Source of the DNA: Labedella populi
Lineage (GTDB): Bacteria > Actinomycetota > Actinomycetes > Actinomycetales > Microbacteriaceae
Assembly (NCBI RefSeq): GCF_004078655.1
Contig: NZ_RZNC01000001.1
Location: 434,001-498,000 of the forward strand
Length of the DNA stretch: 64,000 bases
Direction of reading: 5' to 3'
Positions 1 to 64,000 of the stretch are shown one piece after another. Numbering within the stretch: the first letter of the stretch is position 1; every line of letters starts with the position of its first letter. The position numbers and the translations under genes are program-made. The notes beneath the pieces were generated by a model that did no database searches, was not told the origin of the DNA, and saw nothing but the letters and a program-made list of their open reading frames with translations.

Positions 1-58
1 CGAAGACGTGGCTGCCTCGTCCGAACCGTTCCATGATCTTCGACCGTACAGCGTGCAT
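1..58 (-). CDS. N-terminal start of an unidentified protein, cut by the window edge
   Basis: A minus-strand reading frame begins at an ATG at 58 behind a clear GAGGAG ribosome binding site and runs out of the window. Only 19 residues are visible (MHAVRSKIMERFGRGSHVF). The short basic start followed by GRGSHVF resembles the beginning of DUF6088/AbiEi-type antitoxin proteins, which usually read RGxVF here, but this is too little to name it. It is divergent from the gene at 194. Confidence 0.4.
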   Translation of the reverse strand, partial: MHAVRSKIMERFGRGSHVF

Positions 59-193
59 GCCGTTCTCCTCGCCTCCGCGCGGCGCTCAGCGCGCCTCACC
101 CGTCATAGGTGTCGGCACGGCACCTGATCGGACACGAACCGCAAACTCTCCCCGTTCATCGCGCGTGTCGCCGGTGTGAGACACGATGGGCTC

Positions 194-952
194 ATGTCGT
201 CACGGCCCGTCTCCTACCGGCAGGTACTCGAAGAATTGCTCGATATCTGGGATCAAGCTCAGACAGCTCGAACGGACGCACAATTGGTGAGGGACCCTGC
301 GGATCGGATCCGCGTCGGGGTCATCGTTCGGGGGCTTGCCGCTCACGCGGTCGACTGCGGTCGGGGAGTCCTAACGCTGTACCGAGCGAGCCAGCCTGTG
401 CCGGCAATCCCGTTGGTCCGGTGCCTTATGGAGGATGCAGTCACGGCGATATGGGTTCATGCAGTCGAGGACGCGTGGCGCTCGTTCAGTAGCGACGGTG
501 CCAAGAGCCGTGCTCGAGCTCTACGTGAAATGCAAGAGCTCGACCCGTCGGACCTCATCGCCGGCGAGCGTCTGGCCGAGACCGAGAAGCTGCTCGAAAT
601 GCTCGGGCCCGCCTCGGGCCACCTCATCCAACAGCGGATGCAGGCAATCGAGGGTGGGGAGAACTGGTACCTGCTCTACCGCGCTGCCTCAGCGTGGACG
701 CACGCGGGAGTGCCCATCGTGGACCTCTACACGGAAGTCGATGAGAGGTCTGAGATTGGGATGTCTGCTCGCCCTCACGCCTCGTTCCGCAACGCCAGCG
801 CGTACATCGCCCTCGCCGCAACGTACCTGCTCCATACGCTCGCGATCTGGGATAGGTGCCAAGTTGACCGGCCCGACAGAGAACGCCTCGACGACCTCAC
901 CCAGCGGCTCGGGCTCACGTCCACGTACAAAGCGCGCGCATCAAGCACCTGA
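194..952 (+). CDS. hypothetical protein, possibly DUF5677-like
   Basis: An open frame of 252 residues from ATG 194; a GTG at 176 in the same frame would add six residues and neither start has a strong ribosome binding site. The protein looks soluble and mostly helical, with no signal peptide or membrane segment. The stretch around residues 55-95 (AAHAVDCGRGVLTLYRAS, then a run containing LVRCLMEDA) resembles helical proteins grouped as DUF5677, function unknown. It stands alone between a divergent partial gene and a convergent small gene. The domain match is from memory and tentative. Confidence 0.5.
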   Translation: MSSRPVSYRQVLEELLDIWDQAQTARTDAQLVRDPADRIRVGVIVRGLAAHAVDCGRGVLTLYRASQPVPAIPLVRCLMEDAVTAIWVHAVEDAWRSFSSDGAKSRARALREMQELDPSDLIAGERLAETEKLLEMLGPASGHLIQQRMQAIEGGENWYLLYRAASAWTHAGVPIVDLYTEVDERSEIGMSARPHASFRNASAYIALAATYLLHTLAIWDRCQVDRPDRERLDDLTQRLGLTSTYKARASST

Positions 953-1017
953 CCCCGGGCGGGCCGACTTCGGCCGCAACGACGAGCTGCACGCGCCAAT
1001 CGGTTTAGAGCGCGTTT

Positions 1018-1218
1018 CTACTGTTCGACGCCGACGATGATTCCGTTGTTCATCGTGGCCGCAAGGTCGCACAACGCTTCAGCTTGAGCGAGGGTGACGA
1101 TGTCGCGTTCCTGCGGCGTGAGGACGCGATCGGCGCTCTTCAACTCGGTGCGGATCTCCGTCAGTTCCTTGCGGAGAGCGATGAAGTGCTTCGTATCCGG
1201 GCTCAGGCTCATGCGCAC
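1018..1218 (-). CDS. small hypothetical protein, 66 residues
   Basis: A short minus-strand frame starts at GTG 1218, nine bases after a GGGAGG ribosome binding site, with an alternative in-frame ATG at 1212. The product is charged and helical (ALRKELTEIRTELKSADRVL, then LAQAEALCDLAATMNNG) and could form a short coiled coil. It lies downstream of the MazG-like gene on the same strand, about 50 bp away, and one copy of the 18-bp dispersed motif sits in the gap. Family not recognised; it is supported by the ribosome binding site and same-strand neighbour. Confidence 0.5.
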   Translation of the reverse strand: MRMSLSPDTKHFIALRKELTEIRTELKSADRVLTPQERDIVTLAQAEALCDLAATMNNGIIVGVEQ

Positions 1219-1252
1219 ATAATGGCACCTCCCATCCGAGGTCCCGCCACAT

Positions 1253-1270
1253 TGTCCGTAAGAGGATGGT
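1253..1270. repeat. dispersed 18-bp motif, copy 1
   Basis: TGTCCGTAAGAGGATGGT matches the motif TGTCCGTATGGGGATCGT found at 2291 and 4894 at 15 of 18 positions. It lies directly against the stop codon of the MazG-like gene and about 35 bp upstream of the small gene starting at 1218. Its role is unknown. Confidence 0.5.
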
Positions 1271-1618
1271 CTAACGCGCGGGCTTCCAGACGAGCCACTT
1301 CCGACCAACCTCGTCCCACAGATCGACTTCGAACCGTTCAGCCAGCAACAGGACCTGAGCGAATACATCCGCCATCTCTGCGCGAAAGTCGGCCTCGAGC
1401 TCCTCCGAGGATCGGCCCTTGTCCCGCGCCTGCCCGGCTCGCGCGAGATAGGCCTGTGTCAGTTCGCCCACCTCCTCGTGCAGCTTGAGTAAGAGCCAGT
1501 CGTCGGTTCGCTCGATCTCGTTCCGCGCGGCATAGCCCTGGGACACAAGCTCGACGTCACGTTGTAAGCGTTGTAGTTCCATCAGAGCAGTCTCGTGGTC
1601 GCTCCGGAGGCCGAGCAA
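1271..1618 (-). CDS. MazG-like nucleotide pyrophosphohydrolase
   Basis: A 115-residue protein with the metal-binding pattern of the all-alpha NTP pyrophosphatase (MazG) superfamily: EEVGE at about 48-52 and EMADV at about 81-85, on two helices that would coordinate magnesium. The family hydrolyses nucleoside triphosphates to monophosphate and pyrophosphate, and the length fits single-domain MazG-like proteins. The longest start is TTG 1618 preceded by a GGAG; an ATG at 1582 would remove 12 residues and keep the catalytic part. Neighbours on the same strand are a methyltransferase and a small protein. Substrate cannot be told; a house-cleaning or phage-related role is possible. Confidence 0.75.
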   Translation of the reverse strand: MLGLRSDHETALMELQRLQRDVELVSQGYAARNEIERTDDWLLLKLHEEVGELTQAYLARAGQARDKGRSSEELEADFRAEMADVFAQVLLLAERFEVDLWDEVGRKWLVWKPAR

Positions 1619-1651
1619 CCATGCGCTCCGTCGAGGTCCGACGGGGACCGC

Positions 1652-2266
1652 TCAACGCCCAGTGACGCGCAGCCGAGCAAGGATGGCGCCATGAGGGCGG
1701 GGTTTCGGCGCTGCTCCCGTGCGCGTGTGGATCTCCACGACCTCGAAGCCCGCTCGTCTCACTTCCTCCGCCAGAACCTCGGGCGGCCACCGGTACGCCC
1801 CGACAACGGCGTGCTCGAAAGGCTCGACCGCGGGGCCGGTGAAGAACCCCAGCAGCAGACCTCCCCCGGGCCGCAGGACGCGTGCGAACTCACCGAGAGG
1901 ACGAGCGATGGTCGCGGGTTTGTGATGGATCAGCGAGTACCAGGCGAGGACGCCCCCGAGGCTCCCGGGGGCGTCTGGAAGCACGTCGATGCTGCCGACA
2001 TCGAACGGCACTCCGGGATGAACCTCCCGAGCATGAGCGATGAAGGCCCGTACGTGATCGACGCCGCGCGAATCGTGGCCCTTCTCCGCCAAATATCCGG
2101 TCCAATGCCCGGGACCGCAACCGGCATCCAATATCGGACCATCAATCTGACCAGCCCAGGCCGTCACCAGCTGCACATCCGAAGGGTGAACAGACTCCAT
2201 TGACCCGAAGAGAGTCGTGTACTCCTCTGCTCGCTTCGAGTAGGAGGTCTGAACATCCGACGGCAT
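1652..2266 (-). CDS. class I SAM-dependent methyltransferase
   Basis: A 204-residue protein with the Rossmann methyltransferase core. Motif I DAGCGPG lies at residues 47-53 and binds S-adenosylmethionine, followed by the acidic strand end GVDHV and the post-II region VLAWYSLIHH and VLRPGG. This layout is that of Methyltransf_11/25 small-molecule methyltransferases. Substrate is not evident. The gene starts at ATG 2266 and lies about 30 bp from the MazG-like gene on the same strand, so the two may be cotranscribed. One 18-bp motif (2291) lies just upstream of the start. Confidence 0.85.
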   Translation of the reverse strand: MPSDVQTSYSKRAEEYTTLFGSMESVHPSDVQLVTAWAGQIDGPILDAGCGPGHWTGYLAEKGHDSRGVDHVRAFIAHAREVHPGVPFDVGSIDVLPDAPGSLGGVLAWYSLIHHKPATIARPLGEFARVLRPGGGLLLGFFTGPAVEPFEHAVVGAYRWPPEVLAEEVRRAGFEVVEIHTRTGAAPKPRPHGAILARLRVTGR

Positions 2267-2290
2267 AGGACCAGCCTAGGCAAGCCGTCC

Positions 2291-2308
2291 TGTCCGTATG
2301 GGGATCGT
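2291..2308. repeat. dispersed 18-bp motif, copy 2
   Basis: TGTCCGTATGGGGATCGT, identical over all 18 bases to the copy at 4894. It sits in the 108-bp gap between the methyltransferase start and the stop of the gene at 2375. Confidence 0.6.
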
Positions 2309-2374
2309 CTTTCGGAATTCAGGCCGCAGATTCTTCGGCGCGAGGTTGAGCTGACATAATATCCAATATCGGCT

Positions 2375-3190
2375 CTAATTAGAGAGTGGTTTCGATTCGG
2401 CGAGAAGTGCTTCGTGCATCTCGTCGCGATCAGCCGGAGAGATCGACGCCAGGTCGGCCGCCGACGTGATGAGATGCCCACCCGCTGTGAGTCTCATGTC
2501 CGAAAGAAGCGATGACGAAAAGATGGGTATGCCGTTCTCGCTCTTACGGCGCTCTCGCCCGACGAGGCTATCCGCGTACTGCAACTCATAGAACACGCGA
2601 TCTAGCGACCATGGAGACCACTCTGTGACGGACTCGAGCTCGACGTCTGGCAGTGGGTTGTCCTTGTCTGCGATCAGCGCCAATGCCACGAGCTTCGGCC
2701 AGCTCAGGCCCTCAACGGTGGTGATTAGCCAGTGCGCTGTGCGTTCGTCGAGCCAATCGCTGACGGCAACGTTCGCCAGCGTCGCCGCAATGTGGGGCAG
2801 CTTGCGCTCTTCAAACGATCCCCGCGCGACCTGCAGGACGTGTTCGATGACCTCGTCTGCGGGTGATCGCCCGTCCAGCCGCGCCCGGATGATCTCGTCA
2901 CCCCGCAGTGTGGCGCCCTCCTCGAGGTGCTTGATCAGACGATCGCGCGCGAGGACGACAACGGCCCCGATCCTGCTCTTCTCGCGCGCTGACAGGAGAC
3001 GGCTGCTCGCTTCGCTGAGAGCAGTGGTGATGCCCGTCCCGAGCACGGCACCGAACACGGCGCCCGGGGGACCCGCCACGGCAGAACCGACGCCGGCACC
3101 AGCGAGCGCGCCCGCGAGGTCGGCTCCGTAGCCCAGCCATCGGTCGACTATCGACGCGTCAGGATCCGGGGTAGACGGCACGGGGCTCAC
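2375..3190 (-). CDS. hypothetical protein with glycine-rich membrane hairpin
   Basis: A 271-residue protein. Residues about 20-60 are a glycine/alanine-rich hydrophobic stretch (DLAGALAGAGVGSAVAGPPG, then AVFGAVLGTGITTALS) typical of glycine-zipper or membrane-inserting segments. The rest is soluble and helical, including a block with EERKLPHIAATLANVAVSDW and LTWPKL-like text. I recall similar C-terminal blocks in uncharacterised proteins near mobile or defence genes, but cannot name the family. It starts at a GTG with no convincing ribosome binding site, so the true start is uncertain. It is bracketed, together with the next two genes, by two identical 18-bp motifs. Confidence 0.5.
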   Translation of the reverse strand: MSPVPSTPDPDASIVDRWLGYGADLAGALAGAGVGSAVAGPPGAVFGAVLGTGITTALSEASSRLLSAREKSRIGAVVVLARDRLIKHLEEGATLRGDEIIRARLDGRSPADEVIEHVLQVARGSFEERKLPHIAATLANVAVSDWLDERTAHWLITTVEGLSWPKLVALALIADKDNPLPDVELESVTEWSPWSLDRVFYELQYADSLVGRERRKSENGIPIFSSSLLSDMRLTAGGHLITSAADLASISPADRDEMHEALLAESKPLSN

Positions 3191-3202
3191 ACTACTGATC
3201 AG

Positions 3203-3234
3203 AAGGCCCCCCGCGCAGCTGCCTGAGGGGCTTT
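3203..3234 (-). terminator. probable terminator
   Basis: On the minus strand AAGCCCC and GGGGCCTT form an imperfect GC-rich stem with one bulge, followed by TCTGATC. It lies just downstream of the membrane gene ending at 3260 and before the next minus-strand gene. Confidence 0.4.
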
Positions 3235-3259
3235 CCGTTACGTCGGTTGTCGCCTTGTT

Positions 3260-3727
3260 TCAGCGGGGTTGCAGCATTGGCGATTGGCGTCCGCCTCGTC
3301 GGAGAGTGAGGAGTGCAGCGACGACGCTGACCCCTGCTGCGAGCGTCCCGGTCGCGATGACGGTGAGTGTCCACATCTCGTCGGCTGGCCTACTTGTTGC
3401 CTCGTTGTTCGACGCCTCGCCGAACAACACGACCATCACCAGGAACGCACACGAGGCAACGGCGGCGGCCAGCGTGCTGAGGGTCGGCAGTGACGAACCA
3501 CCGATCGCTGCAGACCAAGCTCGACCGAGATACCAGCCGAGGGCGAGGAGAGACAACGCCATGACGGAGTACAGCGCTGTAGCGGCGATCATCAGCGCCG
3601 GCGTATCGCTATCGCCGTCGAAAGGGACTGCGGGAGAGGACGTCGACGCACCCATCGCCCCCATCGCCACCAAGCTGGCCAGGAGCACCACTGCGGACAC
3701 GGCACTCGCTCGAAGGTTCCTCTGCAT
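3260..3727 (-). CDS. four-helix membrane protein of unknown function
   Basis: A 155-residue hydrophobic protein with about four membrane segments (residues about 7-27, 45-67, 80-100 and 118-140) and a short basic C terminus (TLRRGGRQSPMLQPR). The start at ATG 3727 follows a good AGAGGAAC ribosome binding site; an upstream ATG at 3751 would overlap the preceding gene. It lies 11 bp downstream of the secreted-protein gene ending at 3739 and is almost certainly cotranscribed with it, which suggests a function tied to that exported product. No catalytic motif is visible. Confidence 0.65.
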   Translation of the reverse strand: MQRNLRASAVSAVVLLASLVAMGAMGASTSSPAVPFDGDSDTPALMIAATALYSVMALSLLALGWYLGRAWSAAIGGSSLPTLSTLAAAVASCAFLVMVVLFGEASNNEATSRPADEMWTLTVIATGTLAAGVSVVAALLTLRRGGRQSPMLQPR

Positions 3728-3738
3728 GATTGTTCCTC

Positions 3739-4713
3739 TCACCATGAGCATTTCGACGTGACAGCCTTGACCGGATCCTTACTTGTGCCGCGGCTGCTCT
3801 CGAGGTCCCACGTCGGCTTCTTGTCGACCCCGAGCCATCCACCGACCCCGATGAGCGCCTTTCCCCAAGCATGGCAAAGCCACTGTTGACGATAGGTGAC
3901 CTTCCGAAGCTCTGTACCTTTCGACTTGCTCGACTTCGTCACCTTATTCAAGAGCTCACTCCACCCAGCCCAGTCCGCATCGTGGGAATTGATAGCCGCC
4001 ATCATCGGCGTCACTGACACAGAGATCGCGGGCTTGCCCTTATACGTCCACCACTTGAACTTCGAGATGAGGTCGACTCCCAGCCAGGGATCGGCAACGA
4101 CGGGGAACGCAGAATCCTTCGTGACCCCGACGTGCTGCGTGATCGTATTCCCTTGCATCGTGTAGTGGGTTTCCACCGCCTCGCCGTTCGCGTCAGTGGC
4201 CCAGGGCGGCGCCACAAAGACCGCTGGCGACCCGTCCAAGTTGTAGGCAACGGCTCCCCCGCCTTCTAGCGGCTCGAGTGCGGCTCCCTCAGGAAGGTCG
4301 ATCGTGTAGTCGTATGTCGTCGGCGCGCTGGAATCGTTCAGGACCGAGTGGATCGCGACGGAGCCGTCGTCAAGGACTGCTGGGACGACGCTGTATGACT
4401 CGTCGACAGACAGCGAAACCAGATTTTCTGCCAACGAGGAGTCTGCCGACTCTGCCACAGGTAACTCGACGGTCAAGTCCGTGCCACCGTCATCAAGGCT
4501 GACGGTGTTCCCGTTGACGGCCGCCTTCTGAGCGGATAGATCATCGAAGCGCTCTGCTACCGGCGATACGTCGGTGACATGCTCTGCGTCCGAAACGGCG
4601 TCGTCCGCGTAGGCGGGCACCACCGTCGCCCCTCCGATCATCGCCCCAAGTGAAATGGCAACGAGAACCATCTGATCCCGACGCCGTCTCACGCCGACCG
4701 ATTGCGTGTTCAT
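3739..4713 (-). CDS. secreted protein with C-terminal DUF2599-like domain
   Basis: A 324-residue exported protein. ATG 4713 is chosen because it follows GGGGGGAAC and begins a typical signal peptide (RRRR, then a hydrophobic stretch ending PAYADDA at about residue 39). The middle third is beta-rich with long acidic stretches. The last 45 residues (RQQWLCHAWG, later WDLESSRG and ending KCSW) contain the Cys, His and Trp pattern I associate with DUF2599, found at the ends of secreted actinobacterial proteins. Function is unknown. It is the first gene of a two-gene unit with the membrane protein at 3260 and is embedded in an accessory region. Confidence 0.65.
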   Translation of the reverse strand: MNTQSVGVRRRRDQMVLVAISLGAMIGGATVVPAYADDAVSDAEHVTDVSPVAERFDDLSAQKAAVNGNTVSLDDGGTDLTVELPVAESADSSLAENLVSLSVDESYSVVPAVLDDGSVAIHSVLNDSSAPTTYDYTIDLPEGAALEPLEGGGAVAYNLDGSPAVFVAPPWATDANGEAVETHYTMQGNTITQHVGVTKDSAFPVVADPWLGVDLISKFKWWTYKGKPAISVSVTPMMAAINSHDADWAGWSELLNKVTKSSKSKGTELRKVTYRQQWLCHAWGKALIGVGGWLGVDKKPTWDLESSRGTSKDPVKAVTSKCSW

Positions 4714-5052
4714 GTTCCCCCCTTCTACCGCGGACCCCCGGTTCGCCTGCTGTGAATCTAGCTCGGACGTCTCAGGAGCACAGTCGGGCAGATAGGGGAC
4801 GCAGTTGGGGGGTGACGCGGGAGTGCCGCAGCCGTCGCTTCTGACTCGGTGCAACTCCGAATGTTGGGACACGAATCTGTCGAGCCGTCACGTTGTCCGT
4901 ATGGGGATCGTTCCACGAGACCCCCCGGGAATCTTGTGGGCTTGTGTGATGCTTCGCCATGGTATGGCAACTTTCCTCGCTCGCACCCCAGGCGAGAGGG
5001 CGCCTCTCAGAAGACTCTTCCTACGCGGTAGCGCGCCACAAACAGGGCAAAA
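4714..5052. other. intergenic region without a recognisable gene
   Basis: About 340 bp upstream of the DUF2599-type gene. It contains one copy of the 18-bp motif but no reading frame that looks coding on either strand. Confidence 0.5.
4894..4911. repeat. dispersed 18-bp motif, copy 3
   Basis: TGTCCGTATGGGGATCGT, identical to copy 2. Copies 2 and 3 bracket the three minus-strand genes between 2375 and 4713 as a 2.6-kb direct-repeat unit. Confidence 0.6.
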
Positions 5053-5088
5053 TTATCGGGTGGGGGCCGGCTTGCCCCCACCCGATAA
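5053..5088 (-). terminator. strong hairpin terminator, minus strand
   Basis: A perfect 15-bp stem (TTATCGGGTGGGGGC, loop CGGCTT) followed on the minus strand by AATTTTGCCC. It lies about 70 bp outside the left end of the insertion sequence. Removing the IS would place it directly after the stop codon of the protease gene now at 6562, so it is probably that gene's original terminator. Confidence 0.7.
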
Positions 5089-5210
5089 GACCAGAACGAT
5101 TCGCGGGAAGTGTGGGTGGCTGTGGCTTACTTCCCGCTGCTCGAGCTGGTATGTGGGCTAGGGTGTGTTGCTAAAGGCGCTTCGGTAGCTAGCGGGTAAG
5201 TCTTGGACGC

Positions 5211-6093
5211 GTGTCGCGCGATGTGATTTCCGATGAGGCGTGGGCTGTGATCGGTCCGCTGTTCCCGACTGCCAAGGTGACCGGGCGGCCTCCGGTGGAT
5301 AGACGCATTGTGGTCGAGGCCACCGCGTGGAGGTTTCGCACGGGTGCGCCGTGGCGGGACGTGCCGGAGCGGTTCGGGAACTGGAACACGATCTACAAGA
5401 ACTTCAACCGGTGGGCCGAACAGGGCGTGTGGGTGCGCGTGCTGGAGAAGGCGCAGTCGCTCGCGCAGCAGTCCGGGGACCTGGATTGGGTCGCGTCGAT
5501 CGACTCCACGATCGTGCGCGTGCACCAGCACGGCGCTACCCTTCCCCGCACCACAGGGGGCTCTGTCGAACTACAAGAAGTTCGGTGAGGAACCGGCGGA
5601 TCACGCGATCGGCCGCTCCCGCGGTGGGCTGACGACAAAGAACCACCTGGTCTGCGACGGGAAGGGCAGGGCCCTCGCGTTCATCCTCACCCCGGGACAG
5701 GCGGCGGACACCAGCATGCTGACTGCGACGCTGAGCGAGATCCGCGTCCCGAGCGGGAGGGGCAGGCCGCGGTCCCGGCCGGACCGGGTGCTCGCGGACA
5801 AGGGCTACCCGTCGAAGGCAAACCGGGCCTGGCTGCGCGAGCGCGGAATCGCCGCGACGATCCCCGAGCGTGACGATCAGATCGCCCACCGGCGCAAGCG
5901 GCGCGGGCGACCGATCGATTTCGGCGACGAGCAGCGGGTCCGCTACCGCGGCCGCAACGTTGTCGAGCGATGCTTCAACAAGCTCAAGCAGTGGCGCGGG
6001 ATCGCGATGCGTTCAGACAAGACCGCCTGCAACTACCATTCCGGGCTCTGCCTCGCCGCGACACTCCACTGGCTCACCAGCAGCGTTCACTGA
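5211..6093 (+). CDS. IS5-family transposase, two overlapping frames
   Basis: The first frame (GTG 5211 to 5588) encodes the N-terminal helix-turn-helix region (DUF4096-like, GRPPVDRR) and the start of the DDE fold, with the first catalytic Asp in ASIDSTIVR. The second frame continues the protein from about 5560 to 6093 with GRSRGGLTTK, the second Asp in DRVLADKGYPSK, and the final Glu near GRNVVERCFNKLKQWRG. Joining them needs a +1 shift, or loss of one G, at the five-G run 5556-5560. Two-frame transposases with frameshifting are normal in this group, but a disabling single-base insertion cannot be excluded. Confidence 0.85.
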
Positions 6094-6518
6094 GCATCAA
6101 CGTCGGCTGCTTGGTCCTCGCTCGCGCGCTTCAACCCTGCTAAGTGATACCGCCACCCCTCTTCGTGTTCCGCAGGCAACGAGTGCGGAGTCCGAGCGCG
6201 GGAGAATCCTGACTCGGTGAGTGTGACCGAGGTCGACTCCCCGTGCGTAACGAGGTCAATCACGACGTCGAGGGGGTGATCCCAGCCCTCTTCCGTCCAG
6301 CTGAATCCGAGAAGACTCGGCTCGTCGCATCGCGTGACGCTTCCCGTCGCACTTGCCTGGCGGCCTTCCTCGACCCAGGTCTCAACGAGCGGAGAGCCGA
6401 CGACCGCCTCAAAGCGCATCTCAGGCCACCACGCGCCCCTACCAACGGTCAGGCACCGCCAGACAACGTCAACAGACGCGTGGATGCTCGTCGCCACCGT
6501 CACCGAATCACGAAGCAC
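6087..6518 (-). CDS. SRPBCC-fold (AHSA1-like) protein, IS passenger
   Basis: A 143-residue protein with the START/Bet v1 (SRPBCC) pattern: an N-terminal strand with SIHASVDVVWRCLT, a central WVEEGRQASATGSVTRCDEP segment, LLGFSWTEEGW, and a C-terminal amphipathic helix containing HEEGWRYHLAGLKR. Such proteins bind hydrophobic ligands; AHSA1-like members are often annotated as activator or toxin/cyclase-like without known substrate. It starts at GTG 6518 with no obvious ribosome binding site. It overlaps the transposase stop by 7 bp tail to tail and lies wholly inside the inverted repeats, so it travels with the element. Confidence 0.75.
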   Translation of the reverse strand: MLRDSVTVATSIHASVDVVWRCLTVGRGAWWPEMRFEAVVGSPLVETWVEEGRQASATGSVTRCDEPSLLGFSWTEEGWDHPLDVVIDLVTHGESTSVTLTESGFSRARTPHSLPAEHEEGWRYHLAGLKRASEDQAADVDAQ

Positions 6519-6561
6519 ATGACCAAGCTATCGACTCAACAGGAGCCTTTAGCAACACGAC

Positions 6562-7857
6562 CTAGGGCACATAGGCGAGGCCCCAGCCGGTCCCGGGGGT
6601 AACAGGCTGGACAATGACCTGGGAACTGCATAGCCGACCACCTGCGTCGCCGGTGCACGTAGGGGACACCGGACCGTGGATTCCGCTGATGATCCCCGAG
6701 GCGTGCAGGAGTCCATCGACAAGACGGTAGGCGGGGCCGCCACTGTCACCCTGGCCTGCGGCCGGGGTGCCCGAAGTTTGGGTGGTGTAGGCGGTTCCCC
6801 AGTAGCAGACGGCCGGTTCTTGGAAGCACGTCGTGTTGTTCGTCGAGGTCACATTGTTGTTGCACACATTTCCCGAGTACGCACCGCTGAAGCAAAGTGA
6901 GTGCCCGACAACTGGGATCGAACCGCCACGCACCAGAGTGATGGGAGTGGTGCTTGTATTTGTTCCCGTAAACACCGCTGGATAGAGCGCTCCGACACTT
7001 CCGCCCGTCCAGCGCCCCAGGTCGTACTGACTGACGGAACTCGTCATCGTGCCGAGTGAGGATCCGTTCCCCACTACTGTGCTGTAGTTCCATTCATTTC
7101 CAGGGTTTTGTCGTCCGCAGTGGTCCGCAGATAACATCGCCGCTTGATTCGTTGTGATGTTCTGAATTCGGTAGCCGGTGCTGCAGCCGTAGCCCGTCTC
7201 CAGGTCCTTCATATATGCACCGCTAATTAGGGTGGAGAACGTCGCGACGTTCCTGAACGCGGTAGCTTGCATCTCCGGAGCTGTCTCAACGGAAACATCG
7301 AGTCCTGTCGTCTGCTTCAGGCGGTCGCTGAGACCACTCATGTCAATCCGCGACGTCGGCGCTGCGATCCTTACGGTGAGAGACGAACCGTCTTTCGCGG
7401 GAAGAATGTCCGCGATCTGAACTCCAGATTCGAGTTTGCCGCCATCGGACGTGAGCGTTCCAATCGCTGCGTCCACCTCTTCCTTTGAGTGGATCGCCGG
7501 AACAATCGAGACACGCTGAGCAGGAAGATACTCATCAAGTTTGGCCTGAAGAGCGGTCGGGTCTTCGGTTGAGTAGACCAACAAGGTTGAAGTAGCCGAA
7601 TCCCACTCAAACGTGTTCACGTCTGGGGCCGAGGGACTAGACATTAGATCCCACAGACCATCCTCAGTATCGGCGGAAAGTCCGTCACTGTCTTTGCCCG
7701 GGGTCTCCCACACTGCGTCAGACGGGATCGGTCCGGTAAATGGGACAAGCCCGGGCCTGTCTTTATCCGCCGCCGCTGCTGGCGTTAGAGAACTAAGGCC
7801 GACGAGAGCCGCGACCGCAACAACACTGAACGTTGTCCTATACATAGGAATTTTCAT
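6562..7857 (-). CDS. secreted chymotrypsin-like (S1) serine protease with propeptide
   Basis: A 431-residue precursor. ATG 7857 follows a GAAGGA site and opens a signal peptide ending near residue 30 (LTPAAAA). Residues about 31-205 look like a propeptide. The protease domain has the catalytic triad His246 in SADHCG, Asp279 in SQYDLGRW and Ser372 in GQGDSGGP, with several cysteines for disulfides, as in streptogrisin and alpha-lytic relatives. It is probably exported and self-activated. The stop codon TAG lies inside the CTAG duplication of the adjacent IS. A lipoprotein gene lies 110 bp upstream on the same strand. Confidence 0.85.
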   Translation of the reverse strand: MKIPMYRTTFSVVAVAALVGLSSLTPAAAADKDRPGLVPFTGPIPSDAVWETPGKDSDGLSADTEDGLWDLMSSPSAPDVNTFEWDSATSTLLVYSTEDPTALQAKLDEYLPAQRVSIVPAIHSKEEVDAAIGTLTSDGGKLESGVQIADILPAKDGSSLTVRIAAPTSRIDMSGLSDRLKQTTGLDVSVETAPEMQATAFRNVATFSTLISGAYMKDLETGYGCSTGYRIQNITTNQAAMLSADHCGRQNPGNEWNYSTVVGNGSSLGTMTSSVSQYDLGRWTGGSVGALYPAVFTGTNTSTTPITLVRGGSIPVVGHSLCFSGAYSGNVCNNNVTSTNNTTCFQEPAVCYWGTAYTTQTSGTPAAGQGDSGGPAYRLVDGLLHASGIISGIHGPVSPTCTGDAGGRLCSSQVIVQPVTPGTGWGLAYVP

Positions 7858-7968
7858 AGAGAGCGAGTCCTTCGCGCACGGATCCGAGAGAGAGCCACCC
7901 AACTCGATTCGAATGCTTAGTCAGCTAACCAAATGATGCAGACGGTCTGCAAGAAGCGACGTTGCAAC

Positions 7969-8376
7969 TCACCCGAATGGGGGTAACTGCACTTTCTGTT
8001 CCCCCACAATCGCGCTCTCGATGCGCGATTCTTGTGCTTCCTCAGGGAGTTCCATTTCAAACGTCGTGGCAGCCATATCGGCCGTGCACGCTCCGTCAGG
8101 CGGCGGTGCCAGCTCGACCAGCACCACCGACGGAGTGAGTAGAGATATGGCGGAGGGCGTAGACGGGCAACTCGAACTGCCCCACGTAGTAATCAGGACG
8201 TTGCCCGTTTCCGACCATCTGGCTTCTGGCCCGTACGATGATTCGGTTGCGGGCGGTGCATCGGTTGGCCGACCGGAGAATTTATCCACATAGGCCTCAT
8301 CATGGGTACAACCGGCAGTCAGGCTTACAAGGGCAATCGCAACGCCGAACATTCCCATCTTTTTCAGTCTCATCAT
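7969..8376 (-). CDS. small lipoprotein upstream of the S1 protease
   Basis: A 135-residue protein with a basic start, a hydrophobic stretch and a lipobox ending in LTAGC (Cys about 23), so it should be lipid-anchored outside the membrane. The mature part is acidic and proline-rich with no recognised domain. Two adjacent ATGs (8376, 8373) follow AGGAGG; the second has the better spacing. It precedes the protease on the same strand. An identical arrangement of small lipoprotein plus secreted protease occurs at 16415-17575, so a partner or inhibitor role is possible but unproven. Confidence 0.65.
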   Translation of the reverse strand: MMRLKKMGMFGVAIALVSLTAGCTHDEAYVDKFSGRPTDAPPATESSYGPEARWSETGNVLITTWGSSSCPSTPSAISLLTPSVVLVELAPPPDGACTADMAATTFEMELPEEAQESRIESAIVGEQKVQLPPFG

Positions 8377-8913
8377 CAGCCTCCTGAAGTGTCCGATTCT
8401 CGCGCGGCCTGTTGCTCGTGAAGCAGGCTCCCATGCTCCGGAGATTGTTCGTTGCCCACCGCCGCGGGCTACACCACTTTAGGTGGTACTGCTGCCCGAG
8501 CCGCTCGCTTACTGCCCCAATCACAAGGTGACGTCGAGCGGACAGCACCGAGGAGTTCGCGGGCGCGTAGATGGGGAGGCCACGTGCGACACGATCCCTT
8601 TTGGTTACCTGCAGCATCACGCGACGGTCGACCCAGTCCGTAAGGGGATCCTGATGCGGACACGGGGTAGCGCCGACACGAGCTCGCAGAACCCGCGGGC
8701 TTCTCGTCTCACTGACGCTGTCCGGTAATCGTCTCGGGAGCGGAGGGCTATCCGCGACAGTGAGCAGTAGCCGTGGTGCGCTGTCCGAAATCGATCGTTT
8801 TCAGCTGGAGTCTCGACGTCGACGCCTAAGTGCGCGACACGCCGACCCCTGATCCGCCGGAAACTCTCGCCGAAACCACACCGCGCCGGAACATCAGCGG
8901 CACCGTTTTCGGT
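8377..8913. other. intergenic region, no supported gene
   Basis: About 540 bp between the lipoprotein start and the resolvase remnant. It holds 18-bp motif copy 4 and no convincing reading frame. Confidence 0.5.
8635..8652. repeat. dispersed 18-bp motif, copy 4
   Basis: AGTCCGTAAGGGGATCCT, 15 of 18 bases identical to copies 2 and 3. Confidence 0.45.
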
Positions 8914-9156
8914 ATGGCAGATGAAGTCGGTTACGCCCGAGTTTCGAAGCGCCAGCAGAACCCCGACGCTCAAGAGGCAGAGCTTCGCGCCGCCGGCTGT
9001 GAGCGATTATTCGTCGACCACGGCGAATCCAGCCGTGTCACCGACCGCCCGCAGCGGCTCGCCAGCGTCGACCACCTGCGGCCAGGGCGACACGCTCATA
9101 GACCGCCGGCTCGATCGCCTCGACGGCAGTGAGCGCATCTTGATCGAACACACCTC
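8914..9156 (+). pseudogene. serine recombinase (resolvase) remnant
   Basis: ATG 8914 begins MADEVGYARVSKRQQNPDAQ, the start of a resolvase/invertase catalytic domain with the nucleophile Ser in YARVS. After DHLRPG (near 9086) homology moves to another frame (GDTLIDRRLDRLDGSERI), so there is a frameshift. The fragment ends before the rest of the catalytic domain and the helix-turn-helix. It is a broken gene and marks past transposon or integrase activity at the edge of the accessory region. Confidence 0.75.
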
Positions 9157-9168
9157 ACCGGATGGGGT

Positions 9169-9188
9169 CGATCCATTTGGATGGATCG
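9169..9188. promoter_or_regulatory. perfect 8-bp inverted repeat, possible operator
   Basis: CGATCCAT-TTGG-ATGGATCG, about 70 bp upstream of the DUF1684 gene. It could be an operator or a recombination-site relic; there is no further support. Confidence 0.25.
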
Positions 9189-9256
9189 GGAATGCAACAA
9201 AGCGACATGAGGTTACCGCTCGGCGTCTGGTTTCTGATGAAGTGGAGCGTGTGGGA

Positions 9257-10003
9257 ATGAACGCAACGGTCGAGACCGCGATCGGCGAGTACGAGGCGTG
9301 GCAGCAGAAGCGGCGCGACGCCGTGACCGCGCCCCTCGGGAACCTCGCGCTCGTGCTCACGCACTGGAGCCCCGCCGGCGCCCCGGCCGTCGACGACGCG
9401 ACCGCTCGCGAGGGCCAGCCCGACTCCGCCGTGCTCACGCGCTTGCAGCGCACCGACATCGACACGGGCGAGCCGCAAGAGGGCTACCGGATCTGGCGCG
9501 CCGACTCTCCTGCGAACCAGGCGTTCGAGGGCATCGAGTACTACGACTACGCGCCGGAGTGGGTCATCGAGGGCCGGTTCGAACTCGTCGATGAGCAGCG
9601 CGTCGTGCCCTTCGAACACCTCCGCGACGCCGGTGCCACGCGTGCCCTCCCCGTCTCGGGTGACCTCGTCTTCGACCTCGACGGCGTCGAGTACCGCTTC
9701 GCCGCGTTCGACACCGACCACGACGGGCACGCGAGTCTGCAGCTCGTCTTCGGCGACACGACGAACGGTCGCGAGAGCTACGGCGCCGGCCGCTTCCTCT
9801 TCCTCGACCACCCCGGAGCGACGAGCGACCTCGCCCCCGGAGACAGCATCCCGATCACGATCGACTTCAATCGCGCCATCGTGCCGCCGTGCGGTTTCTC
9901 CAACCAGATGAACTGTCCGCTCCCGCCGCTGCAGAACCGGTTGCCGGTCCCGCTCCGCGCGGGGGAGAAGCGAGTGCGCTTCTTTGACGGCTTCTCGATC
10001 TGA
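9257..10003 (+). CDS. DUF1684 domain protein
   Basis: A 248-residue protein with the DUF1684 signature towards the C terminus: EYYDYAPEWVIEGRFE, then FLFLDHP, PITIDFNRAIVPPCG and MNCPLPPLQNRLPVPLRAGE. Members are widespread in Actinobacteria and of unknown function. ATG 9257 is taken as the start because it fits the family N terminus and has GGAG about ten bases upstream; the frame is open further upstream but through the resolvase debris. It lies just before the ABC transporter operon, separated by a hairpin. Confidence 0.85.
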   Translation: MNATVETAIGEYEAWQQKRRDAVTAPLGNLALVLTHWSPAGAPAVDDATAREGQPDSAVLTRLQRTDIDTGEPQEGYRIWRADSPANQAFEGIEYYDYAPEWVIEGRFELVDEQRVVPFEHLRDAGATRALPVSGDLVFDLDGVEYRFAAFDTDHDGHASLQLVFGDTTNGRESYGAGRFLFLDHPGATSDLAPGDSIPITIDFNRAIVPPCGFSNQMNCPLPPLQNRLPVPLRAGEKRVRFFDGFSI

Positions 10004-10086
10004 CGGACTCTCGTCCGCAGCTGTGGCGTCGGGATTCGTCCGTTCGCACTCGCACCTCCTCATTCATCTCCGCGGCACCGCCGCCC

Positions 10087-10109
10087 CGGGGACGCGATCG
10101 GCGTCCCCG
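10087..10109 (+). terminator. GC-rich hairpin before the ABC operon
   Basis: CGGGGACGC-GATCG-GCGTCCCCG forms a perfect 9-bp stem ending 21 bp before the substrate-binding protein start. There is no T-run, so it may act as a weak terminator of the DUF1684 gene or as a leader structure. Confidence 0.4.
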
Positions 10110-10130
10110 CACCCAGCAAAGGACTCTGAC

Positions 10131-11642
10131 GTGATCACACGCCACCACCGAAACCGACTCACGGCCACACTCGCCGCCGCCACCGCGAGCCTCCTCGTCC
10201 TCGCGGGCTGCGCGGGAGGCGCCGGATCGACCGGGGCCGCCCCCGACGCGAACGCCGAGATCATCGTCGGCTCGCAGAACGAACCCACGAACCTCGACCA
10301 GATCTTCGGCGGCAGCTCCGGCGTCACCGAGGTCTTCACCGGAAACGTCTACGAGGGCCTCTTCAGGATCACCGACGACGCCGAGGTCGAGCCGCTCCTC
10401 GCGGCCGAGACCGAGGTCTCCGAGGACGGCCTCACCTACACGTTCACGCTGCAGGACGCGACGTTCCACTCGGGAGCGCCGCTCACCGCGGAGGCCGTGA
10501 AGTACAGCCTCGAGCGCTTCATCGGCGAGGAGTCGATCGCGGCCCGCAAGAGCCAGCTGAGCGTCATCGACACCGTCACGGCCGTCGACGACAAGACCGT
10601 GGAAGTGACGCTCTCGAGCAAGTCGATCAGCTTCACCTACAACCTCGGCTACGTCTGGATCGTCAACCCGGAGGCGGGCGACCTCACGGCCGCGGCCGAC
10701 GGCACCGGTCCGTACTCCCTCGGCGACTACCGCAAGGGCGACTCGATCACCCTCGACGTCAACGACGACTACTGGGGCGACGCGCCCGCCAACGGCGGCG
10801 TGGTCTACCAGTACTACGCCGACCCGACGGCCCTCAACAACGCCCTCGTCACGGGCGCGGTCGACCTCGTGACGAGCCAGTCGAACCCCGACAGCCTCGC
10901 CGAGTTCGAATCGGGCGACTACGAGATCATCGAGGGCACGTCGACGACGAAGGAGCTGCTCGCGTTCAACGACCGCGTGGCTCCCTTCGACGACGTGAAC
11001 GTGCGGAAGGCGGTCTACTCGGCCATCGACCGCGAACAGCTGCTCGACGCGATCTGGGACGGCCGCGGCCAGCTCATCGGCTCGATGGTCCCCCCGTCGG
11101 AGCCGTGGTACCTCGACCTCGCGGACAACAACCCGTACGACCCCGAGCTCTCGGCCGACCTGCTCGCCGACGCGGGCTACGCCGACGGCTTCTCGTTCAC
11201 GATCGACACCCCCGACTCGGGCGTCCACTCGACGGTCGCGGAGTTCCTCCAGACGGAGCTCGCGAAGGTCGGCGTGACGGTCGACATCAACATCATCACC
11301 GACGACGAGTGGTACGAGAAGGTCTACACGGACCACGACTTCGAGGCGACGCTGCAGGGCCACGTCAACGATCGTGACATCAACTTCTACGGCAACCCTG
11401 ACTTCTACTGGGGCTACGACGACGCCGAGGTCCAGGGCTGGCTCGCCGAGGCCGAGCAGGCCGACTCGACGGAGCAGCAGACGGAGCTCATCACGCAGGT
11501 GAACCAGAAGATCTCGGACGACGCCGCGAGCGTCTGGCTGTACCTCAACCCTCAGCTGCGCATCGTGCGCGACGGCATCACCGGTGTGCCCGAGAATGGG
11601 CTCAACTCCCTCTTCTACGTGTACGACATCCAGGAGGCGTAG
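10131..11642 (+). CDS. ABC transporter substrate-binding lipoprotein (peptide/nickel type)
   Basis: A 503-residue family 5 solute-binding protein (SBP_bac_5). GTG 10131 follows AAAGGA at good spacing and gives a signal peptide with lipobox LVLAGC. The mature protein has the family features NEPTNLDQIF, VYEGLF, DDKTVEVTLSS and the C-terminal NDRDINFYGNPDFYWGYDD region. It would capture peptides or similar ligands outside the membrane and hand them to the permeases. It is the first gene of a five-gene operon (10131-15113) whose later genes overlap by 4 bp. Confidence 0.92.
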   Translation: MITRHHRNRLTATLAAATASLLVLAGCAGGAGSTGAAPDANAEIIVGSQNEPTNLDQIFGGSSGVTEVFTGNVYEGLFRITDDAEVEPLLAAETEVSEDGLTYTFTLQDATFHSGAPLTAEAVKYSLERFIGEESIAARKSQLSVIDTVTAVDDKTVEVTLSSKSISFTYNLGYVWIVNPEAGDLTAAADGTGPYSLGDYRKGDSITLDVNDDYWGDAPANGGVVYQYYADPTALNNALVTGAVDLVTSQSNPDSLAEFESGDYEIIEGTSTTKELLAFNDRVAPFDDVNVRKAVYSAIDREQLLDAIWDGRGQLIGSMVPPSEPWYLDLADNNPYDPELSADLLADAGYADGFSFTIDTPDSGVHSTVAEFLQTELAKVGVTVDINIITDDEWYEKVYTDHDFEATLQGHVNDRDINFYGNPDFYWGYDDAEVQGWLAEAEQADSTEQQTELITQVNQKISDDAASVWLYLNPQLRIVRDGITGVPENGLNSLFYVYDIQEA

Positions 11643-11645
11643 GCC

Positions 11646-12623
11646 ATCGGCCGGTATCTGCTCCGACGGACAGGATTGCTGCTGCTCGCGTTCGCGCTGG
11701 CCGTGGTGATCCTGTTCGTCGTGCTGCGGTTGCTGGGCAATCCCGTTTACGCGCTCATCAGTGTCGGAGCGACCGACGAGGAGATCGCGGCCGCCGCCGC
11801 GCGTCTCGGCGTCGACCGCCCGATCCTCGAGCAGTTCGGCGACTACGTGCTGCAGCTCACACGGCTCGACCTGGGCAGGTCGTTCACGAACAACCTGCCC
11901 GTCGGCGACGAGATCCTCCGTCGGCTCAACGTGACACTGCCGCTCACAGTGCTCGCGTTCCTCCTCTCCGTCGTCATCGCCGTGCCGGTGGGTTTCATCG
12001 CCGCGTGGCGCTCGCGCACCTGGTACGGGACGGCGTTCTCGGCGGTGTCGCAGCTCGGCGGCGCGGTGCCCGTGTTCTGGGTCGGCATCCTGCTCGTCAC
12101 GGCGCTCGCCCTGAACGCGCGGATCTTCCCGGCCGGCGGCTTCCCGCGCACCGACTGGGAGGACCCGGGCGCCGCGCTCCTTGCGCTCACACTCCCGGTG
12201 CTGACGATCGCGATCGTCTCGGGAAGCGACCTCGCCCGGTACGTGCGGAGCGCGACACTCGACGTGCTCGGGCAGCAATACATGCGGGCGGCGCGGGCGA
12301 CGGGGCAGAGCTTCGCGGGCGCGTTCGTGCGCCACGGGATCCGCAACGGGATCGTGCCGGTGATCTCGATCCTCGCGATCCAGCTGTCGACGACGTTCGT
12401 CGGGGCGGTCATCGTCGAGCGGGTCTTCGCGCTGCCGGGACTCGGCGACATGCTGCTCGTGGCGATCCAGGAGCAGGACTTTCCGAGCGTGCAGGGTGTG
12501 CTGCTGGTCTCGACGACTCTCGTGCTGCTGCTCGGCTTCGTCGCCGACGTCGTGCAGCGGATCATCGATCCACGGTTGCGGGCGTCCGTCTCCGGCAACC
12601 GGAGAGCGAGGGCGATCGCGTGA
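11646..12623 (+). CDS. ABC transporter permease (DppB/OppB type)
   Basis: An integral membrane permease with about six helices and the BPD_transp_1 region around YMRAARATGQSFAGAFVRHGIRN. The conserved N terminus (GRYLLRRTG before the first helix) lies upstream of any ATG, GTG or TTG. The only position with correctly spaced Shine-Dalgarno (AGGAGG plus 8 nt) is an ATC codon at 11646. The conventional alternative is TTG 11676, which loses these residues and part of the first helix. Either an unusual ATC start or a sequence change at the true start codon is likely. It follows the binding protein directly. Confidence 0.85.
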   Translation: MGRYLLRRTGLLLLAFALAVVILFVVLRLLGNPVYALISVGATDEEIAAAAARLGVDRPILEQFGDYVLQLTRLDLGRSFTNNLPVGDEILRRLNVTLPLTVLAFLLSVVIAVPVGFIAAWRSRTWYGTAFSAVSQLGGAVPVFWVGILLVTALALNARIFPAGGFPRTDWEDPGAALLALTLPVLTIAIVSGSDLARYVRSATLDVLGQQYMRAARATGQSFAGAFVRHGIRNGIVPVISILAIQLSTTFVGAVIVERVFALPGLGDMLLVAIQEQDFPSVQGVLLVSTTLVLLLGFVADVVQRIIDPRLRASVSGNRRARAIA

Positions 12624-13489
12624 CCGTCACCGTTCCCACCGCCGCTGAGCAGAAGCCCGCAGCCCGACGCACGCGCGGTCGCACGTCGATCAACCTCGTC
12701 GTCGGAGGCGTGCTCTTCGGCGTCATCGTCGCCGTGGCGGTCCTGTCGTTGTTCGCGCTCCCGTACGAGCCGTCCGACACGACGGGCGGGCGGCTGCAAC
12801 CGCCGTCGGGCGAGCACTGGGCGGGGACGGACCGGCTCGGCCGCGACCTCTTCACGCAACTCATGATCGGCGCGCGCCTCGCGATGCTCACGGGACTCGG
12901 GTCCGTCGCGATCGCCGCGGTCGTGGGGGTCGTCGTCGGCCTCGTCGCCGCGACGGCGGGCCGCTGGATCGATGACGCGCTCTCGAGCCTCCTCGACATC
13001 GCGATCGCCTTCCCGACGCTGCTGCTCGCGATGCTCGTCGTCGCGTGGCGTGGCGCCTCCCTCGACTCCGCGATCCTCGCGATCGGACTCGCGGGCTCGG
13101 CGGTCATCGCGAGACTCACGCGCGTGACCGCCTCGCGCGTCCTCGCGCAGGAGTTCGTGAAGGCATCACGTACATCGGGCACGGGCACCCTCCGCCTCAT
13201 CCGCCTGCACGTGCTCCCCAACGTCTGGCCGACGCTCATCGTGCCGCTCGCCCTGCAGTTCGGCGGCGCGGTGGTCGCGGAGGCCTCGCTCTCCTACGTA
13301 GGCCTCGGCTCGCCGCCGCCGAACGCGTCGTGGGGGCGCATGCTGCAGGAGGCGCAGAGCACCGTGCTCGTCGCGCCGTCGGCGGCGATCCTCCCCGGGC
13401 TCCTCCTCGTCGCCACGATCATCGGCGTCAACCTTCTGGCCGACGGTCTGCGCGACGTCGCCGATCCGGCGGGACGGAGCATCCGATGA
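12620..13489 (+). CDS. ABC transporter permease (DppC/OppC type)
   Basis: A 289-residue second permease starting at GTG 12620, overlapping the previous stop by 4 bp. It has an N-terminal membrane helix after about 30 residues, the HWAGTDRLGRDLFTQLMIGA motif typical of OppC/DppC, further helices, and the ABC-contact loop EFVKASRTSGTGTLRLIRLHVLPN. It forms the heterodimeric channel with the upstream permease. Coupling by overlapping start and stop suggests equal synthesis. Confidence 0.93.
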   Translation: MTVTVPTAAEQKPAARRTRGRTSINLVVGGVLFGVIVAVAVLSLFALPYEPSDTTGGRLQPPSGEHWAGTDRLGRDLFTQLMIGARLAMLTGLGSVAIAAVVGVVVGLVAATAGRWIDDALSSLLDIAIAFPTLLLAMLVVAWRGASLDSAILAIGLAGSAVIARLTRVTASRVLAQEFVKASRTSGTGTLRLIRLHVLPNVWPTLIVPLALQFGGAVVAEASLSYVGLGSPPPNASWGRMLQEAQSTVLVAPSAAILPGLLLVATIIGVNLLADGLRDVADPAGRSIR

Positions 13490-14316
13490 CCGCGCTGCTC
13501 ACGGTCAACGCGCTGAGCGTTCACGTCGACGGAGCCGGGGCCCCGCTCGTCGACGACGTCTCCTTCGAGCTCGGCGAAGGCGAGCGGCTCGGCGTCATCG
13601 GCGAGTCGGGCTCGGGCAAGTCCCTCACGGCGCTCGCGGTGCTCGGGCTGCTCGCGCATCCGTTGCGCGCGAGCGGGTCGATCCGCCTGGCGGCCGACGG
13701 TGGGGACGTCGAGGTGGTGGGCGCCCGCCAACGCCGACTCGACACGGTGCGCGGGTCGACGGTCGGCGCGGTCTTCCAGGAACCGCTCGCGTCGCTCGAC
13801 CCGCTCATGCGCATCGGTGCTCAGCTCGCGTGGCCGCTCCGTCAGCACCGGGGACTGCGGGGCGACGCCCTCCGGCGTGCCGTGCTCGACGCCCTCGCGG
13901 ACGTGCAGCTCGCGGAACCGGAGCGCATCGCGCGCTCCTTCATCCACGAGGTGTCGGGCGGTCAACGGCAACGAGTGGCGATCGCCCTCGCCCTCGCGGC
14001 CCGCCCCCGTCTCCTCATCGCCGACGAGCCCACGACGGCCCTCGACGTGACGGTGCAGGCCGGGGTGCTCGAGCTCATCCAGTCGGCTGTCGCCGAGCGG
14101 GGCATGTCGCTCGTGTTCATCAGCCACGACCTGCCCGTCGTCGCCGGCATCGCCGACCGGGTCGTCGTGATGCGGGCGGGGCGCGTCGTCGAGGCAGGGG
14201 AGACGCGGCAGCTGCTCTCGGCGCCACGGGAGGGCTACACCCGGACGCTCGTCGCCGCCTCGCGAGCACTCGACGACCTGCTTCCCGCCGCGCCACTCGA
14301 CGGAGGGCGAGTATGA
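13486..14316 (+). CDS. ABC transporter ATP-binding protein (DppD/OppD type)
   Basis: A 276-residue ATPase with Walker A GESGSGKS (39-46), Q-loop FQEPLASLDP, signature VSGGQRQRVA, Walker B LLIADEPTTALD and H-loop FISHDLP. It powers the transporter with the next gene product. ATG 13486 overlaps the previous stop by 4 bp. The C terminus is short: it lacks the full oligopeptide-family extension with conserved cysteines. Confidence 0.93.
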   Translation: MTALLTVNALSVHVDGAGAPLVDDVSFELGEGERLGVIGESGSGKSLTALAVLGLLAHPLRASGSIRLAADGGDVEVVGARQRRLDTVRGSTVGAVFQEPLASLDPLMRIGAQLAWPLRQHRGLRGDALRRAVLDALADVQLAEPERIARSFIHEVSGGQRQRVAIALALAARPRLLIADEPTTALDVTVQAGVLELIQSAVAERGMSLVFISHDLPVVAGIADRVVVMRAGRVVEAGETRQLLSAPREGYTRTLVAASRALDDLLPAAPLDGGRV

Positions 14317-15113
14317 CCGCCGCGACGCCCGGTGAGGCGCAGGCGAACGCCGCGCCGGTCGTCCTCGCCGCCGATCGCGTGAGCTTCTCCTACGGTCGCG
14401 GGGCCGAGGTGCTCCACGACGTCTCGCTCGCACTCGTCCCGGGTGAGAGTGTCGGTCTCGTCGGGGAGTCGGGCGCCGGGAAGACCTCGCTGCTCCGGTT
14501 GCTGCTCGGGCTCGGCGCGCCCACATCGGGTGAGATCCGCTTCGAGGGACACGCGCTCGACCGTCGCGACACCCGCTCGATGCTGGCGTTCCGTCGGGCT
14601 GTGCAGCCCGTCTACCAGGACCCCTTCTCCTCCCTCGACCCGCGCATGCGCGTGGGGGACTCCGTCGCGGAGCCGCTGCGCTCCCTCGGGATCGCGGGCG
14701 GCCGTACCGAGCGGGCCGCTCGCGTCACCGAGCTCCTCGAGTCGGTCGGGCTCCCGGCCGATGCCGCCGAGCGCTACCCTGACGCGTTCTCCGGAGGGCA
14801 GCGTCAACGCATCGCGATCGCGCGCGCCCTCGCACCCGAGCCGCGCGTGATTCTCGCTGATGAGCCCGTGAGCGCCCTCGACACGTCGGTGCGGATGCAG
14901 GTCATCGAGCTGTTCCAGCGTCTCGCACGGGAGCGGGGGATCGGGCTCCTGCTCGTCTCCCACGACCTCACGATCGTGGCCGCGCTGTGCCGTCGCATCG
15001 CCGTGCTCGAGGGCGGAATCATCGTCGAGCAGGGCGAGACGCGCTCGGTGCTCACCGAGCCGCGGCACCCGTACACGCGGCGCCTGCTCGACTCCGTTCC
15101 CCGCCTGCCCTGA
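14313..15113 (+). CDS. ABC transporter ATP-binding protein (DppF/OppF type)
   Basis: A 266-residue second ATPase, starting at ATG 14313 with a 4-bp overlap. It has Walker A GESGAGKTS, Q-loop YQDPFSSLDPRMRV, signature FSGGQRQRIA, Walker B VILADEPVSALD and the switch His in LLVSHDLT. Ending EPRHPYTRRLLDSVPRLP is typical of OppF/DppF proteins. It closes the operon; beyond it begins a stretch of gene fragments. Confidence 0.93.
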   Translation: MTAATPGEAQANAAPVVLAADRVSFSYGRGAEVLHDVSLALVPGESVGLVGESGAGKTSLLRLLLGLGAPTSGEIRFEGHALDRRDTRSMLAFRRAVQPVYQDPFSSLDPRMRVGDSVAEPLRSLGIAGGRTERAARVTELLESVGLPADAAERYPDAFSGGQRQRIAIARALAPEPRVILADEPVSALDTSVRMQVIELFQRLARERGIGLLLVSHDLTIVAALCRRIAVLEGGIIVEQGETRSVLTEPRHPYTRRLLDSVPRLP

Positions 15114-15225
15114 ACTGCGACCGCAACCGCCGACCGCCAACCGCCGAACGGCACGAAGCAATCCGGTTCGGCGTGGAGGGATCGACGCGGCGAATGGCGA
15201 GCGTCTACGATCCAGGTCGGCGTGG

Positions 15226-15486
15226 ATGGCGAACAGCTACATCGCGACGACCACTGACGCGTCCGCCTCTGGGCCGACGCCGGGCAACTCGACGACGTAC
15301 TCCTACGATGCAATCGGCACCGTCACCAGCGTCTCTCTTCCGACGGGCGCGGTGGCCAGTGCCACCTACGCGACGGGCACGAGCCGCGCAGGCACGGGCG
15401 GGACGAAGTTCCAGCCGAACTCCTCCATAGACGCCGCCGGTAATGGGAAGAAGTTCGACTACGACGGCAACAACAACGTCATCCCA
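15226..15486 (+). pseudogene. RHS/YD-repeat protein fragment
   Basis: The translated stretch contains NSTTYSYDAIGTVTSVSLPT and SSIDAAGNGKKFDYDGNNN, which are YD repeats of RHS proteins (large secreted or cell-surface polymorphic toxins). Only about 85 residues remain, with no proper start or end, and the frame then runs into a 7-bp tandem repeat. It is a relic. Confidence 0.65.
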
Positions 15487-15524
15487 GAGCCCAGAGCCCA
15501 GAGCCCAGAGCCCAGAGCCCAGCG
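15483..15524. repeat. 7-bp tandem repeat
   Basis: CCCAGAG repeated five times exactly, then one imperfect copy (CCCAGCG). It lies exactly at the junction between the RHS remnant and the alcohol dehydrogenase remnant. Confidence 0.85.
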
Positions 15525-15549
15525 CCCTGCCCCGGCTTGTCTCCGCGCT

Positions 15550-15662
15550 CCCGCCGACTCGATCCTGACTAGCACCTCGTCCCCGCGAATCTCGCCGACG
15601 TCGAGGTATTCCAGGCTGACGGTCTTCACCGCGCGCATCACCGTGGCATGGGTGTCCGGCAT
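15550..15662 (-). pseudogene. N-terminal fragment of a zinc-type alcohol dehydrogenase
   Basis: From ATG 15662 on the minus strand the text MRAVKTVSLEYLDVGEIRGD then EVLVRIESAG matches the start of the GroES-like domain of MDR alcohol dehydrogenases. Homology stops before the zinc-binding CHSD motif, where it joins the tandem repeat. About 37 residues survive. Confidence 0.6.
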
Positions 15663-15699
15663 GGTCGCTTCTTTCAGCCGTGTGCGGGTTCCGGGAGTA

Positions 15700-15981
15700 T
15701 TAGGGCTGGTCGGTGGGGCGGATGACGATCTCGTTCACCGCGACCCGGCGGGGGCTGGTCACGATGAACGCGGCGGCTTCAGCGACGTCCTCGGCGTGCA
15801 GCGCCTCGACCTCACCGAACATCGAGGTGAAGCCCTCCGCGGCGCCTTCCTTCTGGTCGAACAACTCGCTCTCGGTGCGGCCCGGCTCGATGACGGAGAA
15901 GCGGACGTTACGGGTGGTGTACTCCTGACGCCATGCCTCGGTGGCCGAGGTGACGGCGAACTTCGTCGCGGTGTACGCGTC
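15700..15981 (-). pseudogene. C-terminal fragment of a short-chain dehydrogenase
   Basis: Minus-strand translation gives AYTATKFAVTSATEAWRQEY, then VRFSVIEPGRTESELF, EALHAEDVAEAAAFIVTSP and a final NEIVIRPTDQP before a stop at 15700. The YxxxK catalytic pair (Y-T-A-T-K) and the C-terminal half of the Rossmann fold are present; the NAD-binding half is missing beyond about 15981. It is truncated by rearrangement. Confidence 0.75.
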
Positions 15982-16062
15982 CTGAAGATCAACGAGCTCG
16001 ACGTCATCACCAACGATGTCGTCGAAGCAGCCCGCAGCACCCTCGTCATCGGCACCACCTGA

Positions 16063-16414
16063 CCCGACACGGACCGCAGCGAGAACGACGACACAGAGCG
16101 AAGCTGCTCACCGTAGTTTCGGGACGGAGTTAGCGGGCATTCGAGCCGTAAACAAGTCCCGACTGAAAATCGCGTTTCGCGAGGTTGGACGTGACGGTGG
16201 ACAGCTAGGCCCCTACAAGTGAGTTTCGCAAGCTGTTACCGAATCGACATAGGTATCTCATAGACATCCAGCGGCCCTTGGGAGTTAGCTGACCCTAAAT
16301 CGCCACCGAGCCGGACGAGTGTGACTAGCCGAGAACTCTTCCTTGATTCTCGCGCGTCGACGCTCTCACGCCCCTCTCGCGGTAGAGGAACTTCAGCTCA
16401 ACGGAAGGAAGTCG
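16063..16414. other. intergenic region, nothing recognised
   Basis: About 350 bp between the end of the fragment zone and the metalloprotease start. No coding frame or clear hairpin was seen. Confidence 0.5.
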
Positions 16415-16987
16415 ATGTCATCCAACGGACGTGTATCAACCTCTCATCGTGGTCGTCTACGCCTAGCGGGCGTCGTCTCTGCGCTAGCTCTAGCGGTCGC
16501 ATTGGTAGCGGTCCCGACTTCTGCAAACGCATACACGCACACAGGTCTGAGATGGGCGACGCCGAATCTCAGGATCGATACTTCGGGGGCCAGTGGGGCG
16601 TCGAAGACAGCTCTCAGTTCAGCGATAAGCCACATCTCTGACAGGACCGACGTATTGCTTCTCGGAACGAGTGCGACGGATCCAACCTGGAAAGCGAGGA
16701 ATGGCAACTACGGCGCCACGGGCTGGGAGGGCTTGAACAGCACGACGCAACTGGCGGGAAGGACCTTGTCCTCGCTCAGCAGGGTAAACACACACTACGT
16801 CGCGAACACCACCGCGAACCAAGCACGAATTCGAGTCATCTGGCTGCACGAGCTTTCCCACGGACTCGGTTTGGGCCACGTGACCTCAAAGACACGCGTC
16901 ATGTACACCTCCGCTTCGGTTGCCTACAACAATGGGGTCCGCAACCTGACGAGCGATGAAATCAACGGGATCAACACCCTCTACTGA
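16415..16987 (+). CDS. secreted matrixin-like zinc metalloprotease
   Basis: A 190-residue precursor. ATG 16415 follows GGAAGGAAG and begins a signal peptide ending near PTSANA (about residue 39). The mature part carries the metzincin zinc motif HELSHGLGLGH (His145, His149, His155, catalytic Glu146) followed by the Met-turn VMY at about 162-164. This is the shortest form of a matrixin/M10-like catalytic domain. The protein should be active outside the cell. A lipoprotein gene follows 12 bp downstream, which mirrors the protease/lipoprotein pair at 6562-8376. Confidence 0.85.
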   Translation: MSSNGRVSTSHRGRLRLAGVVSALALAVALVAVPTSANAYTHTGLRWATPNLRIDTSGASGASKTALSSAISHISDRTDVLLLGTSATDPTWKARNGNYGATGWEGLNSTTQLAGRTLSSLSRVNTHYVANTTANQARIRVIWLHELSHGLGLGHVTSKTRVMYTSASVAYNNGVRNLTSDEINGINTLY

Positions 16988-16999
16988 GATGAGAGAAGA

Positions 17000-17575
17000 A
17001 TGAGAATTTCGAAGACGCTGACACTGCCTGTCGCTCTCGTGGCCCTCGTCAGCATTAGCGGGTGTGCCGTCCCTACGACGACGACCGATGGATCGCGCGC
17101 CACGCTCTATTCGTCGGTCAGCCAGCTTTCGGACGATAGCGACATTGTCGTTGTCGGCCACGTTGGAGAGCAGGAGACGGCGCGAGACATCGACGACGAA
17201 CTCGAGTTCACCATCTCTAAGGTCCACGTTGACGAAATCGTCAAAGCGGACGGGTCATTGCACGTCGGGGACGTCGTTGAGGTTCGACAAGTAGGCGCCC
17301 TACCTGATCCGGACGCAGACGAGATCTCCGTTCCGCCCACGCCGCTTCTCGATGGGGGGGGAACGTATCTCCTGTACCTCACGGCGTCTGGCCTGCCCGC
17401 GCCGTACGATACCCAGTTCTATGTCACCGGAGCTAATGCGGGTGCGTACCACGGTTCGTCCGCGTTTAGTCGGCAGGCGGAGGAGACCGTGACCTTCGAA
17501 GCGGTAGATCCGACAGAGGGCGAGGATCTGCCCGCGGAGTTGACGCTCGATGAGGCGGAGGCCGCGGCCGAGTGA
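17000..17575 (+). CDS. lipoprotein cotranscribed with the metalloprotease
   Basis: A 191-residue protein with lipobox VSISGC (Cys about 22). The mature domain is beta-rich, with IVVVGHVGEQETARDIDDEL, FTISKVHVDEIVKADGSLHV, and later GGGTYLLYLTASG, similar to small OB-like domains of unknown function in actinobacterial lipoproteins. ATG 17000 has GAGAGAAGA upstream and sits 12 bp after the protease stop, so one transcript is expected, ending at the strong terminator at 17592. It may tether or restrain the protease; this is inference. Confidence 0.7.
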   Translation: MRISKTLTLPVALVALVSISGCAVPTTTTDGSRATLYSSVSQLSDDSDIVVVGHVGEQETARDIDDELEFTISKVHVDEIVKADGSLHVGDVVEVRQVGALPDPDADEISVPPTPLLDGGGTYLLYLTASGLPAPYDTQFYVTGANAGAYHGSSAFSRQAEETVTFEAVDPTEGEDLPAELTLDEAEAAAE

Positions 17576-17591
17576 GCCGTCCGTATCGCTC

Positions 17592-17623
17592 AAGGGGCCC
17601 CGGACTGACCGGGGCCCCTTTTT
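17592..17623 (+). terminator. strong Rho-independent terminator
   Basis: A perfect 12-bp stem (AAGGGGCCCCGG, loop ACTGA) followed by TTT and TTG, directly after the lipoprotein stop codon. Confidence 0.9.
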
Positions 17624-17665
17624 GTCAATGCGGCTCGAGGGGCATCGCCGGCTGACAGTGAATCT

Positions 17666-17905
17666 TCATTTGTGGCCCCAGGCCGCACGAACGCGATCGC
17701 GCATTTCATCGTGGGCGCCCGACGGCGGGAGACTCGCCCCCGATACGAGCTGGCCGTGACCTTCCAGCCGACGCTCGATCCGGCCGACCTCGCTCTTGGG
17801 AATGCCGGTGATCTGCGCGATATCTCTGATGCTGCGCTTCTCATGCAGGAGCGGATAGGCAGATCCGCGACATACGTCATCGCCCAGTGGATCGGCATGC
17901 CGATC
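17666..17905 (-). pseudogene. helix-turn-helix protein fragment
   Basis: The minus strand reads AYPLLHEKRSIRDIAQITGI, then PKSEVGRIERRL, and ends AAWGHK before a stop at 17666. SIRDIAQITGIPKSEVGRI has the shape of a DNA-binding helix-turn-helix (sigma-like or transposase-type). No start codon or upstream domain is preserved; upstream it meets the IS481 remnant. I regard it as the surviving end of a disrupted gene. Confidence 0.4.
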
Positions 17906-17910
17906 GAGTC

Positions 17911-18339
17911 GGGTTCGACTACGTCCACTCCCTCGTCGATGACCATTCCCGGCTGGCCTAGGTCCTCGACGACGAAAAATGACCCACCTGCGCGGCGTTC
18001 CTCGAACGAGCGATCGCGTATTTCGCCGGCCACGGGATCACTCGTATCGAGCGGTTGATCACCGATAACGCCTGGGCTTACCGGTTCTCGCTGCGCGAGA
18101 TCTGCACCACACACGACATCACACAGAAGTTCATCAAACCGCACTGCCCCTGGCAGAACGGCAAAGTCGAACGCTTCAACCGCACCCTGCAAACCGAATG
18201 GGCCTACCGGCAGATCTTCCTCACCAACACCGACCGCTCCACCGCCCTTGCGCCGTGGCTCGAGCACTACAACACTGAACGACGCCGCTCAGCCCTCGGA
18301 GACCGCCCACCAACCGCCCGACTGCAACCAACGTCATGA
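17911..18339 (+). pseudogene. IS481-family transposase C-terminal remnant
   Basis: One frame gives GFDYVHSLVDDHSRLA, stop TAG at 17959, VLDDEK, stop TGA at 17980, then TCAAFLERAIAYFAGHGITR, LITDNAWAYR, PHCPWQNGKVERFNRTLQTE and HYNTERRRSALG. These are the central and final parts of the rve/DDE integrase core of IS481 transposases, with the Asp and Glu of the catalytic centre still visible. Two in-frame stops and loss of the N-terminal half make it inactive. Confidence 0.9.
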
Positions 18340-18353
18340 CCGAGTACATCTAG

Positions 18354-18373
18354 AGCGTGTTGCTAAACGGCCA
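18354..18373. repeat. solitary IS5/IS427-type terminal repeat
   Basis: AGCGTGTTGCTAAACGGCC, preceded by CTAG at 18350, matches the terminal repeats of the complete element (GTGTTGCTAAA core). No second end or transposase of that type lies nearby, so it is the remnant of another insertion. Confidence 0.5.
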
Positions 18374-18827
18374 TGCGCAGGCGCCGGCGGTCTAGGCGCT
18401 CGGTGGTGCTGCGTGATGCTCTCGGCTCGTCGGAGTGTGGGGCGCACGGCCGTCGCGTCAGGAGTCGGAACTGGGCTGCCGGTCGGGCTCGGTGAGCAGG
18501 AGGCGCAGCCTGGAGCGTGTCATTGCATCGACGTCGAGCCGGTCGAGGATGAGTCTGGGCGTTCTCTGCGATGAGGTGACCGGGGTCGGCAGGGGGCTGG
18601 CGCGCCCGAAACCTTGCCAGCGAGCGGCGAAAAGGGGTCGGTAGTTCCGTCCCCTCCTAGTACGTCGTCTCGTGTCCTGATCACTGGCATCGAGTCCGCC
18701 CGTAGGCGGGGATTGAGAAGACTTGACGCTCAGCATCGCCGGATGATCATCACGGTCGAGGGCCCAAATGCTGCCGGTAAAATGACCTGGTGTCCCGCGA
18801 ACGTCGTTCGCGGACCCCCCTTATCGG
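18374..18827. other. intergenic region, no supported gene
   Basis: About 450 bp between the IS debris and the copper cluster. A 92-residue minus-strand frame (18458-18736) exists but has no coding character that I trust. Confidence 0.45.
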
Positions 18828-19232
18828 TCAGAGGGCGGCGAGGAGGGCGTTGCACGTCTGTTCACAGCGCCGGCACGCCTCCGCGCATACGCGACAGTGC
18901 TCGTGCATGCCGGCGTGCTTCTCGCACTCTTCAGCGCAGCGGACGCACGCGTCCCGGCACACTTCGACAAGAGCCCGGATAAGGACGGTGTCAGAGGTGG
19001 GCCGGGCGAGGACCTTTCCCGTCGCGGCGCAGACGTCGGCGCAGTCGAGGTTACGGCGGATGCACTCGCGCAGGTCCACGACCATGTCTTCGGCGAGGCA
19101 GGCGTCGGCGCACGATGTGCAGATGACCTCGCACTCGATGCATGCAGCGATGCAATCCGCGAGAAGCGCGGTATCCACACCGTTGCTGCCGTCGGGGTGG
19201 GTCTTGAGCATGTTCTCAATGAAGGTCGTCAT
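18828..19232 (-). CDS. four-helix-bundle copper-binding protein (DUF326/Csp-like)
   Basis: A 134-residue cysteine-rich protein. Cysteines recur in CxxxC and CxxC spacing along four predicted helices (DCIAACIECEVICTSCADAC, RNLDCADVCAATG, VCRDACVRCAEECEKH, CRVCAEACRRCEQTC). This is the DUF326 pattern found in cytosolic copper storage proteins (Csp), which bind many Cu(I) ions inside the bundle. ATG 19232 has AGGAGA eight bases upstream. It is the last gene of the minus-strand copper cluster, which supports a copper role. Confidence 0.85.
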   Translation of the reverse strand: MTTFIENMLKTHPDGSNGVDTALLADCIAACIECEVICTSCADACLAEDMVVDLRECIRRNLDCADVCAATGKVLARPTSDTVLIRALVEVCRDACVRCAEECEKHAGMHEHCRVCAEACRRCEQTCNALLAAL

Positions 19233-19598
19233 TGTCACTTCTCCTGTCGTGTGGTTGCCGCCTCACGACGAGGGTACGAGGAGAAGACACGTTCCCGACA
19301 GGGCTTGTGAGGTCACCACATCGAGGCGGCAGATGATGTGGTGGCCCCGTCCCGGCTTGCTGACGACGTCAGTCGTGGCGAAAGTTCATCAGCTATCCCA
19401 CACGGGTGTCCAGGTCGCTCCGAAGTCGGACGTGACGCTGATTCCGCGATCGTCCGTGACGAAGGAGCGCTGACCTGTTGGGTCCACCGTGATCACTCCC
19501 GGGCCCGTAAGAACGGTGGTGGCGCGCAGGGCGCGCGGAGGCGGAGAGATGATGACTCGTTTCGGAGAGGAAAGCCGAGAACCGGGTCTGCGGGTCTG
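19233..19598. other. intergenic region within the copper cluster
   Basis: About 365 bp between the copper-storage-like gene and the DUF305 gene. No coding frame or clear CsoR palindrome was found. Confidence 0.45.
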
Positions 19599-20201
19599 TT
19601 ACAGGGACGCGAGGAGCTCCTGCATCATGACGATCTCCTCGGTCTGGTCGGCGACGATCTTCTCGGCGAACTCGACGGCGTCAGCGTTCTGGCCGTTGTC
19701 CACTTCGCCTTGAGCCATGCTGACCGCGCCCTGGTGGTGCTCGATCATCTGCTCGAGGAACAGGGTCGAGGCTTCGGCGCCGGTCGCCGCTTCGAGCGCG
19801 GCCATGTCCTCCTCGGACATCATGCCCCCGTGGTCCATTCCCTCCATTCCCTCCATGCCCTCGACGCCCCAGTTGGCAAGCCACGAGTTCATCTTCTCGA
19901 TCTCCGGCTCCTGTGCTGCCTTGATCTTCTCCGCGAGAGCGGCGACCTCCTCATTGACGCCCTCCTTCTCCAGGAGAACGTCTGACATCTCGATCGCCTG
20001 CTCGTGATGCATGACCATCGCGGACGCGAACATCGTGTCCGCGTCGTTGACGTCCGCCGAGGAGGCGCTCTCCGAGGGGGAGGAGGAGCTTCCATGGTCC
20101 ATGCCGGCCATCCCATCATCGGACCCGGCGCTGGAGCACCCGGCGAGGACAAGAGCGGTGGCGAGAGCGGTTGATGCGACAGCGACTCTGCGCGTGTTCA
20201 T
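19599..20201 (-). CDS. DUF305 copper-associated lipoprotein
   Basis: A 200-residue lipoprotein with lipobox LVLAGC (Cys22). The mature protein is a DUF305 helical domain, with histidine and methionine motifs MVMHHEQAIEMSDV and MIEHHQGAVSMA, and methionine-rich stretches (MAGMDH, EGMEGMEGMDHGGMM) suited to copper binding. DUF305 proteins occur with copper resistance genes and are thought to bind Cu outside the membrane. ATG 20201 has AAGGAA upstream. It lies between copZ and the DUF326 gene. Confidence 0.85.
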   Translation of the reverse strand: MNTRRVAVASTALATALVLAGCSSAGSDDGMAGMDHGSSSSPSESASSADVNDADTMFASAMVMHHEQAIEMSDVLLEKEGVNEEVAALAEKIKAAQEPEIEKMNSWLANWGVEGMEGMEGMDHGGMMSEEDMAALEAATGAEASTLFLEQMIEHHQGAVSMAQGEVDNGQNADAVEFAEKIVADQTEEIVMMQELLASL

Positions 20202-20398
20202 GATGTGTTCCTTCTTTCAGTGGGTGCAGGTAATTTCCCGCGCCGCTGACGGCGCGGTCGGTTTCTGTGCTGTGCAGAACCGGGAAACCGGTCCGACTGA
20301 TGGAGAGAACGTGTAAAGACCGTGTGGGCAGCATCCGCAGCGGCGGTCCGCGCCGGTCGCGGTCGGTCGCGAGAATGCCCCTAGGTGGATGAGAGGGC

Positions 20399-20728
20399 CT
20401 AAGCGGGCGATGTGGCAACGGTGTATCCCGCCTCCGCGACGGCGGCGTTGATCTGATCAGCGGTGATCGGAGCGGTGCTCGTGACGGTCACCGTCGAGGA
20501 ACCGCCGACGTTGAGCTTCACGTCCACGCCGCTGACACCGTCGATGCCCGCAAGCTCCTTGGTGACGCTCTGCACACAGTGCCCACAAGTCATGCCGTCG
20601 ACGAGGACCTCGGCGCTCACGGGGCCGGCAGTGACCGACGATGTCGCCGGAGCGGCATCCGTCGCGCAGCAGACGCAAGACGAGTTCGCGTCTGTCAGTC
20701 CCAGATCGTTTCGTTCTGTCGCGCACAT
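20399..20728 (-). CDS. copZ: copper chaperone CopZ-like, HMA domain
   Basis: A 109-residue protein with one heavy-metal-associated domain (about 38-106): metal site GMTCGHC (Cys48, Cys51), then VTKELAGIDGVSGVDVKLNV and ending AEAGYTVA. It would deliver Cu(I) to a transporter or repressor. It has an extra N-terminal tail with CVCC (Cys18, 20, 21), longer than the usual 70-residue CopZ and possibly a second metal site. It begins 17 bp after the extended csoR end, so csoR-copZ form an operon. No copA ATPase is present. Confidence 0.88.
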   Translation of the reverse strand: MCATERNDLGLTDANSSCVCCATDAAPATSSVTAGPVSAEVLVDGMTCGHCVQSVTKELAGIDGVSGVDVKLNVGGSSTVTVTSTAPITADQINAAVAEAGYTVATSPA

Positions 20729-20782
20729 GGTGTTGTTTCTTTCGGTCAGGACCGCACGAGGCGCGCGATCGCAGCGCTCTCC

Positions 20783-21025
20783 TCATGGAGCTTCTTCAGC
20801 TACCGCTCCGCCTTCGGCGCTGGCTTCCGCGACGCAGTGGCTGAGATGGTCATTCGGGAGTGGAAGTGCCACATTCTCGGGCGCTTTCGTAGCGGCAGAA
20901 ATTTGAGTGAGGATATCGATGCAATACACGTCGTCCTCGACCATGCGAACGATCCCGTGCACCTGTCCTTCGGCCGGATTGAGCCGCTCGGTCAGATCGC
21001 TCTTGTTCTCGACATACCCACTCAT
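20783..21025 (-). CDS. csoR: CsoR-type copper-sensing repressor, C-terminally frameshifted
   Basis: An 80-residue DUF156/CsoR protein. The Cu(I) ligands are in place: Cys35 in DVYCIDIL, His60 and Cys64 in NDHLSHC. From residue about 77 the frame changes: the usual tail KLHEESAAIARLVRS is encoded one frame over, ending at 20746, so a single-base change has replaced the last 15 residues by EAP. Helix 2 also has unusual prolines (KAPENVALPLP). The repressor may be impaired. ATG 21025 is chosen because the GGGGGG Shine-Dalgarno fits it and the operator overlaps the upstream ATG. Confidence 0.8.
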   Translation of the reverse strand: MSGYVENKSDLTERLNPAEGQVHGIVRMVEDDVYCIDILTQISAATKAPENVALPLPNDHLSHCVAEASAEGGAVAEEAP

Positions 21026-21030
21026 GCGCA

Positions 21031-21045
21031 TACCCCCCAGGGGTA
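21031..21045. promoter_or_regulatory. CsoR operator
   Basis: TACCCC-CCA-GGGGTA, the typical CsoR palindrome, lies directly before the csoR start and includes its G-rich ribosome binding site. Binding would block both transcription and perhaps translation, giving autoregulation by copper. Confidence 0.75.
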
Positions 21046-21128
21046 CAAGCATACGGGTTGTTTCGAGCTGTGGTTAGCCCGTTCAGCTTCCCGGGCGAGT
21101 GCGGCAGCGGAGGCGGCCAGTAGCCGTG

Positions 21129-21385
21129 ATGCACACCCACCTCTGCTACTCCGAGTTCGGCATCGTCATCGAGGCGATCCGTGGACTCGACGCCGGCGCG
21201 GCGAGCATCGAGGCGGTGCGCAGCCGCATGCAGATCGTCGACGACATCGCCGCGAGCGGCTTCGGCCACGGCCGCGGCCGGGCGTCGACGGCATTCACTC
21301 GCCGCACGTACCGAGCACGGCGGAGGTCGTCGACCTCATCGAGCGAGCGCTCCCCGCCGTGCCCGACCGGTGCTGTGAATCAACC
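21129..21385 (+). pseudogene. metE (cobalamin-independent methionine synthase) C-terminal remnant
   Basis: The text MHTHLCYSEFGIVIEAIRGL and SRMQIVDDIAASGFGHGRG matches the C-terminal catalytic domain of MetE, including the zinc-ligand Cys in HLCYSEF. After GFGHGRG the match continues in a neighbouring frame as GVDGIHSPHVPSTAEVVDLI, so there is a frameshift, and it ends before the final CGLKTR motif. Only about 85 of 750 residues remain. Confidence 0.75.
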
Positions 21386-21390
21386 CGGGG

Positions 21391-22422
21391 TCAGTGGGCG
21401 CCCGAGAGGCCGCGGTGGCGTTGGGCGACGCCCGCCGTGCCGTACGGGTAGTCGTCGACACGCGGAGTGCTCGCGTCGGTGAGGCGCTGCGTCTCCTCGT
21501 CCGAGAGCACGAGGTCCGTCGCGGCCATGTTGTCGCGGAGCTGCTCGACCGTGCGGGCGCCGAGGATGACGCTCGTCACGGCTGGGCGGTCGCCGAGCCA
21601 CCGCAAGGCCACCTGCGACGACGAGACGCCGTGCCCGTCCGCGATCTCCTTCACGGCATCGACGACGTTCCACGTGCGCTCGTCGGAGTTGCGCTCCTGC
21701 CACGCCTCCATGCCGCGCGTCGGATTCTCACCCAGACGCGTCGAACCGGTCGGCGGCACGTCGCGCTCGTACTTGCCGCTGAGCCAACCGCCGCCGAGGG
21801 GCGACCACGGCAGCAGTCCGATGTTCGCGTCGAGGGCTGCGGGGACGACCTCGTGCTCGATGTCGCGGACGAGCAGATTGTACTGCGGCTGCAGGGTCAC
21901 GGGGGCGGCGAAGCCGTGCGCTTTCGCGACGTGCACGGCCTTCGTGAGCTGCCAACCGAGGTAGTTCGAGAAGCCGTAGTATCCGATCTTGCCGGCGCTC
22001 ACGGCGTCGTCGAGGAAGCGCAAGGTCTCCTCGATGGGCGTGTGGGCATCCCACGCGTGCATCTGGTAGAGGTCGATGTGGTCGACGCCGAGCCGCGAGA
22101 GCGAAGCGTCGAGGGCGGTGCGGAGGTGGCGGCGCGAGAGGCCGACGTCGTTCGGCCCGTCGCCCATGGGGAAGCGGCCCTTCGTCGCGATGACGAGCTG
22201 GGCTGCCTCCGTCGGGTGCTCGGCCAGCCAATGTCCGATGATCGTCTCCGAGACGCCGGCGCTGTAGACGTCGGCGGTGTCGATAAAGGTTCCACCGGCC
22301 CCGACGTAGGCGTCGAGGATCTCGTGCGACGTCTCCTCCGTGGCCTCCGCCCCGAACGTCATGGTGCCGAGGGCCTGCTCGGAGACGGCAGCTCCTGAGC
22401 CACCGAGAGTGCGGTACTGCAT
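21391..22422 (-). CDS. aldo/keto reductase
   Basis: A 343-residue NADPH-dependent oxidoreductase of the AKR superfamily. The catalytic tetrad is visible: Asp in FIDTADVYSAG, the following Tyr, Lys in VIATKGRF and His in LYQMHAWD. The cofactor region VILGARTVEQLRDN is near residue 295. The TIM-barrel length is normal. ATG 22422 follows AAGGAGCATGC. It reduces or oxidises carbonyl compounds; the substrate is not evident. It is transcribed alone, divergent from the dioxygenase-like gene. Confidence 0.92.
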   Translation of the reverse strand: MQYRTLGGSGAAVSEQALGTMTFGAEATEETSHEILDAYVGAGGTFIDTADVYSAGVSETIIGHWLAEHPTEAAQLVIATKGRFPMGDGPNDVGLSRRHLRTALDASLSRLGVDHIDLYQMHAWDAHTPIEETLRFLDDAVSAGKIGYYGFSNYLGWQLTKAVHVAKAHGFAAPVTLQPQYNLLVRDIEHEVVPAALDANIGLLPWSPLGGGWLSGKYERDVPPTGSTRLGENPTRGMEAWQERNSDERTWNVVDAVKEIADGHGVSSSQVALRWLGDRPAVTSVILGARTVEQLRDNMAATDLVLSDEETQRLTDASTPRVDDYPYGTAGVAQRHRGLSGAH

Positions 22423-22615
22423 GCATGCTCCTTGTCGTCGTGGTCGGCGCGCAGCCGGAGCCACGACGCCTCGGCAAGTCTCGGCCCCGGGGGGAAGTGG
22501 CGCAAGGCCTCGACGCGGTTGATCCATAGCGTTCGGCTAGACGCGGCAGGGAGTCGCCACAGCGGATTCGCCCAGACTCGGTGGACGGACACGAGCACGA
22601 TGGAAGGACGACCTC

Positions 22616-23587
22616 ATGGCGCGCATCCCGGAACCGGAGCGGACACCCGACGGACCACGATACGAGGGGCGGAGCCTCGACAGACCGGACGAGGAGGTCG
22701 TGGACCAGGGATTGCGCTTCGACGTGGGAACGCTCGTGACCCGCCGCAACGTGCTCGCATTTCTCGGCCTCGGAGTGGGCACGCTCGCGCTGGCCGCGTG
22801 CTCCGGGGGACGTGGTGCATCGTCGACCGCCTCCACGGCGTCGGGATCGGCGTCGGGATCGGCGACGTCGGGCACGACGTCCGCCGGAGAGATTCCGGAT
22901 GAGACGGCAGGACCGTACCCGGGAGACGGGTCGAACGGTCCAGACGTCCTCGCGGATTCCGGGATCGTGCGGAGCGACATCCGCTCGAGCATCGGCGGCG
23001 GAGCGACGGCCGCCGGGGTGCCGATGACGCTCACACTCACGATCCTCGACATGGCCGGAGGGGACGCGGCCTTCGAGGGCGTCGCCGTGTACGTGTGGCA
23101 CTGCGACGCAGCAGGCGGGTACTCCATGTACTCGGACGGAATCGAGAACGAGACCTACCTCCGGGGCGTCCAGGTCGCTGACGCCGACGGCACCGTGACG
23201 TACACCTCGATCGTCCCGGCTTGTTACACGGGCCGCTGGCCCCACATCCACTTCGAGGTGTACCCGGACGTCGACTCGATCACCGACTCGGCGAACGCGG
23301 TCGCGACATCGCAGGTCGCGCTCCCCGCGGACATGTGTCGCGATGTGTATGTGCTCGACGAGTACGCGGGCTCGACGAGCAACCTCCAGCAGGTGAGCCT
23401 CGACGCCGACAACGTCTTCGGCGACGACGGGGGAGCGTCACAGCTCGCGACCGTTACGGGAGACCCGTCCTCCGGCTACACGGTCACGCTCACGGTGCGT
23501 GTCGACACCACCACGACTCCGACAGCCGGTTCGGCACCGGCTGGGGGTCGTGGCGATGGCGGCGGCGTTCCGCCGGAGCGCGGCTGA
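22616..23587 (+). CDS. exported intradiol ring-cleavage dioxygenase-like lipoprotein
   Basis: A 323-residue protein. After a hydrophilic 35-residue start comes TRRNVLAFLGLGVGTLALAAC, a twin-arginine-like signal with lipobox. The catalytic domain (about 120-290) has the intradiol dioxygenase Fe(III) ligands: Tyr in GVAVYVWHCDAAGGYSMY, and Tyr, His, His in ACYTGRWPHIHFEVY. Cytoplasmic relatives cleave protocatechuate or catechol; surface-anchored forms have unknown substrates. ATG 22616 has GGAAGGAC upstream. It is divergent from the aldo/keto reductase. Confidence 0.88.
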   Translation: MARIPEPERTPDGPRYEGRSLDRPDEEVVDQGLRFDVGTLVTRRNVLAFLGLGVGTLALAACSGGRGASSTASTASGSASGSATSGTTSAGEIPDETAGPYPGDGSNGPDVLADSGIVRSDIRSSIGGGATAAGVPMTLTLTILDMAGGDAAFEGVAVYVWHCDAAGGYSMYSDGIENETYLRGVQVADADGTVTYTSIVPACYTGRWPHIHFEVYPDVDSITDSANAVATSQVALPADMCRDVYVLDEYAGSTSNLQQVSLDADNVFGDDGGASQLATVTGDPSSGYTVTLTVRVDTTTTPTAGSAPAGGRGDGGGVPPERG

Positions 23588-23592
23588 GGTCG

Positions 23593-23868
23593 TCAGAGAT
23601 CGAGGGAACCGACCGTCAGGATTCCGGCGAGGAGCGCCACGACCAGCGCCCACAGTGTTAGCAGGACGGCCGAGAGTCCGACCACGACGACGTAACCACC
23701 GAGCACCGTCAAAACGTCGCGCACGCGCGATCGGGTGGTTGGGGGAGTGAACGTGCGCCGTAGCGCTTCCCGGGCCCATCGGTGGAGACTGCCGGAGGCG
23801 CTGCGTGCAGGGGACAGGGCGGAGGACTGTCCGCGAGGGGTGTTCGTCTGTGTGGTGATCGTGGTCAT
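23593..23868 (-). CDS. small membrane protein of unknown function
   Basis: A 91-residue protein with a hydrophilic N-terminal half (TTQTNTPRGQSSALSPARSA) and a 40-residue hydrophobic C-terminal part forming one or two membrane helices (VLTVLGGYVVVVGLSAVLLT onwards). Its start at ATG 23868 lacks a clear ribosome binding site. It lies 98 bp downstream of... the Hsp20 gene on the same strand. No family recognised. Confidence 0.5.
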   Translation of the reverse strand: MTTITTQTNTPRGQSSALSPARSASGSLHRWAREALRRTFTPPTTRSRVRDVLTVLGGYVVVVGLSAVLLTLWALVVALLAGILTVGSLDL

Positions 23869-23966
23869 AGAGATCGTGTGGCTAGCCGTGAGGGCGGGGA
23901 GGACGGTGGCGGAGAAGGGACCGGCCCGGGGCGCCGGTCGACCGAGCGGCCCCGGGCCGGCCTGCG

Positions 23967-24395
23967 TCAGGCGTCGATCGCTTGCGGCGCCGCCGACTCG
24001 TCGGTCTCGACGGCGATCTTCCGCGGCTTCGCGCGTTCGGCGACCGGGATGATCACCGAGAGGACACCGTTCGCGTACGCCGCCGAGATGCCGTCGACAT
24101 CCACGCCGTCGCCGAGCGTGAACTGGCGGAGGAATGAGCCGGCTCCACGTTCGCGAGCCAGCCACCGGACGTCGTCCCGTCCGTCGGCTGTGCGTTGGGC
24201 GCGGATGGTCAGCTGGGTGCCATCGACGTCGATGTCGATCGAACCGGGATCGATGCCCGGGAGATCGGCGTTCAAGACGTAGCGGTCACCGTCGCGGAAC
24301 AGATCGACGGGCATGAATCGAGGTGCCCGAACGGAGTCCAGGACGGCCGCGGCGAAGCGATCCAGTTGGCTCATCGGGTCGAAGGTCAGTGCCAT
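23967..24395 (-). CDS. Hsp20 small heat-shock protein
   Basis: A 142-residue alpha-crystallin-domain chaperone. The ACD spans about residues 30-125, with DLPGIDPGSIDIDVDGTQLT and the signature AYANGVLSVIIPVAE near its end. ATG 24395 follows AAAGGAG. Such proteins hold unfolding proteins during heat stress. It is divergent from a MerR-type regulator starting at 24560, in the same way hsp20 and hspR-like genes are paired in other actinobacteria. Confidence 0.92.
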   Translation of the reverse strand: MALTFDPMSQLDRFAAAVLDSVRAPRFMPVDLFRDGDRYVLNADLPGIDPGSIDIDVDGTQLTIRAQRTADGRDDVRWLARERGAGSFLRQFTLGDGVDVDGISAAYANGVLSVIIPVAERAKPRKIAVETDESAAPQAIDA

Positions 24396-24559
24396 TGAGG
24401 ATTCTCCTTTCATGCGGTGCACGGGTGCGCCCGTGCGGTACGGATACGCGATCAGGAGCTGGCCGCTCCCTTGCTGATGATGGAGATTATCTGTATTTTC
24501 GGTTGCAGATTTTTTATACGACGAAAACGTGAACCACGCAAGTCCTGGAGGGGCATCGA

Positions 24560-24859
24560 ATGGTGGATCGGGATCCGGCGGCCCCCGTGTACGGCATCGC
24601 GGTCGCGGCGGGCCTGCTCGGAGTGCCCGAGGCCACGCTGAGACTGTACGAGAGCAAGGGGCTCCTGGAGCCGTCGCGCACTGCTGGCGGCACCCGTCGG
24701 TACAGCGACGACGACCTCGAGAGATTGCGCCGGGTCGCCGACCTGCGGGACGAGGGAGTCAACATCGCCGGGATCCGGCGCGTCCTCGACCTCGAGGACG
24801 AGAATCAGAATCTCCGAGATCGAGCGCTCGAGGACGACGGCGGGTCGGATCGCGAGTGA
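24560..24859 (+). CDS. MerR-family regulator (HspR-like)
   Basis: A 99-residue protein with an N-terminal winged helix: VYGIAVAAGLLGVPEATLRL, YESKGLLEPSRTAGGTRRYS, and DDLERLRRVADLRDEGVNIA, then a short coiled-coil helix. The length and sequence fit HspR, the heat-shock repressor, which binds with DnaK. ATG 24560 follows GGAGGGG. It is divergent from hsp20, so it likely controls that gene; I did not see a clear HAIR palindrome in the gap. Confidence 0.85.
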   Translation: MVDRDPAAPVYGIAVAAGLLGVPEATLRLYESKGLLEPSRTAGGTRRYSDDDLERLRRVADLRDEGVNIAGIRRVLDLEDENQNLRDRALEDDGGSDRE

Positions 24860-24940
24860 CTCGATGGCGGGGTGGAGGAGCTCAGAGGCGATGTCCGATT
24901 TCCGCTAGCCCTGCACACTCGTGTGAGGCAGGCTGAGGTC

Positions 24941-26467
24941 ATGGACTTCTGTGAGCGGTATCGCGTGATCGAGTCGCGCGACGCGCGGTTCGACGGTCGC
25001 TTCGTGACCGCGGTCCGCTCCACGGGCATCTACTGCCGCCCGAGCTGCCCCGCCCGCACGCCCAAGGCCGCCAACGTCACCTTCTACCCCACGAGCGCCG
25101 CCGCGCACCTCGCCGGCTTCCGCGCGTGCAAGCGGTGCTTGCCCGAGGCGACTCCCGGCAGCCCCGAATGGAACCTGCGCGAGGACGCAGCGGCCCGGGC
25201 CATGCGACTCATCGCCGACGGCGTCGTGGAGCGGGAGGGAGTCGACGGTCTGTCCCGCCGGCTCGGGTACTCGACGCGGCAGCTCAACCGCATCCTCGTC
25301 GCCGAACTCGGCGCCGGGGCCATCGCCCTCGCTCGAGCGCAGCGCGCCCAGAACGCGCGGGCTCTCATCACGGGGACGACCATGCCGATGGCCGACGTGG
25401 CGTTCGCCGCCGGCTTCTCGAGCATCCGGCAGTTCAACGACACCGTCTCCGAGGTCTTCGACCTCACCCCCTCCGCTCTGCGAGCCCGCTCGAGCGCGGG
25501 GCGGAATGCCGTGCCAGAGGCGGCCGGATCGATCCGGCTCTCGCTGCCGTACCGCGAGCCGCTCGACGTCGACGGCCTCTTCGGGTGGTTCACGCCGCGC
25601 GCCGTGCCGGGGATGGAGCTCTCGTCCGCCCGGAGGTACGCCCGCACGGTCCGCCTCCCCAAGGGCGCGGCCTTCGTCGACCTGAGCGCGCTCGAGCGCG
25701 TCACAGGCCGCCCACGGATCGACGCCCTCGTGCGCTTCGAGAACCTCGGCGACCTGCCGGCCCTCCTCGGCCGGGTCCGGCGCCTGCTCGATCTCGACGC
25801 CGACCCCGCCGCGGTCGACGACGTACTCGCTCGAGACGCACGACTGCGCTCCGCGGTGGAGCGGGTGCCCGGCATCCGCGTGCCCGGTGCGCTCGATGCG
25901 GGCGAGATGCTCATGCGCGCGCTCCTCGGCCAGCAAGTGACGGTCTCCTCCGCGCGCACGCAGCTCACGCGGCTCGTCGAGGCGCTCGGCGAGCAGGTGT
26001 CGGCGGCGGTCGCGCCGCCCGGCGATACAGGGACCGCGTGGCGGTTGTTCCCCCGGCCCCAGGCGATCGCGGAGCACGCCCACGAGGTCCTCCGCGGACC
26101 CGCCGCACGGACGGACACCGTGCGTCGCGTCGCCGCAGCACTCGCCGATGGTTCGCTCGCCATCGGCCTCGCCGATACGCGCGACGACGTCACCGAACGC
26201 CTCACCGCGATCCGCGGCATCGGCCCCTGGACGGCCGACTACGTGGTCCTCCGGGCGCTGAGCCACCCCGATGTGTTCGTGCGGAGCGACGTCGCGATCC
26301 GTGCCGGCGCGCGTGCCCTCGGTTTCCCGGACACCGACCGGGGGCTCGGCGCGGACGCCGCCGCCTTCGCCCCGTGGCGGAGCTACTTCTCCCTGCATCT
26401 CTGGCGGGCGGCCACGGATGCGCCGCCGCGCCGCCCCGCACCACCCCGACGGAAGGACATCGAATGA
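24941..26467 (+). CDS. Ada-like/AlkA fusion: 3-methyladenine DNA glycosylase
   Basis: A 508-residue fusion. The N-terminal Ada zinc domain has the four cysteines Cys32, Cys36, Cys63 and Cys66 (GIYCRPSC, RACKRC) that include the methyl-phosphotriester acceptor. An AraC-type helix-turn-helix follows (about 80-185, MPMADVAFAAGFSSIRQFND). The C-terminal half is AlkA: AlkA_N, then the HhH-GPD with AIRGIGPWTADYVVLRALS and the catalytic Asp in DVFVRSDVAIR. It can sense alkylation, regulate and excise bases. It overlaps the ogt gene by 4 bp. Confidence 0.92.
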   Translation: MDFCERYRVIESRDARFDGRFVTAVRSTGIYCRPSCPARTPKAANVTFYPTSAAAHLAGFRACKRCLPEATPGSPEWNLREDAAARAMRLIADGVVEREGVDGLSRRLGYSTRQLNRILVAELGAGAIALARAQRAQNARALITGTTMPMADVAFAAGFSSIRQFNDTVSEVFDLTPSALRARSSAGRNAVPEAAGSIRLSLPYREPLDVDGLFGWFTPRAVPGMELSSARRYARTVRLPKGAAFVDLSALERVTGRPRIDALVRFENLGDLPALLGRVRRLLDLDADPAAVDDVLARDARLRSAVERVPGIRVPGALDAGEMLMRALLGQQVTVSSARTQLTRLVEALGEQVSAAVAPPGDTGTAWRLFPRPQAIAEHAHEVLRGPAARTDTVRRVAAALADGSLAIGLADTRDDVTERLTAIRGIGPWTADYVVLRALSHPDVFVRSDVAIRAGARALGFPDTDRGLGADAAAFAPWRSYFSLHLWRAATDAPPRRPAPPRRKDIE

Positions 26468-26973
26468 CCGCGACAGCCGTCGTGCACACGATCGACACGC
26501 CCGATGGGGCGTTCACACTGCTCGAGGACGAGGTCGGGCGGGTGCTCTCATCCGGGTGGACGGACTCCGCGGAAGCGGTGCTCGCGCGACTCTCCGTGCG
26601 GAACCGGCCGGAGATCGCGCGTGGCGTCGCTCGGAACGCGAGCGCGGTGGAGGCCTATTACGCGGGTGAGGTGAGAGCGATCGACGCGGTGCCCGTTCGG
26701 CACTTCGGGACGGAACTGCAGAGCGTCGCGTGGGCGGAACTGCGCCGGATCGCGGCGGGCGTTCCGATCACGTATACCGAACTCGCGACGCGCACGGGCA
26801 ACGCCCGCGCCGTCCGCGCCGCCGCGAGTGCGTGCGCCCGCAACGCCCCGGCGCTCTTCGTGCCGTGTCACCGCGTCGTCAACTCCGCCGGCGGCCTCGC
26901 GGGCTTCGCGTGGGGCATCCCCGTGAAGCGTGCGCTCCTCGCGCGAGAAGCATACGCCGTCCTCGGTCCCTGA
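26464..26973 (+). CDS. ogt: methylated-DNA--protein-cysteine methyltransferase
   Basis: A 169-residue O6-alkylguanine-DNA alkyltransferase with the acceptor motif PCHRVV (Cys135), preceded by GVPITYTELATRTGN and ARAVRAAASACARNAPALFV, the helix-turn-helix that flips the damaged base. It directly reverses O6-methylguanine in a suicide reaction. ATG 26464 overlaps the alkA stop by 4 bp, so both repair genes are translated together. Confidence 0.94.
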   Translation: MTATAVVHTIDTPDGAFTLLEDEVGRVLSSGWTDSAEAVLARLSVRNRPEIARGVARNASAVEAYYAGEVRAIDAVPVRHFGTELQSVAWAELRRIAAGVPITYTELATRTGNARAVRAAASACARNAPALFVPCHRVVNSAGGLAGFAWGIPVKRALLAREAYAVLGP

Positions 26974-27045
26974 AACGTGGGGACTGCGGTCTGCCGTGAC
27001 GCGCTCCGACAGGCTCCGCGATCGGGACGGCGTTTCCCCGCCACC

Positions 27046-27489
27046 TCAGGAGGAGAGCGACAGCGTGTCCTCGAACGCGACCCAGCCGAGCATCGCGCAC
27101 TTCACACGGGCGACGTACCGCGAGACGCCCTCGAGCGCCGCGGCGTCGCCGAGCGGCTCGTCGTCCTCGACGCCCTCGCCCTTCGAGCGCATGAGCTCCC
27201 GGAACAGTGCGATGCGCTCGCGAGCCTCGGAGCGTGTGAGCCCGGGGACGAGCTCCGAGAGCAACGACGCCGACGCCATCGAGATGGAGCAGCCGGCGCC
27301 CTCCCACGAGATCCGCTCGATCGTGTCGTCGGCCGCGAGGTGCAGGCGCAGCGTGATCTCGTCGCCGCACGTCGGATTCAGCTGATGCGACTCCGCGGCA
27401 CCGCCCTCGGCGAGGCCGAAGCCCTTCTTCCGCTTCGAGTGGTCGAGGATGACCTGCTGGTACAGGTTCGCGAGTTCGGGGGAGCCCAT
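27046..27489 (-). CDS. sufU: SufU Fe-S assembly protein
   Basis: A 147-residue SufU/NifU-like protein with zinc-site residues Cys41 and Asp43 (NPTCGDE), Cys67 (GAGCSISMAS) and Cys131 (VKCAMLGW), plus the SufU-specific insertion around residues 92-120. It takes persulfide sulfur from SufS. ATG 27489 overlaps the sufS stop (TGATG), so the two are translationally coupled. Confidence 0.95.
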   Translation of the reverse strand: MGSPELANLYQQVILDHSKRKKGFGLAEGGAAESHQLNPTCGDEITLRLHLAADDTIERISWEGAGCSISMASASLLSELVPGLTRSEARERIALFRELMRSKGEGVEDDEPLGDAAALEGVSRYVARVKCAMLGWVAFEDTLSLSS

Positions 27490-28829
27490 CACGCCTCCCC
27501 GAAGAAGGACCGCACGCCCGCAACACCCTCGAGGAACGCATCGACGTCTGCCGTCGTGTTGTAGAGGTAGGTGCTCGCGCGCGTCGAGGCCGTGACACCG
27601 AGGCGGCGGTGGAGTGGCTGCGCGCAGTGGTGGCCCACGCGGGCGGCGATGCCGCGGTCGTCGAGGTACTGCCCGACGTCGTGGGCGTGGACGCCCTCGA
27701 CGTCGATCGCGGCGAGTCCGGTGCGACGATCCGCGTCGAGCGGCCCGAGTACCCGCACGCCCCGAATGTCGGCGAGCCCGGCGAGGAGGCGCTCGCCGAG
27801 CGACCGCTCGTGCGCGGCGATCCCGTCCATCCCGACGGCGCGCAGGTATCGGACGGCCTCAGCGAGTGCGATCACCTGTGACACGCGTTGCGTGCCCGCC
27901 TCGAACCGTTGCGGCGCGGGCAGGTACTCGGACTTCTCCATCGTGACGGTCGTGATCATCGAACCACCCGTGAGGAACGGCGGCATCGTGTTCAGCAGTT
28001 CGCGCCTGCCGTAGAGGGCGCCGATGCCCGTCGGAGCGAGCATCTTGTGACCGGAGAACACGGCGAAGTCCACGTCGAGCGCGTCGAGGTCGAGCGGCAG
28101 GTGCGGAGCGGACTGGCAGGCGTCGAGGACGACGAGCGCGCCGACGGCGTGGGCCATCCGGACGAGGTCCGCGACGGGGCTGATCGCACCCGTGACATTC
28201 GACACATGAGTGAACGCGACGAGGCGGGTACGCTCACCGATGACGGCGGCGGCGGCCTCGGCGGTGATGACACCCTCGTCGTCGACCGGAACGAAGCGGA
28301 GCGTCGCACCGGTGCGGAAGGCGAGCTCCTGCCACGGCACGAGGTTCGAGTGGTGCTCCGCCTCGGTGATGACGATCTCGTCGCCCGCTCCCAGGCGGAA
28401 GCGTTCGGCGGCCTCTCCGCCGCGACCGGCGCTCGCGTTCGAGAACGCGTACGCGATGAGGTTGAGGCCTTCGGTCGCGTTCGAGGTCCACACGATCTCG
28501 TCATCGCGTGCGCCGACGAAATCGGCGACGGTGACCCGGGCATCCTCGTAGAGCTCGGTCGCGGCTGCGGCGAGCGAGTGCGCGCCACGGTGCACGGCCG
28601 CGTTCGTCGTTTCCAGGTAGCGGCGTTCCGCGTCGAGGACGACGGACGGCTTCTGCGAGGTGGCACCCGAATCGAGGTAGACGAGCGGGTGACCGTTGAC
28701 CGACTGGTGCAGCGCAGGGAAGTCGCCTCTGAGGCGGAGGGCTTCCTCGTCGCCGAGGATGTCGGCGCGAGGGGCTCCCGTCGTGGGAGTCCCGGCCGGG
28801 GGCGTCTCGGAGGAATCGTGGATCGTCAC
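27489..28829 (-). CDS. sufS: cysteine desulfurase SufS
   Basis: A 446-residue PLP enzyme with N-terminal features LRGDFPALHQSVNGHPLVYL and DSGATSQKP, His in ITEAEHHSN, the PLP lysine in FSGHKMLAPTG, and the catalytic Cys loop RVGHHCAQPLHRR. It releases sulfur from cysteine for Fe-S clusters. GTG 28829 has no spaced ribosome binding site but lies six bases after GACAAT, a likely -10, so it is probably leaderless. It heads the sufS-sufU pair; other suf genes are not in the window. Confidence 0.93.
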   Translation of the reverse strand: MTIHDSSETPPAGTPTTGAPRADILGDEEALRLRGDFPALHQSVNGHPLVYLDSGATSQKPSVVLDAERRYLETTNAAVHRGAHSLAAAATELYEDARVTVADFVGARDDEIVWTSNATEGLNLIAYAFSNASAGRGGEAAERFRLGAGDEIVITEAEHHSNLVPWQELAFRTGATLRFVPVDDEGVITAEAAAAVIGERTRLVAFTHVSNVTGAISPVADLVRMAHAVGALVVLDACQSAPHLPLDLDALDVDFAVFSGHKMLAPTGIGALYGRRELLNTMPPFLTGGSMITTVTMEKSEYLPAPQRFEAGTQRVSQVIALAEAVRYLRAVGMDGIAAHERSLGERLLAGLADIRGVRVLGPLDADRRTGLAAIDVEGVHAHDVGQYLDDRGIAARVGHHCAQPLHRRLGVTASTRASTYLYNTTADVDAFLEGVAGVRSFFGEA

Positions 28830-28983
28830 TCCTCTATTGTCCGACGGAATCCGCGAGGAGGTGCCGATGGACGGGAACCGTCCACGAGGAGAGGACAGCC
28901 GGCTCGGCTGCGGAACGCGATCGGTAGGCTCGACGGATGACACTCAGCGGTACCGATGTAGGGCCCCTTGCCGGGCGTCAACG

Positions 28984-29943
28984 ATGAAGGTCGCCGCCTT
29001 CGCGGGTCTGACGGCCGCCGGGCTGGCGCTCGTCGTCGCCGCGGTGATCCTCCTCGACGGTGCTGGGCAGCCGGCAGGGGCCCTTGCGCTCGCGAGCATT
29101 CTCGCGCTCTGGGCAGTCGGGCTCTTCTCCGCCGTCGTCCTGCTCGGGGACTGGTGGGATCCACGCGCGGCCGTCGGGCGGAGCGACCGACGCCGGTTCT
29201 TCTCCGCAGTCGCGTTCATCGGTGTGCTCGCCGCGCTCCTGCTCGCCGTGCAGTTCGCCTCGGACGGCGTGCCGCCGGCCGTCGTCTCGGGCCTGCTCGT
29301 CGCGGCGTTCAGTTACGTCGCTCTCGCCGTCGCGGTCGGCCGCATCGTGCGTCGGCGTGCCGACCTCCGCGAGTTTCAGGAGCCCGCCGATGCGCCCGCG
29401 ATGTGGCTGCGTGATCTCACGCGTCACCGTGCGGGGAACGTCGCCCTGTGGTTCGCCATCGTCCTCATCGCCGGCGTCGCCGTGACGGTCCTGGTCGATC
29501 AGGTGCTGCTCATGGAGGCGGGCAGCGTGTTCCTCTCGGTGAGCATCGCCGTGAGCCTCGCGTCGCTCGTCGCCACGATCGCGTGCGCGACCGTGGGAAT
29601 GAACCTGTACGGTCCCGTGCGTGATCTGCTCGGTTCCGATCGGCAGCGGAACCGGCGGATCCGGCGTGCGGTTCTCGGCCGTCGGCCGGTCGAGCTGTCG
29701 GAGGAGGAGCGCGAGCTCGCGGTCGCCTACGCGCCCTTCGCCGCCGAGGTGACCGCGTGGAATTCGGCGCAGAACGTCTTCCTCATCACGGCGATCCTCG
29801 CGCAGAATCTGCTGCGAATCGCGGATCCGGTCGCCCTCGTGGTGTCGCTGGCACTCGTCCTGGTGATCGCGATCACCCTCCCCCTGTCGTTGCGGGAGGT
29901 CGCGCGGGCGCGGCGCTTCACCGCGGAGAGCGCCGCTCGGTAG
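28984..29943 (+). CDS. integral membrane protein of unknown function
   Basis: A 319-residue hydrophobic protein with about eight membrane helices in pairs (around residues 5-25, 33-55, 75-92, 100-118, 155-175, 183-205, 265-285, 290-310), separated by basic loops such as SDRRRFFSA and RQRNRRIRRAVLGRR. The loop EERELAVAYAPFAAEVTAWN is conserved-looking. ATG 28984 has weak upstream signals. It is divergent from sufS. The family is not recognised. Confidence 0.7.
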   Translation: MKVAAFAGLTAAGLALVVAAVILLDGAGQPAGALALASILALWAVGLFSAVVLLGDWWDPRAAVGRSDRRRFFSAVAFIGVLAALLLAVQFASDGVPPAVVSGLLVAAFSYVALAVAVGRIVRRRADLREFQEPADAPAMWLRDLTRHRAGNVALWFAIVLIAGVAVTVLVDQVLLMEAGSVFLSVSIAVSLASLVATIACATVGMNLYGPVRDLLGSDRQRNRRIRRAVLGRRPVELSEEERELAVAYAPFAAEVTAWNSAQNVFLITAILAQNLLRIADPVALVVSLALVLVIAITLPLSLREVARARRFTAESAAR

Positions 29944-29989
29944 CCCCCGAACGGAGTCGGGGTCGGAGGGCATCGGTTAGCCTGAATCG

Positions 29990-31672
29990 ATGCCCTCCCG
30001 CGTCGTCCCCCGGTTCCTCCTCGCCTCGATCGCCACGATCGGGGTGGTCGCGTTCGCCGGATGCACCTCGGTGCCGGAGCCGGACGAGCGCCGAGCGGAG
30101 GTCGTGACGACGCAGCCGGTCGAGGGCGCCTCCGTCGTCGCGGACAGCGACCCCGTCGTGCGGGCCGTGGAGACGAGTCGGCTCCTGTTCGAGTCCGCCC
30201 CGGCCGTCGTCGTGTCGCCGGCCGGCGACGCGGAGGCGACGTTGCTTTCGGCGCACGTGGCTGTCGAGCTCGGTGTCCCTCTGCTCCTCGACGACGGAGC
30301 CGACGGTGCTGCGCCCGTCGATTCCGCCGTCCCCGAGACGTCGGCATCGGCACCCGTGACCGGTAATGCGGTCGCGGAGGAGATCGAGCGGCTCGGCGCA
30401 TCCACGGTCGTCGCCGTCGGGAACATCGGTGGGGGACAGTTCGACGGTCTCGACATCATCGCGAGTGACGCGGATGCGCAAGCGTTGAGCGATGCGACCG
30501 GCACATCGCTGGCGGCGGACCCCGCCGCGGCGTCGATCCCCGCCCTCGCGGAACTCGCCGTCCCCGACCGGTCGAAGACGACGTCGTCATCGTCGACCGA
30601 CCCTCCGCTCGATCCGATGCCCGTGCCGGCTGCACCCCTGAAGTCGACGATCGCGCTCACGACGGACGCCCCGTCGGACGCGGCCTCTCTCGCGACCGCG
30701 CGCGCGGCGGGAGTCCCGGCGGTCGTGCTCCCCGCCGACGCGCCGGATCCACTCCGCTCCTCCGAGACGATCGCCGCGCTGCACGAGGCGGGCGCCGCTT
30801 CGACGCTCCTGCTCGGTGAGGCGTTCGGCTCTCTCCCCGATCCTGCGTGGTCGGTGCGGTCGGCCGCGTCCGGAACCCAACTGCCCGGCGGTGGTCAGCA
30901 TCTCTTCGCCGACCGGCTGTTCGTCGCCCTCTACGGCGCTCCCGGCGCCCCGGTCCTCGGCGTCCTCGGCGAGCAGGATGTGGCCGCGACGATCGAGCGT
31001 GCGAAGAAGGTTTCGGCGTCGTACGACGACCTCACCGAGAAGACCGTCGTCCCGACCCTCGAGATCATCGCGACGGTCGCGGCCGGCGCGGAGGGAGCTG
31101 ACGGCAACTTCTCGAACGAGTTACCGTCCGAACGGCTCGAGCCCTACATCGACGCCGCTGCCGAGGCGGGCGTGTACGTCGTGATCGACCTGCAACCGGG
31201 ACGGACCGACTTCCTCACCCAGGCGAAGCTCTACGAGAGCCTCCTCGTGAAGCCGAACGTGGGCCTCGCGCTCGATCCCGAGTGGAGGCTCGAGCCCGGG
31301 GAGCGTCACCTCACGCAGATCGGCTCCGTCACGGCGGCGGAGGTGAACTCCGTCTCCGACTGGCTCGCCGCCCTCGTCGAGCGAGACGGCCTCCCGCCGA
31401 AGATGCTCGTCCTCCACCAGTTCCGGCTCGACATGATCCAGGACCGTCAGGACGTCGACACCTCCCACCCGCAGCTCGAGCTCCTCATCCACGCCGACGG
31501 ACAGGGCGGCCAGCCGGACAAGCAGGCGACCTGGCGGGCGCTGCACACCGGAGCGCCGGAGGGCATCGCGTGGGGGTGGAAGAACTTCTACGACGAGGAC
31601 CTCCCGATGCTCGCTCCCGAGCAGACGATGCGCGAGGTCTCCCCCCAGCCCGACCTCATCACCTATCAGTAG
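29990..31672 (+). CDS. cell-wall-binding-repeat-type lipoprotein
   Basis: A 560-residue protein with lipobox VVAFAGC (Cys25). Residues about 55-330 have alternating alpha/beta units like cell-wall-binding repeat 2 (PAVVVSPAGDAEATLLSAHV, STVVAVGNIGGG, AGVPAVVLPADAP). The C-terminal 230 residues look like a TIM-barrel-type domain: YVVIDLQPGRTDFLTQAKLY, GLALDPEWRL, MLVLHQFRLDMIQDR. No catalytic residues can be assigned. ATG 29990 lies six bases after TAGCCT, so it is probably leaderless. It is a surface protein of unknown job. Confidence 0.65.
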   Translation: MPSRVVPRFLLASIATIGVVAFAGCTSVPEPDERRAEVVTTQPVEGASVVADSDPVVRAVETSRLLFESAPAVVVSPAGDAEATLLSAHVAVELGVPLLLDDGADGAAPVDSAVPETSASAPVTGNAVAEEIERLGASTVVAVGNIGGGQFDGLDIIASDADAQALSDATGTSLAADPAAASIPALAELAVPDRSKTTSSSSTDPPLDPMPVPAAPLKSTIALTTDAPSDAASLATARAAGVPAVVLPADAPDPLRSSETIAALHEAGAASTLLLGEAFGSLPDPAWSVRSAASGTQLPGGGQHLFADRLFVALYGAPGAPVLGVLGEQDVAATIERAKKVSASYDDLTEKTVVPTLEIIATVAAGAEGADGNFSNELPSERLEPYIDAAAEAGVYVVIDLQPGRTDFLTQAKLYESLLVKPNVGLALDPEWRLEPGERHLTQIGSVTAAEVNSVSDWLAALVERDGLPPKMLVLHQFRLDMIQDRQDVDTSHPQLELLIHADGQGGQPDKQATWRALHTGAPEGIAWGWKNFYDEDLPMLAPEQTMREVSPQPDLITYQ

Positions 31673-31721
31673 GGTTGCGCGTCCGCCGTCCTCGCGACGA
31701 TGCGGGCAGAGAGAGCCGATC

Positions 31722-31829
31722 ACAGGTTCGCGACCATCCGTTCGAGGGTCTTCGGTGCGACGCGCAGCAAAGGCGGAATGAGTCGCGTCTGGCCGGGGAG
31801 CGCCATCGGGCGACGGCGGCGGAGGGCGT
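31722..31829 (-). pseudogene. C-terminal remnant of a short-chain dehydrogenase
   Basis: Minus-strand translation ends RRRRPMALPGQTRLIPPLLR, VAPKTLERMVANL and a stop at 31722. This matches the C-terminal tail of certain SDR oxidoreductases. No upstream part remains; the toxin-antitoxin pair has apparently taken its place. Confidence 0.45.
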
Positions 31830-31830
31830 G

Positions 31831-31852
31831 ATGGTGTCACCCGTGATACCAT
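31831..31852. promoter_or_regulatory. operator/promoter of the toxin-antitoxin pair
   Basis: ATGGTGTCA-CCCG-TGATACCAT is an inverted repeat (8 of 9 bases matching). Its right arm contains the -10 hexamer TACCAT seven bases before the antitoxin ATG, so the transcript is probably leaderless and the palindrome is well placed for autorepression by the antitoxin. Confidence 0.6.
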
Positions 31853-31859
31853 CGTCGTC

Positions 31860-32063
31860 ATGGCCATGACATTGCGTCTGACGGACGCCGAGACGGACGC
31901 CCTTCGTCGTCGCGCCGAGTTCGAGTCCCGGTCGATGCAGGACGTCGCTCGGGAAGCGGTGCGTGAGTACGTCGAGAGGCACAGCCACGACGACCTCATC
32001 GATCGCGTGCTCGACGAAGAACTTCCCCGATACGCGGAGGCGCTCGAGCGGCTCGCTCAGTGA
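31860..32063 (+). CDS. ribbon-helix-helix antitoxin
   Basis: A 67-residue protein with a CopG/Arc-type fold: the strand MTLRLTDAETDAL, helix RRRAEFESRSMQDVAREAVR, and an acidic C-terminal tail DLIDRVLDEELPRYAEALER that would wrap the toxin. It has no separate ribosome binding site (leaderless); ATG 31866 is an alternative. The toxin gene begins 4 bp inside its end. This order and size are typical of RHH/Doc modules. Confidence 0.88.
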   Translation: MAMTLRLTDAETDALRRRAEFESRSMQDVAREAVREYVERHSHDDLIDRVLDEELPRYAEALERLAQ

Positions 32064-32437
32064 TCTATCTCTCGCTACGGGACCTGCAACGAATCGCCGA
32101 GAGGACCATCGGTCCCGATGTCCGGATTCGCGACGCCGGTCTCCTCGAATCTGCGTGTGCTCGTCCGCAGACGACCGTTCTCGGCGCTGACGCGTATCCG
32201 ACGCTCGCCGAGAAGGCCGCGGCGCTCGTGCACTCTCTCGCGAAGAATCACCCGCTCGTCGACGGCAACAAGCGGCTGGCTCTCGCCGGCCTCATCGTGT
32301 TCCTCGGAGTCAACGGGCGACGCCTGACGTGGTCGAACGACGAGGCATACGACTTCATCGTGGATGTCGCGGAGGGGCGAGTCGATGAGGTCACCCCGAT
32401 GGCCGCGCGCATCGAGGAGGGAAGTGTCGACCGCTGA
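32060..32437 (+). CDS. doc: Doc/Fic-family toxin
   Basis: A 125-residue Fic-fold protein with the death-on-curing motif HPLVDGNKRLA (His64 to Arg72), the catalytic loop that transfers phosphate or nucleotide to a target such as EF-Tu in Doc proteins. The upstream SAKN and following ALAGLIVFLGVNGRRL are family-like. GTG 32060 overlaps the antitoxin stop by 4 bp. The second residue of the motif is Pro, as in classical Doc homologues. It is neutralised by the partner antitoxin; activity not shown. Confidence 0.9.
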   Translation: MIYLSLRDLQRIAERTIGPDVRIRDAGLLESACARPQTTVLGADAYPTLAEKAAALVHSLAKNHPLVDGNKRLALAGLIVFLGVNGRRLTWSNDEAYDFIVDVAEGRVDEVTPMAARIEEGSVDR

Positions 32438-32663
32438 CGACGCTGGGGCATTATCATCGCCGCCGTCGCCTATCCGGGGTGCAGCTGATTTCCTCCGGAC
32501 CCATCTGCCTCCGGGGAGATGCTCAGGTCCGCGGACGGTATCGCAGGGCGACCGCCCCTGATGGGAACTCCCGTACGTGACCATCCGGGCCGCCGCACAC
32601 ACCGGTGTCACACTGGTCGTCGTCACACCCGGTAGCGTCGGGCCGAGGGAAGGGGACGAGCAT

Positions 32664-33182
32664 ATGCGTCCACTGGTGCTGTCGGGCGGCCCCGCGGCCG
32701 GCAAGTCGACGTGTGGTCGCCGCTTAGCCGAAGAGCACGCACGAGCCGCCTTCATCGATGCCGATGACATTCGGCAACTCGTCGTCGCGGGAGGAGCGAC
32801 CCTGTGGAGTGGGCCCGACGGTCGGGACCAGCATCTCCTCGGCGTCCGCAACGTCGCTGCTCTGGCGCGCAACCTCGCTGCAGTCGGTTTCGTGATCACC
32901 GTCGCGGATGTCGTCACCGAGGAAGCCTTGGCCGCCTACCGTGCCGAGCTCCCCGATTGTCTGGTGGTCCATCTCTCGCTACCGCTGGAGGAGGCGCGGA
33001 ATCGCGCTGCGACTCGCCCCGTCTATCTCACGGACGACGAGTTCGACTATCTGCATGACCTTCTGTCGTCACCCCCGGAAGTCGACGTCGTGGTGGACGT
33101 CACCGGCCTGACCGTCGATGAGCAGACGGATGCGATTCGGCGTGCCTGGACGTCGGCGTCGCTGTCGGGGCGCACGGCGTGA
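32664..33182 (+). CDS. P-loop kinase-like protein 1
   Basis: A 172-residue AAA_33-type nucleotide kinase-like protein. Walker A SGGPAAGKST is at the N terminus, an acidic D-D pair in AFIDADDIRQL follows, and the LID-like segment RNRAATRPVYLTDDEFDYL lies near residue 125. Members phosphorylate small molecules or sugars or antibiotics; no substrate can be assigned. ATG 32664 follows GAAGGGGACGAG. It overlaps the start of a second, different P-loop kinase gene, so the two are cotranscribed. Confidence 0.75.
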   Translation: MRPLVLSGGPAAGKSTCGRRLAEEHARAAFIDADDIRQLVVAGGATLWSGPDGRDQHLLGVRNVAALARNLAAVGFVITVADVVTEEALAAYRAELPDCLVVHLSLPLEEARNRAATRPVYLTDDEFDYLHDLLSSPPEVDVVVDVTGLTVDEQTDAIRRAWTSASLSGRTA

Positions 33183-33742
33183 TGGACACCGCGATTCCGC
33201 TCGCGCTCGTCATCGTCGTCGGCCCGCAGGCTTCCGGCAAAAGCACGGTGGCCGCCGCGCTCGCTGCAGAGCTGCGCCGCCGGGGCGAACGAGCGGCGCT
33301 CGTCGAACTCGATCAGATCGCGGCGATGGCTCTCCCGACGCTTCCGAACTGGGAGGCAGCGCACCGCATCTTTGAGACCACCGTCGGGCTCTGGGCGCGT
33401 ACCGGATTGACGTGCGTCATCGCGGAAGGGTCCGGGTCGGAGGACGAGGTGTCGCGCCTCCGTCGCCAGGCTCCGAGCGGTGCGGTGATCGTCGTCGTCG
33501 TGACGACAGTCACGCTCGAGGCGGCATTCGCTCGGGCTCACATGGACCCCACGAGGGGAATCTCGCGGGAGTGGGACTTCCTCAACGGGGTCTACGAGAA
33601 GTGGGCCGACGAGCTCGTTCGGATCGGTCCCGACGTGGTCATCGACACGAGTCGACTCACCGTCGAACAAGGCGTTCGGCGCACGATCTCTCGAATACAG
33701 TCGGCGCGGTTCGGGCCAGACTCGCTTGGCCCGAACTCCTGA
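33182..33742 (+). CDS. P-loop kinase-like protein 2
   Basis: A 186-residue AAA_33/AAA_18-like protein. Walker A GPQASGKSTV is at residues about 13-22, an acidic ELDQIAAM follows, and a C-terminal stretch TRGISREWDFLNGVYEKWAD may form the lid. Starts are GTG 33179 or ATG 33182, both overlapping the first kinase gene's stop. The two proteins share only the P-loop fold, not close sequence, so they are not a recent duplication. Substrate unknown. Confidence 0.72.
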   Translation: MDTAIPLALVIVVGPQASGKSTVAAALAAELRRRGERAALVELDQIAAMALPTLPNWEAAHRIFETTVGLWARTGLTCVIAEGSGSEDEVSRLRRQAPSGAVIVVVVTTVTLEAAFARAHMDPTRGISREWDFLNGVYEKWADELVRIGPDVVIDTSRLTVEQGVRRTISRIQSARFGPDSLGPNS

Positions 33743-33803
33743 CTGTTCGGTGATCTGAGATGTTCACGAAGCCGTCGGAACAAGACCACCCGGCCGCTCG
33801 GAC

Positions 33804-34097
33804 TCAGTGAGCGAGCGGTGCGGACCACGGTCGCGGCCACTTCAGGGCCACGACGAAGATCGCGACCGCGAGAGAGAGGAACGAGATCAGGAAGGCCGAT
33901 CCCCAGAGCGGGAACGTCTGGGTGCTTTCGTACTGTCCCTTCGTCATGACGACCTCGGTGCCCGCAGGGAGGACCGAATAGTCGGCCGCGATCGTCGCCT
34001 GGACGGCCATGGGCAGCGCGACCGCGCCGAGAACGACGACGACGAACGCGAGCGCACCAATGACGGCCAGCCCGATCGCGCGCTGTCGTCCGGTCAC
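33804..34097 (-). CDS. small two-helix membrane protein
   Basis: A 97-residue protein with two hydrophobic segments (about 8-30 and 65-85) flanking an exposed loop (TIAADYSVLPAGTEVVMTKG). GTG 34097 overlaps the stop of the LacI-family gene (GTGA), so it is coupled to that gene. Function unknown; the arrangement suggests control or transport linked to the same sugar system, but this is inference. Confidence 0.6.
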   Translation of the reverse strand: MTGRQRAIGLAVIGALAFVVVVLGAVALPMAVQATIAADYSVLPAGTEVVMTKGQYESTQTFPLWGSAFLISFLSLAVAIFVVALKWPRPWSAPLAH

Positions 34098-35122
34098 GCC
34101 GAGTTTCGGATCACGAGTTCGGTCGGGACGATGTTCTCGTGTGGGACGTCGGCGACACCGCCGAGCAATTGCAGGAGGACATCGACGGCCGTCGCACCCA
34201 TGAGCTCGGACGGTTGCCGAACCGTCGTGAGTCCGACCTCGCCCCACGTCGCCGCCGGGCTGTCGTCGTAGCCGACGATCGCGATGTCACCCGGCACGCT
34301 GATCCCTCGGCTCGCGAGCGCCGTCAACGCACCCGTCGCCATGAGGTCCGACGCGGAGAAGATCGCGTCGAGGTCCGGCTGGCGCGCGAGCAGCGTGCGC
34401 ATCGCCTCCGCACCGCCCGACGCGGTGAAGTTCGCGTGCACGATCGCGTCGTCCGGCAGCCCGGCCTCCTGCAGGGCGCGGCGGAAGCCCGCGACGCGGT
34501 CGAGGGCGGCCGACATGTCGTCCGGTCCCGCGATGCTCGCGATCCGGGTGCGGCCGCTCTCGATGAGGTGCCGCGTTGCGAGGTAGCCTCCGGATTCGTT
34601 GTCCACGTCCACGAAATACGGAGCGCTCGAGAGTGCGACGTCGGGCCGACCGCCGTAGACGATGGGGACCGACCCCTCGAGTTGCCGCAAGAAGTCGTGA
34701 CCCCGGTGGTGCGACACGACGATCGCACCGTCGACGTTGCCGCCCCGCACGTAGCGCACGGCCTTCCGGCCCGGGTCGTCCCGCGCGACGACGAGATTGA
34801 GGACGTACTCCGTATCGGCGAGGCGGCGGTCGAGCCCGCCCGTGAAGCTCGCGAAGTAGGGGTCGCCGAAGAACCGCGAGACGTCCTCGGGGACGAGCAG
34901 TGCGATCGAATGCGTCCGGCTCGAGGCGAGGGATCGCGCTGCGCGATTCGGCACGTAGCCGAGCTCGGCGATGGCCTTCTGCACGACCTCGACGACCTCG
35001 CCGCGCACGCTCGGCGAACCGTTGACCACGCGGCTGACCGTCGCGCGGGAGACGCCGGCCGCCTCCGCGACCGCCTCGAGGGTCGGTGCGTGGCGCTCGG
35101 GGTGCCCGGTGATGGTCGGCAT
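34094..35122 (-). CDS. LacI-family repressor, CebR/BglR-like
   Basis: A 342-residue regulator. The N-terminal HTH (about 13-58) reads LEAVAEAAGVSRATVSRVVN and the hinge helix RAARSLASSR follows. The effector domain is periplasmic-binding-like (SIALLVPED, SGRTRIASIAGP, DAIFSASDLMATGALTALAS, IVGYDDSPAA). It lies 22 bp downstream of a GH1 glucosidase gene on the same strand, whose promoter carries a CebR-type palindrome. It probably represses that gene in the absence of a cellobiose-like sugar. Confidence 0.9.
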   Translation of the reverse strand: MPTITGHPERHAPTLEAVAEAAGVSRATVSRVVNGSPSVRGEVVEVVQKAIAELGYVPNRAARSLASSRTHSIALLVPEDVSRFFGDPYFASFTGGLDRRLADTEYVLNLVVARDDPGRKAVRYVRGGNVDGAIVVSHHRGHDFLRQLEGSVPIVYGGRPDVALSSAPYFVDVDNESGGYLATRHLIESGRTRIASIAGPDDMSAALDRVAGFRRALQEAGLPDDAIVHANFTASGGAEAMRTLLARQPDLDAIFSASDLMATGALTALASRGISVPGDIAIVGYDDSPAATWGEVGLTTVRQPSELMGATAVDVLLQLLGGVADVPHENIVPTELVIRNSA

Positions 35123-35144
35123 GGTCGTCGGTTCGCCGCGACCG

Positions 35145-36563
35145 CTAGGCCTGTGCCGGCAGAGCGCGCGCCGCGATGATGTCGCGGTACGCGAGTCCCG
35201 AGTCCTTCACGATACGCTCCTGCGTGTCGTAGTCGACCCGCACGATGCCGAAGCGCTTGTGGTAGCCCCACGCCCACTCGTAGTTGTCGAGCAGCGACCA
35301 GTAGAAGTAGCCGCGCACGTCGACGCCGTCGGCGATCGTGTCGAGGATGGCACCGAGGTGGCCCGTCAGGAAGCGCGTGCGGCCCTCATCGTGCACCGCG
35401 CCGTCAACGAGCTCGTCGTCGAACGCGGCGCCGTTCTCGGTGACCCAGATGGCGGTGCCGGCGGGACCGGTGTATTCGCGGTCGACGTGCACGAGCAGGT
35501 CGCGCAGGAGCCAGGGCTCGATCTCCCAGCCCATCGACGTGGTCTCGAGGTCCTGCGGGTGCCAGTGCACGTTGTCCGCCGCGGGGAAGGGGGACCGGGT
35601 GGGACGCTCGGTCGGCGCCTGGCCGCCCGTCTCGAGTTCGACGGGCGTCGAGCTCACGTGCTCGCCGTGGTAGTAGTTCACGCCGAGGGCGTCGATGGGC
35701 GTCGAGATGACCTCGAGATCGCCCTCCTTCACGTACGACTCGAAGTTGTTGTCCGCGACGTCCGCGACGACGTCCTCGGGGTAGGCGCCGCGGAAGATCG
35801 GGTCGAGGAAGAAGCGGTTGAACTGACCGTCGATGCGGCGAGCCGCGTCGATGTCACCGTCGTTCGTCGGGTCGACGGGCTTCGCGACCGTGAGGTTGAG
35901 GGTGATACCGATCTCGAGCGACGGGTCTGCGGCGCGGAGCGACTGCACCGCGAGGCCGTGGCCGAGGAGGAGGTGGTGGGCGGCGGCGAGGCCGTCCTCG
36001 ACCGACTGGCGCCCCGGGGCGTGCGCGCCGGCGGTGTAGGAGAGGAACGACGAGCACCAGGGCTCGTTGAGCGTCGTCCACACCCCGACGCGGTCGCCGA
36101 GCGCCTCGTGCACCGTCATGGCGTAGTCGCGGAAGAGCTCCGACGTGTCTCGGTTCGTCCAGCCGCCGCGCTCCTCGAGGGCCTGCGGCAAGTCCCAGTG
36201 GTAGAGCGTGAGCCACGGCTTGATCCCGGCGCCGAGCAGTTCGTCGACGAGGCGGGAGTAGAAGTCGAGGCCCTTCGCGTTCGCGGGTCCGCCGTCCGGT
36301 CGGACCCGGGACCACGAGGTCGAGAACCGGTAGGTCTGGAGGCCGAGGTCCTTCATGAGCGCGACGTCGTCACGGTACCGGTGGTAGTGGTCGGTCGCGA
36401 CGTCGCCGTTGTGCGCGTCGATGACGGCACCGGGAACCCGGCTGAACGCGTCCCAGATCGAGTCCGTGCGGCCGTCCTCGTGGGCCGCGCCCTCGATCTG
36501 GTACGCCGCGGTCGCCGCGCCGAAGAGGAAGTGGTCGGGGAAACGGCGGGCGTCGTCGCTCAT
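35145..36563 (-). CDS. GH1 beta-glucosidase
   Basis: A 472-residue glycoside hydrolase family 1 enzyme. The acid/base Glu167 is in TTLNEP and the nucleophile Glu376 in VTENG; the N-terminal FLFGAATAAYQIEG and substrate motif WSLLDNYEWAWGY are conserved. It hydrolyses beta-glucosides such as cellobiose in the cytoplasm (no signal peptide). ATG 36563 follows GGAG. A CebR-like operator lies 46 bp upstream. The regulator gene follows immediately. Confidence 0.95.
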   Translation of the reverse strand: MSDDARRFPDHFLFGAATAAYQIEGAAHEDGRTDSIWDAFSRVPGAVIDAHNGDVATDHYHRYRDDVALMKDLGLQTYRFSTSWSRVRPDGGPANAKGLDFYSRLVDELLGAGIKPWLTLYHWDLPQALEERGGWTNRDTSELFRDYAMTVHEALGDRVGVWTTLNEPWCSSFLSYTAGAHAPGRQSVEDGLAAAHHLLLGHGLAVQSLRAADPSLEIGITLNLTVAKPVDPTNDGDIDAARRIDGQFNRFFLDPIFRGAYPEDVVADVADNNFESYVKEGDLEVISTPIDALGVNYYHGEHVSSTPVELETGGQAPTERPTRSPFPAADNVHWHPQDLETTSMGWEIEPWLLRDLLVHVDREYTGPAGTAIWVTENGAAFDDELVDGAVHDEGRTRFLTGHLGAILDTIADGVDVRGYFYWSLLDNYEWAWGYHKRFGIVRVDYDTQERIVKDSGLAYRDIIAARALPAQA

Positions 36564-36608
36564 GGGGTGCTCCAGCGTATCGAGGGTCTGCGAGAAGCCT
36601 ACCGCGGG

Positions 36609-36622
36609 GGAGAGCGCTCTCA
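36609..36622. promoter_or_regulatory. CebR-like operator
   Basis: GGAGAGCGCTCTCA (minus strand TGAGAGCGCTCTCC) closely matches the CebR/CelR palindrome TGGGAGCGCTCCCA of actinobacteria, 12 of 14 bases. It lies 46 bp upstream of the glucosidase start, where a LacI-type repressor would block initiation. Confidence 0.7.
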
Positions 36623-36674
36623 CGAGCGGTCTGTGAAGTCGCGGTCCGGGCGAACCGCGCGCTTCCGCGGCTCG

Positions 36675-37130
36675 TTACTCGGAGATGAAACGGATCGCGA
36701 GGGGGAAGCGGAAGACCGTCCCCCGCGATGCCTTCACGGTCCCGATGACCGTCACGATGACGTGGAGGATGCTGAGGAGCACCCACAGCGCGAGTGGGAT
36801 GAGCGGGAGGGCCGCCGCCCCGGCGGAGGCCGTCGTCGTGCCGCCGTTCGTGAGCAGGGCGGCGAAGATGATCGCGAGTCCGACGAAGACGGCGGTGAGG
36901 ATCGAGTACGTGAGTCCCCAGTTCGCGGCGTTCCGGGCGTTCGCGTGCGCGATGGGTCCGCGGGTCTTCTGGGTGGGATAGACCCCCGCCATGACCAGTC
37001 CGGTCATGATCTGCGCGATGATCGGGATCGGCACGTAGGCGAGAAAGCCGAGAGCCCACGCCGCCGTGCCCTTCTGGCCGGGCGGCGGAATCTGGTAGGG
37101 CTGGCGGGGCGGATCGGTGGGCGTCGTCAT
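36675..37130 (-). CDS. DUF4870-domain membrane protein
   Basis: A 151-residue protein with a proline-rich N terminus (PTDPPRQPYQIPPPGQKG) and about four membrane segments. The block HANARNAANWGLTYSI and C-terminal VIGTVKASRGTVFRFPLAIR are typical of DUF4870 (Tic20-like) proteins. ATG 37130 follows AAGGAG. It stands alone, divergent from the MerR gene. Function unknown. Confidence 0.85.
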   Translation of the reverse strand: MTTPTDPPRQPYQIPPPGQKGTAAWALGFLAYVPIPIIAQIMTGLVMAGVYPTQKTRGPIAHANARNAANWGLTYSILTAVFVGLAIIFAALLTNGGTTTASAGAAALPLIPLALWVLLSILHVIVTVIGTVKASRGTVFRFPLAIRFISE

Positions 37131-37201
37131 GATGGCGCTCCTTCGGGTCGATCGTGCGCTGTCAATGATTCTATGGAGCGGCGAATGCAGTAGACAGTAT
37201 C

Positions 37202-37220
37202 GCTATCCGATAGCTATGCT
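37202..37220 (+). promoter_or_regulatory. palindrome and leaderless promoter of the MerR gene
   Basis: The palindrome GCTATC-C-GATAGC (37202-37214) directly precedes -10 TATGCT (37215-37220), six bases before the GTG start. A MerR-type dimer binding between -35 and -10 would fit, so autoregulation is likely. Confidence 0.55.
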
Positions 37221-37226
37221 ATCCGC

Positions 37227-37883
37227 GTGCGTATTTCCGACTTGAGCCGATCGACGGGCGTCAGCATTCCGTCGATCAAGTACTACATTCGCGAGGGTGT
37301 CCTGGCGCCCGGTGACGCCGACGGGCCCAACCGCTCGTCCTATGGGGAGGCGCACGTCGCGCGACTGCGGCTGATCCGGGGTCTCATCGAGGGGGCCGGG
37401 GTGACCATCGCGGGCGTGAAGCAGATCGTCGCCGCGCTCGACGGAAGCATGCCGCTCAACGATTCCTTCGGAGTCGCGCAGGCGGCTGTCCCGCTCGCCG
37501 GACGCGACGCCCCCGTCGATCCCTCGTCCGACGCCGTCGAACGGGTCCTCGCCGTCACGGAGGGGATCGGTCGGCATCACCCTGCGGTCCCCATCGCCGC
37601 GCGAGCGCTCGACACCTTCGCCGTCGTCGGCGAGCCGCTGAGCGAGGCCTGGCTCGCACGATACGCGGAGGCGGCGGCGATCGTCGCGCGAGCCGATTTC
37701 GACGAGCTCGAACAGCGTTCGGACCCCGTCGACCAGGCCCGTATCGCCGCCGTTGGAACCGCCCTCGGCGACATCGTCTTCCAATCGCTGCGCCGCATCG
37801 CGCAAGCGACCGAAGGGGAGCGTCGCTTCCCCTCGCCCCCGGCATCATCCTCGTCACCAGCCGATACGGAGACCGCTTCATGA
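37227..37883 (+). CDS. MerR-family regulator
   Basis: A 218-residue regulator. Winged-helix region is at residues 1-70: MRISDLSRSTGVSIPSIKYY, IREGVLAPGDADGPNRSSYG, then the recognition of RLRLIRGLIEGAGVTIAGVK. The C-terminal 150 residues are helical, with ARALDTFAVVGEPLSEAWLA, and would bind an unknown effector. GTG 37227 is leaderless. It overlaps a membrane-protein gene by 4 bp and is therefore probably a regulator of its own operon. Confidence 0.85.
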   Translation: MRISDLSRSTGVSIPSIKYYIREGVLAPGDADGPNRSSYGEAHVARLRLIRGLIEGAGVTIAGVKQIVAALDGSMPLNDSFGVAQAAVPLAGRDAPVDPSSDAVERVLAVTEGIGRHHPAVPIAARALDTFAVVGEPLSEAWLARYAEAAAIVARADFDELEQRSDPVDQARIAAVGTALGDIVFQSLRRIAQATEGERRFPSPPASSSSPADTETAS

Positions 37884-38908
37884 CCATTCCCGAGCCCCCC
37901 ACGAGACCGCCGACGGACGCATCCACTCGGACGCGCGTCCCTCTCCACCGTCCGCTCGTCGCCCTCGCGGCCGCCTCCGCGGTCGGCGTCGTGGTGTGCC
38001 TCATCGCGCTCGTCACCGATCCGCGCGAGATCCTCGGGCAGCCCGTATGGGCGAAGCCCCTCAAGTTCTCGATCTCGTTGGCGGTCTACAGCGTCACGCT
38101 CGCGTGGATGATCGGCTTGGCCACGCGGCGGCGGCTCCTCTCCGTCGTCGGGAACGTCGTCGTGGTCGCCCTCGTCCTCGAGATGGTCGTCATCATCGGA
38201 GCGGCCATCACCAACACGACGAGCCACTTCAACGTGTCGTCCCCCGCGGCGGCCGCGATGTGGTCGCTCATGGCCGTGTCGATCGTCGTGGTCTGGCTCG
38301 CGACGGTCGTCGTCGCACTCGTGCTGTTCCGCGACCCCCTCGGCGACGGGGCCCGATCCCTCGCGATCCGCGCCGGCCTCGTGATCGGGCTCGTCGGAAT
38401 GGCGCTCGCGTTCCTCATGACGGGGCCGACGGCCGAGCAGTTGAACGACTACCAGGGCATCGCCGGAGCCCACGCCGTCGGGGTCGCCGACGGCGGGGCC
38501 GGTATCCCGATCCTCGGCTGGAGTACCGAGGGAGGCGACCTGCGCATTCCGCACTTCGTCGGGATGCACGCCCTGCAGGTGCTCCCATTGATCGCGATCG
38601 GGCTCGAGCTCCTGGCGCGTCGGGTGCCCGTGCTCCGAAGTGCCGTCGTGCGGTTTCGTCTCGTACTGGCGGCCGCCATCGGGTTCGCAGGGACCGTTGC
38701 GCTCGTCTCGTGGCAGGCGTTGCGTGGTCAGTCGATCGTCGCGCCGGACGCGCTCACCCTCGGCGCCGTCACGGTCCTCGGGCTCGGGGTCATTGTGGTG
38801 GTCGTTCTCACACTCATCCGCGGTTCCGCGGCCGCTCCGGACGCCGGAACGGCTGCGCCGTCACCCGTCGATTCCGTCCCGTCACGCTCCCGGGCGGGGT
38901 TCCGATGA
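37880..38908 (+). CDS. multi-pass membrane protein
   Basis: A 342-residue protein with about eight membrane helices, starting ATGA-overlapped with the MerR gene. Features are DPREILGQPVWAKPLKFSIS after the first helix, TNTTSHFNVSSPAAAAMW, and FVGMHALQVLPLIAIGLELL. The latter two segments recall uncharacterised actinobacterial membrane proteins without known function. A 126-residue DUF2834 gene follows with a 4-bp overlap. Confidence 0.75.
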   Translation: MTIPEPPTRPPTDASTRTRVPLHRPLVALAAASAVGVVVCLIALVTDPREILGQPVWAKPLKFSISLAVYSVTLAWMIGLATRRRLLSVVGNVVVVALVLEMVVIIGAAITNTTSHFNVSSPAAAAMWSLMAVSIVVVWLATVVVALVLFRDPLGDGARSLAIRAGLVIGLVGMALAFLMTGPTAEQLNDYQGIAGAHAVGVADGGAGIPILGWSTEGGDLRIPHFVGMHALQVLPLIAIGLELLARRVPVLRSAVVRFRLVLAAAIGFAGTVALVSWQALRGQSIVAPDALTLGAVTVLGLGVIVVVVLTLIRGSAAAPDAGTAAPSPVDSVPSRSRAGFR

Positions 38909-39285
38909 GCGCCGCATCGACCTCCCCGGGCGGGAGCGACGGAGCCGGGCGGTGGACGCCGCGCGCGGTGCTCTACCTCGTCCTCGCAGTGATCGGACTC
39001 GTCGGAACGTGGACGTACAACGTGGTCGCGATCCTCGAGCGCCGTGACTACCTCGGCGACTGGTTCGGGAGCGGCCCGTCGGTGTCGTCACTCACGACCG
39101 ACCTGCTCGTCGTCGCGATCGCTGCGGTGCTCTTCATGGTCGTCGAAGGGCGACGGCTCCGAATGCGTCGCGTCTGGCTGTTCCTGCTCGCCGTTCCGCT
39201 CCTGGCTCTTGCGTTCGCCTTCCCGCTCTTCCTCGCGTTCCGCGAGCGTGCGCTGCAGCGCGGCGGTGGCGACGCGGCCTCCTGA
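38905..39285 (+). CDS. DUF2834-like membrane protein
   Basis: A 126-residue protein with three membrane helices. The pattern YLVLAVIGLVGTWTYNVVAI and GDWFGSGPSVSSLTTDLLVV, then EGRRLRMRRVWLFLL, is that of DUF2834 proteins. ATG 38905 overlaps the previous stop by 4 bp, so it is the third gene of the MerR-led operon. Function unknown. Confidence 0.75.
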   Translation: MSAASTSPGGSDGAGRWTPRAVLYLVLAVIGLVGTWTYNVVAILERRDYLGDWFGSGPSVSSLTTDLLVVAIAAVLFMVVEGRRLRMRRVWLFLLAVPLLALAFAFPLFLAFRERALQRGGGDAAS

Positions 39286-39392
39286 TCGTCGGGCGAACCT
39301 GGTCGTCCACACCGCCGGGACGGCGTTCCTGCGACACCCGGCGCGCTCCCCGTACGATGGAGTGACCCCCCGCACCACAAGGAAGCATCGCC

Positions 39393-40280
39393 GTGACAGC
39401 ATCTGCGCCCTCCGTCCGCCGTCGAGCGACCGCTCTCCTGGCGGGGCTCGTCGTCGCCACGACGTGCGTGCTGACCGGGTGCTCCGGCGATCCGGCTGCT
39501 GCCGCCGCCCCCACGTTCGACCCGGTCGACATGTCGGTGAGCGTCGTCGGCGATGTCGACGCCCCGGAAGGACCGGTGAGCGGCGGGGGAGAGATCGCGA
39601 TCACCGGCCTGGGGCTCGAGGGCGTCACGCGCGTGCTCGTCGGTGGGGTCCCGGCGAGTTCCGTGACCGTCGTCGACGACACCCGGGTCACCGCTGCCGT
39701 GCCGCGGTCCTCCGACTTCCAACCGAAGACCGTCGACATCCAGGTGTTCGCGGGTGACGAGGCGGTCCCGTCCCTCTGGGCGAACTCCTACACGTACGCG
39801 ACACTCACGCCCGTCGACAAGCAGCTCCAGTACGCGCTCACGCACTGGAAGGACTACAACCCCGACTTCGGCGACTACAACCCGAGCGGCGGAGACTGCG
39901 CGAACTTCGTGTCGCAGACGCTGCTCGCCCGCGGTTGGGAGATGACAGACGCCTGGTCGAACCGCAACGCCCAGGGTACGAAGACGTGGGTCTACGCTCC
40001 CTCGCTCGAGGACTGGCTCGCGAGCGAATCCGGACCGAACCTCACGCGCCTCGACGACTCACAGCGCGATCAGGTGAAGCTCGGCGACATCGCGTTCTTC
40101 GACTGGAACGGCAACGGCAACCCCGACCACGTCATGATCGTCTCCGACATCGTGCAGGGCGAGAACGGCCTCGAGATCAAGGTCGCCGGCCACAACGAGA
40201 ACCGCGATTTCCGAGACATCGACGAGGCGATCACGATCGACCACCCGAATTCGACTGCGTGGTATTACCAGGTCCCCTGA
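39393..40280 (+). CDS. surface lipoprotein with IPT/TIG and amidase-like domains
   Basis: A 295-residue lipoprotein (lipobox CVLTGC). Residues about 45-125 look like an IPT/TIG immunoglobulin-like domain (GGGEIAITGLGLEGVTRVLV). Residues about 135-295 match the putative amidase domain (PF12671 type): DYNPSGGDCANFVSQTLLAR with the catalytic Cys, and DHVMIVSD with the His. GTG 39393 has AAGGAA upstream. A cell-wall amide bond is a plausible substrate. It ends 30 bp before a long hairpin shared with the convergent pgm gene. Confidence 0.75.
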   Translation: MTASAPSVRRRATALLAGLVVATTCVLTGCSGDPAAAAAPTFDPVDMSVSVVGDVDAPEGPVSGGGEIAITGLGLEGVTRVLVGGVPASSVTVVDDTRVTAAVPRSSDFQPKTVDIQVFAGDEAVPSLWANSYTYATLTPVDKQLQYALTHWKDYNPDFGDYNPSGGDCANFVSQTLLARGWEMTDAWSNRNAQGTKTWVYAPSLEDWLASESGPNLTRLDDSQRDQVKLGDIAFFDWNGNGNPDHVMIVSDIVQGENGLEIKVAGHNENRDFRDIDEAITIDHPNSTAWYYQVP

Positions 40281-40310
40281 CCCCCCTCCCCCTCTCCTCC
40301 CTCCCCCTCA

Positions 40311-40368
40311 CCCCCTGAAAATCGCCTATGTGCACGAAAACTCGTGCACATAGGCGATTTTCAGGGGG
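40311..40368. terminator. bidirectional hairpin terminator H1
   Basis: A perfect 27-bp stem (starts CCCCCTGAAAATCGCCTATG, loop AAAC) between two convergent genes. A related hairpin at 42150-42209 shares both ends of the stem but differs by compensating changes in the middle. Confidence 0.8.
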
Positions 40369-40383
40369 GAGAGAGACAGGGGG

Positions 40384-42000
40384 TCAGGCGATCGCGGCGT
40401 CGACGATCTGCTTGGCCTCGGCCTGGACCTGCTTGAGGTGCTCAGCGCCCTTGAAGGACTCGGCGTAGATCTTATAGACGTCCTCCGTGCCGGAGGGACG
40501 CGCCGCGAACCACGCGTTCTCGGTCACGACCTTGAGGCCGCCGACGGCCGCGCCGTTGCCAGGGGCCGACGACAGCTTTGCGATGATCGGCTCGCCCGCG
40601 AGCTCCGTCGCCGTGATCGCGTCGCCGTCGAGCTTGCCGAGCTTCGTCTTCTGCTCCTTCGACGCCGCGGCGTCGACGCGCTCGTAGGCCGGCGAGCCGA
40701 AGCGCTCGGTGAGCTCGGTGTACAGCTGCGACGGGGTTTTTCCGGTCTTCGCCGTGATCTCCGAGGCGAGGAGGCACAGCAGGATGCCGTCCTTATCGGT
40801 CGTCCACGCGGTGCCGTCGAAGCGGAGGAAGCTCGCGCCGGCGCTCTCCTCACCGCCGAACCCGACGGATCCGTCGACGAGACCGGGCACGAACCACTTG
40901 AAGCCGACCGGCACCTCCCACAGGCGACGACCGAGCGACTCGGCCACACGGTCGATCATGCTCGAGGACACGAGGGTCTTGCCGATCGCCGCGTCGTCCT
41001 TCCATCCGGGGCGGTTGGCGTAGAGGTACTCGATCGCCACCGCGAGGTAGTGGTTGGGGTTCATGAGGCCGCCATCGGGCGTGACGATTCCGTGACGGTC
41101 GGCGTCGGCGTCGTTGCCCGTGAGGATGTCGTACTCCGACCGGTGCTCGAGTACCGAAGCCATCGCGTTCGCGGACGACGGGTCCATGCGGATCTTCCCA
41201 TCCCAGTCGAGCGTCATGAAGCGCCACGTGGGATCGACCTCCGGGTTCACGACGGTGAGGTCGAGACCGTACGTGTCGGCGATCGCTTGCCAGTAGTGCA
41301 CGCTCGCGCCGCCGAGGGGGTCGGCGCCGATGTGCAGCCCGGCCTCCTTGATGACGTCGAAGTCGATGATGTTCGCGAGGTCGTCGACGTACGCCTTCCG
41401 GAAGTCGTAGGTCTCGACGGCGGAGGGCTCGGCGAGCTTCACGTCGCTCAGACCATCGGCGATGAGCTCGTTCGCGCGGTTCGCGATCCACGAGGTCGCG
41501 TCCGAGTCGGCCGGGCCGCCGTGCGGCGGATTGTACTTGAAACCACCGTCGGCCGGCGGGTTGTGGCTCGGCGTCACGACGATGCCGTCGGCCTCGTCGT
41601 CGTGGCCGGCGTTGTTGTACGTGATGATGGCGAGGCTGAGGGCTGGCGTCGGCACGAAGTCGTCGTACTGATCTGTCAGCACGCGCACGTCGTTGCCGAC
41701 GAGCACCCCGAGTGCGGTCGTGAGGGCCGGACGACTGAGCGCGTGCGTGTCCGCTCCGATGAAGAGCGGGCCCGTGATGCCCTGGCTCGCGCGGTATTCG
41801 ACGATGGCCTGGGTCGTCGCGGCGATGTGGTCCTCGTTGAACGAGGTCGAGAGCGAGGACCCACGGTGGCCGCTCGTCCCGAAGACGACGCGTTGCTCGG
41901 GCACGGACACGTCGGGCTTGAGGGAGTAGTAGGCCTCGTGGAGAGCATCGAGGTCGACGAGGTCTGCTTCGGTAGCGGGAGTTCCGGCACGGTCGGTCAT
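40384..42000 (-). CDS. pgm: phosphoglucomutase (alpha-D-glucose phosphate-specific)
   Basis: A 538-residue enzyme of the phosphohexomutase family. The catalytic Ser is in TPSHNPP, the metal site in TGNDADADRHG, the sugar-binding loop in GGEESAGASF, and the phosphate-binding loop in ARPSGTEDVYKIY. The N-terminal FGTSGHRGSS is also typical. It interconverts glucose 1- and 6-phosphate. ATG 42000 has a weak GAGG upstream. It ends at hairpin H1. Confidence 0.95.
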   Translation of the reverse strand: MTDRAGTPATEADLVDLDALHEAYYSLKPDVSVPEQRVVFGTSGHRGSSLSTSFNEDHIAATTQAIVEYRASQGITGPLFIGADTHALSRPALTTALGVLVGNDVRVLTDQYDDFVPTPALSLAIITYNNAGHDDEADGIVVTPSHNPPADGGFKYNPPHGGPADSDATSWIANRANELIADGLSDVKLAEPSAVETYDFRKAYVDDLANIIDFDVIKEAGLHIGADPLGGASVHYWQAIADTYGLDLTVVNPEVDPTWRFMTLDWDGKIRMDPSSANAMASVLEHRSEYDILTGNDADADRHGIVTPDGGLMNPNHYLAVAIEYLYANRPGWKDDAAIGKTLVSSSMIDRVAESLGRRLWEVPVGFKWFVPGLVDGSVGFGGEESAGASFLRFDGTAWTTDKDGILLCLLASEITAKTGKTPSQLYTELTERFGSPAYERVDAAASKEQKTKLGKLDGDAITATELAGEPIIAKLSSAPGNGAAVGGLKVVTENAWFAARPSGTEDVYKIYAESFKGAEHLKQVQAEAKQIVDAAIA

Positions 42001-42149
42001 GGCCTCATTCTGGCAGGGCGGGAGAGGAGGCGACCAGCGCTTGCGCCGGCGGCTGGGGAAGGCCACTCGCCCGGATCCGCGTCAATCGCTGAGAGCGACG
42101 CTGGGACAATTGGCGCCTGACCGATCGTCCCGCCGTTCTCCCCCTCTGA

Positions 42150-42209
42150 CCCCCCTGAACACTTCCTATGTGTACCAAAATTCGTGCACATAGGAAGTGT
42201 TCAGGGGGG
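42150..42209. terminator. hairpin terminator H2
   Basis: Arms of 28 nt (26 paired, loop AAAT), directly next to the stop of the SGNH remnant at 42210. It shares CCCCCTGAA and CCTATGTG/GTGCACATAGG with H1; the intervening five bases differ in both arms so that pairing is kept. Confidence 0.75.
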
Positions 42210-42560
42210 TTAGAGGGGTGGGTTGAGGGCGGCGAGGGCCTCGTTCATGCGCTCCGCCATGTTGGCGTAGCCCGTGTCGTCGGGGTGGAGGCCGTCGGAC
42301 GCCATCCAGCTGTCCGGCGATCCTGCATAGTGGCCGTCGAGCCACCGACTCGCTCCGGGGATGTAGTCGGCGTCGATCGTCTCGGCCGCCCCCTGCACCC
42401 AGCCGATGATCGTCTCGACCGACTCCGGTCGTTCCTCCGTGTACCAGAATGGCTCGACGACGATGAAGCGGGTGTCGGGGAGGGCGGCGTGCAGGCGGGT
42501 CAGGTCCGCCGTCCCCGTTCGGAACGCGTGCTCGTCGCGGATGTCGCCAGTAGGCTTCCC
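42210..42560 (-). pseudogene. 5'-truncated SGNH/GDSL hydrolase remnant
   Basis: The minus strand reads FRTGTADLTRLHAALPDTRF, IVVEPFWYTEERPESVETII, and SPDSWMASDGLHPDDTGYAN, the C-terminal half of an SGNH esterase with the block V Asp and His in DGLHPDDTGY. The N-terminal GDS motif is absent: the frame is closed by a stop at 42561, exactly where pheA begins, and there is no start codon before the first conserved residues. It is a cut-down gene. Confidence 0.7.
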
Positions 42561-42562
42561 CT

Positions 42563-43531
42563 ATGTCGACACCGTCCGTCCCCTCGGCCCGCACGTACAG
42601 CTACCTGGGGCCGCGCGGGACGTTCACGGAGGCGGCCCTCGCGCAGGTCGAGGAGGCCGTCGGGCAGGAGTGGCGCTCCGTCAACAACGTCGGCGAGGCG
42701 CTCGACGACGTCGTCACGGGTCGGAGCGCGGCAGCGATGATCGCGATCGAGAACTCGATCGAGGGGGGCGTCTCCGTCGCCCAGGATGCGTTGTCGACGA
42801 TGCCGGGCTTGCGCATCATCGGCGAGTACCTCGTACACGTCGACTTCGTCCTCGTCGTCCGCCCCGGCATGCGGCTCGAGGATGTGAAGGTCGTCAACGC
42901 GCATCCCGTCGCCTACGCCCAGTGCCGGGGCTGGTTGGATCGCACGCTCCCGGGGCACGCCCACGTGCCGGCATCGAGCAACGTCCAGGCGGCCGCGAGT
43001 CTGCTGGAGAACGATCTGGCCGACGCGGCCGTCGCCCCGCCCGGGATCGTCGACCACCACGCCCTCGAGATCGTCGCACGCGGCATCATCGACAACCCGA
43101 ACGCGGTGACGCGCTTCGTGCTCGTGTCGACATCCCGCGAGCTGCCGCGCCCGACCGGGGCCGACAAGACGAGCCTCGTCGCCGAACTGCCCGTCGATCG
43201 AGCCGGCGCGCTGCTCGAGCTCCTCGAGCAGTTCTCCACCCGCGGCGTCAACATGAGCCTTCTCGAGTCCCGCCCCATCGGGGACGAGCTCGGTCGGTAC
43301 CGCTTCATCATCGACGCGGACGGCCACATCTTCGACGAGCGCGTGGCCGATGCTCTCCTCGGCGTGCGGCGTTTCAGCCCGAGCGTCGTCTTCCTCGGGT
43401 CCTACCCGAGGGCAGACGGGGCCCGAGTGGCGTTCGATCCGCGATACTCGGACGACGTGTTCATCGACGCACGCGACTGGTTGCGCGCGATCGTGAGCGG
43501 CGAACCCACGGTGCCGCTCGACGTCCCCTAG
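42563..43531 (+). CDS. pheA: prephenate dehydratase
   Basis: A 322-residue monofunctional prephenate dehydratase. The dehydratase domain (about 10-190) has YSYLGPRGTFTEAAL, AIENSIEGGV and the catalytic Thr in NAVTRF (183-185). The C-terminal ACT domain (about 200-275) contains ESRP (235-238) and senses phenylalanine. It makes phenylpyruvate from prephenate. ATG 42563 lies six bases after TAGGCT, so it is probably leaderless. A C-terminal 40-residue extension beyond ACT is typical in actinobacteria. Confidence 0.95.
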   Translation: MSTPSVPSARTYSYLGPRGTFTEAALAQVEEAVGQEWRSVNNVGEALDDVVTGRSAAAMIAIENSIEGGVSVAQDALSTMPGLRIIGEYLVHVDFVLVVRPGMRLEDVKVVNAHPVAYAQCRGWLDRTLPGHAHVPASSNVQAAASLLENDLADAAVAPPGIVDHHALEIVARGIIDNPNAVTRFVLVSTSRELPRPTGADKTSLVAELPVDRAGALLELLEQFSTRGVNMSLLESRPIGDELGRYRFIIDADGHIFDERVADALLGVRRFSPSVVFLGSYPRADGARVAFDPRYSDDVFIDARDWLRAIVSGEPTVPLDVP

Positions 43532-43550
43532 CGACGAGAAGGACGGACCC

Positions 43551-44306
43551 ATGGCCGATCACGACGGCATCGACCCGCGACACGACCCGATCTTCCAGCG
43601 CGGGTACGACCCCGCGGTGCACGGCGGCCCGGCCGAAGCGGGAGAGCGGTCCTCGGGGCGCTCCCGGGCCCGTCGTGAGGGCGACATCGAGCTCTTCGCA
43701 CCGCCGTCGTCTCGACGCTCGGGTCGTGACGGCATCACCCCGCACGATCCGGATCCGGTCTCCTCCGGTGCGCCGCTCGCCGACGATGCACCGGAGGAGT
43801 CACTCGACCCGTTCAGCTTCCTCACGCCGGCCTCCTCGGCACGCTCCGACCACGACGGCGACGAGGGCGACGACGCCGTTCACCGTGGACCGGAGCCGAC
43901 CGGCCCCGCCGACTCCGCGGTGCCCTGGAGGAACCCCTATCTCGTCGGACTCGTCGTCGGGGGCGCCGTGCTCGTGATCGCGGGCTTCCAGATGTTCCGC
44001 AGTGCGCTCGAGACCATCTACGTGGATTTCGCGCAGGGCGGCGTCATCTTCGGAAACGGCGGCACCGGAGCGGAGGAGGACCCGGATCCCTCCGGGGTCC
44101 TCGTGGCGATGCAGCTCGGCTGGTCGCTCGGCCCGCTGCTGTTCCTCATCGGCCTCGCGGCGATCCTCGCGGTCGTGGTCTTCGTCGCGGTGCGCTGGCG
44201 CCCAACGCGCCCGACGCGCCCAACGCGCCCAACGCGCCCGACGCGCCCGGCGAGCGAGGACGATGGGCCGGGTCGGGACGCGCCCGGGACGGAGCCGCTC
44301 TCGTGA
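43551..44306 (+). CDS. membrane protein, module A1
   Basis: A 251-residue protein with a disordered, acidic/arginine-rich N terminus (residues 1-125) and two membrane helices in the C-terminal part (about 130-150 and 190-215). Shared blocks with the gene at 45009 are NPYLVGLVVGGAVLVIAGFQ, FRSALETIYVDF and VAMQLGWSLGPLLFLIG. The C terminus contains a 9-bp repeat encoding TRP five times. GTG start of the next gene overlaps by 4 bp. It follows pheA by about 20 bp, so it may share its transcript. Confidence 0.7.
   Translation: MADHDGIDPRHDPIFQRGYDPAVHGGPAEAGERSSGRSRARREGDIELFAPPSSRRSGRDGITPHDPDPVSSGAPLADDAPEESLDPFSFLTPASSARSDHDGDEGDDAVHRGPEPTGPADSAVPWRNPYLVGLVVGGAVLVIAGFQMFRSALETIYVDFAQGGVIFGNGGTGAEEDPDPSGVLVAMQLGWSLGPLLFLIGLAAILAVVVFVAVRWRPTRPTRPTRPTRPTRPASEDDGPGRDAPGTEPLS
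44202..44246. repeat. 9-bp coding tandem repeat
   Basis: Five copies of CCRACGCGC, encoding (T)RP repeats at the C terminus of module A1. Such repeats change length easily. Confidence 0.9.
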
Positions 44307-44761
44307 GCCGCGTCCGCCCACTCGTCGCGATCGTCGTCGCGTCTCTCGCTGCGGTACTGCTCGTCGGCGGGGGCGCGCTCGTCATCGCCGACGCGAACGC
44401 GCGCGCGGTCGCCGCGAAGGGCGTCGTCGAGGAACTCCGCGAGTTCTACGCGGAGCAGGAGGGATACGACATCGGGGAACCGGCCCGGCTCGCTCGACTC
44501 GTCCTCGCCGATTCCCTCGCGAACGACGGTCCGACGCCCGTGCTCTTCACCGACGAGCAGGCGGACTACCGGGACGCCCGCTACGGGGCCTTCGGTGGGA
44601 TCTTCACCTACCTCCCTCTGCAGCGCCCGTGGGCTCCGCGGCTGATCACCGTGCCGATCGCGGCCGGCGCCGTGATCGGTGTGGTCTTCCTGCTCACCCG
44701 GGCGGCGACATGGTCGCCGCGGTCACCGGGTCGTGGGAACACGTCATCCTCGATCCGGTGA
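44303..44761 (+). CDS. membrane protein, module B1
   Basis: A 152-residue protein with an N-terminal signal-anchor helix, a soluble extracytoplasmic middle (about 30-110, with DANARAVAAKGVV, LRRLVL-like ARLVLADSLAN, YGAFGGIFTYLPLQRPWAPR) and a C-terminal helix. It overlaps module A1 by 4 bp. The paralogue at 45383 has the same plan: FADAQARLDAA, YGSFGGMGTG and PRPWIPRL. Function unknown. Confidence 0.7.
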   Translation: MSRVRPLVAIVVASLAAVLLVGGGALVIADANARAVAAKGVVEELREFYAEQEGYDIGEPARLARLVLADSLANDGPTPVLFTDEQADYRDARYGAFGGIFTYLPLQRPWAPRLITVPIAAGAVIGVVFLLTRAATWSPRSPGRGNTSSSIR

Positions 44762-44802
44762 CGGTGACGGTGACCGTGACGGTGACGGTGACGGTGACGG
44801 TG
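44758..44802. repeat. 6-bp tandem repeat
   Basis: GTGACG repeated about seven and a half times, with one copy GTGACC, beginning at the stop codon of module B1. It lies in the 247-bp gap before the second module; no other gene is seen in that gap. Confidence 0.9.
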
Positions 44803-45008
44803 CCGACGGCCGGGCGATCCTCCATGCGCGCAAGCAGGCACGCCTCGAGTGGTTTGGACGAGCTGTTCCCTCAGCTCGACCTCTGAGGGATACTCGACGG
44901 AAGAGGCCCGGGCCCGCGCCCGCATCGCGTCGAAGGCGACGGACGGGCATCCCGGGAGCGCGGCTCCACCCGAGTCTCGCTCCCCACGAGGGCGGGAGGT
45001 GCGTGGGG

Positions 45009-45386
45009 ATGGACGGGAACAACGCCCCAGACGAGCATCCGGCGCCCGGCCGCGCAGCACCGACGCCGCGTGCGCGGGACCGCCGCGGCGTCGGCGCGCT
45101 CTGGAACCCCCACGTCGTCATGCTCGTCGTCGGAGGACTCGCGCTCGTCGCCATCGGGGTGCGGCTCTACCGTTCGGCGCTCGCCGTCGTCTACTCGGAC
45201 TTCACGAGTCGTGGCACGCACGGACTCACGGACGTCGAATCCGCCGACCGGGATCCGGCGCAGGATCTCGTCGCGATGCAGGTCGAGTGGACGATCGGAC
45301 CGCTGCTGATCGCGTTCGGTCTCCTCGCCGTCCTGGTCGGCGTGACGGTGCTCGCGGTGCGCTGGTGCGGGGGACCACGACGATGA
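45009..45386 (+). CDS. membrane protein, module A2
   Basis: A 125-residue paralogue of module A1 without the long disordered N terminus. The core is conserved: NPHVVMLVVGGLALVAIGVR, YRSALAVVYSDF and VAMQVEWTIGPLLIAFGLLA, with two membrane helices. ATG 45009 has GGGAGG upstream. It overlaps module B2 by 4 bp. Function unknown. Confidence 0.68.
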   Translation: MDGNNAPDEHPAPGRAAPTPRARDRRGVGALWNPHVVMLVVGGLALVAIGVRLYRSALAVVYSDFTSRGTHGLTDVESADRDPAQDLVAMQVEWTIGPLLIAFGLLAVLVGVTVLAVRWCGGPRR

Positions 45387-45910
45387 CGGGCACGCGCCGC
45401 CTCCTCGTGGGGCTCATCGGCTCCGGGCTGTCGTTCGTGCTCATCGCCGTGGGCGTCGTGCTCGTGTTCGCCGACGCGCAGGCCCGGCTCGACGCGGCGA
45501 CCCGCATCGCGATCCAGTCGGAGGTGCTCGACGAGGCGCCGGTGCGAACATCCCCAGACGTCGTCGCCCGCACGATCGTCGTCGACTCCATGTCCCTCGA
45601 CGGTCCGCTGCCGCGCTACTCGATCGTCGTGGTGGACGCGGCGGGTTACCGGAGGACGATCGACGACCCGCACGGCGTCGTCTTCGTCGACGAGGGCGGC
45701 TACCAGTACGTCTCCTACGGCTCGTTCGGCGGCATGGGGACCGGTTCGCCCGTTCCCCTCCCGCGCCCGTGGATCCCTCGACTCGTCGGCGCCGTCCTCG
45801 CCGCGGGACTCTCCCTCGCCGTCGCGACGGGAGCGGGGCTCGCCCTCACGTGGCGGCCCCCGCGAGCGGGCACCGACTCGAGCGAGCGAGCGGCCGCTTC
45901 GCCAGCGTAG
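45383..45910 (+). CDS. membrane protein, module B2
   Basis: A 175-residue paralogue of module B1: N-terminal helix (residues about 8-28), extracytoplasmic domain with TIVVDSMSLDG, YGSFGGMGTG and PRPWIPRL, then a C-terminal helix. Its ATG overlaps module A2 by 4 bp. It converges with dagK, whose stop lies 15 bp away. Confidence 0.68.
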   Translation: MTGTRRLLVGLIGSGLSFVLIAVGVVLVFADAQARLDAATRIAIQSEVLDEAPVRTSPDVVARTIVVDSMSLDGPLPRYSIVVVDAAGYRRTIDDPHGVVFVDEGGYQYVSYGSFGGMGTGSPVPLPRPWIPRLVGAVLAAGLSLAVATGAGLALTWRPPRAGTDSSERAAASPA

Positions 45911-45925
45911 GACCGCGTGCCACGC

Positions 45926-46918
45926 CTAGCGGATCGACGCGAGCGGGACGCGGACCGCGAGGGCGCTCGGTCGTGTCGAGAAGGCGACGGCCGTGCCCGA
46001 ACCGAAGTCGTCGCCGTCGAGCTCGACCTCGTTCGGCTCGTCGAGTCCGATGGTGACGCCCGAGCTGCGGAGGTAGGTGATGGTCTTCCCGGCCCCGCCG
46101 CGCGCGTTCGCCTCGATGATCTGTCGTCCGATGCTGAAGCGGCGGAGGGCGCGGTTCTGCCAGGAGACGCGGCGCCACACCTGGAACCAGCCGACGATGC
46201 CCTTGGGCTGGAGAACGGCGATGTCGAGGAGCCCGTCGTCGACCGATGCGCCCGGCAGCAGTTCGATCCCGCCGGGGAGCAGCCCGCAGTTGCCGACGAT
46301 CACCGTCGAGACGTGTGCACTGTGCTCGTTGTGTCCCTGCAGTCGGTACCGGACCCGGAAGGGTCGCGAGGCGGGGATGGCGCGGAGCCCCGCATCGACG
46401 TAGGCGAGCCACCCGACCGCGCGCTTCAGCGCAGGATTCGTATTCGCCATGATCTGCGCGTCGATGCCCACCCCGGCCATGACGAGGAAGGCGTGCGCGT
46501 CCGTCGACCCGTCGCCACGGGCGATGCGGGCTTCTCCGATGTCGATGTTGCGAGTGACGCCCCTGAACGCGGTCGCCACGCTTCGCGAGACATCGGACAG
46601 GGGGAGGTCGAGGTTGCGTGCGAGCAGGTTCCCGGTGCCCGACGGCAGGATGCCGAGCGGGACGCCCGTGCCGACGAGCGCCTCCGCGACGGAGCGCACG
46701 GTACCGTCGCCGCCCGCCGCCATCACGAGGCCGGCGCCGGCTGCGACGAGGACGCGTGTGAGCCCGGCGCCCGGGTCGTCGACGCTCGTCGCGACCCAGC
46801 GCGTCTCGCCCCAGCCCTCGGCGACGGCCGTCAGCTCGACGATCGGTCGCAGCGCCCCGATGTCGATCTTCACGGGGTTGTAGACGACCGCGGCCCAGCG
46901 AGATCCCGCAGCACCCAT
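45926..46918 (-). CDS. diacylglycerol/lipid kinase family protein
   Basis: A 330-residue protein of the DagK/YegS family: N-terminal [10 protein letters not shown], nucleotide motif [15 protein letters not shown] (about 68-82), [19 protein letters not shown] (about 90-108), and a C-terminal beta-rich lipid domain containing [13 protein letters not shown]. It phosphorylates diacylglycerol or a related lipid at the membrane. ATG 46918 lies six bases after TAGGTT on the minus strand and has no Shine-Dalgarno, so it is probably leaderless and divergent from serS. Confidence 0.9.
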
Positions 46919-46924
46919 GAGGAC

Positions 46925-46945
46925 AACCTACCCGGCGCATAGACT
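46925..46945. promoter_or_regulatory. back-to-back leaderless promoters of dagK and serS
   Basis: TAGGTT on the minus strand (46925-46930, six bases before the dagK ATG) and TAGACT on the plus strand (46940-46945, seven bases before the serS GTG) lie within 34 bp of the two starts. Neither gene has a Shine-Dalgarno. Confidence 0.55.
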
Positions 46946-46952
46946 GGGCTGC

Positions 46953-48218
46953 GTGATCGATCCAGTGCTCTTGCGTGAGAATCCCGACATCGTTCGACGC
47001 TCGCAGGAGGCGCGAGGGGCCTCCATCGAGGTCGTCTCGGAGGCGCTCGATGCAGACGCGGCCAAACGGGCCGCGATCACTCGGTTCGAGACGCTGCGAG
47101 CCGAGCAGAACGCGCACGGGAAGCGTGTCGCTCAGGCTCCGAAGGAAGAGAAGGCCGCTCTCGTCGCGCAAGCGAAGGGCCTCTCCGAGCAGGTCAAGGC
47201 GGCGCAGCAGGAGCAGAACGAGGCCGACGCGCGCTACGCCGCTGCGGTCGCGCAGATCCAGAACATCGTCCTCGACGGCGTGCCGGCCGGCGGTGAGGAC
47301 GACTTCGTCACGTTGCGAGAGGTCGGCGAGAAGCCGACCTTCGACTTCGAGCCCCGCGACCACCTCGAGATCGGCGAGCTCCTCGACGCCATCGACATGG
47401 CGCGTGGAACCAAGGTCTCGGGGGCGCGCTTCTACTTCCTCAAGGGCATCGGGGCGCGTCTCGAACTCGCGCTCATGAACCTCGCCCTCGACCGCGCTCT
47501 CGAGGCCGGCTTCATCCCGCTCATCACTCCGACGCTCGTCAAGCCGGAGATCATGTCGGGCACCGGTTTCCTCGGTGCGCACTCCGACGAGATCTACTAC
47601 CTGCCGGACGACGACCTCTACCTCACCGGCACGAGCGAGGTGGCGCTCGCCGGGTACCACGCCGACGAGATCCTCGACCTCTCGGACGGGGCCCTCCGCT
47701 ACGCCGGTTGGTCGACGTGCTATCGCCGCGAGGCCGGGTCCTACGGGAAGGACACGCGCGGCATCATCCGGGTGCACCAGTTCAACAAGCTCGAGATGTT
47801 CGTGCACACGACGCCGGATGACGCCGCAGCGGAGCACGAGCGGCTGCTCGGCTACCAGGAGCGCATGATGGCCGACCTCGGTTTGTCCTACCGCGTGATC
47901 GACACCGCGGCGGGCGACCTGGGCTCGAGCGCCGCGCGCAAGTTCGACGTCGAGGCGTGGGTGCCGACGCAGGACGCGTATCGTGAGCTCACCTCGACCT
48001 CCAACTGCACGACCTTCCAGGCCCGGCGGCTCGGTATCCGTTCCCGTGGCGAGGACGGGAGGACGGCGCCCGTCGCGACCCTGAACGGAACGCTCGCGAC
48101 GACACGGTGGCTCGTGGCGATCCTCGAGACGCATCAGCAGGAGGACGGCTCCGTCGTCATCCCGGAGGTGCTGCGCCCGTATCTCGGTGGCCTCGACGTC
48201 GCGGCTCCGCGCCGATGA
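46953..48218 (+). CDS. serS: serine--tRNA ligase
   Basis: A 421-residue class II aminoacyl-tRNA synthetase. The N-terminal coiled-coil arm (about 28-105) binds tRNA; the catalytic core has [17 protein letters not shown], motif 2 [20 protein letters not shown] and motif 3 in [19 protein letters not shown]. It charges tRNA-Ser, two copies of which are in this window. GTG 46953 is leaderless. It overlaps the HAD gene by 4 bp. Confidence 0.96.
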
Positions 48219-49027
48219 CGGCCGCGACACGACTCGTCGCACTCGACGTCGACGGGACGATCCTGCACGAGGACGCCTCGCTCTCAGACGCGGTGCGGGA
48301 GGCCGTTGCTGCCGTCTCGGCGCGCGGACACCTCGTCACGTTCGCGACCGGCCGCAGTTGGGCGTCGACGAAGCCCGTGCTCGACGCGCTCGGGCTCGCG
48401 CCGGAGTACGTCGTGTGCGCCAACGGCGCCCTCGTTCTCGCGCGTGATGACGAGGAGGAGTCGGGGTACCGTCGCCACCTCATCGAGACGTTCGACCCGC
48501 GCGAGGTGCTCGAGACGGTGCACGCGCAGCTCGACGACGGACGTTACATGGTCGAGCTCCCGAACGGTCACCGCAAGTACACGGAGGGCATGGCCGATTG
48601 GGACCTCGAGAACGCCGAGCAGGTGCCGTTCGACGGCTTGTCGGCCGAGCCGGTCCTGCGGGTCGTGGTCGTCGCCCCGAATCAGGACGAGCAGGAATTC
48701 CTCGAGCGCGTCGAGGCGATGGGACTCCACCAGGTCGCCTACTCCATCGGGTGGACGGCCTGGCTCGACATCGCCCCGAAGGGCGTGAACAAGTCGACGG
48801 CGCTCGAGGCCGTACGCGCGGCGCTCGACATCCCGGGTGATCGTGTCTTCGTGGCGGGCGACGGCCGCAACGACATCGAGATGTTCGAGTGGGCGGTCGC
48901 GGGAGGCGGGACGGCCGTCGCGATGGGCCAGGCGCCGGAGGAGGTCCTCGCTGCGGCGAACGCTCGCACCGGGACCATCGACGAGGATGGGCTCGCGGAC
49001 GCCCTCACGCAGCACCTGCTGGACTGA
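48215..49027 (+). CDS. HAD-family hydrolase (Cof type)
   Basis: A 270-residue phosphatase. Motif I is DVDGTIL with the nucleophile Asp, motif II TFATGRS, motif III Lys in [10 protein letters not shown], and motif [12 protein letters not shown]. The cap is of the Cof/type IIB kind. Typical substrates are sugar phosphates or nucleotides. It is translationally coupled to serS by a 4-bp overlap. Confidence 0.9.
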
Positions 49028-49148
49028 CCCGTCCGGTTCCGACCGGGCCGATTCGTCGAACGACGCACATTCGTCGGTCAGCGGGGTGACCTGGCGCGCC
49101 CACGGAGGCCGATCGTCCGGTTGGTCTTTCGCAGCGCGAGTGATGCCC

Positions 49149-49167
49149 TTAGGATAGGCAAGCCTAA
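49149..49167. promoter_or_regulatory. iron box (DtxR/IdeR operator)
   Basis: TTAGGATAGGCAAGCCTAA is a near-perfect 19-bp DtxR-type palindrome 26 bp upstream of the binding-protein start. It should put the iron operon under iron-dependent repression. Confidence 0.9.
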
Positions 49168-49193
49168 TCCCACCACTTCTCCGAAGGACATCC

Positions 49194-50237
49194 GTGCGCT
49201 CTTCTCGCAGAACCCTCTCCCTCGTCGCCCTCGCGGCCGCCGGCATGCTCGGACTCGGCGCGTGCTCGAGCGGAGCCGACACCGCTTCATCCGAATCCTC
49301 GAACGGAACGGCCGGTAGCGGCTTCCCCGTCACGGTGGAACACGTCTTCGGCGAAACCGAGATCGACGCGGCACCGGAACGCGTCGCAACGATCCAGTGG
49401 GCGAACCAGGACGTGGCCCTCGCGCTCGGCGTCGTCCCCGTCGGCATGCCGGCGCAGACCTATGGCGACGACGACGGCGACGGCATCCTGCCCTGGACCT
49501 ACGAGAAGCTCGAGGAACTGGGGGGCACGGACGATCTCCCGGTCCTCTTCGACGAGGCTTCGGCACTCGACTTCGAAGCCGTCGCGGACACCGCGCCGGA
49601 TGTGATCCTCGGCGGTTACGGCGGGTTCACCGAGGAGGACTTCGAGACCCTCTCGCAGATCGCTCCGACCGTCGCCTACCCGGACGCTCCCTGGGGATCC
49701 ACCTGGCGCGAGATGGCCGAGCTCGACGGTGCGGCCCTCGGTATGGCCGATGAGGCGGACGCGCTCATCGCCGACGTCGAGCAGCAGATCGCCGATGCCA
49801 TCGCGGCCGAGCCGGCCCTCGAGGGCAAGACCGCCATGATGGGCTACTTCACGCCCGGCGACTTCAGCAGCATCGGCTACTACTCGACGGACGACGCGCG
49901 CAACAAGTACCTGGCCGACTTCGGATTCGAGACCCCGGAGAGCCTCGCGACGCTCTCTGAGGAGAACGAGGAGTTCTTCGGCACGGTGAGCGCCGAGAAC
50001 GCCGACACCTTCGACGACGTCGACATCATGGTCGTCTACGGTGACGAGACCACGCTCCCCGGCCTCCAGGCCGACCCGCTGCTCTCGCAAATCCCGGCCG
50101 TCGCGAACGGTTCGGTGGTGGTGCTTGACAACAACTCGCCCCTCGCCGCCTCCGTCTCCCCGACGGTCCTGTCGATCCCGTGGGCGCTCGACGAGTTCGT
50201 CGGGAAGTTCGCGGACGCCGCAGAGAACGCCGAGTGA
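49194..50237 (+). CDS. iron-siderophore ABC transporter substrate-binding lipoprotein
   Basis: A 347-residue FepB/FhuD-type binding protein with lipobox LGLGAC (Cys24). Features include VERVFGETEIDAAPERVATI-like strand, ALDFEAVADTAPDVILGGYG and ALGMADEADALI. It captures ferric siderophores outside the cell. GTG 49194 follows GAAGGACAT. An iron box controls the operon of four genes (49194-53182). Confidence 0.93.
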   Translation: MRSSRRTLSLVALAAAGMLGLGACSSGADTASSESSNGTAGSGFPVTVEHVFGETEIDAAPERVATIQWANQDVALALGVVPVGMPAQTYGDDDGDGILPWTYEKLEELGGTDDLPVLFDEASALDFEAVADTAPDVILGGYGGFTEEDFETLSQIAPTVAYPDAPWGSTWREMAELDGAALGMADEADALIADVEQQIADAIAAEPALEGKTAMMGYFTPGDFSSIGYYSTDDARNKYLADFGFETPESLATLSEENEEFFGTVSAENADTFDDVDIMVVYGDETTLPGLQADPLLSQIPAVANGSVVVLDNNSPLAASVSPTVLSIPWALDEFVGKFADAAENAE

Positions 50238-51292
50238 TCATTGCGCCCGCGCGCGTCGAGGCGCCGATCGGACCCTCACGGGCCCGATCGGCGTCCCGTC
50301 GCCGTCGCCGGGTGCTCGGTCTTCTCGCGTGCCTCGTCGGGCTCGTCGTCGTCGTGGTGCTGTCCGTCTCGATCGGTTCGCGCGAGGTGTCCCTTGCGGA
50401 AGTCGTGAGCGCGTTCACGGACCCCACGGCGACGGGCCTCGCCGAGGAGGCGGTGCGCGCGCGTGTCCCGCGCACCGTGCTCGGTCTGCTCGTCGGAGCG
50501 GCGCTCGGACTGGCGGGCGCCATCATGCAGGGCGTGACCCGCAATCCGCTCGCCGACCCCGGTATCCTCGGCGTCAACACGGGCGCATCGCTCTTCGTCG
50601 TCGCCGGGATCGCGTTCTTCGGCATGACGACGTTCACCGATTACATCTGGCTCGCGCTCGCCGGGGCGGCTGCGAGCGCGGTCTTCGTCTACACCGTGGG
50701 ATCGCTCGGGCGCGGTGGAGCGACACCGCTGAAGCTCGCACTCGCCGGAGCGGCCACGACCGCGGCGCTCAGTTCGCTCATCAGTGCCATCGTGCTGCCG
50801 CGCGTCGATGCCCTCCAGGTCTTCCGGTTCTGGCAGATCGGCGGGATCGGTGGGGCCGACTGGGACTCGATGGTGATGGTCGTGCCCTTCCTCGCCGTCG
50901 GTGCCCTCCTCTCGTTGCTCTCCGCCCGGTCGCTCGATGCGCTCGCCCTCGGCGACGAGCTCGCGACCGGTCTCGGCGGCAACGTCGCGGCCGCCCGGGC
51001 CGTCGCCGCGCTCGGCGGCGTCCTGCTGTGCGGAGCGGCGACGGCGATCGCGGGCCCTATCGGGTTCATCGGGCTCGTCGTCCCGCACGTCGCGCGCATG
51101 CTCACCGGCAGCCACTACCGGTGGATCCTTCCGTACTCCGTGGGATTCGGCGCGCTCCTCCTCCTGCTCGCCGACGTCGTCGGACGTGTGGTGACCCGTC
51201 CCAGCGACGTCGAGGTCGGCATCATCACGGCCATCATCGGGGCGCCCGTGTTCATCGCCGTCGTGCGCCGTCAGAAGATCAAGGAGCTGTGA
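50234..51292 (+). CDS. iron-siderophore ABC permease 1 (FecCD)
   Basis: A 352-residue FecCD permease with about nine helices. The family motif GAIMQGVTRNPLADPGILGV and the ABC-contact segment GPIGFIGLVVPHVARMLTG are clear. GTG 50234 overlaps the previous stop by 4 bp. It forms a heterodimer with the next permease. Confidence 0.94.
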   Translation: MIIAPARVEAPIGPSRARSASRRRRRVLGLLACLVGLVVVVVLSVSIGSREVSLAEVVSAFTDPTATGLAEEAVRARVPRTVLGLLVGAALGLAGAIMQGVTRNPLADPGILGVNTGASLFVVAGIAFFGMTTFTDYIWLALAGAAASAVFVYTVGSLGRGGATPLKLALAGAATTAALSSLISAIVLPRVDALQVFRFWQIGGIGGADWDSMVMVVPFLAVGALLSLLSARSLDALALGDELATGLGGNVAAARAVAALGGVLLCGAATAIAGPIGFIGLVVPHVARMLTGSHYRWILPYSVGFGALLLLLADVVGRVVTRPSDVEVGIITAIIGAPVFIAVVRRQKIKEL

Positions 51293-51293
51293 C

Positions 51294-52385
51294 GTGACGC
51301 GAGAGTTCGTCGCCGCTCCTCCCCTCGGCGGGACCGGAGCCACCGGCGTGTCCGCGCCCCGAGCCGCCGAGAGCGTGCGGATGGCGCGGAGGCGGCGTGG
51401 GCGGCGTCGCGCCGCCGTGATCGGCGCCCTCGCCGCGGCGCTCCTCTCGGTGTTCCTCGTGACCCTGACCGTCGGCAACACCTTCTACCCGCTCGGCGAC
51501 GTGATCCGTGTCGTCCTCGGCGAGCAGGTCCCCGGTGCGTCGTTCACGGTCGGGACTCTGCGGCTCCCGCGCGCGATCACCGGGCTCCTCGCGGGGATCG
51601 CCTTCGGCCTCGCGGGCGTGACGTTCCAGACCATGCTCCGCAATGCGCTCGCGAGTCCCGACGTGATCGGCATCACGTCGGGAGCGAGCGCCGCCGCGGT
51701 ATTCGCGATCACGGTCCTCGGCACCGGGGGAGGTGTGGTGTCGCTCCTCGCCGTCATCAGCGGACTCGGCGCGGCCCTCGCGATCTACCTGCTCGCCTAC
51801 CGCAACGGGCTCTCGGGAGCCCGCCTCATCCTCATCGGGATCGGCGTCGGCGCGATGCTCGACAGCGTCGTGAGTTATCTGCTCCTCAAGTCGAGCTCTT
51901 TCGAGGTGCAAGCGGCGCTGCGGTGGCTCACCGGCAGCCTCGGGAGCGCGTTCTGGGAGGGCATCCCGCCTCTCGCGCTCAGCCTCCTCGTGTTGCTCCC
52001 GCTCATCATCGTCCTGACGCGGCGGCTCACGGCCTTGCAGCTCGGTGACGAGTCGGCGACGGCGCTCGGCGTGCGCGTCGACCGAACGCGCCTCCTGCTC
52101 ATCGTCGTGGCGGTCGCCCTCGCGGGTGTCGCGACCGCCACGACGGGCCCCATCGCGTTCGTCGCGTTCCTCTCCGGCCCGATCGCCGCGCGGCTCGTGG
52201 GAGGCGGGCGCTCGCTCCTCATCCCCGCCGGTCTCGTCGGTGGTCTCCTCGTGCTCACGGCCGACCTGCTCGGGCAGTTCGCCTTCGACACGTCGTTCCC
52301 CGTGGGCGTCGTGACGGGCGCGATCGGTGCGCCGTACCTGCTTTATCTGCTCATCCGCTCGAACCGCTCGGGAGGCTCCCTGTGA
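51294..52385 (+). CDS. iron-siderophore ABC permease 2 (FecCD)
   Basis: A 363-residue second FecCD permease: GVTFQTMLRNALASPDVIGI, then GPIAFVAFLSGPIAARLVG. An N-terminal basic stretch (ARRRRGRRRAAV) precedes the first helix. GTG 51294 follows AAGGAG and lies one base after the previous stop. It overlaps the ATPase gene by 4 bp. Confidence 0.94.
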   Translation: MTREFVAAPPLGGTGATGVSAPRAAESVRMARRRRGRRRAAVIGALAAALLSVFLVTLTVGNTFYPLGDVIRVVLGEQVPGASFTVGTLRLPRAITGLLAGIAFGLAGVTFQTMLRNALASPDVIGITSGASAAAVFAITVLGTGGGVVSLLAVISGLGAALAIYLLAYRNGLSGARLILIGIGVGAMLDSVVSYLLLKSSSFEVQAALRWLTGSLGSAFWEGIPPLALSLLVLLPLIIVLTRRLTALQLGDESATALGVRVDRTRLLLIVVAVALAGVATATTGPIAFVAFLSGPIAARLVGGGRSLLIPAGLVGGLLVLTADLLGQFAFDTSFPVGVVTGAIGAPYLLYLLIRSNRSGGSL

Positions 52386-53182
52386 CCGTGTCCCACTCGC
52401 TCGAGGTCGACGGCGCGACCGTCGCGTATGGCGATCGCGTCGTACTCGACGGCCTCGACCTGATCGTCCCGCCCGGGCGCATCAGCATCATCGTGGGCGC
52501 CAACGCGTGCGGGAAGTCGACGCTGCTTCGCGCGATGGCGCGACTGCTCGCGCCGACGAGCGGCTCCGTCCTCCTGGACGGCGCCCCCATCAGGGCGATG
52601 CCCACCAAGAAGGTCGCGACCGTCCTCGGCCTTCTGCCGCAGACGCCCATCGCGCCGGAGGGGATCGTCGTCGCCGACCTCGTGGGCCGCGGCCGCTACC
52701 CGCACCAGGGGCTCTTCTCGCGGTGGACGGCAGCCGACGACGCGGCGGTCGCCGAGGCGCTCGAGGCCACCGGCTCGCTCGAGTTGGCCGAGCGGCCCGT
52801 CGACGAGCTGTCCGGCGGCCAGCGTCAGCGCGTCTGGATCTCGATGGCCCTCGCGCAGCAGACCGACGTCCTCCTCCTCGACGAGCCGACGACGTTCCTC
52901 GACGTCTCGCACCAGGTCGACGTGCTCGACCTCGTCACCGATCTCAACCGCGCCCGCGGCACGACCGTCGTCATCGTGCTCCACGACCTCAATCTCGCCG
53001 CCCGCTATGCCGACCACCTCTTCGCTGTGAAGGAGGGCCGCATCTTCGCGTCGGGCACACCGCGAGAGGTCGTGACACCCGAGACGGTCGAGGCCGTCTT
53101 CGGGATGGCGTCGCGCGTCATCGACGACCCGGTGACGGGCACCCCCCTCGTCGTCCCGATCGGTCGCCACCACTCCCTCTGA
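52382..53182 (+). CDS. iron-siderophore ABC ATPase
   Basis: A 266-residue FecE/FepC-type ATPase with Walker A GANACGKST, Q-loop region LLPQTPIAPEG, signature LSGGQRQRVWISMALAQQTD, Walker B LLLDEPTTFLD and H-loop VLHDLN. The NACGKST form is typical of siderophore transporters. GTG 52382 overlaps the upstream permease by 4 bp. It ends the operon. Confidence 0.94.
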   Translation: MTVSHSLEVDGATVAYGDRVVLDGLDLIVPPGRISIIVGANACGKSTLLRAMARLLAPTSGSVLLDGAPIRAMPTKKVATVLGLLPQTPIAPEGIVVADLVGRGRYPHQGLFSRWTAADDAAVAEALEATGSLELAERPVDELSGGQRQRVWISMALAQQTDVLLLDEPTTFLDVSHQVDVLDLVTDLNRARGTTVVIVLHDLNLAARYADHLFAVKEGRIFASGTPREVVTPETVEAVFGMASRVIDDPVTGTPLVVPIGRHHSL

Positions 53183-53228
53183 GCGACCGAAGCACTTCCG
53201 CGAGGGGAAGCAGGCGCAGAATAGGGGC

Positions 53229-53513
53229 ATGACGACGAACGAGTTCGCGAACGAGCACGACGCCTCCCGGTACACGATGCGCCGCGACGGCGTGATCGTG
53301 AGCGCGCTCGACTACAACGACGACGGCCGCACCGTCTCGTTCACCCGCGCGTTCACGAACCTTCCGTATCGTGGCAACGGTTACGCCGCCGAGCTCACGG
53401 CCTTCGCCGTCGACGAGGCGGAGAAGGCCGGCCGCACCGTCATTCCGATGTGTTGGTACGTGGCGGACTGGTTCGCCGAGCACCCGGAGCGCGCTCACCT
53501 GCTCTCGCGGTAG
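53229..53513 (+). CDS. small GNAT-like N-acetyltransferase (YjdJ type)
   Basis: A 94-residue protein matching Gcn5-related N-acetyltransferases of the short PF14542 type: the first strands with SALDYNDDGRTVSFTRAF, the acetyl-CoA region NLPYRGNGYAAELTAFAVDE, and the last strand TVIPMCWYVADWFAEHPE. Function of this class is not known. ATG 53229 may be leaderless (CAGAAT six bases before). Confidence 0.85.
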   Translation: MTTNEFANEHDASRYTMRRDGVIVSALDYNDDGRTVSFTRAFTNLPYRGNGYAAELTAFAVDEAEKAGRTVIPMCWYVADWFAEHPERAHLLSR

Positions 53514-53632
53514 GCGCGATGCACCCCCAGATCGGGGGCTGTTTCAGCGCGTTCACAGAAGGTGCTGGCAGACTCGATCAATCCGCATCGGATACACTCG
53601 GGGTCCGGCCGTGCCTGCACGACCGATCTCCG

Positions 53633-53720
53633 GGAGGGCTGTCCGAGCGGCCGATGGAGCTGGTCTTGAAAACCAGTGGGCAGAAATGTCTCGTGGGTTC
53701 GAATCCCACGCCCTCCGCCA
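53633..53720 (+). tRNA. tRNA-Ser (anticodon TGA)
   Basis: An 88-nt class II tRNA with acceptor stem GGAGGGC/GCCCTCC, anticodon loop CTTGAAA closed by CTGGT/ACCAG, a long variable arm, T arm GTGGGTTCGAATCCCAC, and an encoded CCA. The anticodon is TGA. Confidence 0.95.
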
Positions 53721-53893
53721 CAGATTCACGGGCCACGAGACACGCCTCCGCACCCAAGCGGCGGATCGCCCACTCGAGACGGTGATGCTCGCGCATCCCC
53801 GATCGGTGCATCGGAAACGACGACGATGTCGGGAGCCACGGCTCCGTTCTCCCCCCGACCCAGCGCACGTTGCGCGATCCGAAAGGCACCCTT

Positions 53894-55171
53894 GTGAGCG
53901 AAAGCCGCCGGTCCTCACGCCGTGTCGCCACCGACCCCACCATCACCCGGCACGCGCGCCGTCGCCGTCGGAATCCGTTCGCGACCGGGCTGCGCGTCGT
54001 CGCCGCATCTCTCGCCGTCCTTCTCGTGAGCGGCGGAACGGTCGCCGCGTACGCACTGTGGGACGTCGTCTCCGATGTGAAGCCCGCCGTGACCCTCGCG
54101 GGGCAGGACCCGAACGTTCCCAACATCGACGCGATCGACGGCGGCGTGAACCTCCTCCTCGTGGGCAGCGACAGCCGCGAGGGGCAGGGCGAGGCCTACG
54201 GTGATCCCACCGAGGAGACGAGCGTCCTCAACGATGTGACGATGCTCATGCACATCTCGGAGGACCACTCGAGTGCGACGGTCGTCTCGTTCCCGCGCGA
54301 CCTCTTCGTCCCGATCCCCGAGTGCCCGAAGCTTGACGGGACGGGCACGTACCCGGCGATGTCGTCGCAGAAGATCAACACCACGCTCGGATACGGCGGA
54401 CTCGCGTGCACCGTCCTCACGGTCGAGGCGCTCACGGGCCTCACGATCCCGTTCGCGGCGGAGGTGCAGTTCAACGGTGTCATCGCCCTCTCCAACGCCG
54501 TCGGCGGCGTCGAGGTGTGCGTGGCCGAGCCGATCGCCGACGACTACACCGACACGTACCTCGACGCGGGCACCCACACGCTGCAGGGCAAAGAGGCGCT
54601 GCAGTTCCTCCGAACCCGCCATGGCGTCGGCGACGGTTCCGACCTCGGACGCATCAGCAACCAGCAGGTCTTCCTCTCCTCCCTCGTGCGCACGCTGCAG
54701 AGCTCCGAGACCCTGTCGGATCCCACGAAGCTCTTCGGCATCGCGAAGGCGGCGGCGAGCAACATGCAGCTCTCGACGAACCTCGCGAACCTCAACACCA
54801 TGGTGTCGGTGGCGATGGCGCTCAAGGACATCCCGCTCGAGCAGATCTCGTTCCTGCAGTACCCCAACGCCTACGGCTCGAGCGGGGGCCAGCAGGGCGT
54901 CCTGCCCCTCGACTCTGCCGCGGAGCAGCTCTTCGACGCCATCAAGGCGGACAAGAAGCTGAGCATCACGGGTTCGACGGGAGTCGGGTCCGTCACGGAT
55001 CCGAACGCTCCGGCGACCGAGGAGACGGAGACTCCGGCCGACACGGATCCCACGCCGCCCGCCGACACCGAGACCACGCCTCCTCCGTCCGCTGACGACG
55101 CCGTCGAGCTCCCCGACACGATCGAGGGTCAGACGGCGAGCGACCGCACGTGTTCGAAGGGCAACAACTGA
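53894..55171 (+). CDS. LytR-CpsA-Psr family protein 1
   Basis: A 425-residue LCP protein with a cytoplasmic basic N terminus (HARRRRRNPFATGL), one membrane helix (about 30-52), and an extracytoplasmic LCP domain: LLLVGSDSREG, the catalytic arginine in SFPRDLFVPI, INTTLGYGG, and ALQFLRTRHGVGDGSDLGRI. It transfers teichoic acid or polysaccharide to peptidoglycan. The C-terminal tail is rich in Thr, Glu and Pro and is likely disordered. GTG 53894 follows AAAGG. A close paralogue follows. Confidence 0.93.
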   Translation: MSESRRSSRRVATDPTITRHARRRRRNPFATGLRVVAASLAVLLVSGGTVAAYALWDVVSDVKPAVTLAGQDPNVPNIDAIDGGVNLLLVGSDSREGQGEAYGDPTEETSVLNDVTMLMHISEDHSSATVVSFPRDLFVPIPECPKLDGTGTYPAMSSQKINTTLGYGGLACTVLTVEALTGLTIPFAAEVQFNGVIALSNAVGGVEVCVAEPIADDYTDTYLDAGTHTLQGKEALQFLRTRHGVGDGSDLGRISNQQVFLSSLVRTLQSSETLSDPTKLFGIAKAAASNMQLSTNLANLNTMVSVAMALKDIPLEQISFLQYPNAYGSSGGQQGVLPLDSAAEQLFDAIKADKKLSITGSTGVGSVTDPNAPATEETETPADTDPTPPADTETTPPPSADDAVELPDTIEGQTASDRTCSKGNN

Positions 55172-55282
55172 GTTCCGGGCGCTCGACCTTCTGAACTCGA
55201 CGGGCCGTGCGGTCCCGAGCGATCGCCCGTGTTCGGCGGCCAACAACCGAGTTTCGGGTCGGAGCCCCTCTACACTCGACGA

Positions 55283-56542
55283 ATGGCCCGTTCGACCCGA
55301 GACCCCGAGCAGACCGTGACGCGACACGCGCGCGGGCACCGACGGGGCCCCGTCGGTGCAGCACTTCGTGGCGTCGCGATCGCTCTCGCCGTCGTCCTCG
55401 TGAGCGGAGCCGCCGTCGCGGCTTACGCGGTGTGGGACATCGGCTCGGGCATCGCCGGAAACGCCGTCGACATCGGTCAGGACGGTGAAGCGGCGCAGAT
55501 GCCGTCGGGCATCGGCGAGCTCGAGGGCGGGTTCAACATGCTCGTCATCGGAGCGGACAACTCGGCGAATCAGAACACCTCCGCCTACGGCAAGCGCGAC
55601 GTGACGCTCAACGACGTCAACATGCTCGTACACGTCGCCGAGGATCACCAGAGCGCCGTCGTCGTGAGCTTCCCACGCGACCTCGTGATCCCCGTCCCCT
55701 CGTGCCCGGACCCCGACACGGGGGAGGTGCACGCCGAGGAGTACGCGGCCATGATCAACACCGCTTTCGCCAAAGGCGGGGAGAAGGGCGGCCTCGGGTG
55801 CGTGGCCGCGACCGTGACCGAGCTCACGGGCCTCGACATCGACTACGCCGCCCAGTTCACGTTCGCGTCCGTCATCCAGATGACGAACGCGCTCGGCGGC
55901 GTCGAGGTGTGCCTCGCCGACCCGATCAAGGACCGGTTCTCGGGACTCGACCTGGACGCCGGCGTGAACACGATCCAAGGGGAGCAGGCCCTCCAGTTCC
56001 TCCGCACACGGAAGGCCGTGGGCGACGGCAGTGACCTGTCCCGCATCGCCCTCCAGCAGACCTACATGTCGTCGCTCGTGAAGAAGCTCAAGAGCGACGG
56101 CACCCTCGGTGACGTGACGAAGCTGTACGGCATCGCGAAGGTGGCCTCCGAGAGCTTGTCGCTCTCGCGCAACCTCGCGAACATCAACGCGATGGTGTCG
56201 ATGGCGCTCACCGTGCGGAATCTCGACCTCGAGAACATCCAACTCGTGCAGTACCCCGTGGGTGAGTCCCCGGCGAATCCCAATCGGGTCGTGCCGCAGA
56301 CAGAGACGGCCGATCAGCTCATGGCCGCGATCGCGGCGGACACGGCGTTCACGTCCGACCCGGAGGCGCGCCGCGTCGGCGTGGAGGATTCCGAATCCGA
56401 GACGCCCAGCGCCCCTGAGACGGAATCGGCTCCGCCCTCGACGCCGGCGCCGGGCGAGACCGCCACCACGCCCCCGAGCGGAGTCATCGACGGGCTCGTG
56501 GGCCAGTCGGCTGCACAGGAGAGCTGCGTCGTCAAGAACTGA
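55283..56542 (+). CDS. LytR-CpsA-Psr family protein 2
   Basis: A 419-residue LCP paralogue of the previous gene with the same plan: basic start, one membrane helix, FNMLVIGADNSANQ, VSFPRDLVIPVP, GGVEVCLADPIKD, ALQFLRTRKAVGDGSDLSRI, and a Pro/Glu/Ser-rich tail ending ESCVVKN. ATG 55283 is leaderless, with TACACT (55271-55276) six bases before. The conserved Cys pair may form a disulfide. Confidence 0.93.
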   Translation: MARSTRDPEQTVTRHARGHRRGPVGAALRGVAIALAVVLVSGAAVAAYAVWDIGSGIAGNAVDIGQDGEAAQMPSGIGELEGGFNMLVIGADNSANQNTSAYGKRDVTLNDVNMLVHVAEDHQSAVVVSFPRDLVIPVPSCPDPDTGEVHAEEYAAMINTAFAKGGEKGGLGCVAATVTELTGLDIDYAAQFTFASVIQMTNALGGVEVCLADPIKDRFSGLDLDAGVNTIQGEQALQFLRTRKAVGDGSDLSRIALQQTYMSSLVKKLKSDGTLGDVTKLYGIAKVASESLSLSRNLANINAMVSMALTVRNLDLENIQLVQYPVGESPANPNRVVPQTETADQLMAAIAADTAFTSDPEARRVGVEDSESETPSAPETESAPPSTPAPGETATTPPSGVIDGLVGQSAAQESCVVKN

Positions 56543-56690
56543 GCGTGGTCGCTGAGCCTGCCGAAGGGCAGCCGACCTGACGCTGCCGTGCCCCGCTTCG
56601 ACGAGTTCGACGACCGAATACCGCTGTGGTTGGGTGAGCACCGCGCGTCCGTTATGCTGGAGGCCGTGCGTCGGCTCGATCGGCGCACAT

Positions 56691-56782
56691 GGAGACGTCG
56701 CATAGTCCGGCCGAGTGCACCACCCTGCTAAGGTGGAGTCCCCTTATGGGGACCGAGGGTTCAAATCCCTCCGTCTCCGCCA
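56691..56782 (+). tRNA. tRNA-Ser (anticodon GCT)
   Basis: A 92-nt class II tRNA: acceptor stem GGAGACG/CGTCTCC, anticodon loop CTGCTAA closed by CCACC/GGTGG, long variable arm (GTCCCC/GGGGAC), T arm GAGGGTTCAAATCCCTC and encoded CCA. The anticodon is GCT. Confidence 0.95.
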
Positions 56783-56798
56783 CTGATTTTCGTCGGAT

Positions 56799-56841
56799 CG
56801 AGTCGGGGGGCGCCCCGCGGCGCGGGCCGTCCCCCGACTCG
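56799..56841. terminator. hairpin terminator after tRNA-Ser
   Basis: CGAGTCGGGGG at 56799-56809 pairs with CCCCCGACTCG at 56831-56841, with an inner GC-rich hairpin. It lies between the tRNA and the convergent alpha/beta hydrolase gene and can serve both. Confidence 0.75.
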
Positions 56842-56847
56842 CGCTGT

Positions 56848-57558
56848 TCAGGACGCGTCGACGAACGCGTGCGCGGTGGCCGAGACGATCACGTCTGAGA
56901 CCACGCCGGGCTGGGTCAGGAAGACGGCATGGCTCCCTTCGGTTGTGGTGATGTCCGCCCCGGCCCGACGTGCCATGTGGTGGAGCATCGCCGAGTCGAA
57001 GGCGTTGTCCTCCGTCGCGATCACGGCCCAGCTCGGTTTGGTACGCCAGGCCGCGTCGCCGACGGCGGCCGCGAACACCGCCATGTTCACGGGGACCTGG
57101 CTGTCTCGCAGGAAGTCCGCGTCGGCCTCACTCGCATCCGCAGCGAAACCGCTCGCGAACTTCTCGGGGTTGAGGAAGCCGTAACCGTCGTCGCCGATGT
57201 CGATCACGAACTCGGGCGTCGGGCCGAACCCCTCGTACTGCTGCCCGGAGGTCTCGCCCGAGTCCGGGATGAGGGCCGCCACGTAGACGAGACCCACCAC
57301 CTTCGCATGTGATCCCGCTTCGGTGATGACCGTGCCGCCCCACGAGTGCCCGACGAGAATCGTGGGCCCGTCCTGACGATCCAGCACACGGATCGTCGCG
57401 GCGACGTCGTCCTCGAACGAGGTGAGGGGGTTCTGCACGAGCGACACGCGGTAGCCACGAGCCGTGAGGTTGTCGTACACCCCCCGCCAGCCGGATCCGT
57501 CGGCAAACGCCCCGTGCACGAGCACGACATTCTTGATTCCCTCTGTGGTGGTGTTCAT
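56848..57558 (-). CDS. alpha/beta hydrolase 1
   Basis: A 236-residue hydrolase with oxyanion region VVLVHGAFADGSGW, nucleophile Ser in LVGHSWGGTVI (near residue 73), and C-terminal EDNAFDSAMLHHMARR and His in TEGSHAVFLTQP. It resembles salicylate-esterase/haloalkane-like small hydrolases; the substrate is unknown. ATG 57558 has AAAGGGAG upstream. It is the last of three hydrolase genes on this strand. Confidence 0.9.
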   Translation of the reverse strand: MNTTTEGIKNVVLVHGAFADGSGWRGVYDNLTARGYRVSLVQNPLTSFEDDVAATIRVLDRQDGPTILVGHSWGGTVITEAGSHAKVVGLVYVAALIPDSGETSGQQYEGFGPTPEFVIDIGDDGYGFLNPEKFASGFAADASEADADFLRDSQVPVNMAVFAAAVGDAAWRTKPSWAVIATEDNAFDSAMLHHMARRAGADITTTEGSHAVFLTQPGVVSDVIVSATAHAFVDAS

Positions 57559-57611
57559 GTTCTCTCCCTTTGGTGTGTTCCGTCGATGGTGTCTTCAGTC
57601 GGATGGTGTCT

Positions 57612-58433
57612 TCACTCGGAAATGAAGGCGAGGATGTCTTGGCCGAGCTCGAGGCGGAAGGCGCCGTCGATGCCGTGAGGTGCGCCCGGGTAGACCTTGA
57701 GGGTGCCGTGCTTCACCAGGTCGATCGCTCTGAGGGCGGCGCCGTCGATCGGCACGATCTGGTCGTCGTCACCGTGGGCGATGAGGATCGGCACGGTCAG
57801 TGCCTTCAGGTCTTCGGTGAAGTCGGTCTCGGAGAATGCTTTGATGCAGTCGTACGCGGCCGCGAGGTTCACGAGCATCCCCTGCCGCCAGAAGTCGTCC
57901 CTCGCCCCCTGAGACACGGTCGCACCCGGTCTGTTCGCTCCGAAGAACGCTTCGGTCAGGTCCTTGTAGAACTGCGAGGCGTCCTTCAACACACCCGCGC
58001 GGATGCCGTCGAAGACCTCGAGGGGGAGACCACCCGGGTTGGTGGCCGACGCCACCATCTGCGGCGGCACGGCTCCCACGGTGATGACCTTCGCCACGCG
58101 GCCGGCGCCATGCTGAGCGGTGTAGCGGACGACTTCTCCCCCACCGGTCGAGTGGCCGATGACGACCAGGTCCTTCAGGTCGAGGTGCTCGACGAGTTCG
58201 GCGAGATCCTTCGCGTAGGTGTCCATGTCGTTGCCGTAGTACGTCTTGGACGAGCGTCCGTGGCCGCGGCGGTCATGGGCGATCGCGCGGTATCCGTTGT
58301 CGGCGAGGAGCTTGACCTCGACCTGCCAGGCGTCTGAGCTGAGCGGCCAGCCATGGCTGAGCAGAACCGGCCGCCCTTCTCCTTGGTCGGTGTAGTAGAG
58401 CTCGGTGCCATCGGTGGTGGTGAAAGTGGGCAT
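57612..58433 (-). CDS. alpha/beta hydrolase 2, non-heme chloroperoxidase-like
   Basis: A 273-residue hydrolase of the perhydrolase/chloroperoxidase group: VLLSHGWPLSSDAWQ, AHDRRGHGRSSK, nucleophile in VVIGHSTGGGEVVRY, catalytic Asp in ILIAHGDDDQIVP and His in PGAPHGIDGAF. Members hydrolyse esters and can make peracids. It lies between two other hydrolases on the same strand. Confidence 0.93.
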   Translation of the reverse strand: MPTFTTTDGTELYYTDQGEGRPVLLSHGWPLSSDAWQVEVKLLADNGYRAIAHDRRGHGRSSKTYYGNDMDTYAKDLAELVEHLDLKDLVVIGHSTGGGEVVRYTAQHGAGRVAKVITVGAVPPQMVASATNPGGLPLEVFDGIRAGVLKDASQFYKDLTEAFFGANRPGATVSQGARDDFWRQGMLVNLAAAYDCIKAFSETDFTEDLKALTVPILIAHGDDDQIVPIDGAALRAIDLVKHGTLKVYPGAPHGIDGAFRLELGQDILAFISE

Positions 58434-58481
58434 GTCTTCTCCTCGTCTGGTGGATGTGGTTGGTGTGTGTGCGGGGCGGGG

Positions 58482-59195
58482 TCAGGTCAAGTGGGTGAGT
58501 GCGTCGACGATCAGGTCGGCGACGGCATCCGGGTTGGAGATCATGACCGAGTGCGAAGCGCCATCGACCTCCACGGTCTTCATCGAGCCGGCTCGGTCGG
58601 CCATGAAGCGGAGGCCGTCTGCGGGGATGATCCTGTCTTCGGTTCCGAAGATGAACCACGACGGGAGGGTTTTCCACGCGGACACGGGGGCGGGCTGTGG
58701 TTCTCGGAGGGCCGTGTCGTGGATGGGGCGCTGGGTCGCCGCGGCCGCGCGCGCGTCGTCGAGCGGCACATCGGCCGCCATCTGGTTGGGGTAGAGGTCT
58801 CGGTCGACGAAGAGGTCGTGGGTCCCATCGCCCAGCGGGACCGATCGGAGCGCATCGCCCAGAGTGCTGCCAGGGAACTGCTCGGTGAGACCGAGGGACG
58901 TCTCCCCCTGCTCCGGAGCGAAGCCGGCGACGTAGACGAGACCCGTGACGGTCTCACTGGCGACGGCCGCCTCGGTGATGACAGCGCCTCCGTACGAGTG
59001 GCCGACGAGGAGCACTCGCCCACCGACGGAATCGACCGCGTGGCGCACGCTGTCTGCGTCGACGGCGAGACCGCGCAGAGGATTCGGTATCGCGAGGGCG
59101 GAAACGCTGCGCCTGCGTAGTTCGGAGATGACGTTGTTCCAGCCCGCGGATTCGGTGAAGGACCCGTGTACGAGCACGACGGTCGGATCAGCCAC
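58482..59195 (-). CDS. alpha/beta hydrolase 3
   Basis: A 237-residue hydrolase with VVLVHGSFTESAGWNNV, nucleophile in LLVGHSYGGAVITEAAV, Asp in FGTEDRIIPADGL and His in VDGASHSVMISNPDAV. It is related to hydrolase 1 in its order of motifs. GTG 59195 follows AGGAGAGAC. It is the first gene of the three-gene cluster and is divergent from the NB-ARC regulator. Confidence 0.88.
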   Translation of the reverse strand: MADPTVVLVHGSFTESAGWNNVISELRRRSVSALAIPNPLRGLAVDADSVRHAVDSVGGRVLLVGHSYGGAVITEAAVASETVTGLVYVAGFAPEQGETSLGLTEQFPGSTLGDALRSVPLGDGTHDLFVDRDLYPNQMAADVPLDDARAAAATQRPIHDTALREPQPAPVSAWKTLPSWFIFGTEDRIIPADGLRFMADRAGSMKTVEVDGASHSVMISNPDAVADLIVDALTHLT

Positions 59196-59380
59196 CGGCG
59201 TCTCTCCTCTCGTCGTGTCGTGGGATGTGTTGATCCCATTCGAGTGGTCGGGGATCGAAGAAGCCACGAGATTCGCACGCGGATCGTGCGCAATATCGAC
59301 GTCCTGCATGTGCGCGTCGTACCGGAGCGCGCGTGAACGTTCGGTTGCAGCACGCCCCCGCCTTCTGCAACCCTCCAGTT

Positions 59381-61597
59381 ATGGCAGGGGTCGTCTTCGG
59401 GAGTGGTATCGGGGCACTGTTGCGCATGTATCGTCGACGGCTCGACCTCACCATCGAGCGGCTGTCTGAGGCATCCGGTGTCAGTGACCGCACCATCAGT
59501 GATATCGAACGCGGGGTCAGTACGGGGCCGCAGCCCCGCACGGTCGCTGCCCTCGCCGACGCGCTGCGCCTCCTCCCCGAGGAGCGGGACAGCTTTCTCG
59601 CGGCGGCACGAGCCGGACGGGTGCCGACTACTCCCACCGAAGGTGTGGTCGCGTCCCCCAACAGAGCCGTGGACTTCAGCGGACGAGCGGACGAGCGCGC
59701 CCTGCTTACCTCGATGCTCCGTCCCTCACCCGAGGCATCCGGTCCCGCGGCGCCGATCGTCGTGACAGGCCCGCCCGGCGTGGGCAAGACCACGCTCGCC
59801 CTGGAGTGCCTCAACGACGTGACGCGCGACGACCTCCTCTTCGTCGATCTCCAGGGCTTCAAAGTCGCGGCCCTCAGTCCGTTGCACGTCCTTCAGGCGC
59901 TTCTGAGACAGGTGTCAGGGCCGAGCGCCGAGTTCCTGACGCTCGATGAGGCGAGCGCCGCGTGGCGCGGTCTGACTTCATCCGCGCCGTTTGCGGTTCT
60001 CCTCGACAATGCGGCGTCGGAACCACAAGTACGCCCCGTCCTCACCGCGAAGGGCGACGTGCGTGTCGTCGTCACTTCGCGGCGCACCCTGGCGGGCCTG
60101 GAAGGTGCACGGCGCGTCACGCTGGGTCCTCTCCGCCGGAGCGACAGCGTCGCATTCCTCCGACGGTCCATCACGGACGGGCAGGAAGCCGACGGGGATC
60201 TCGACGAGATCGCCCGCTTCTGCGCGGATCTACCGCTCGCCCTGAGGATCGCCGCCGCGCGCATCGCGTCGCGGCCGCAATGGACGGTGCAGGACTATGC
60301 GAACCGGCTGAGGCTCGAAGATGATCGGTTGCATCACCTCGTGGCCGGCGACCTCAACGTCGAGTCCACGTTCGCGCTGTCCTACATGGCGCTGGAAAGC
60401 GAGTCCCGGGAGTTCTTCCGCAGCCTTGCCCTGTTGCGCGGATCATCCTTCGATGCGGCGATGGCGGCGGCGATCAGTGGGTTCAGCCCGGGGCGCAGCA
60501 CTGATCTTCTGGATGAGCTCGTCGATCTCGGTCTCCTCGAGAGCCTGGGGCGCGAGCGGTACCGTCTGCACGACCTCCTCCGCATCTTCGCCGGCGAGCG
60601 CCTTCGACGCGAGGAGTCGGACGAAGCCGTCATGGCGAAGCGCGACCGTCTCCTGCAATGGATCCTCGACACGACCACGTCTGCGGGACGAACCTACGGG
60701 TGTGACGAACGGACGCCCGGGCCGAAGGGCTACCGTCCTGCGCCCGCTGCGCGGCAGTGGCTGCTCACCGAGACGGCCTACTGGATCGACGCCATCCGAG
60801 AGGCGGCCCGCCGCGGCCGGCACGAGGATGTCTGCCGCGTCGTCGAAGCCCTCCTGGACTTCTCGGGGAGGGTCGCGAGCGGGGTGGACTGGTTGATGCT
60901 GCTGGAACTCGCAACCGCGAGCTCGCGGCACCTCGGGGATACGGCCCGTCTCGCTCGCTCGTTGAATGATCTCGGCGGACGGTTCACGATTCTCGGGGAC
61001 GCCGATCGGGCGAGGAGCACCCTGCAGGAGGCGATGGGCGTTGCGGAAGCGATCGGCGACACTCATGAACTCGGATGCGCACTGCTCGAGTTCTCCGAGT
61101 TGGAGGACGAAGGGGGCGATGCAGCCACAGCTGCCACGCTCGCGGCTCGAGCTCGTGACATCTTTCGCCAGCGCGGCGAGATCGATCCGGAGATCCGTGC
61201 TCGCACCCGGTTGGCCAAGGCCCTGAGCTCCTACGATCGACCGGCGGCGCGAACGGAGTGCCGCACGACCGTTGCGCTTCTCGATACCCCGGACCTCTGG
61301 CCCGTCACACGTGTGCATGCGCTCACCGGGCTCGCGCGATCGTTGTTGATCATCGGCGAATGGGAGGACGCTCTCGCCATATCGGAGCGTTTCGTCGGCG
61401 AAGCCGCACTGTTCTCCGATGAGCCCGATTTCCTCGCCCGCGCCCTTCGGCATCGTGGCTTCGCGCAACTGGGACTCGGCAGGCCCGATGAGGCGCGCGT
61501 CGATCTGGAGGCTGCGGTCGGAATCGCCCGGCCCTATGCACCATCGTGGTGGACGGCGGAGATCGACAAGACGCTGGAGGAACTGCGGGGAGCGTGA
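59381..61597 (+). CDS. XRE/NB-ARC (STAND) transcriptional regulator with TPR-like C terminus
   Basis: A 738-residue protein. An XRE helix-turn-helix occupies residues about 8-66 (RRRLDLTIERLSEASGVSDR). The NB-ARC ATPase follows, with P-loop GPPGVGKTT (130-138), VVVTSRRTLAG, CADLPLALRI, and the ARC2-like VESTFALSYMALESESREFF. The last 300 residues are helical repeats of TPR type. Such proteins are nucleotide-dependent switches. A GTG at 59333 would add 16 residues. It is divergent from the hydrolase cluster, its likely target. Confidence 0.9.
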   Translation: MAGVVFGSGIGALLRMYRRRLDLTIERLSEASGVSDRTISDIERGVSTGPQPRTVAALADALRLLPEERDSFLAAARAGRVPTTPTEGVVASPNRAVDFSGRADERALLTSMLRPSPEASGPAAPIVVTGPPGVGKTTLALECLNDVTRDDLLFVDLQGFKVAALSPLHVLQALLRQVSGPSAEFLTLDEASAAWRGLTSSAPFAVLLDNAASEPQVRPVLTAKGDVRVVVTSRRTLAGLEGARRVTLGPLRRSDSVAFLRRSITDGQEADGDLDEIARFCADLPLALRIAAARIASRPQWTVQDYANRLRLEDDRLHHLVAGDLNVESTFALSYMALESESREFFRSLALLRGSSFDAAMAAAISGFSPGRSTDLLDELVDLGLLESLGRERYRLHDLLRIFAGERLRREESDEAVMAKRDRLLQWILDTTTSAGRTYGCDERTPGPKGYRPAPAARQWLLTETAYWIDAIREAARRGRHEDVCRVVEALLDFSGRVASGVDWLMLLELATASSRHLGDTARLARSLNDLGGRFTILGDADRARSTLQEAMGVAEAIGDTHELGCALLEFSELEDEGGDAATAATLAARARDIFRQRGEIDPEIRARTRLAKALSSYDRPAARTECRTTVALLDTPDLWPVTRVHALTGLARSLLIIGEWEDALAISERFVGEAALFSDEPDFLARALRHRGFAQLGLGRPDEARVDLEAAVGIARPYAPSWWTAEIDKTLEELRGA

Positions 61598-61683
61598 TGG
61601 TCGCAAGCGCTCGAGGGGAGATCTTGGGCCAGGCCACGAGCCTCAAGCGGGGAAAGGCATGGCCCCCGGGTTCACGCGACGGC

Positions 61684-62247
61684 TCACCGTGATCCGCTCG
61701 GGACCGTGATCGAGTCGAGGATTGCGTCTCGCACCCGCTCAGACAGTTCCCAATCCGGGGCGCCGTCGAGTTCGGAGATCAGCGTCATGATGACACCCGT
61801 GCTCGCGGCGAGGATCATCCTCGCCGCGAGCGCGGGCGGCACGGACAGGAGAGATCGCGCCTGTTCGAGCGTCTCGAGAAGCATCTGTTCGACGACGCTG
61901 ACCACCCCGCACCGGTAACCCGGCTCGACTCGCGCGTAGATGTGTGCATAGAACGCGGGGTGCTCCACGCCGAACCGCACGTGAGTGTCCCACGCCCGTG
62001 CGATCGCGGAGATCTGGCCGGCCTGACCGGCAGGCACGGGGTTGTCCAACAGGAAGCGCCGGAACCCATGGCTGACGACCTCGTCGAGAAGCGCCTGCTT
62101 GTTGCCGAAATGGTGATAAAGCGTCGGGGCTTGGACGCCCGCCTTTTCGGTGATGGCGCGCGTGGAGACTGTGCCGCCCTCGGCGTGCTCGAGGAGGTCC
62201 GCGCCGACCAGCAGCAATCGGTCACGAGTAGAAAGCTCCTTTGTCAC
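61684..62247 (-). CDS. TetR-family repressor
   Basis: A 187-residue regulator. The HTH lies at about 28-57 (STRAITEKAGVQAPTLYHHF and GNKQALLDEV); the rest is the helical ligand domain. GTG 62247 lies next to three 13-bp palindromes (62257-62303) that it very likely binds. It is divergent from the duplicated CutA-like genes, so it presumably represses them and itself. Confidence 0.92.
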   Translation of the reverse strand: MTKELSTRDRLLLVGADLLEHAEGGTVSTRAITEKAGVQAPTLYHHFGNKQALLDEVVSHGFRRFLLDNPVPAGQAGQISAIARAWDTHVRFGVEHPAFYAHIYARVEPGYRCGVVSVVEQMLLETLEQARSLLSVPPALAARMILAASTGVIMTLISELDGAPDWELSERVRDAILDSITVPSGSR

Positions 62248-62256
62248 CTCACCAGC

Positions 62257-62303
62257 ATAGCAGTGCTATATGCTCTATAGCACTGCTACCATAGCGGTGC
62301 TAT
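62257..62303. promoter_or_regulatory. triple TetR operator
   Basis: Three 13-bp palindromes: ATAGCAGTGCTAT (62257), ATAGCACTGCTAC (62277) and ATAGCGGTGCTAT (62291), in the gap between the TetR gene and the first CutA-like gene. Confidence 0.8.
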
Positions 62304-62327
62304 ACGATCGACAACCGAGGAGAAAAA

Positions 62328-62798
62328 ATGCAGTACTACCAGGTGCTCATCAGTGCCGAGCAGACCGCACAAGGCCACCGCATTCTCGATGCCCTGATGG
62401 CGAAGCAGCTCGTGCTGGGCGGGCCGGTCGTCGGCGGCCCGGCCAAGTTCCTGTGGAACTTCCAGGACAGCGACGTGCCCGCCGAGATGCGGACGCCGAA
62501 GCTGCTGACGGACGAGCACGACTACAACTTCGTGATCACGTACACGCGCGAGGATCTGAAGGCGGAGCTCGTCGACGTCGCCGAGTCGGCGTCGCTGGAG
62601 GAGGTCTGCATGATCTCCTTCCTCCCCATCGAGACGAACCGATCCCTCAAGGAGCTCCTCGATGCCACGTTCGAGGGACGTGGTGGTGACGTGACCCCTG
62701 AGCCGGTCGGCGCTGTCGCTGCCCTCACGTTCGTTCCCAAGGACGTCGTTCCCACCCGGACCAAGAGCTCCACCGGAGAGCCCGGCACCCGCCGCTGA
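62328..62798 (+). CDS. CutA1-like protein, copy 1
   Basis: A 156-residue protein. Its outline fits the CutA1 (divalent ion tolerance) ferredoxin-like fold: AEQTAQGHRILDALMAKQLV, GGPVVGGPAKFLWN, then TYTREDLKAELVDVAES and CMISFLPIETNRSLKELLD. A 40-residue polar tail (TPEPVGAVAALTFVPKDVVP onwards) is extra. ATG 62328 has GAGGAGAAAA upstream. It is under the triple TetR operator. The family assignment is from pattern only and the substrate or metal is unknown. Confidence 0.55.
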   Translation: MQYYQVLISAEQTAQGHRILDALMAKQLVLGGPVVGGPAKFLWNFQDSDVPAEMRTPKLLTDEHDYNFVITYTREDLKAELVDVAESASLEEVCMISFLPIETNRSLKELLDATFEGRGGDVTPEPVGAVAALTFVPKDVVPTRTKSSTGEPGTRR

Positions 62799-62865
62799 CC
62801 AGCTCGGCACCATTCACCGTTGCCCGTGGCGACGTCGCTGGGCATCAACATCGAAGGAAGACAAA

Positions 62866-63336
62866 ATGCAGTACTACCAGGTGTTCATCAGTGCAGAACA
62901 GACGGCTCAGGGCCACCGTATCCTCGATGCGCTCATGGCGAAGCAGCTCGTGCTGGGCGGGCCGGTCGTCGGCGGCCCGGCCAAGTTCCTGTGGAACTTC
63001 ACGGAAAGCGACGTCCCCGCTGAGATGCGAGAGCACAAGCTGTTCGCGCTCGAGCAGGACTACAACTTCGTGATCACGTACACACGCGAGGATCTGAAGG
63101 CGGAACTCATCGACGTCGCCGAGTCGGCGTCGCTGGAGGAGGTGTGCATGATCTCGTTCGCTCCCATGGAGCCCAACCGATCTCTGAAGGAGCTCCTCGA
63201 TTCGACGTTCGAGGGGCGGGGCGGTGACGTCACGCCCGAGCCGGTCGACGCGGTCGCCGCCGTCACGTTCGTCCCCAAGGATGTCGTTCCCACTCGAACC
63301 AAGAGCTCGACGGGAGCCCCGGGCGCGCGTCGTTGA
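62866..63336 (+). CDS. CutA1-like protein, copy 2
   Basis: A 156-residue near-duplicate of the preceding gene, with about 18 differences by hand count, scattered along the chain and mostly conservative. The intergenic region carries its own GAAGGAAG ribosome binding site. It is probably cotranscribed with copy 1 and ends at a perfect hairpin (63358). The high identity indicates a recent tandem duplication. Confidence 0.55.
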   Translation: MQYYQVFISAEQTAQGHRILDALMAKQLVLGGPVVGGPAKFLWNFTESDVPAEMREHKLFALEQDYNFVITYTREDLKAELIDVAESASLEEVCMISFAPMEPNRSLKELLDSTFEGRGGDVTPEPVDAVAAVTFVPKDVVPTRTKSSTGAPGARR

Positions 63337-63357
63337 CCGACGCCGCACCGCCCGACG

Positions 63358-63394
63358 ACGGACGCTGGGCGCGCTCACCGCGCCCAGCGTCCGT
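63358..63394 (+). terminator. hairpin terminator after the CutA-like pair
   Basis: A perfect 16-bp stem (ACGGACGCTGGGCGCG, loop CTCAC) without a long T-run, 21 bp after the stop of copy 2. Confidence 0.7.
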
Positions 63395-63482
63395 CCCTCG
63401 GTCCACTTCGTCATCGACGACGTGTGCGTCGCCATGCCGGAGGCTGTGGATCGGGCGTGGCGGCCGCCGATAAGGGAGACAC

Positions 63483-64000
63483 CTACAAGGCGGAGATCAG
63501 GTTGTGTAGAGCGAGCGTCGTGGGCGTGGGGACGCCCACGGCTGCCGCCTCCTTCAGCACCGCCCCCGTGAGGTACCCGTACTCGAGGGCTCTGCCGTGA
63601 GCGCGGTCCAACTGCATGGATGTCGGCGCCGTGGGGGGCAGCTTCTCGATCTTCCGCCGCATCAGCGTGAGCTCGTCTTGGGTCAGGCGCACCCCGCGTG
63701 CTCGCGCCACGTCGATGCCCTCTCGGAGTACCGTCGCGATCAGTTCGCGACCGCCAGGCTCCTTCGCCACGCCGACGGTGCGCCCGGTGAGCGCGGTGAC
63801 AGAGTTGAGGGCGGCGTTCATGATCAACTTCCGCCACGCCTGAGTCTCGAAATTCGGGTCCAGGCTGACGGGGAACTGCTCGGGGAACAGTCGCGCGAAA
63901 TCCTGTGCCGCGGCGGTGTCCGGCAGCACGAGCTCGTCGAGTTGCCGGACGGTCACGATATCCGGACCCGTGCGTTCGGCGGAGATGAAGACGATGGCGG
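63483..64000 (-). CDS. ketopantoate reductase-like protein, 5' end outside window
   Basis: The C-terminal 172 residues of an ApbA/PanE protein: FETQAWRKLIMNAALNSVTA (the lysine of the active site is in WRKLIMNAALN), TGRTVGVAKE, then IEKLPPTAPTSMQLDRAHGR and EYGYLTGAVLKEAAAVGVPT. The Rossmann N-terminal half is beyond the right edge; the open frame continues to 64000. It uses NADPH to reduce 2-dehydropantoate or a related acid. Confidence 0.85.
   Translation of the reverse strand, partial: AIVFISAERTGPDIVTVRQLDELVLPDTAAAQDFARLFPEQFPVSLDPNFETQAWRKLIMNAALNSVTALTGRTVGVAKEPGGRELIATVLREGIDVARARGVRLTQDELTLMRRKIEKLPPTAPTSMQLDRAHGRALEYGYLTGAVLKEAAAVGVPTPTTLALHNLISAL

Follow-up and report, generated by a model that had tools for sequence, protein, structure and literature searches.

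Comparative analysis of the window, a stretch of 64,000 nucleotides from the 3.42 Mb genome of Labedella populi (family Microbacteriaceae), revealed two tandem copies of a two-gene membrane module (A1-B1 and A2-B2), whose members belong to a family outside the existing catalogues, are under purifying selection and, in nearly all A proteins examined, carry a short conserved N-terminal motif that we tentatively interpret as a docking tag for a cytoplasmic partner. All four genes lie on the forward strand. A1 (43551..44306) encodes 251 aa, comprising the N-terminal motif (residues 8-21, codons 43572..43613), a disordered linker, a two-helix hairpin (residues 129-162 and 180-215 in the AlphaFold model) and an Arg-rich C-terminal tail. 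B1 (44303..44761, GTG start, 152 aa) encodes a two-helix hairpin with a predicted outer domain. After a gap of 247 bp (44762..45008) follow A2 (45009..45386, ATG start, 125 aa), a hairpin in which the A-family motif was not found, and B2 (45383..45910, ATG start, 175 aa), again a hairpin with a predicted outer domain. Two hydrophobic segments were predicted in each of the four proteins, and the open reading frames of each pair overlap by 4 bp (GTGA in A1/B1 and ATGA in A2/B2). The gene order, overlaps and matching sequence blocks given in a preliminary description of this DNA were all recovered, with exact coordinates and every named block present in both copies. That description had missed the long motif-bearing tail of A1, an additional B gene in Labedella phragmitis, the distant kinship of A with B, and the short distance of 19 bp between A1 and the upstream pheA gene (prephenate dehydratase, 42563..43531, forward strand; Pfam PF00800, E 2.1e-42). 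Downstream, a diacylglycerol-kinase-like gene (45926..46918, reverse strand) converges on B2 at a distance of 15 bp and is followed by serS (46917..48218, forward strand), a conserved further neighbour, both named by reading the sequence; overall, the genes identified around the window copy are PGM, pheA, lipid kinase, serS and HAD-type genes. No consensus promoters or terminators were found between 43300 and 46000, compared with 0.0 and 0.2 expected. A hexamer array (CGGTGA, 7.8 copies, 44756-44802) spans the B1 stop codon, lies mostly in the gap between B1 and A2 and adjoins the position of the additional B gene of L. phragmitis. A 9-bp repeat (5.7 copies, 44198-44248) encodes an Arg-Pro-Thr run in the A1 C-terminus, absent from the other 16 rows of an A alignment.

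The homology of the two copies is clear from local alignment. A1 and A2 share 52 of 111 aligned residues (47%), with a score of 204 against a shuffle maximum of 56, and B1 and B2 share 57 of 139 (41%), with a score of 176 against a maximum of 72; in neither case did any of 1000 shuffles score as well. Comparison with L. phragmitis gave dN/dS values of 0.36 (A1), 0.20 (B1), 0.23 (A2) and 0.21 (B2), whereas pheA and serS yielded 0.08 and 0.05, respectively. All four genes are intact and under purifying selection, and their dN/dS values, well below 1 but above those of the two comparison genes, characterize them as selected, fast-evolving proteins. The earlier view of a tandem-duplicated two-gene membrane module, both copies of which have been retained, is thus upheld. 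As for the A proteins having been assigned to the inner membrane, their membrane nature stands, but the term does not, since Micrococcales are monoderm and the compartment should be called the cytoplasmic membrane.

The module had been described as being of unknown function, and profile searches agree with this: A1, B1, A2 and B2 all fall below the cut-offs of every Pfam (best E 0.0066) and NCBIfam (best E 0.054) model. Wider searches of 62 A and 23 B rows against Pfam, and of the 62 A rows against NCBIfam, yielded weak, scattered matches; a second scan of ten A rows gave no match at E 0.01, and PADLOC anti-phage defence models gave none at E 0.1 for the four window proteins. With respect to a mobile origin, B2 had no match in plasmids and A1 none in phages.

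Profiles built from the two families differ strongly in their distribution. At E<=0.001, the A profile had matches in 184 of the 398 Microbacteriaceae genomes, covering 52 of 85 genera, a count that may be low because only seven first-look candidates were scored per genome. In a sample of the order, 11 of 198 genomes matched, five of them outside the family, and in a sample of the phylum 37 of 246; none of the 33 phylum-sample matches beyond the order was better than E 1e-6, and several fell in frames interrupted by stops; they were not accepted as members. A third match in the window genome (contig C2, E 2.3e-4) is of the same kind as these weak ones and was not counted, and four loci fetched on low-scoring A-like matches (L060-L063) lacked the motif and were dropped as unrelated. 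Both A1 and A2 possess the hairpin signature of the family, namely an NP pair ahead of helix 1 and the residues P, G, A and W at fixed positions in helix 2, and it is on this basis that A2 is counted as a member. The B profile matched 26 of 299 Microbacteriaceae genomes, with 19 strong matches (3e-13 or better) in five genera; the remaining seven had E-values between 1e-4 and 1e-3, and three of these overlap A genes. In all 19 strong-B genomes, 15 of which are outside Labedella, B adjoins A on the same strand. This outcome favours a functional module, which had been considered unlikely should homologues occur singly and A and B not be neighbours elsewhere. B1 and B2 share the features of this family, i.e. 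a hairpin with an outer loop (84-111 aa in 19 proteins) and an A gene alongside. Among 28 pheA-type loci (27 surveyed plus L154), 18 have, as counted by reading, a second hairpin gene on the same strand no more than about 100 bp downstream of A; L050, where the frame of B is broken, and L120, which has another kind of two-segment protein, do not enter this count. In six of the 18 this second gene is short (80-127 aa). Longer arrays recur, with four membrane genes in a row in L206 and also four in L139. In L054 (genome G065, 3745-5152), three genes encode four hairpins in a row, two of them fused in a 185-aa protein, and in L050 (genome G173, about 5500-5920) the B gene is split across two frames while A is intact.

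The A proteins have in common an N-terminal motif, DPR[YF]xPxFQRG[YF], with H replacing Y/F in some of them, A1 included. It is present within about the first 35 residues in 60 of 62 aligned A rows, although most added rows had been chosen by the motif and the start is arbitrary where no Met occurs within 35 residues; the figure free of this bias is therefore 38 of the 40 profile-fetched loci (L117-L156), the other two being L154, with a variant, and L151, from outside the family, with none. The two rows of the 62 that lack it are both A2, one from the window and one from L. phragmitis, and no motif is encoded in frame upstream of the window A2. In the 62-row alignment, most rows of which were motif-picked, conservation peaks in the motif, at 2.94 bits per column, compared with 0.76 for the linker, 1.93 and 1.66 for the helices and 0.88 for the loop. 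The linker measures 49-157 aa in 58 rows and contains 34% Ala+Pro. In the AlphaFold model of A1, pLDDT is 87 in block 11-20, 52-63 in blocks 31-120 and about 95 in the helix cores. A scan of the fetched loci (803 kb without duplicates) gave 69 motif matches, which reduce to 62 distinct ORFs once six duplicated stretches and the double motif of one ORF are allowed for; all fall in A-type ORFs, 67 with two predicted segments and two with one, a test of specificity that is local, since the scanned DNA surrounds A genes. Counted by handle over the loci, 38 genera have A genes that retain the motif. One A protein (L129, genome G235, 6000 and 6108) carries the N-terminal motif twice in tandem. A literature search returned no paper on FQRGY and none on conserved signature proteins of Microbacteriaceae.

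The history of the duplication was examined in the relatives of the window strain. At the same place, L. phragmitis has the order A1-B1-B'-A2-B2, with the additional gene B' between the pairs, and L. endophytica and a third Labedella species (G001) have A-B-B'. A single A-B pair is found there in eight loci of three other genera (g2, g3 and g64; L052, L053, L055, L056, L065, L066, L149 and L150), followed in six of the eight by a glutamate-dehydrogenase-like gene, identified by reading. The B protein tree unites the B1 orthologues of four Labedella species to the exclusion of B' and B2 (support 98/94) and places all Labedella B copies (B1, B' and B2) in one clade (100/99); the grouping of Labedella A1 with A2 received 93/91, under the mark of the tool. 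A search for a B' remnant between B1 and A2 of the window returned none, only B1 itself and a 16-residue match with E 1.9. The single Labedella B clade, together with the single pairs of the other three genera, contradicts the notion that the duplication is old, at least at family level, and an origin of the copies in the Labedella stem is probable. The simplest history would involve a duplication in this stem, after which the window line lost B' and two species lost A2-B2; alternatively, a copy may have arisen later, in the line shared by the window and L. phragmitis, and evolved fast. In the third Labedella species (L048, 6577-7071), a gene for a 164-aa MarR-type-like protein, identified by reading, lies between B' and the lipid kinase, the position taken by A2-B2 in the window and in L. 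phragmitis.

Such turnover invites the explanation that these are simply fast-evolving membrane proteins that have little selected function, or none, and persist by chance. The divergent loops and linkers fit it, as do dN/dS values above those of pheA and serS and copies that come and go, B' being absent from the window and A2-B2 from two species. We nevertheless consider it very unlikely, because the four genes are intact, their dN/dS is well below 1 and the motif persists in 38 genera.

A and B are distantly related to each other through their second membrane helix, as judged from profile comparison. Aligned with each other, the two profiles match along 42 columns of helix 2 with an hhalign probability of 91.5% (pairwise E 8.7e-7), and smaller alignments gave 88.8%. 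In a control set drawn from the fetched loci (221 membrane proteins, none longer than 400 aa), the B profile matched 19 of the 67 A proteins at E<0.01, together with two of 138 other membrane proteins, both of which lie directly after A; since the remaining 48 A proteins had no match at this threshold, the relation rests on part of the set. In the opposite direction, the A profile matched eight of 16 B proteins and five of 138 others, three of which adjoin A, the other two being one-helix proteins of 45 aa that are unrelated in place.

In the model of B2 (23 rows, mean pLDDT 75.9), a long helix (2-49), a helix at 58-72 and a helix at 134-156 were obtained, with the predicted outer domain composed of helix 58-72 and strands 80-84, 90-92 and 107-111; the outer part has pLDDT values of 52-82. 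The distribution of Lys and Arg per 30 flanking residues (5.7 inside versus 1.5 outside in 20 A proteins, and 6.1 versus 3.1 in 19 B proteins) fits an inside position of both termini, more sharply in A than in B. Three B columns are invariant in 23 rows (R35, G142 and A154), which suits a scaffold rather than an enzyme. Foldseek searches of the A1 and B2 models against the PDB gave no match at E<=0.001, and VIA-align 2 gave B2 Z values up to 5.7 with long-helix proteins, in a range that its own note calls uninformative.

Taken from the sequences and models, a possible, though rather less than probable, reading is that A and B, as related hairpins made from one message, would most likely come together in the cytoplasmic membrane as a complex of four or more helices. 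In such a complex, B would display a small, variable and probably non-enzymatic outer domain, while A, through a short conserved tag on a long flexible cytoplasmic linker, would bind a putative partner common to Microbacteriaceae, which the complex would thereby hold at the membrane. Duplication of the pair, and a further one of B, would have taken place in the Labedella stem; as the second A has no such tail, A2-B2 would be a docking-less copy that may modulate or dilute the first pair. The 4-bp overlaps, the adjacency of A and B in 19 of 19 genomes, the kinship of their profiles, the conserved motif and the inward charge bias favour this tethering bundle, whereas the many A genes without a long-loop B (A in 184 of 398 genomes versus strong B in 19 of 299) speak against it, as do the differing neighbours of A, the 48 A proteins missed by the B profile, the lack of Foldseek matches and the low pLDDT in parts of the outer region of B2.

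The same architecture could alternatively serve as a sensor pair, in which the outer domain of B would perceive an envelope signal and the tail of A would relay it inward. The outer domain of B, the conserved A tail and the co-translation of the two genes are in keeping with signalling, and a sigma-factor-like gene, identified by reading, follows A on the same strand at about 110-125 bp in two loci (L118, 5076-5567; L134, 5300-5809) and lies about 1.5 kb from A in a third (L138). None of these three loci has a long-loop B. Against this reading, three of 54 loci are few, no regulator is present among the genes read around the window copy, and the outer domain of B lacks conserved pocket residues. 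On balance, a sensor function seems unlikely.

The gene neighbourhoods of A are variable. Of 60 loci examined, 54 bear the motif. The surrounding stretch contains pheA or the diacylglycerol kinase-serS genes in 27 of them and Fpg or a long gene read as Lhr in 17; three loci are next to MoxR, two next to an arabinofuranosidase gene and five elsewhere, with Fpg, MoxR and arabinofuranosidase named by Pfam in one locus each. The context therefore points to no single pathway. This variety bears on the idea that A-B is a membrane accessory of pheA or of the lipid kinase, which might, for example, connect the envelope with the supply of aromatic amino acids or with the recycling of lipids. Half of the motif-bearing loci are of this type, A1 starts 19 bp after pheA, and in six loci from four genera (L058, L122, L126, L141, L154 and L156) the gene calls for A and pheA share 4 bp. 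Yet other loci lie with Fpg or Lhr-like genes, MoxR or an arabinofuranosidase gene, and in a survey of pheA the motif was found behind the gene in 16 of 70 loci, with 18 profile matches (one, L200, without motif; another, L211, with E 0.0014, looks spurious). That count covers 70 of the 86 pheA genomes, one locus offering only 9 bp to read (L195) and 30 extending only about 1.5 kb downstream, and it is an underestimate, five of the 16 genomes left out having A behind pheA (G028, G073, G081, G085 and G094). Such a metabolic link is judged quite unlikely.

Another possibility is that a MoxR AAA+ ATPase and its partners use the hairpins as clients or adaptors, with the motif as the handle. In three of the 54 loci (L057, L064 and L147), A directly precedes MoxR with a 4-bp overlap of the gene calls, and DUF58-like and transglutaminase-like genes, identified by reading, follow; MoxR was recognized by Pfam in L147 and by similarity to L147 in the other two. 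This arrangement was seen in only two genera (g18 and g93), however, and no MoxR is found among the neighbours of the window copy. A role of this kind has little probability.

If the motif is indeed a docking tag, its partner should be a machine shared by Microbacteriaceae and linked to the membrane. A broader and rather doubtful extension of the tethering reading is that the hairpin scaffolds of this family form a combinatorial set in which one docking tag would serve a single cytoplasmic machine, and tagless copies would act as competitors setting the amount held at the membrane. The Labedella array offers a natural comparison, in adjacent genes, of a pair with the tag and a pair without it. 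The A profile has matches in nearly half of the sampled Microbacteriaceae genomes, and the family possesses a sharp signature that lends itself to testing.

Among known proteins, two membrane protein families are among the closest. DUF6264 (PF19779), an uncharacterized one, weakly matches three of 62 A rows (best E 6e-5) and occurs in all 52 A-bearing Microbacteriaceae genomes searched, over cut-off in 51; its listed over-cut-off matches, however, are not at known A loci (the copy of the window genome being on contig C2), and A1, B1, A2 and B2 had no match to it at E<=1, which identifies it as a separate protein of the same genomes. It was over cut-off in none of 14 control genomes and thus looks specific to Microbacteriaceae or their relatives. 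DUF2157 (PF09925), a predicted membrane protein family, weakly matches five of 62 A rows and one of 23 B rows (best E 1.2e-3 and 1.3e-3, respectively), but none of the four window proteins at E<=1, and the likeness may reflect hydrophobic composition only. In sequence searches of the PDB, the best E-values were 0.019 for the A profile and 0.28 for the B profile, the former with a helix-loop-helix stretch of the tetraspanin CD9 (6k4j); this value is not significant and is regarded as chance, and a Tspan15 complex appeared in the Foldseek search of the A1 model at E 3.8. Tetraspanins have four helices in one chain, whereas A and B chains have two hydrophobic segments each, although a heteromer could still have four. 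Finally, ZipA of Escherichia coli is a membrane tether with its binding end on a flexible linker. A and B differ from it in their two-helix hairpins, in the N-terminal motif of ~12 residues and in the co-encoded second hairpin; by analogy, the A protein would resemble it in combining a membrane anchor and a disordered Pro/Ala-rich linker with a conserved end that may bind a putative cytoplasmic partner.
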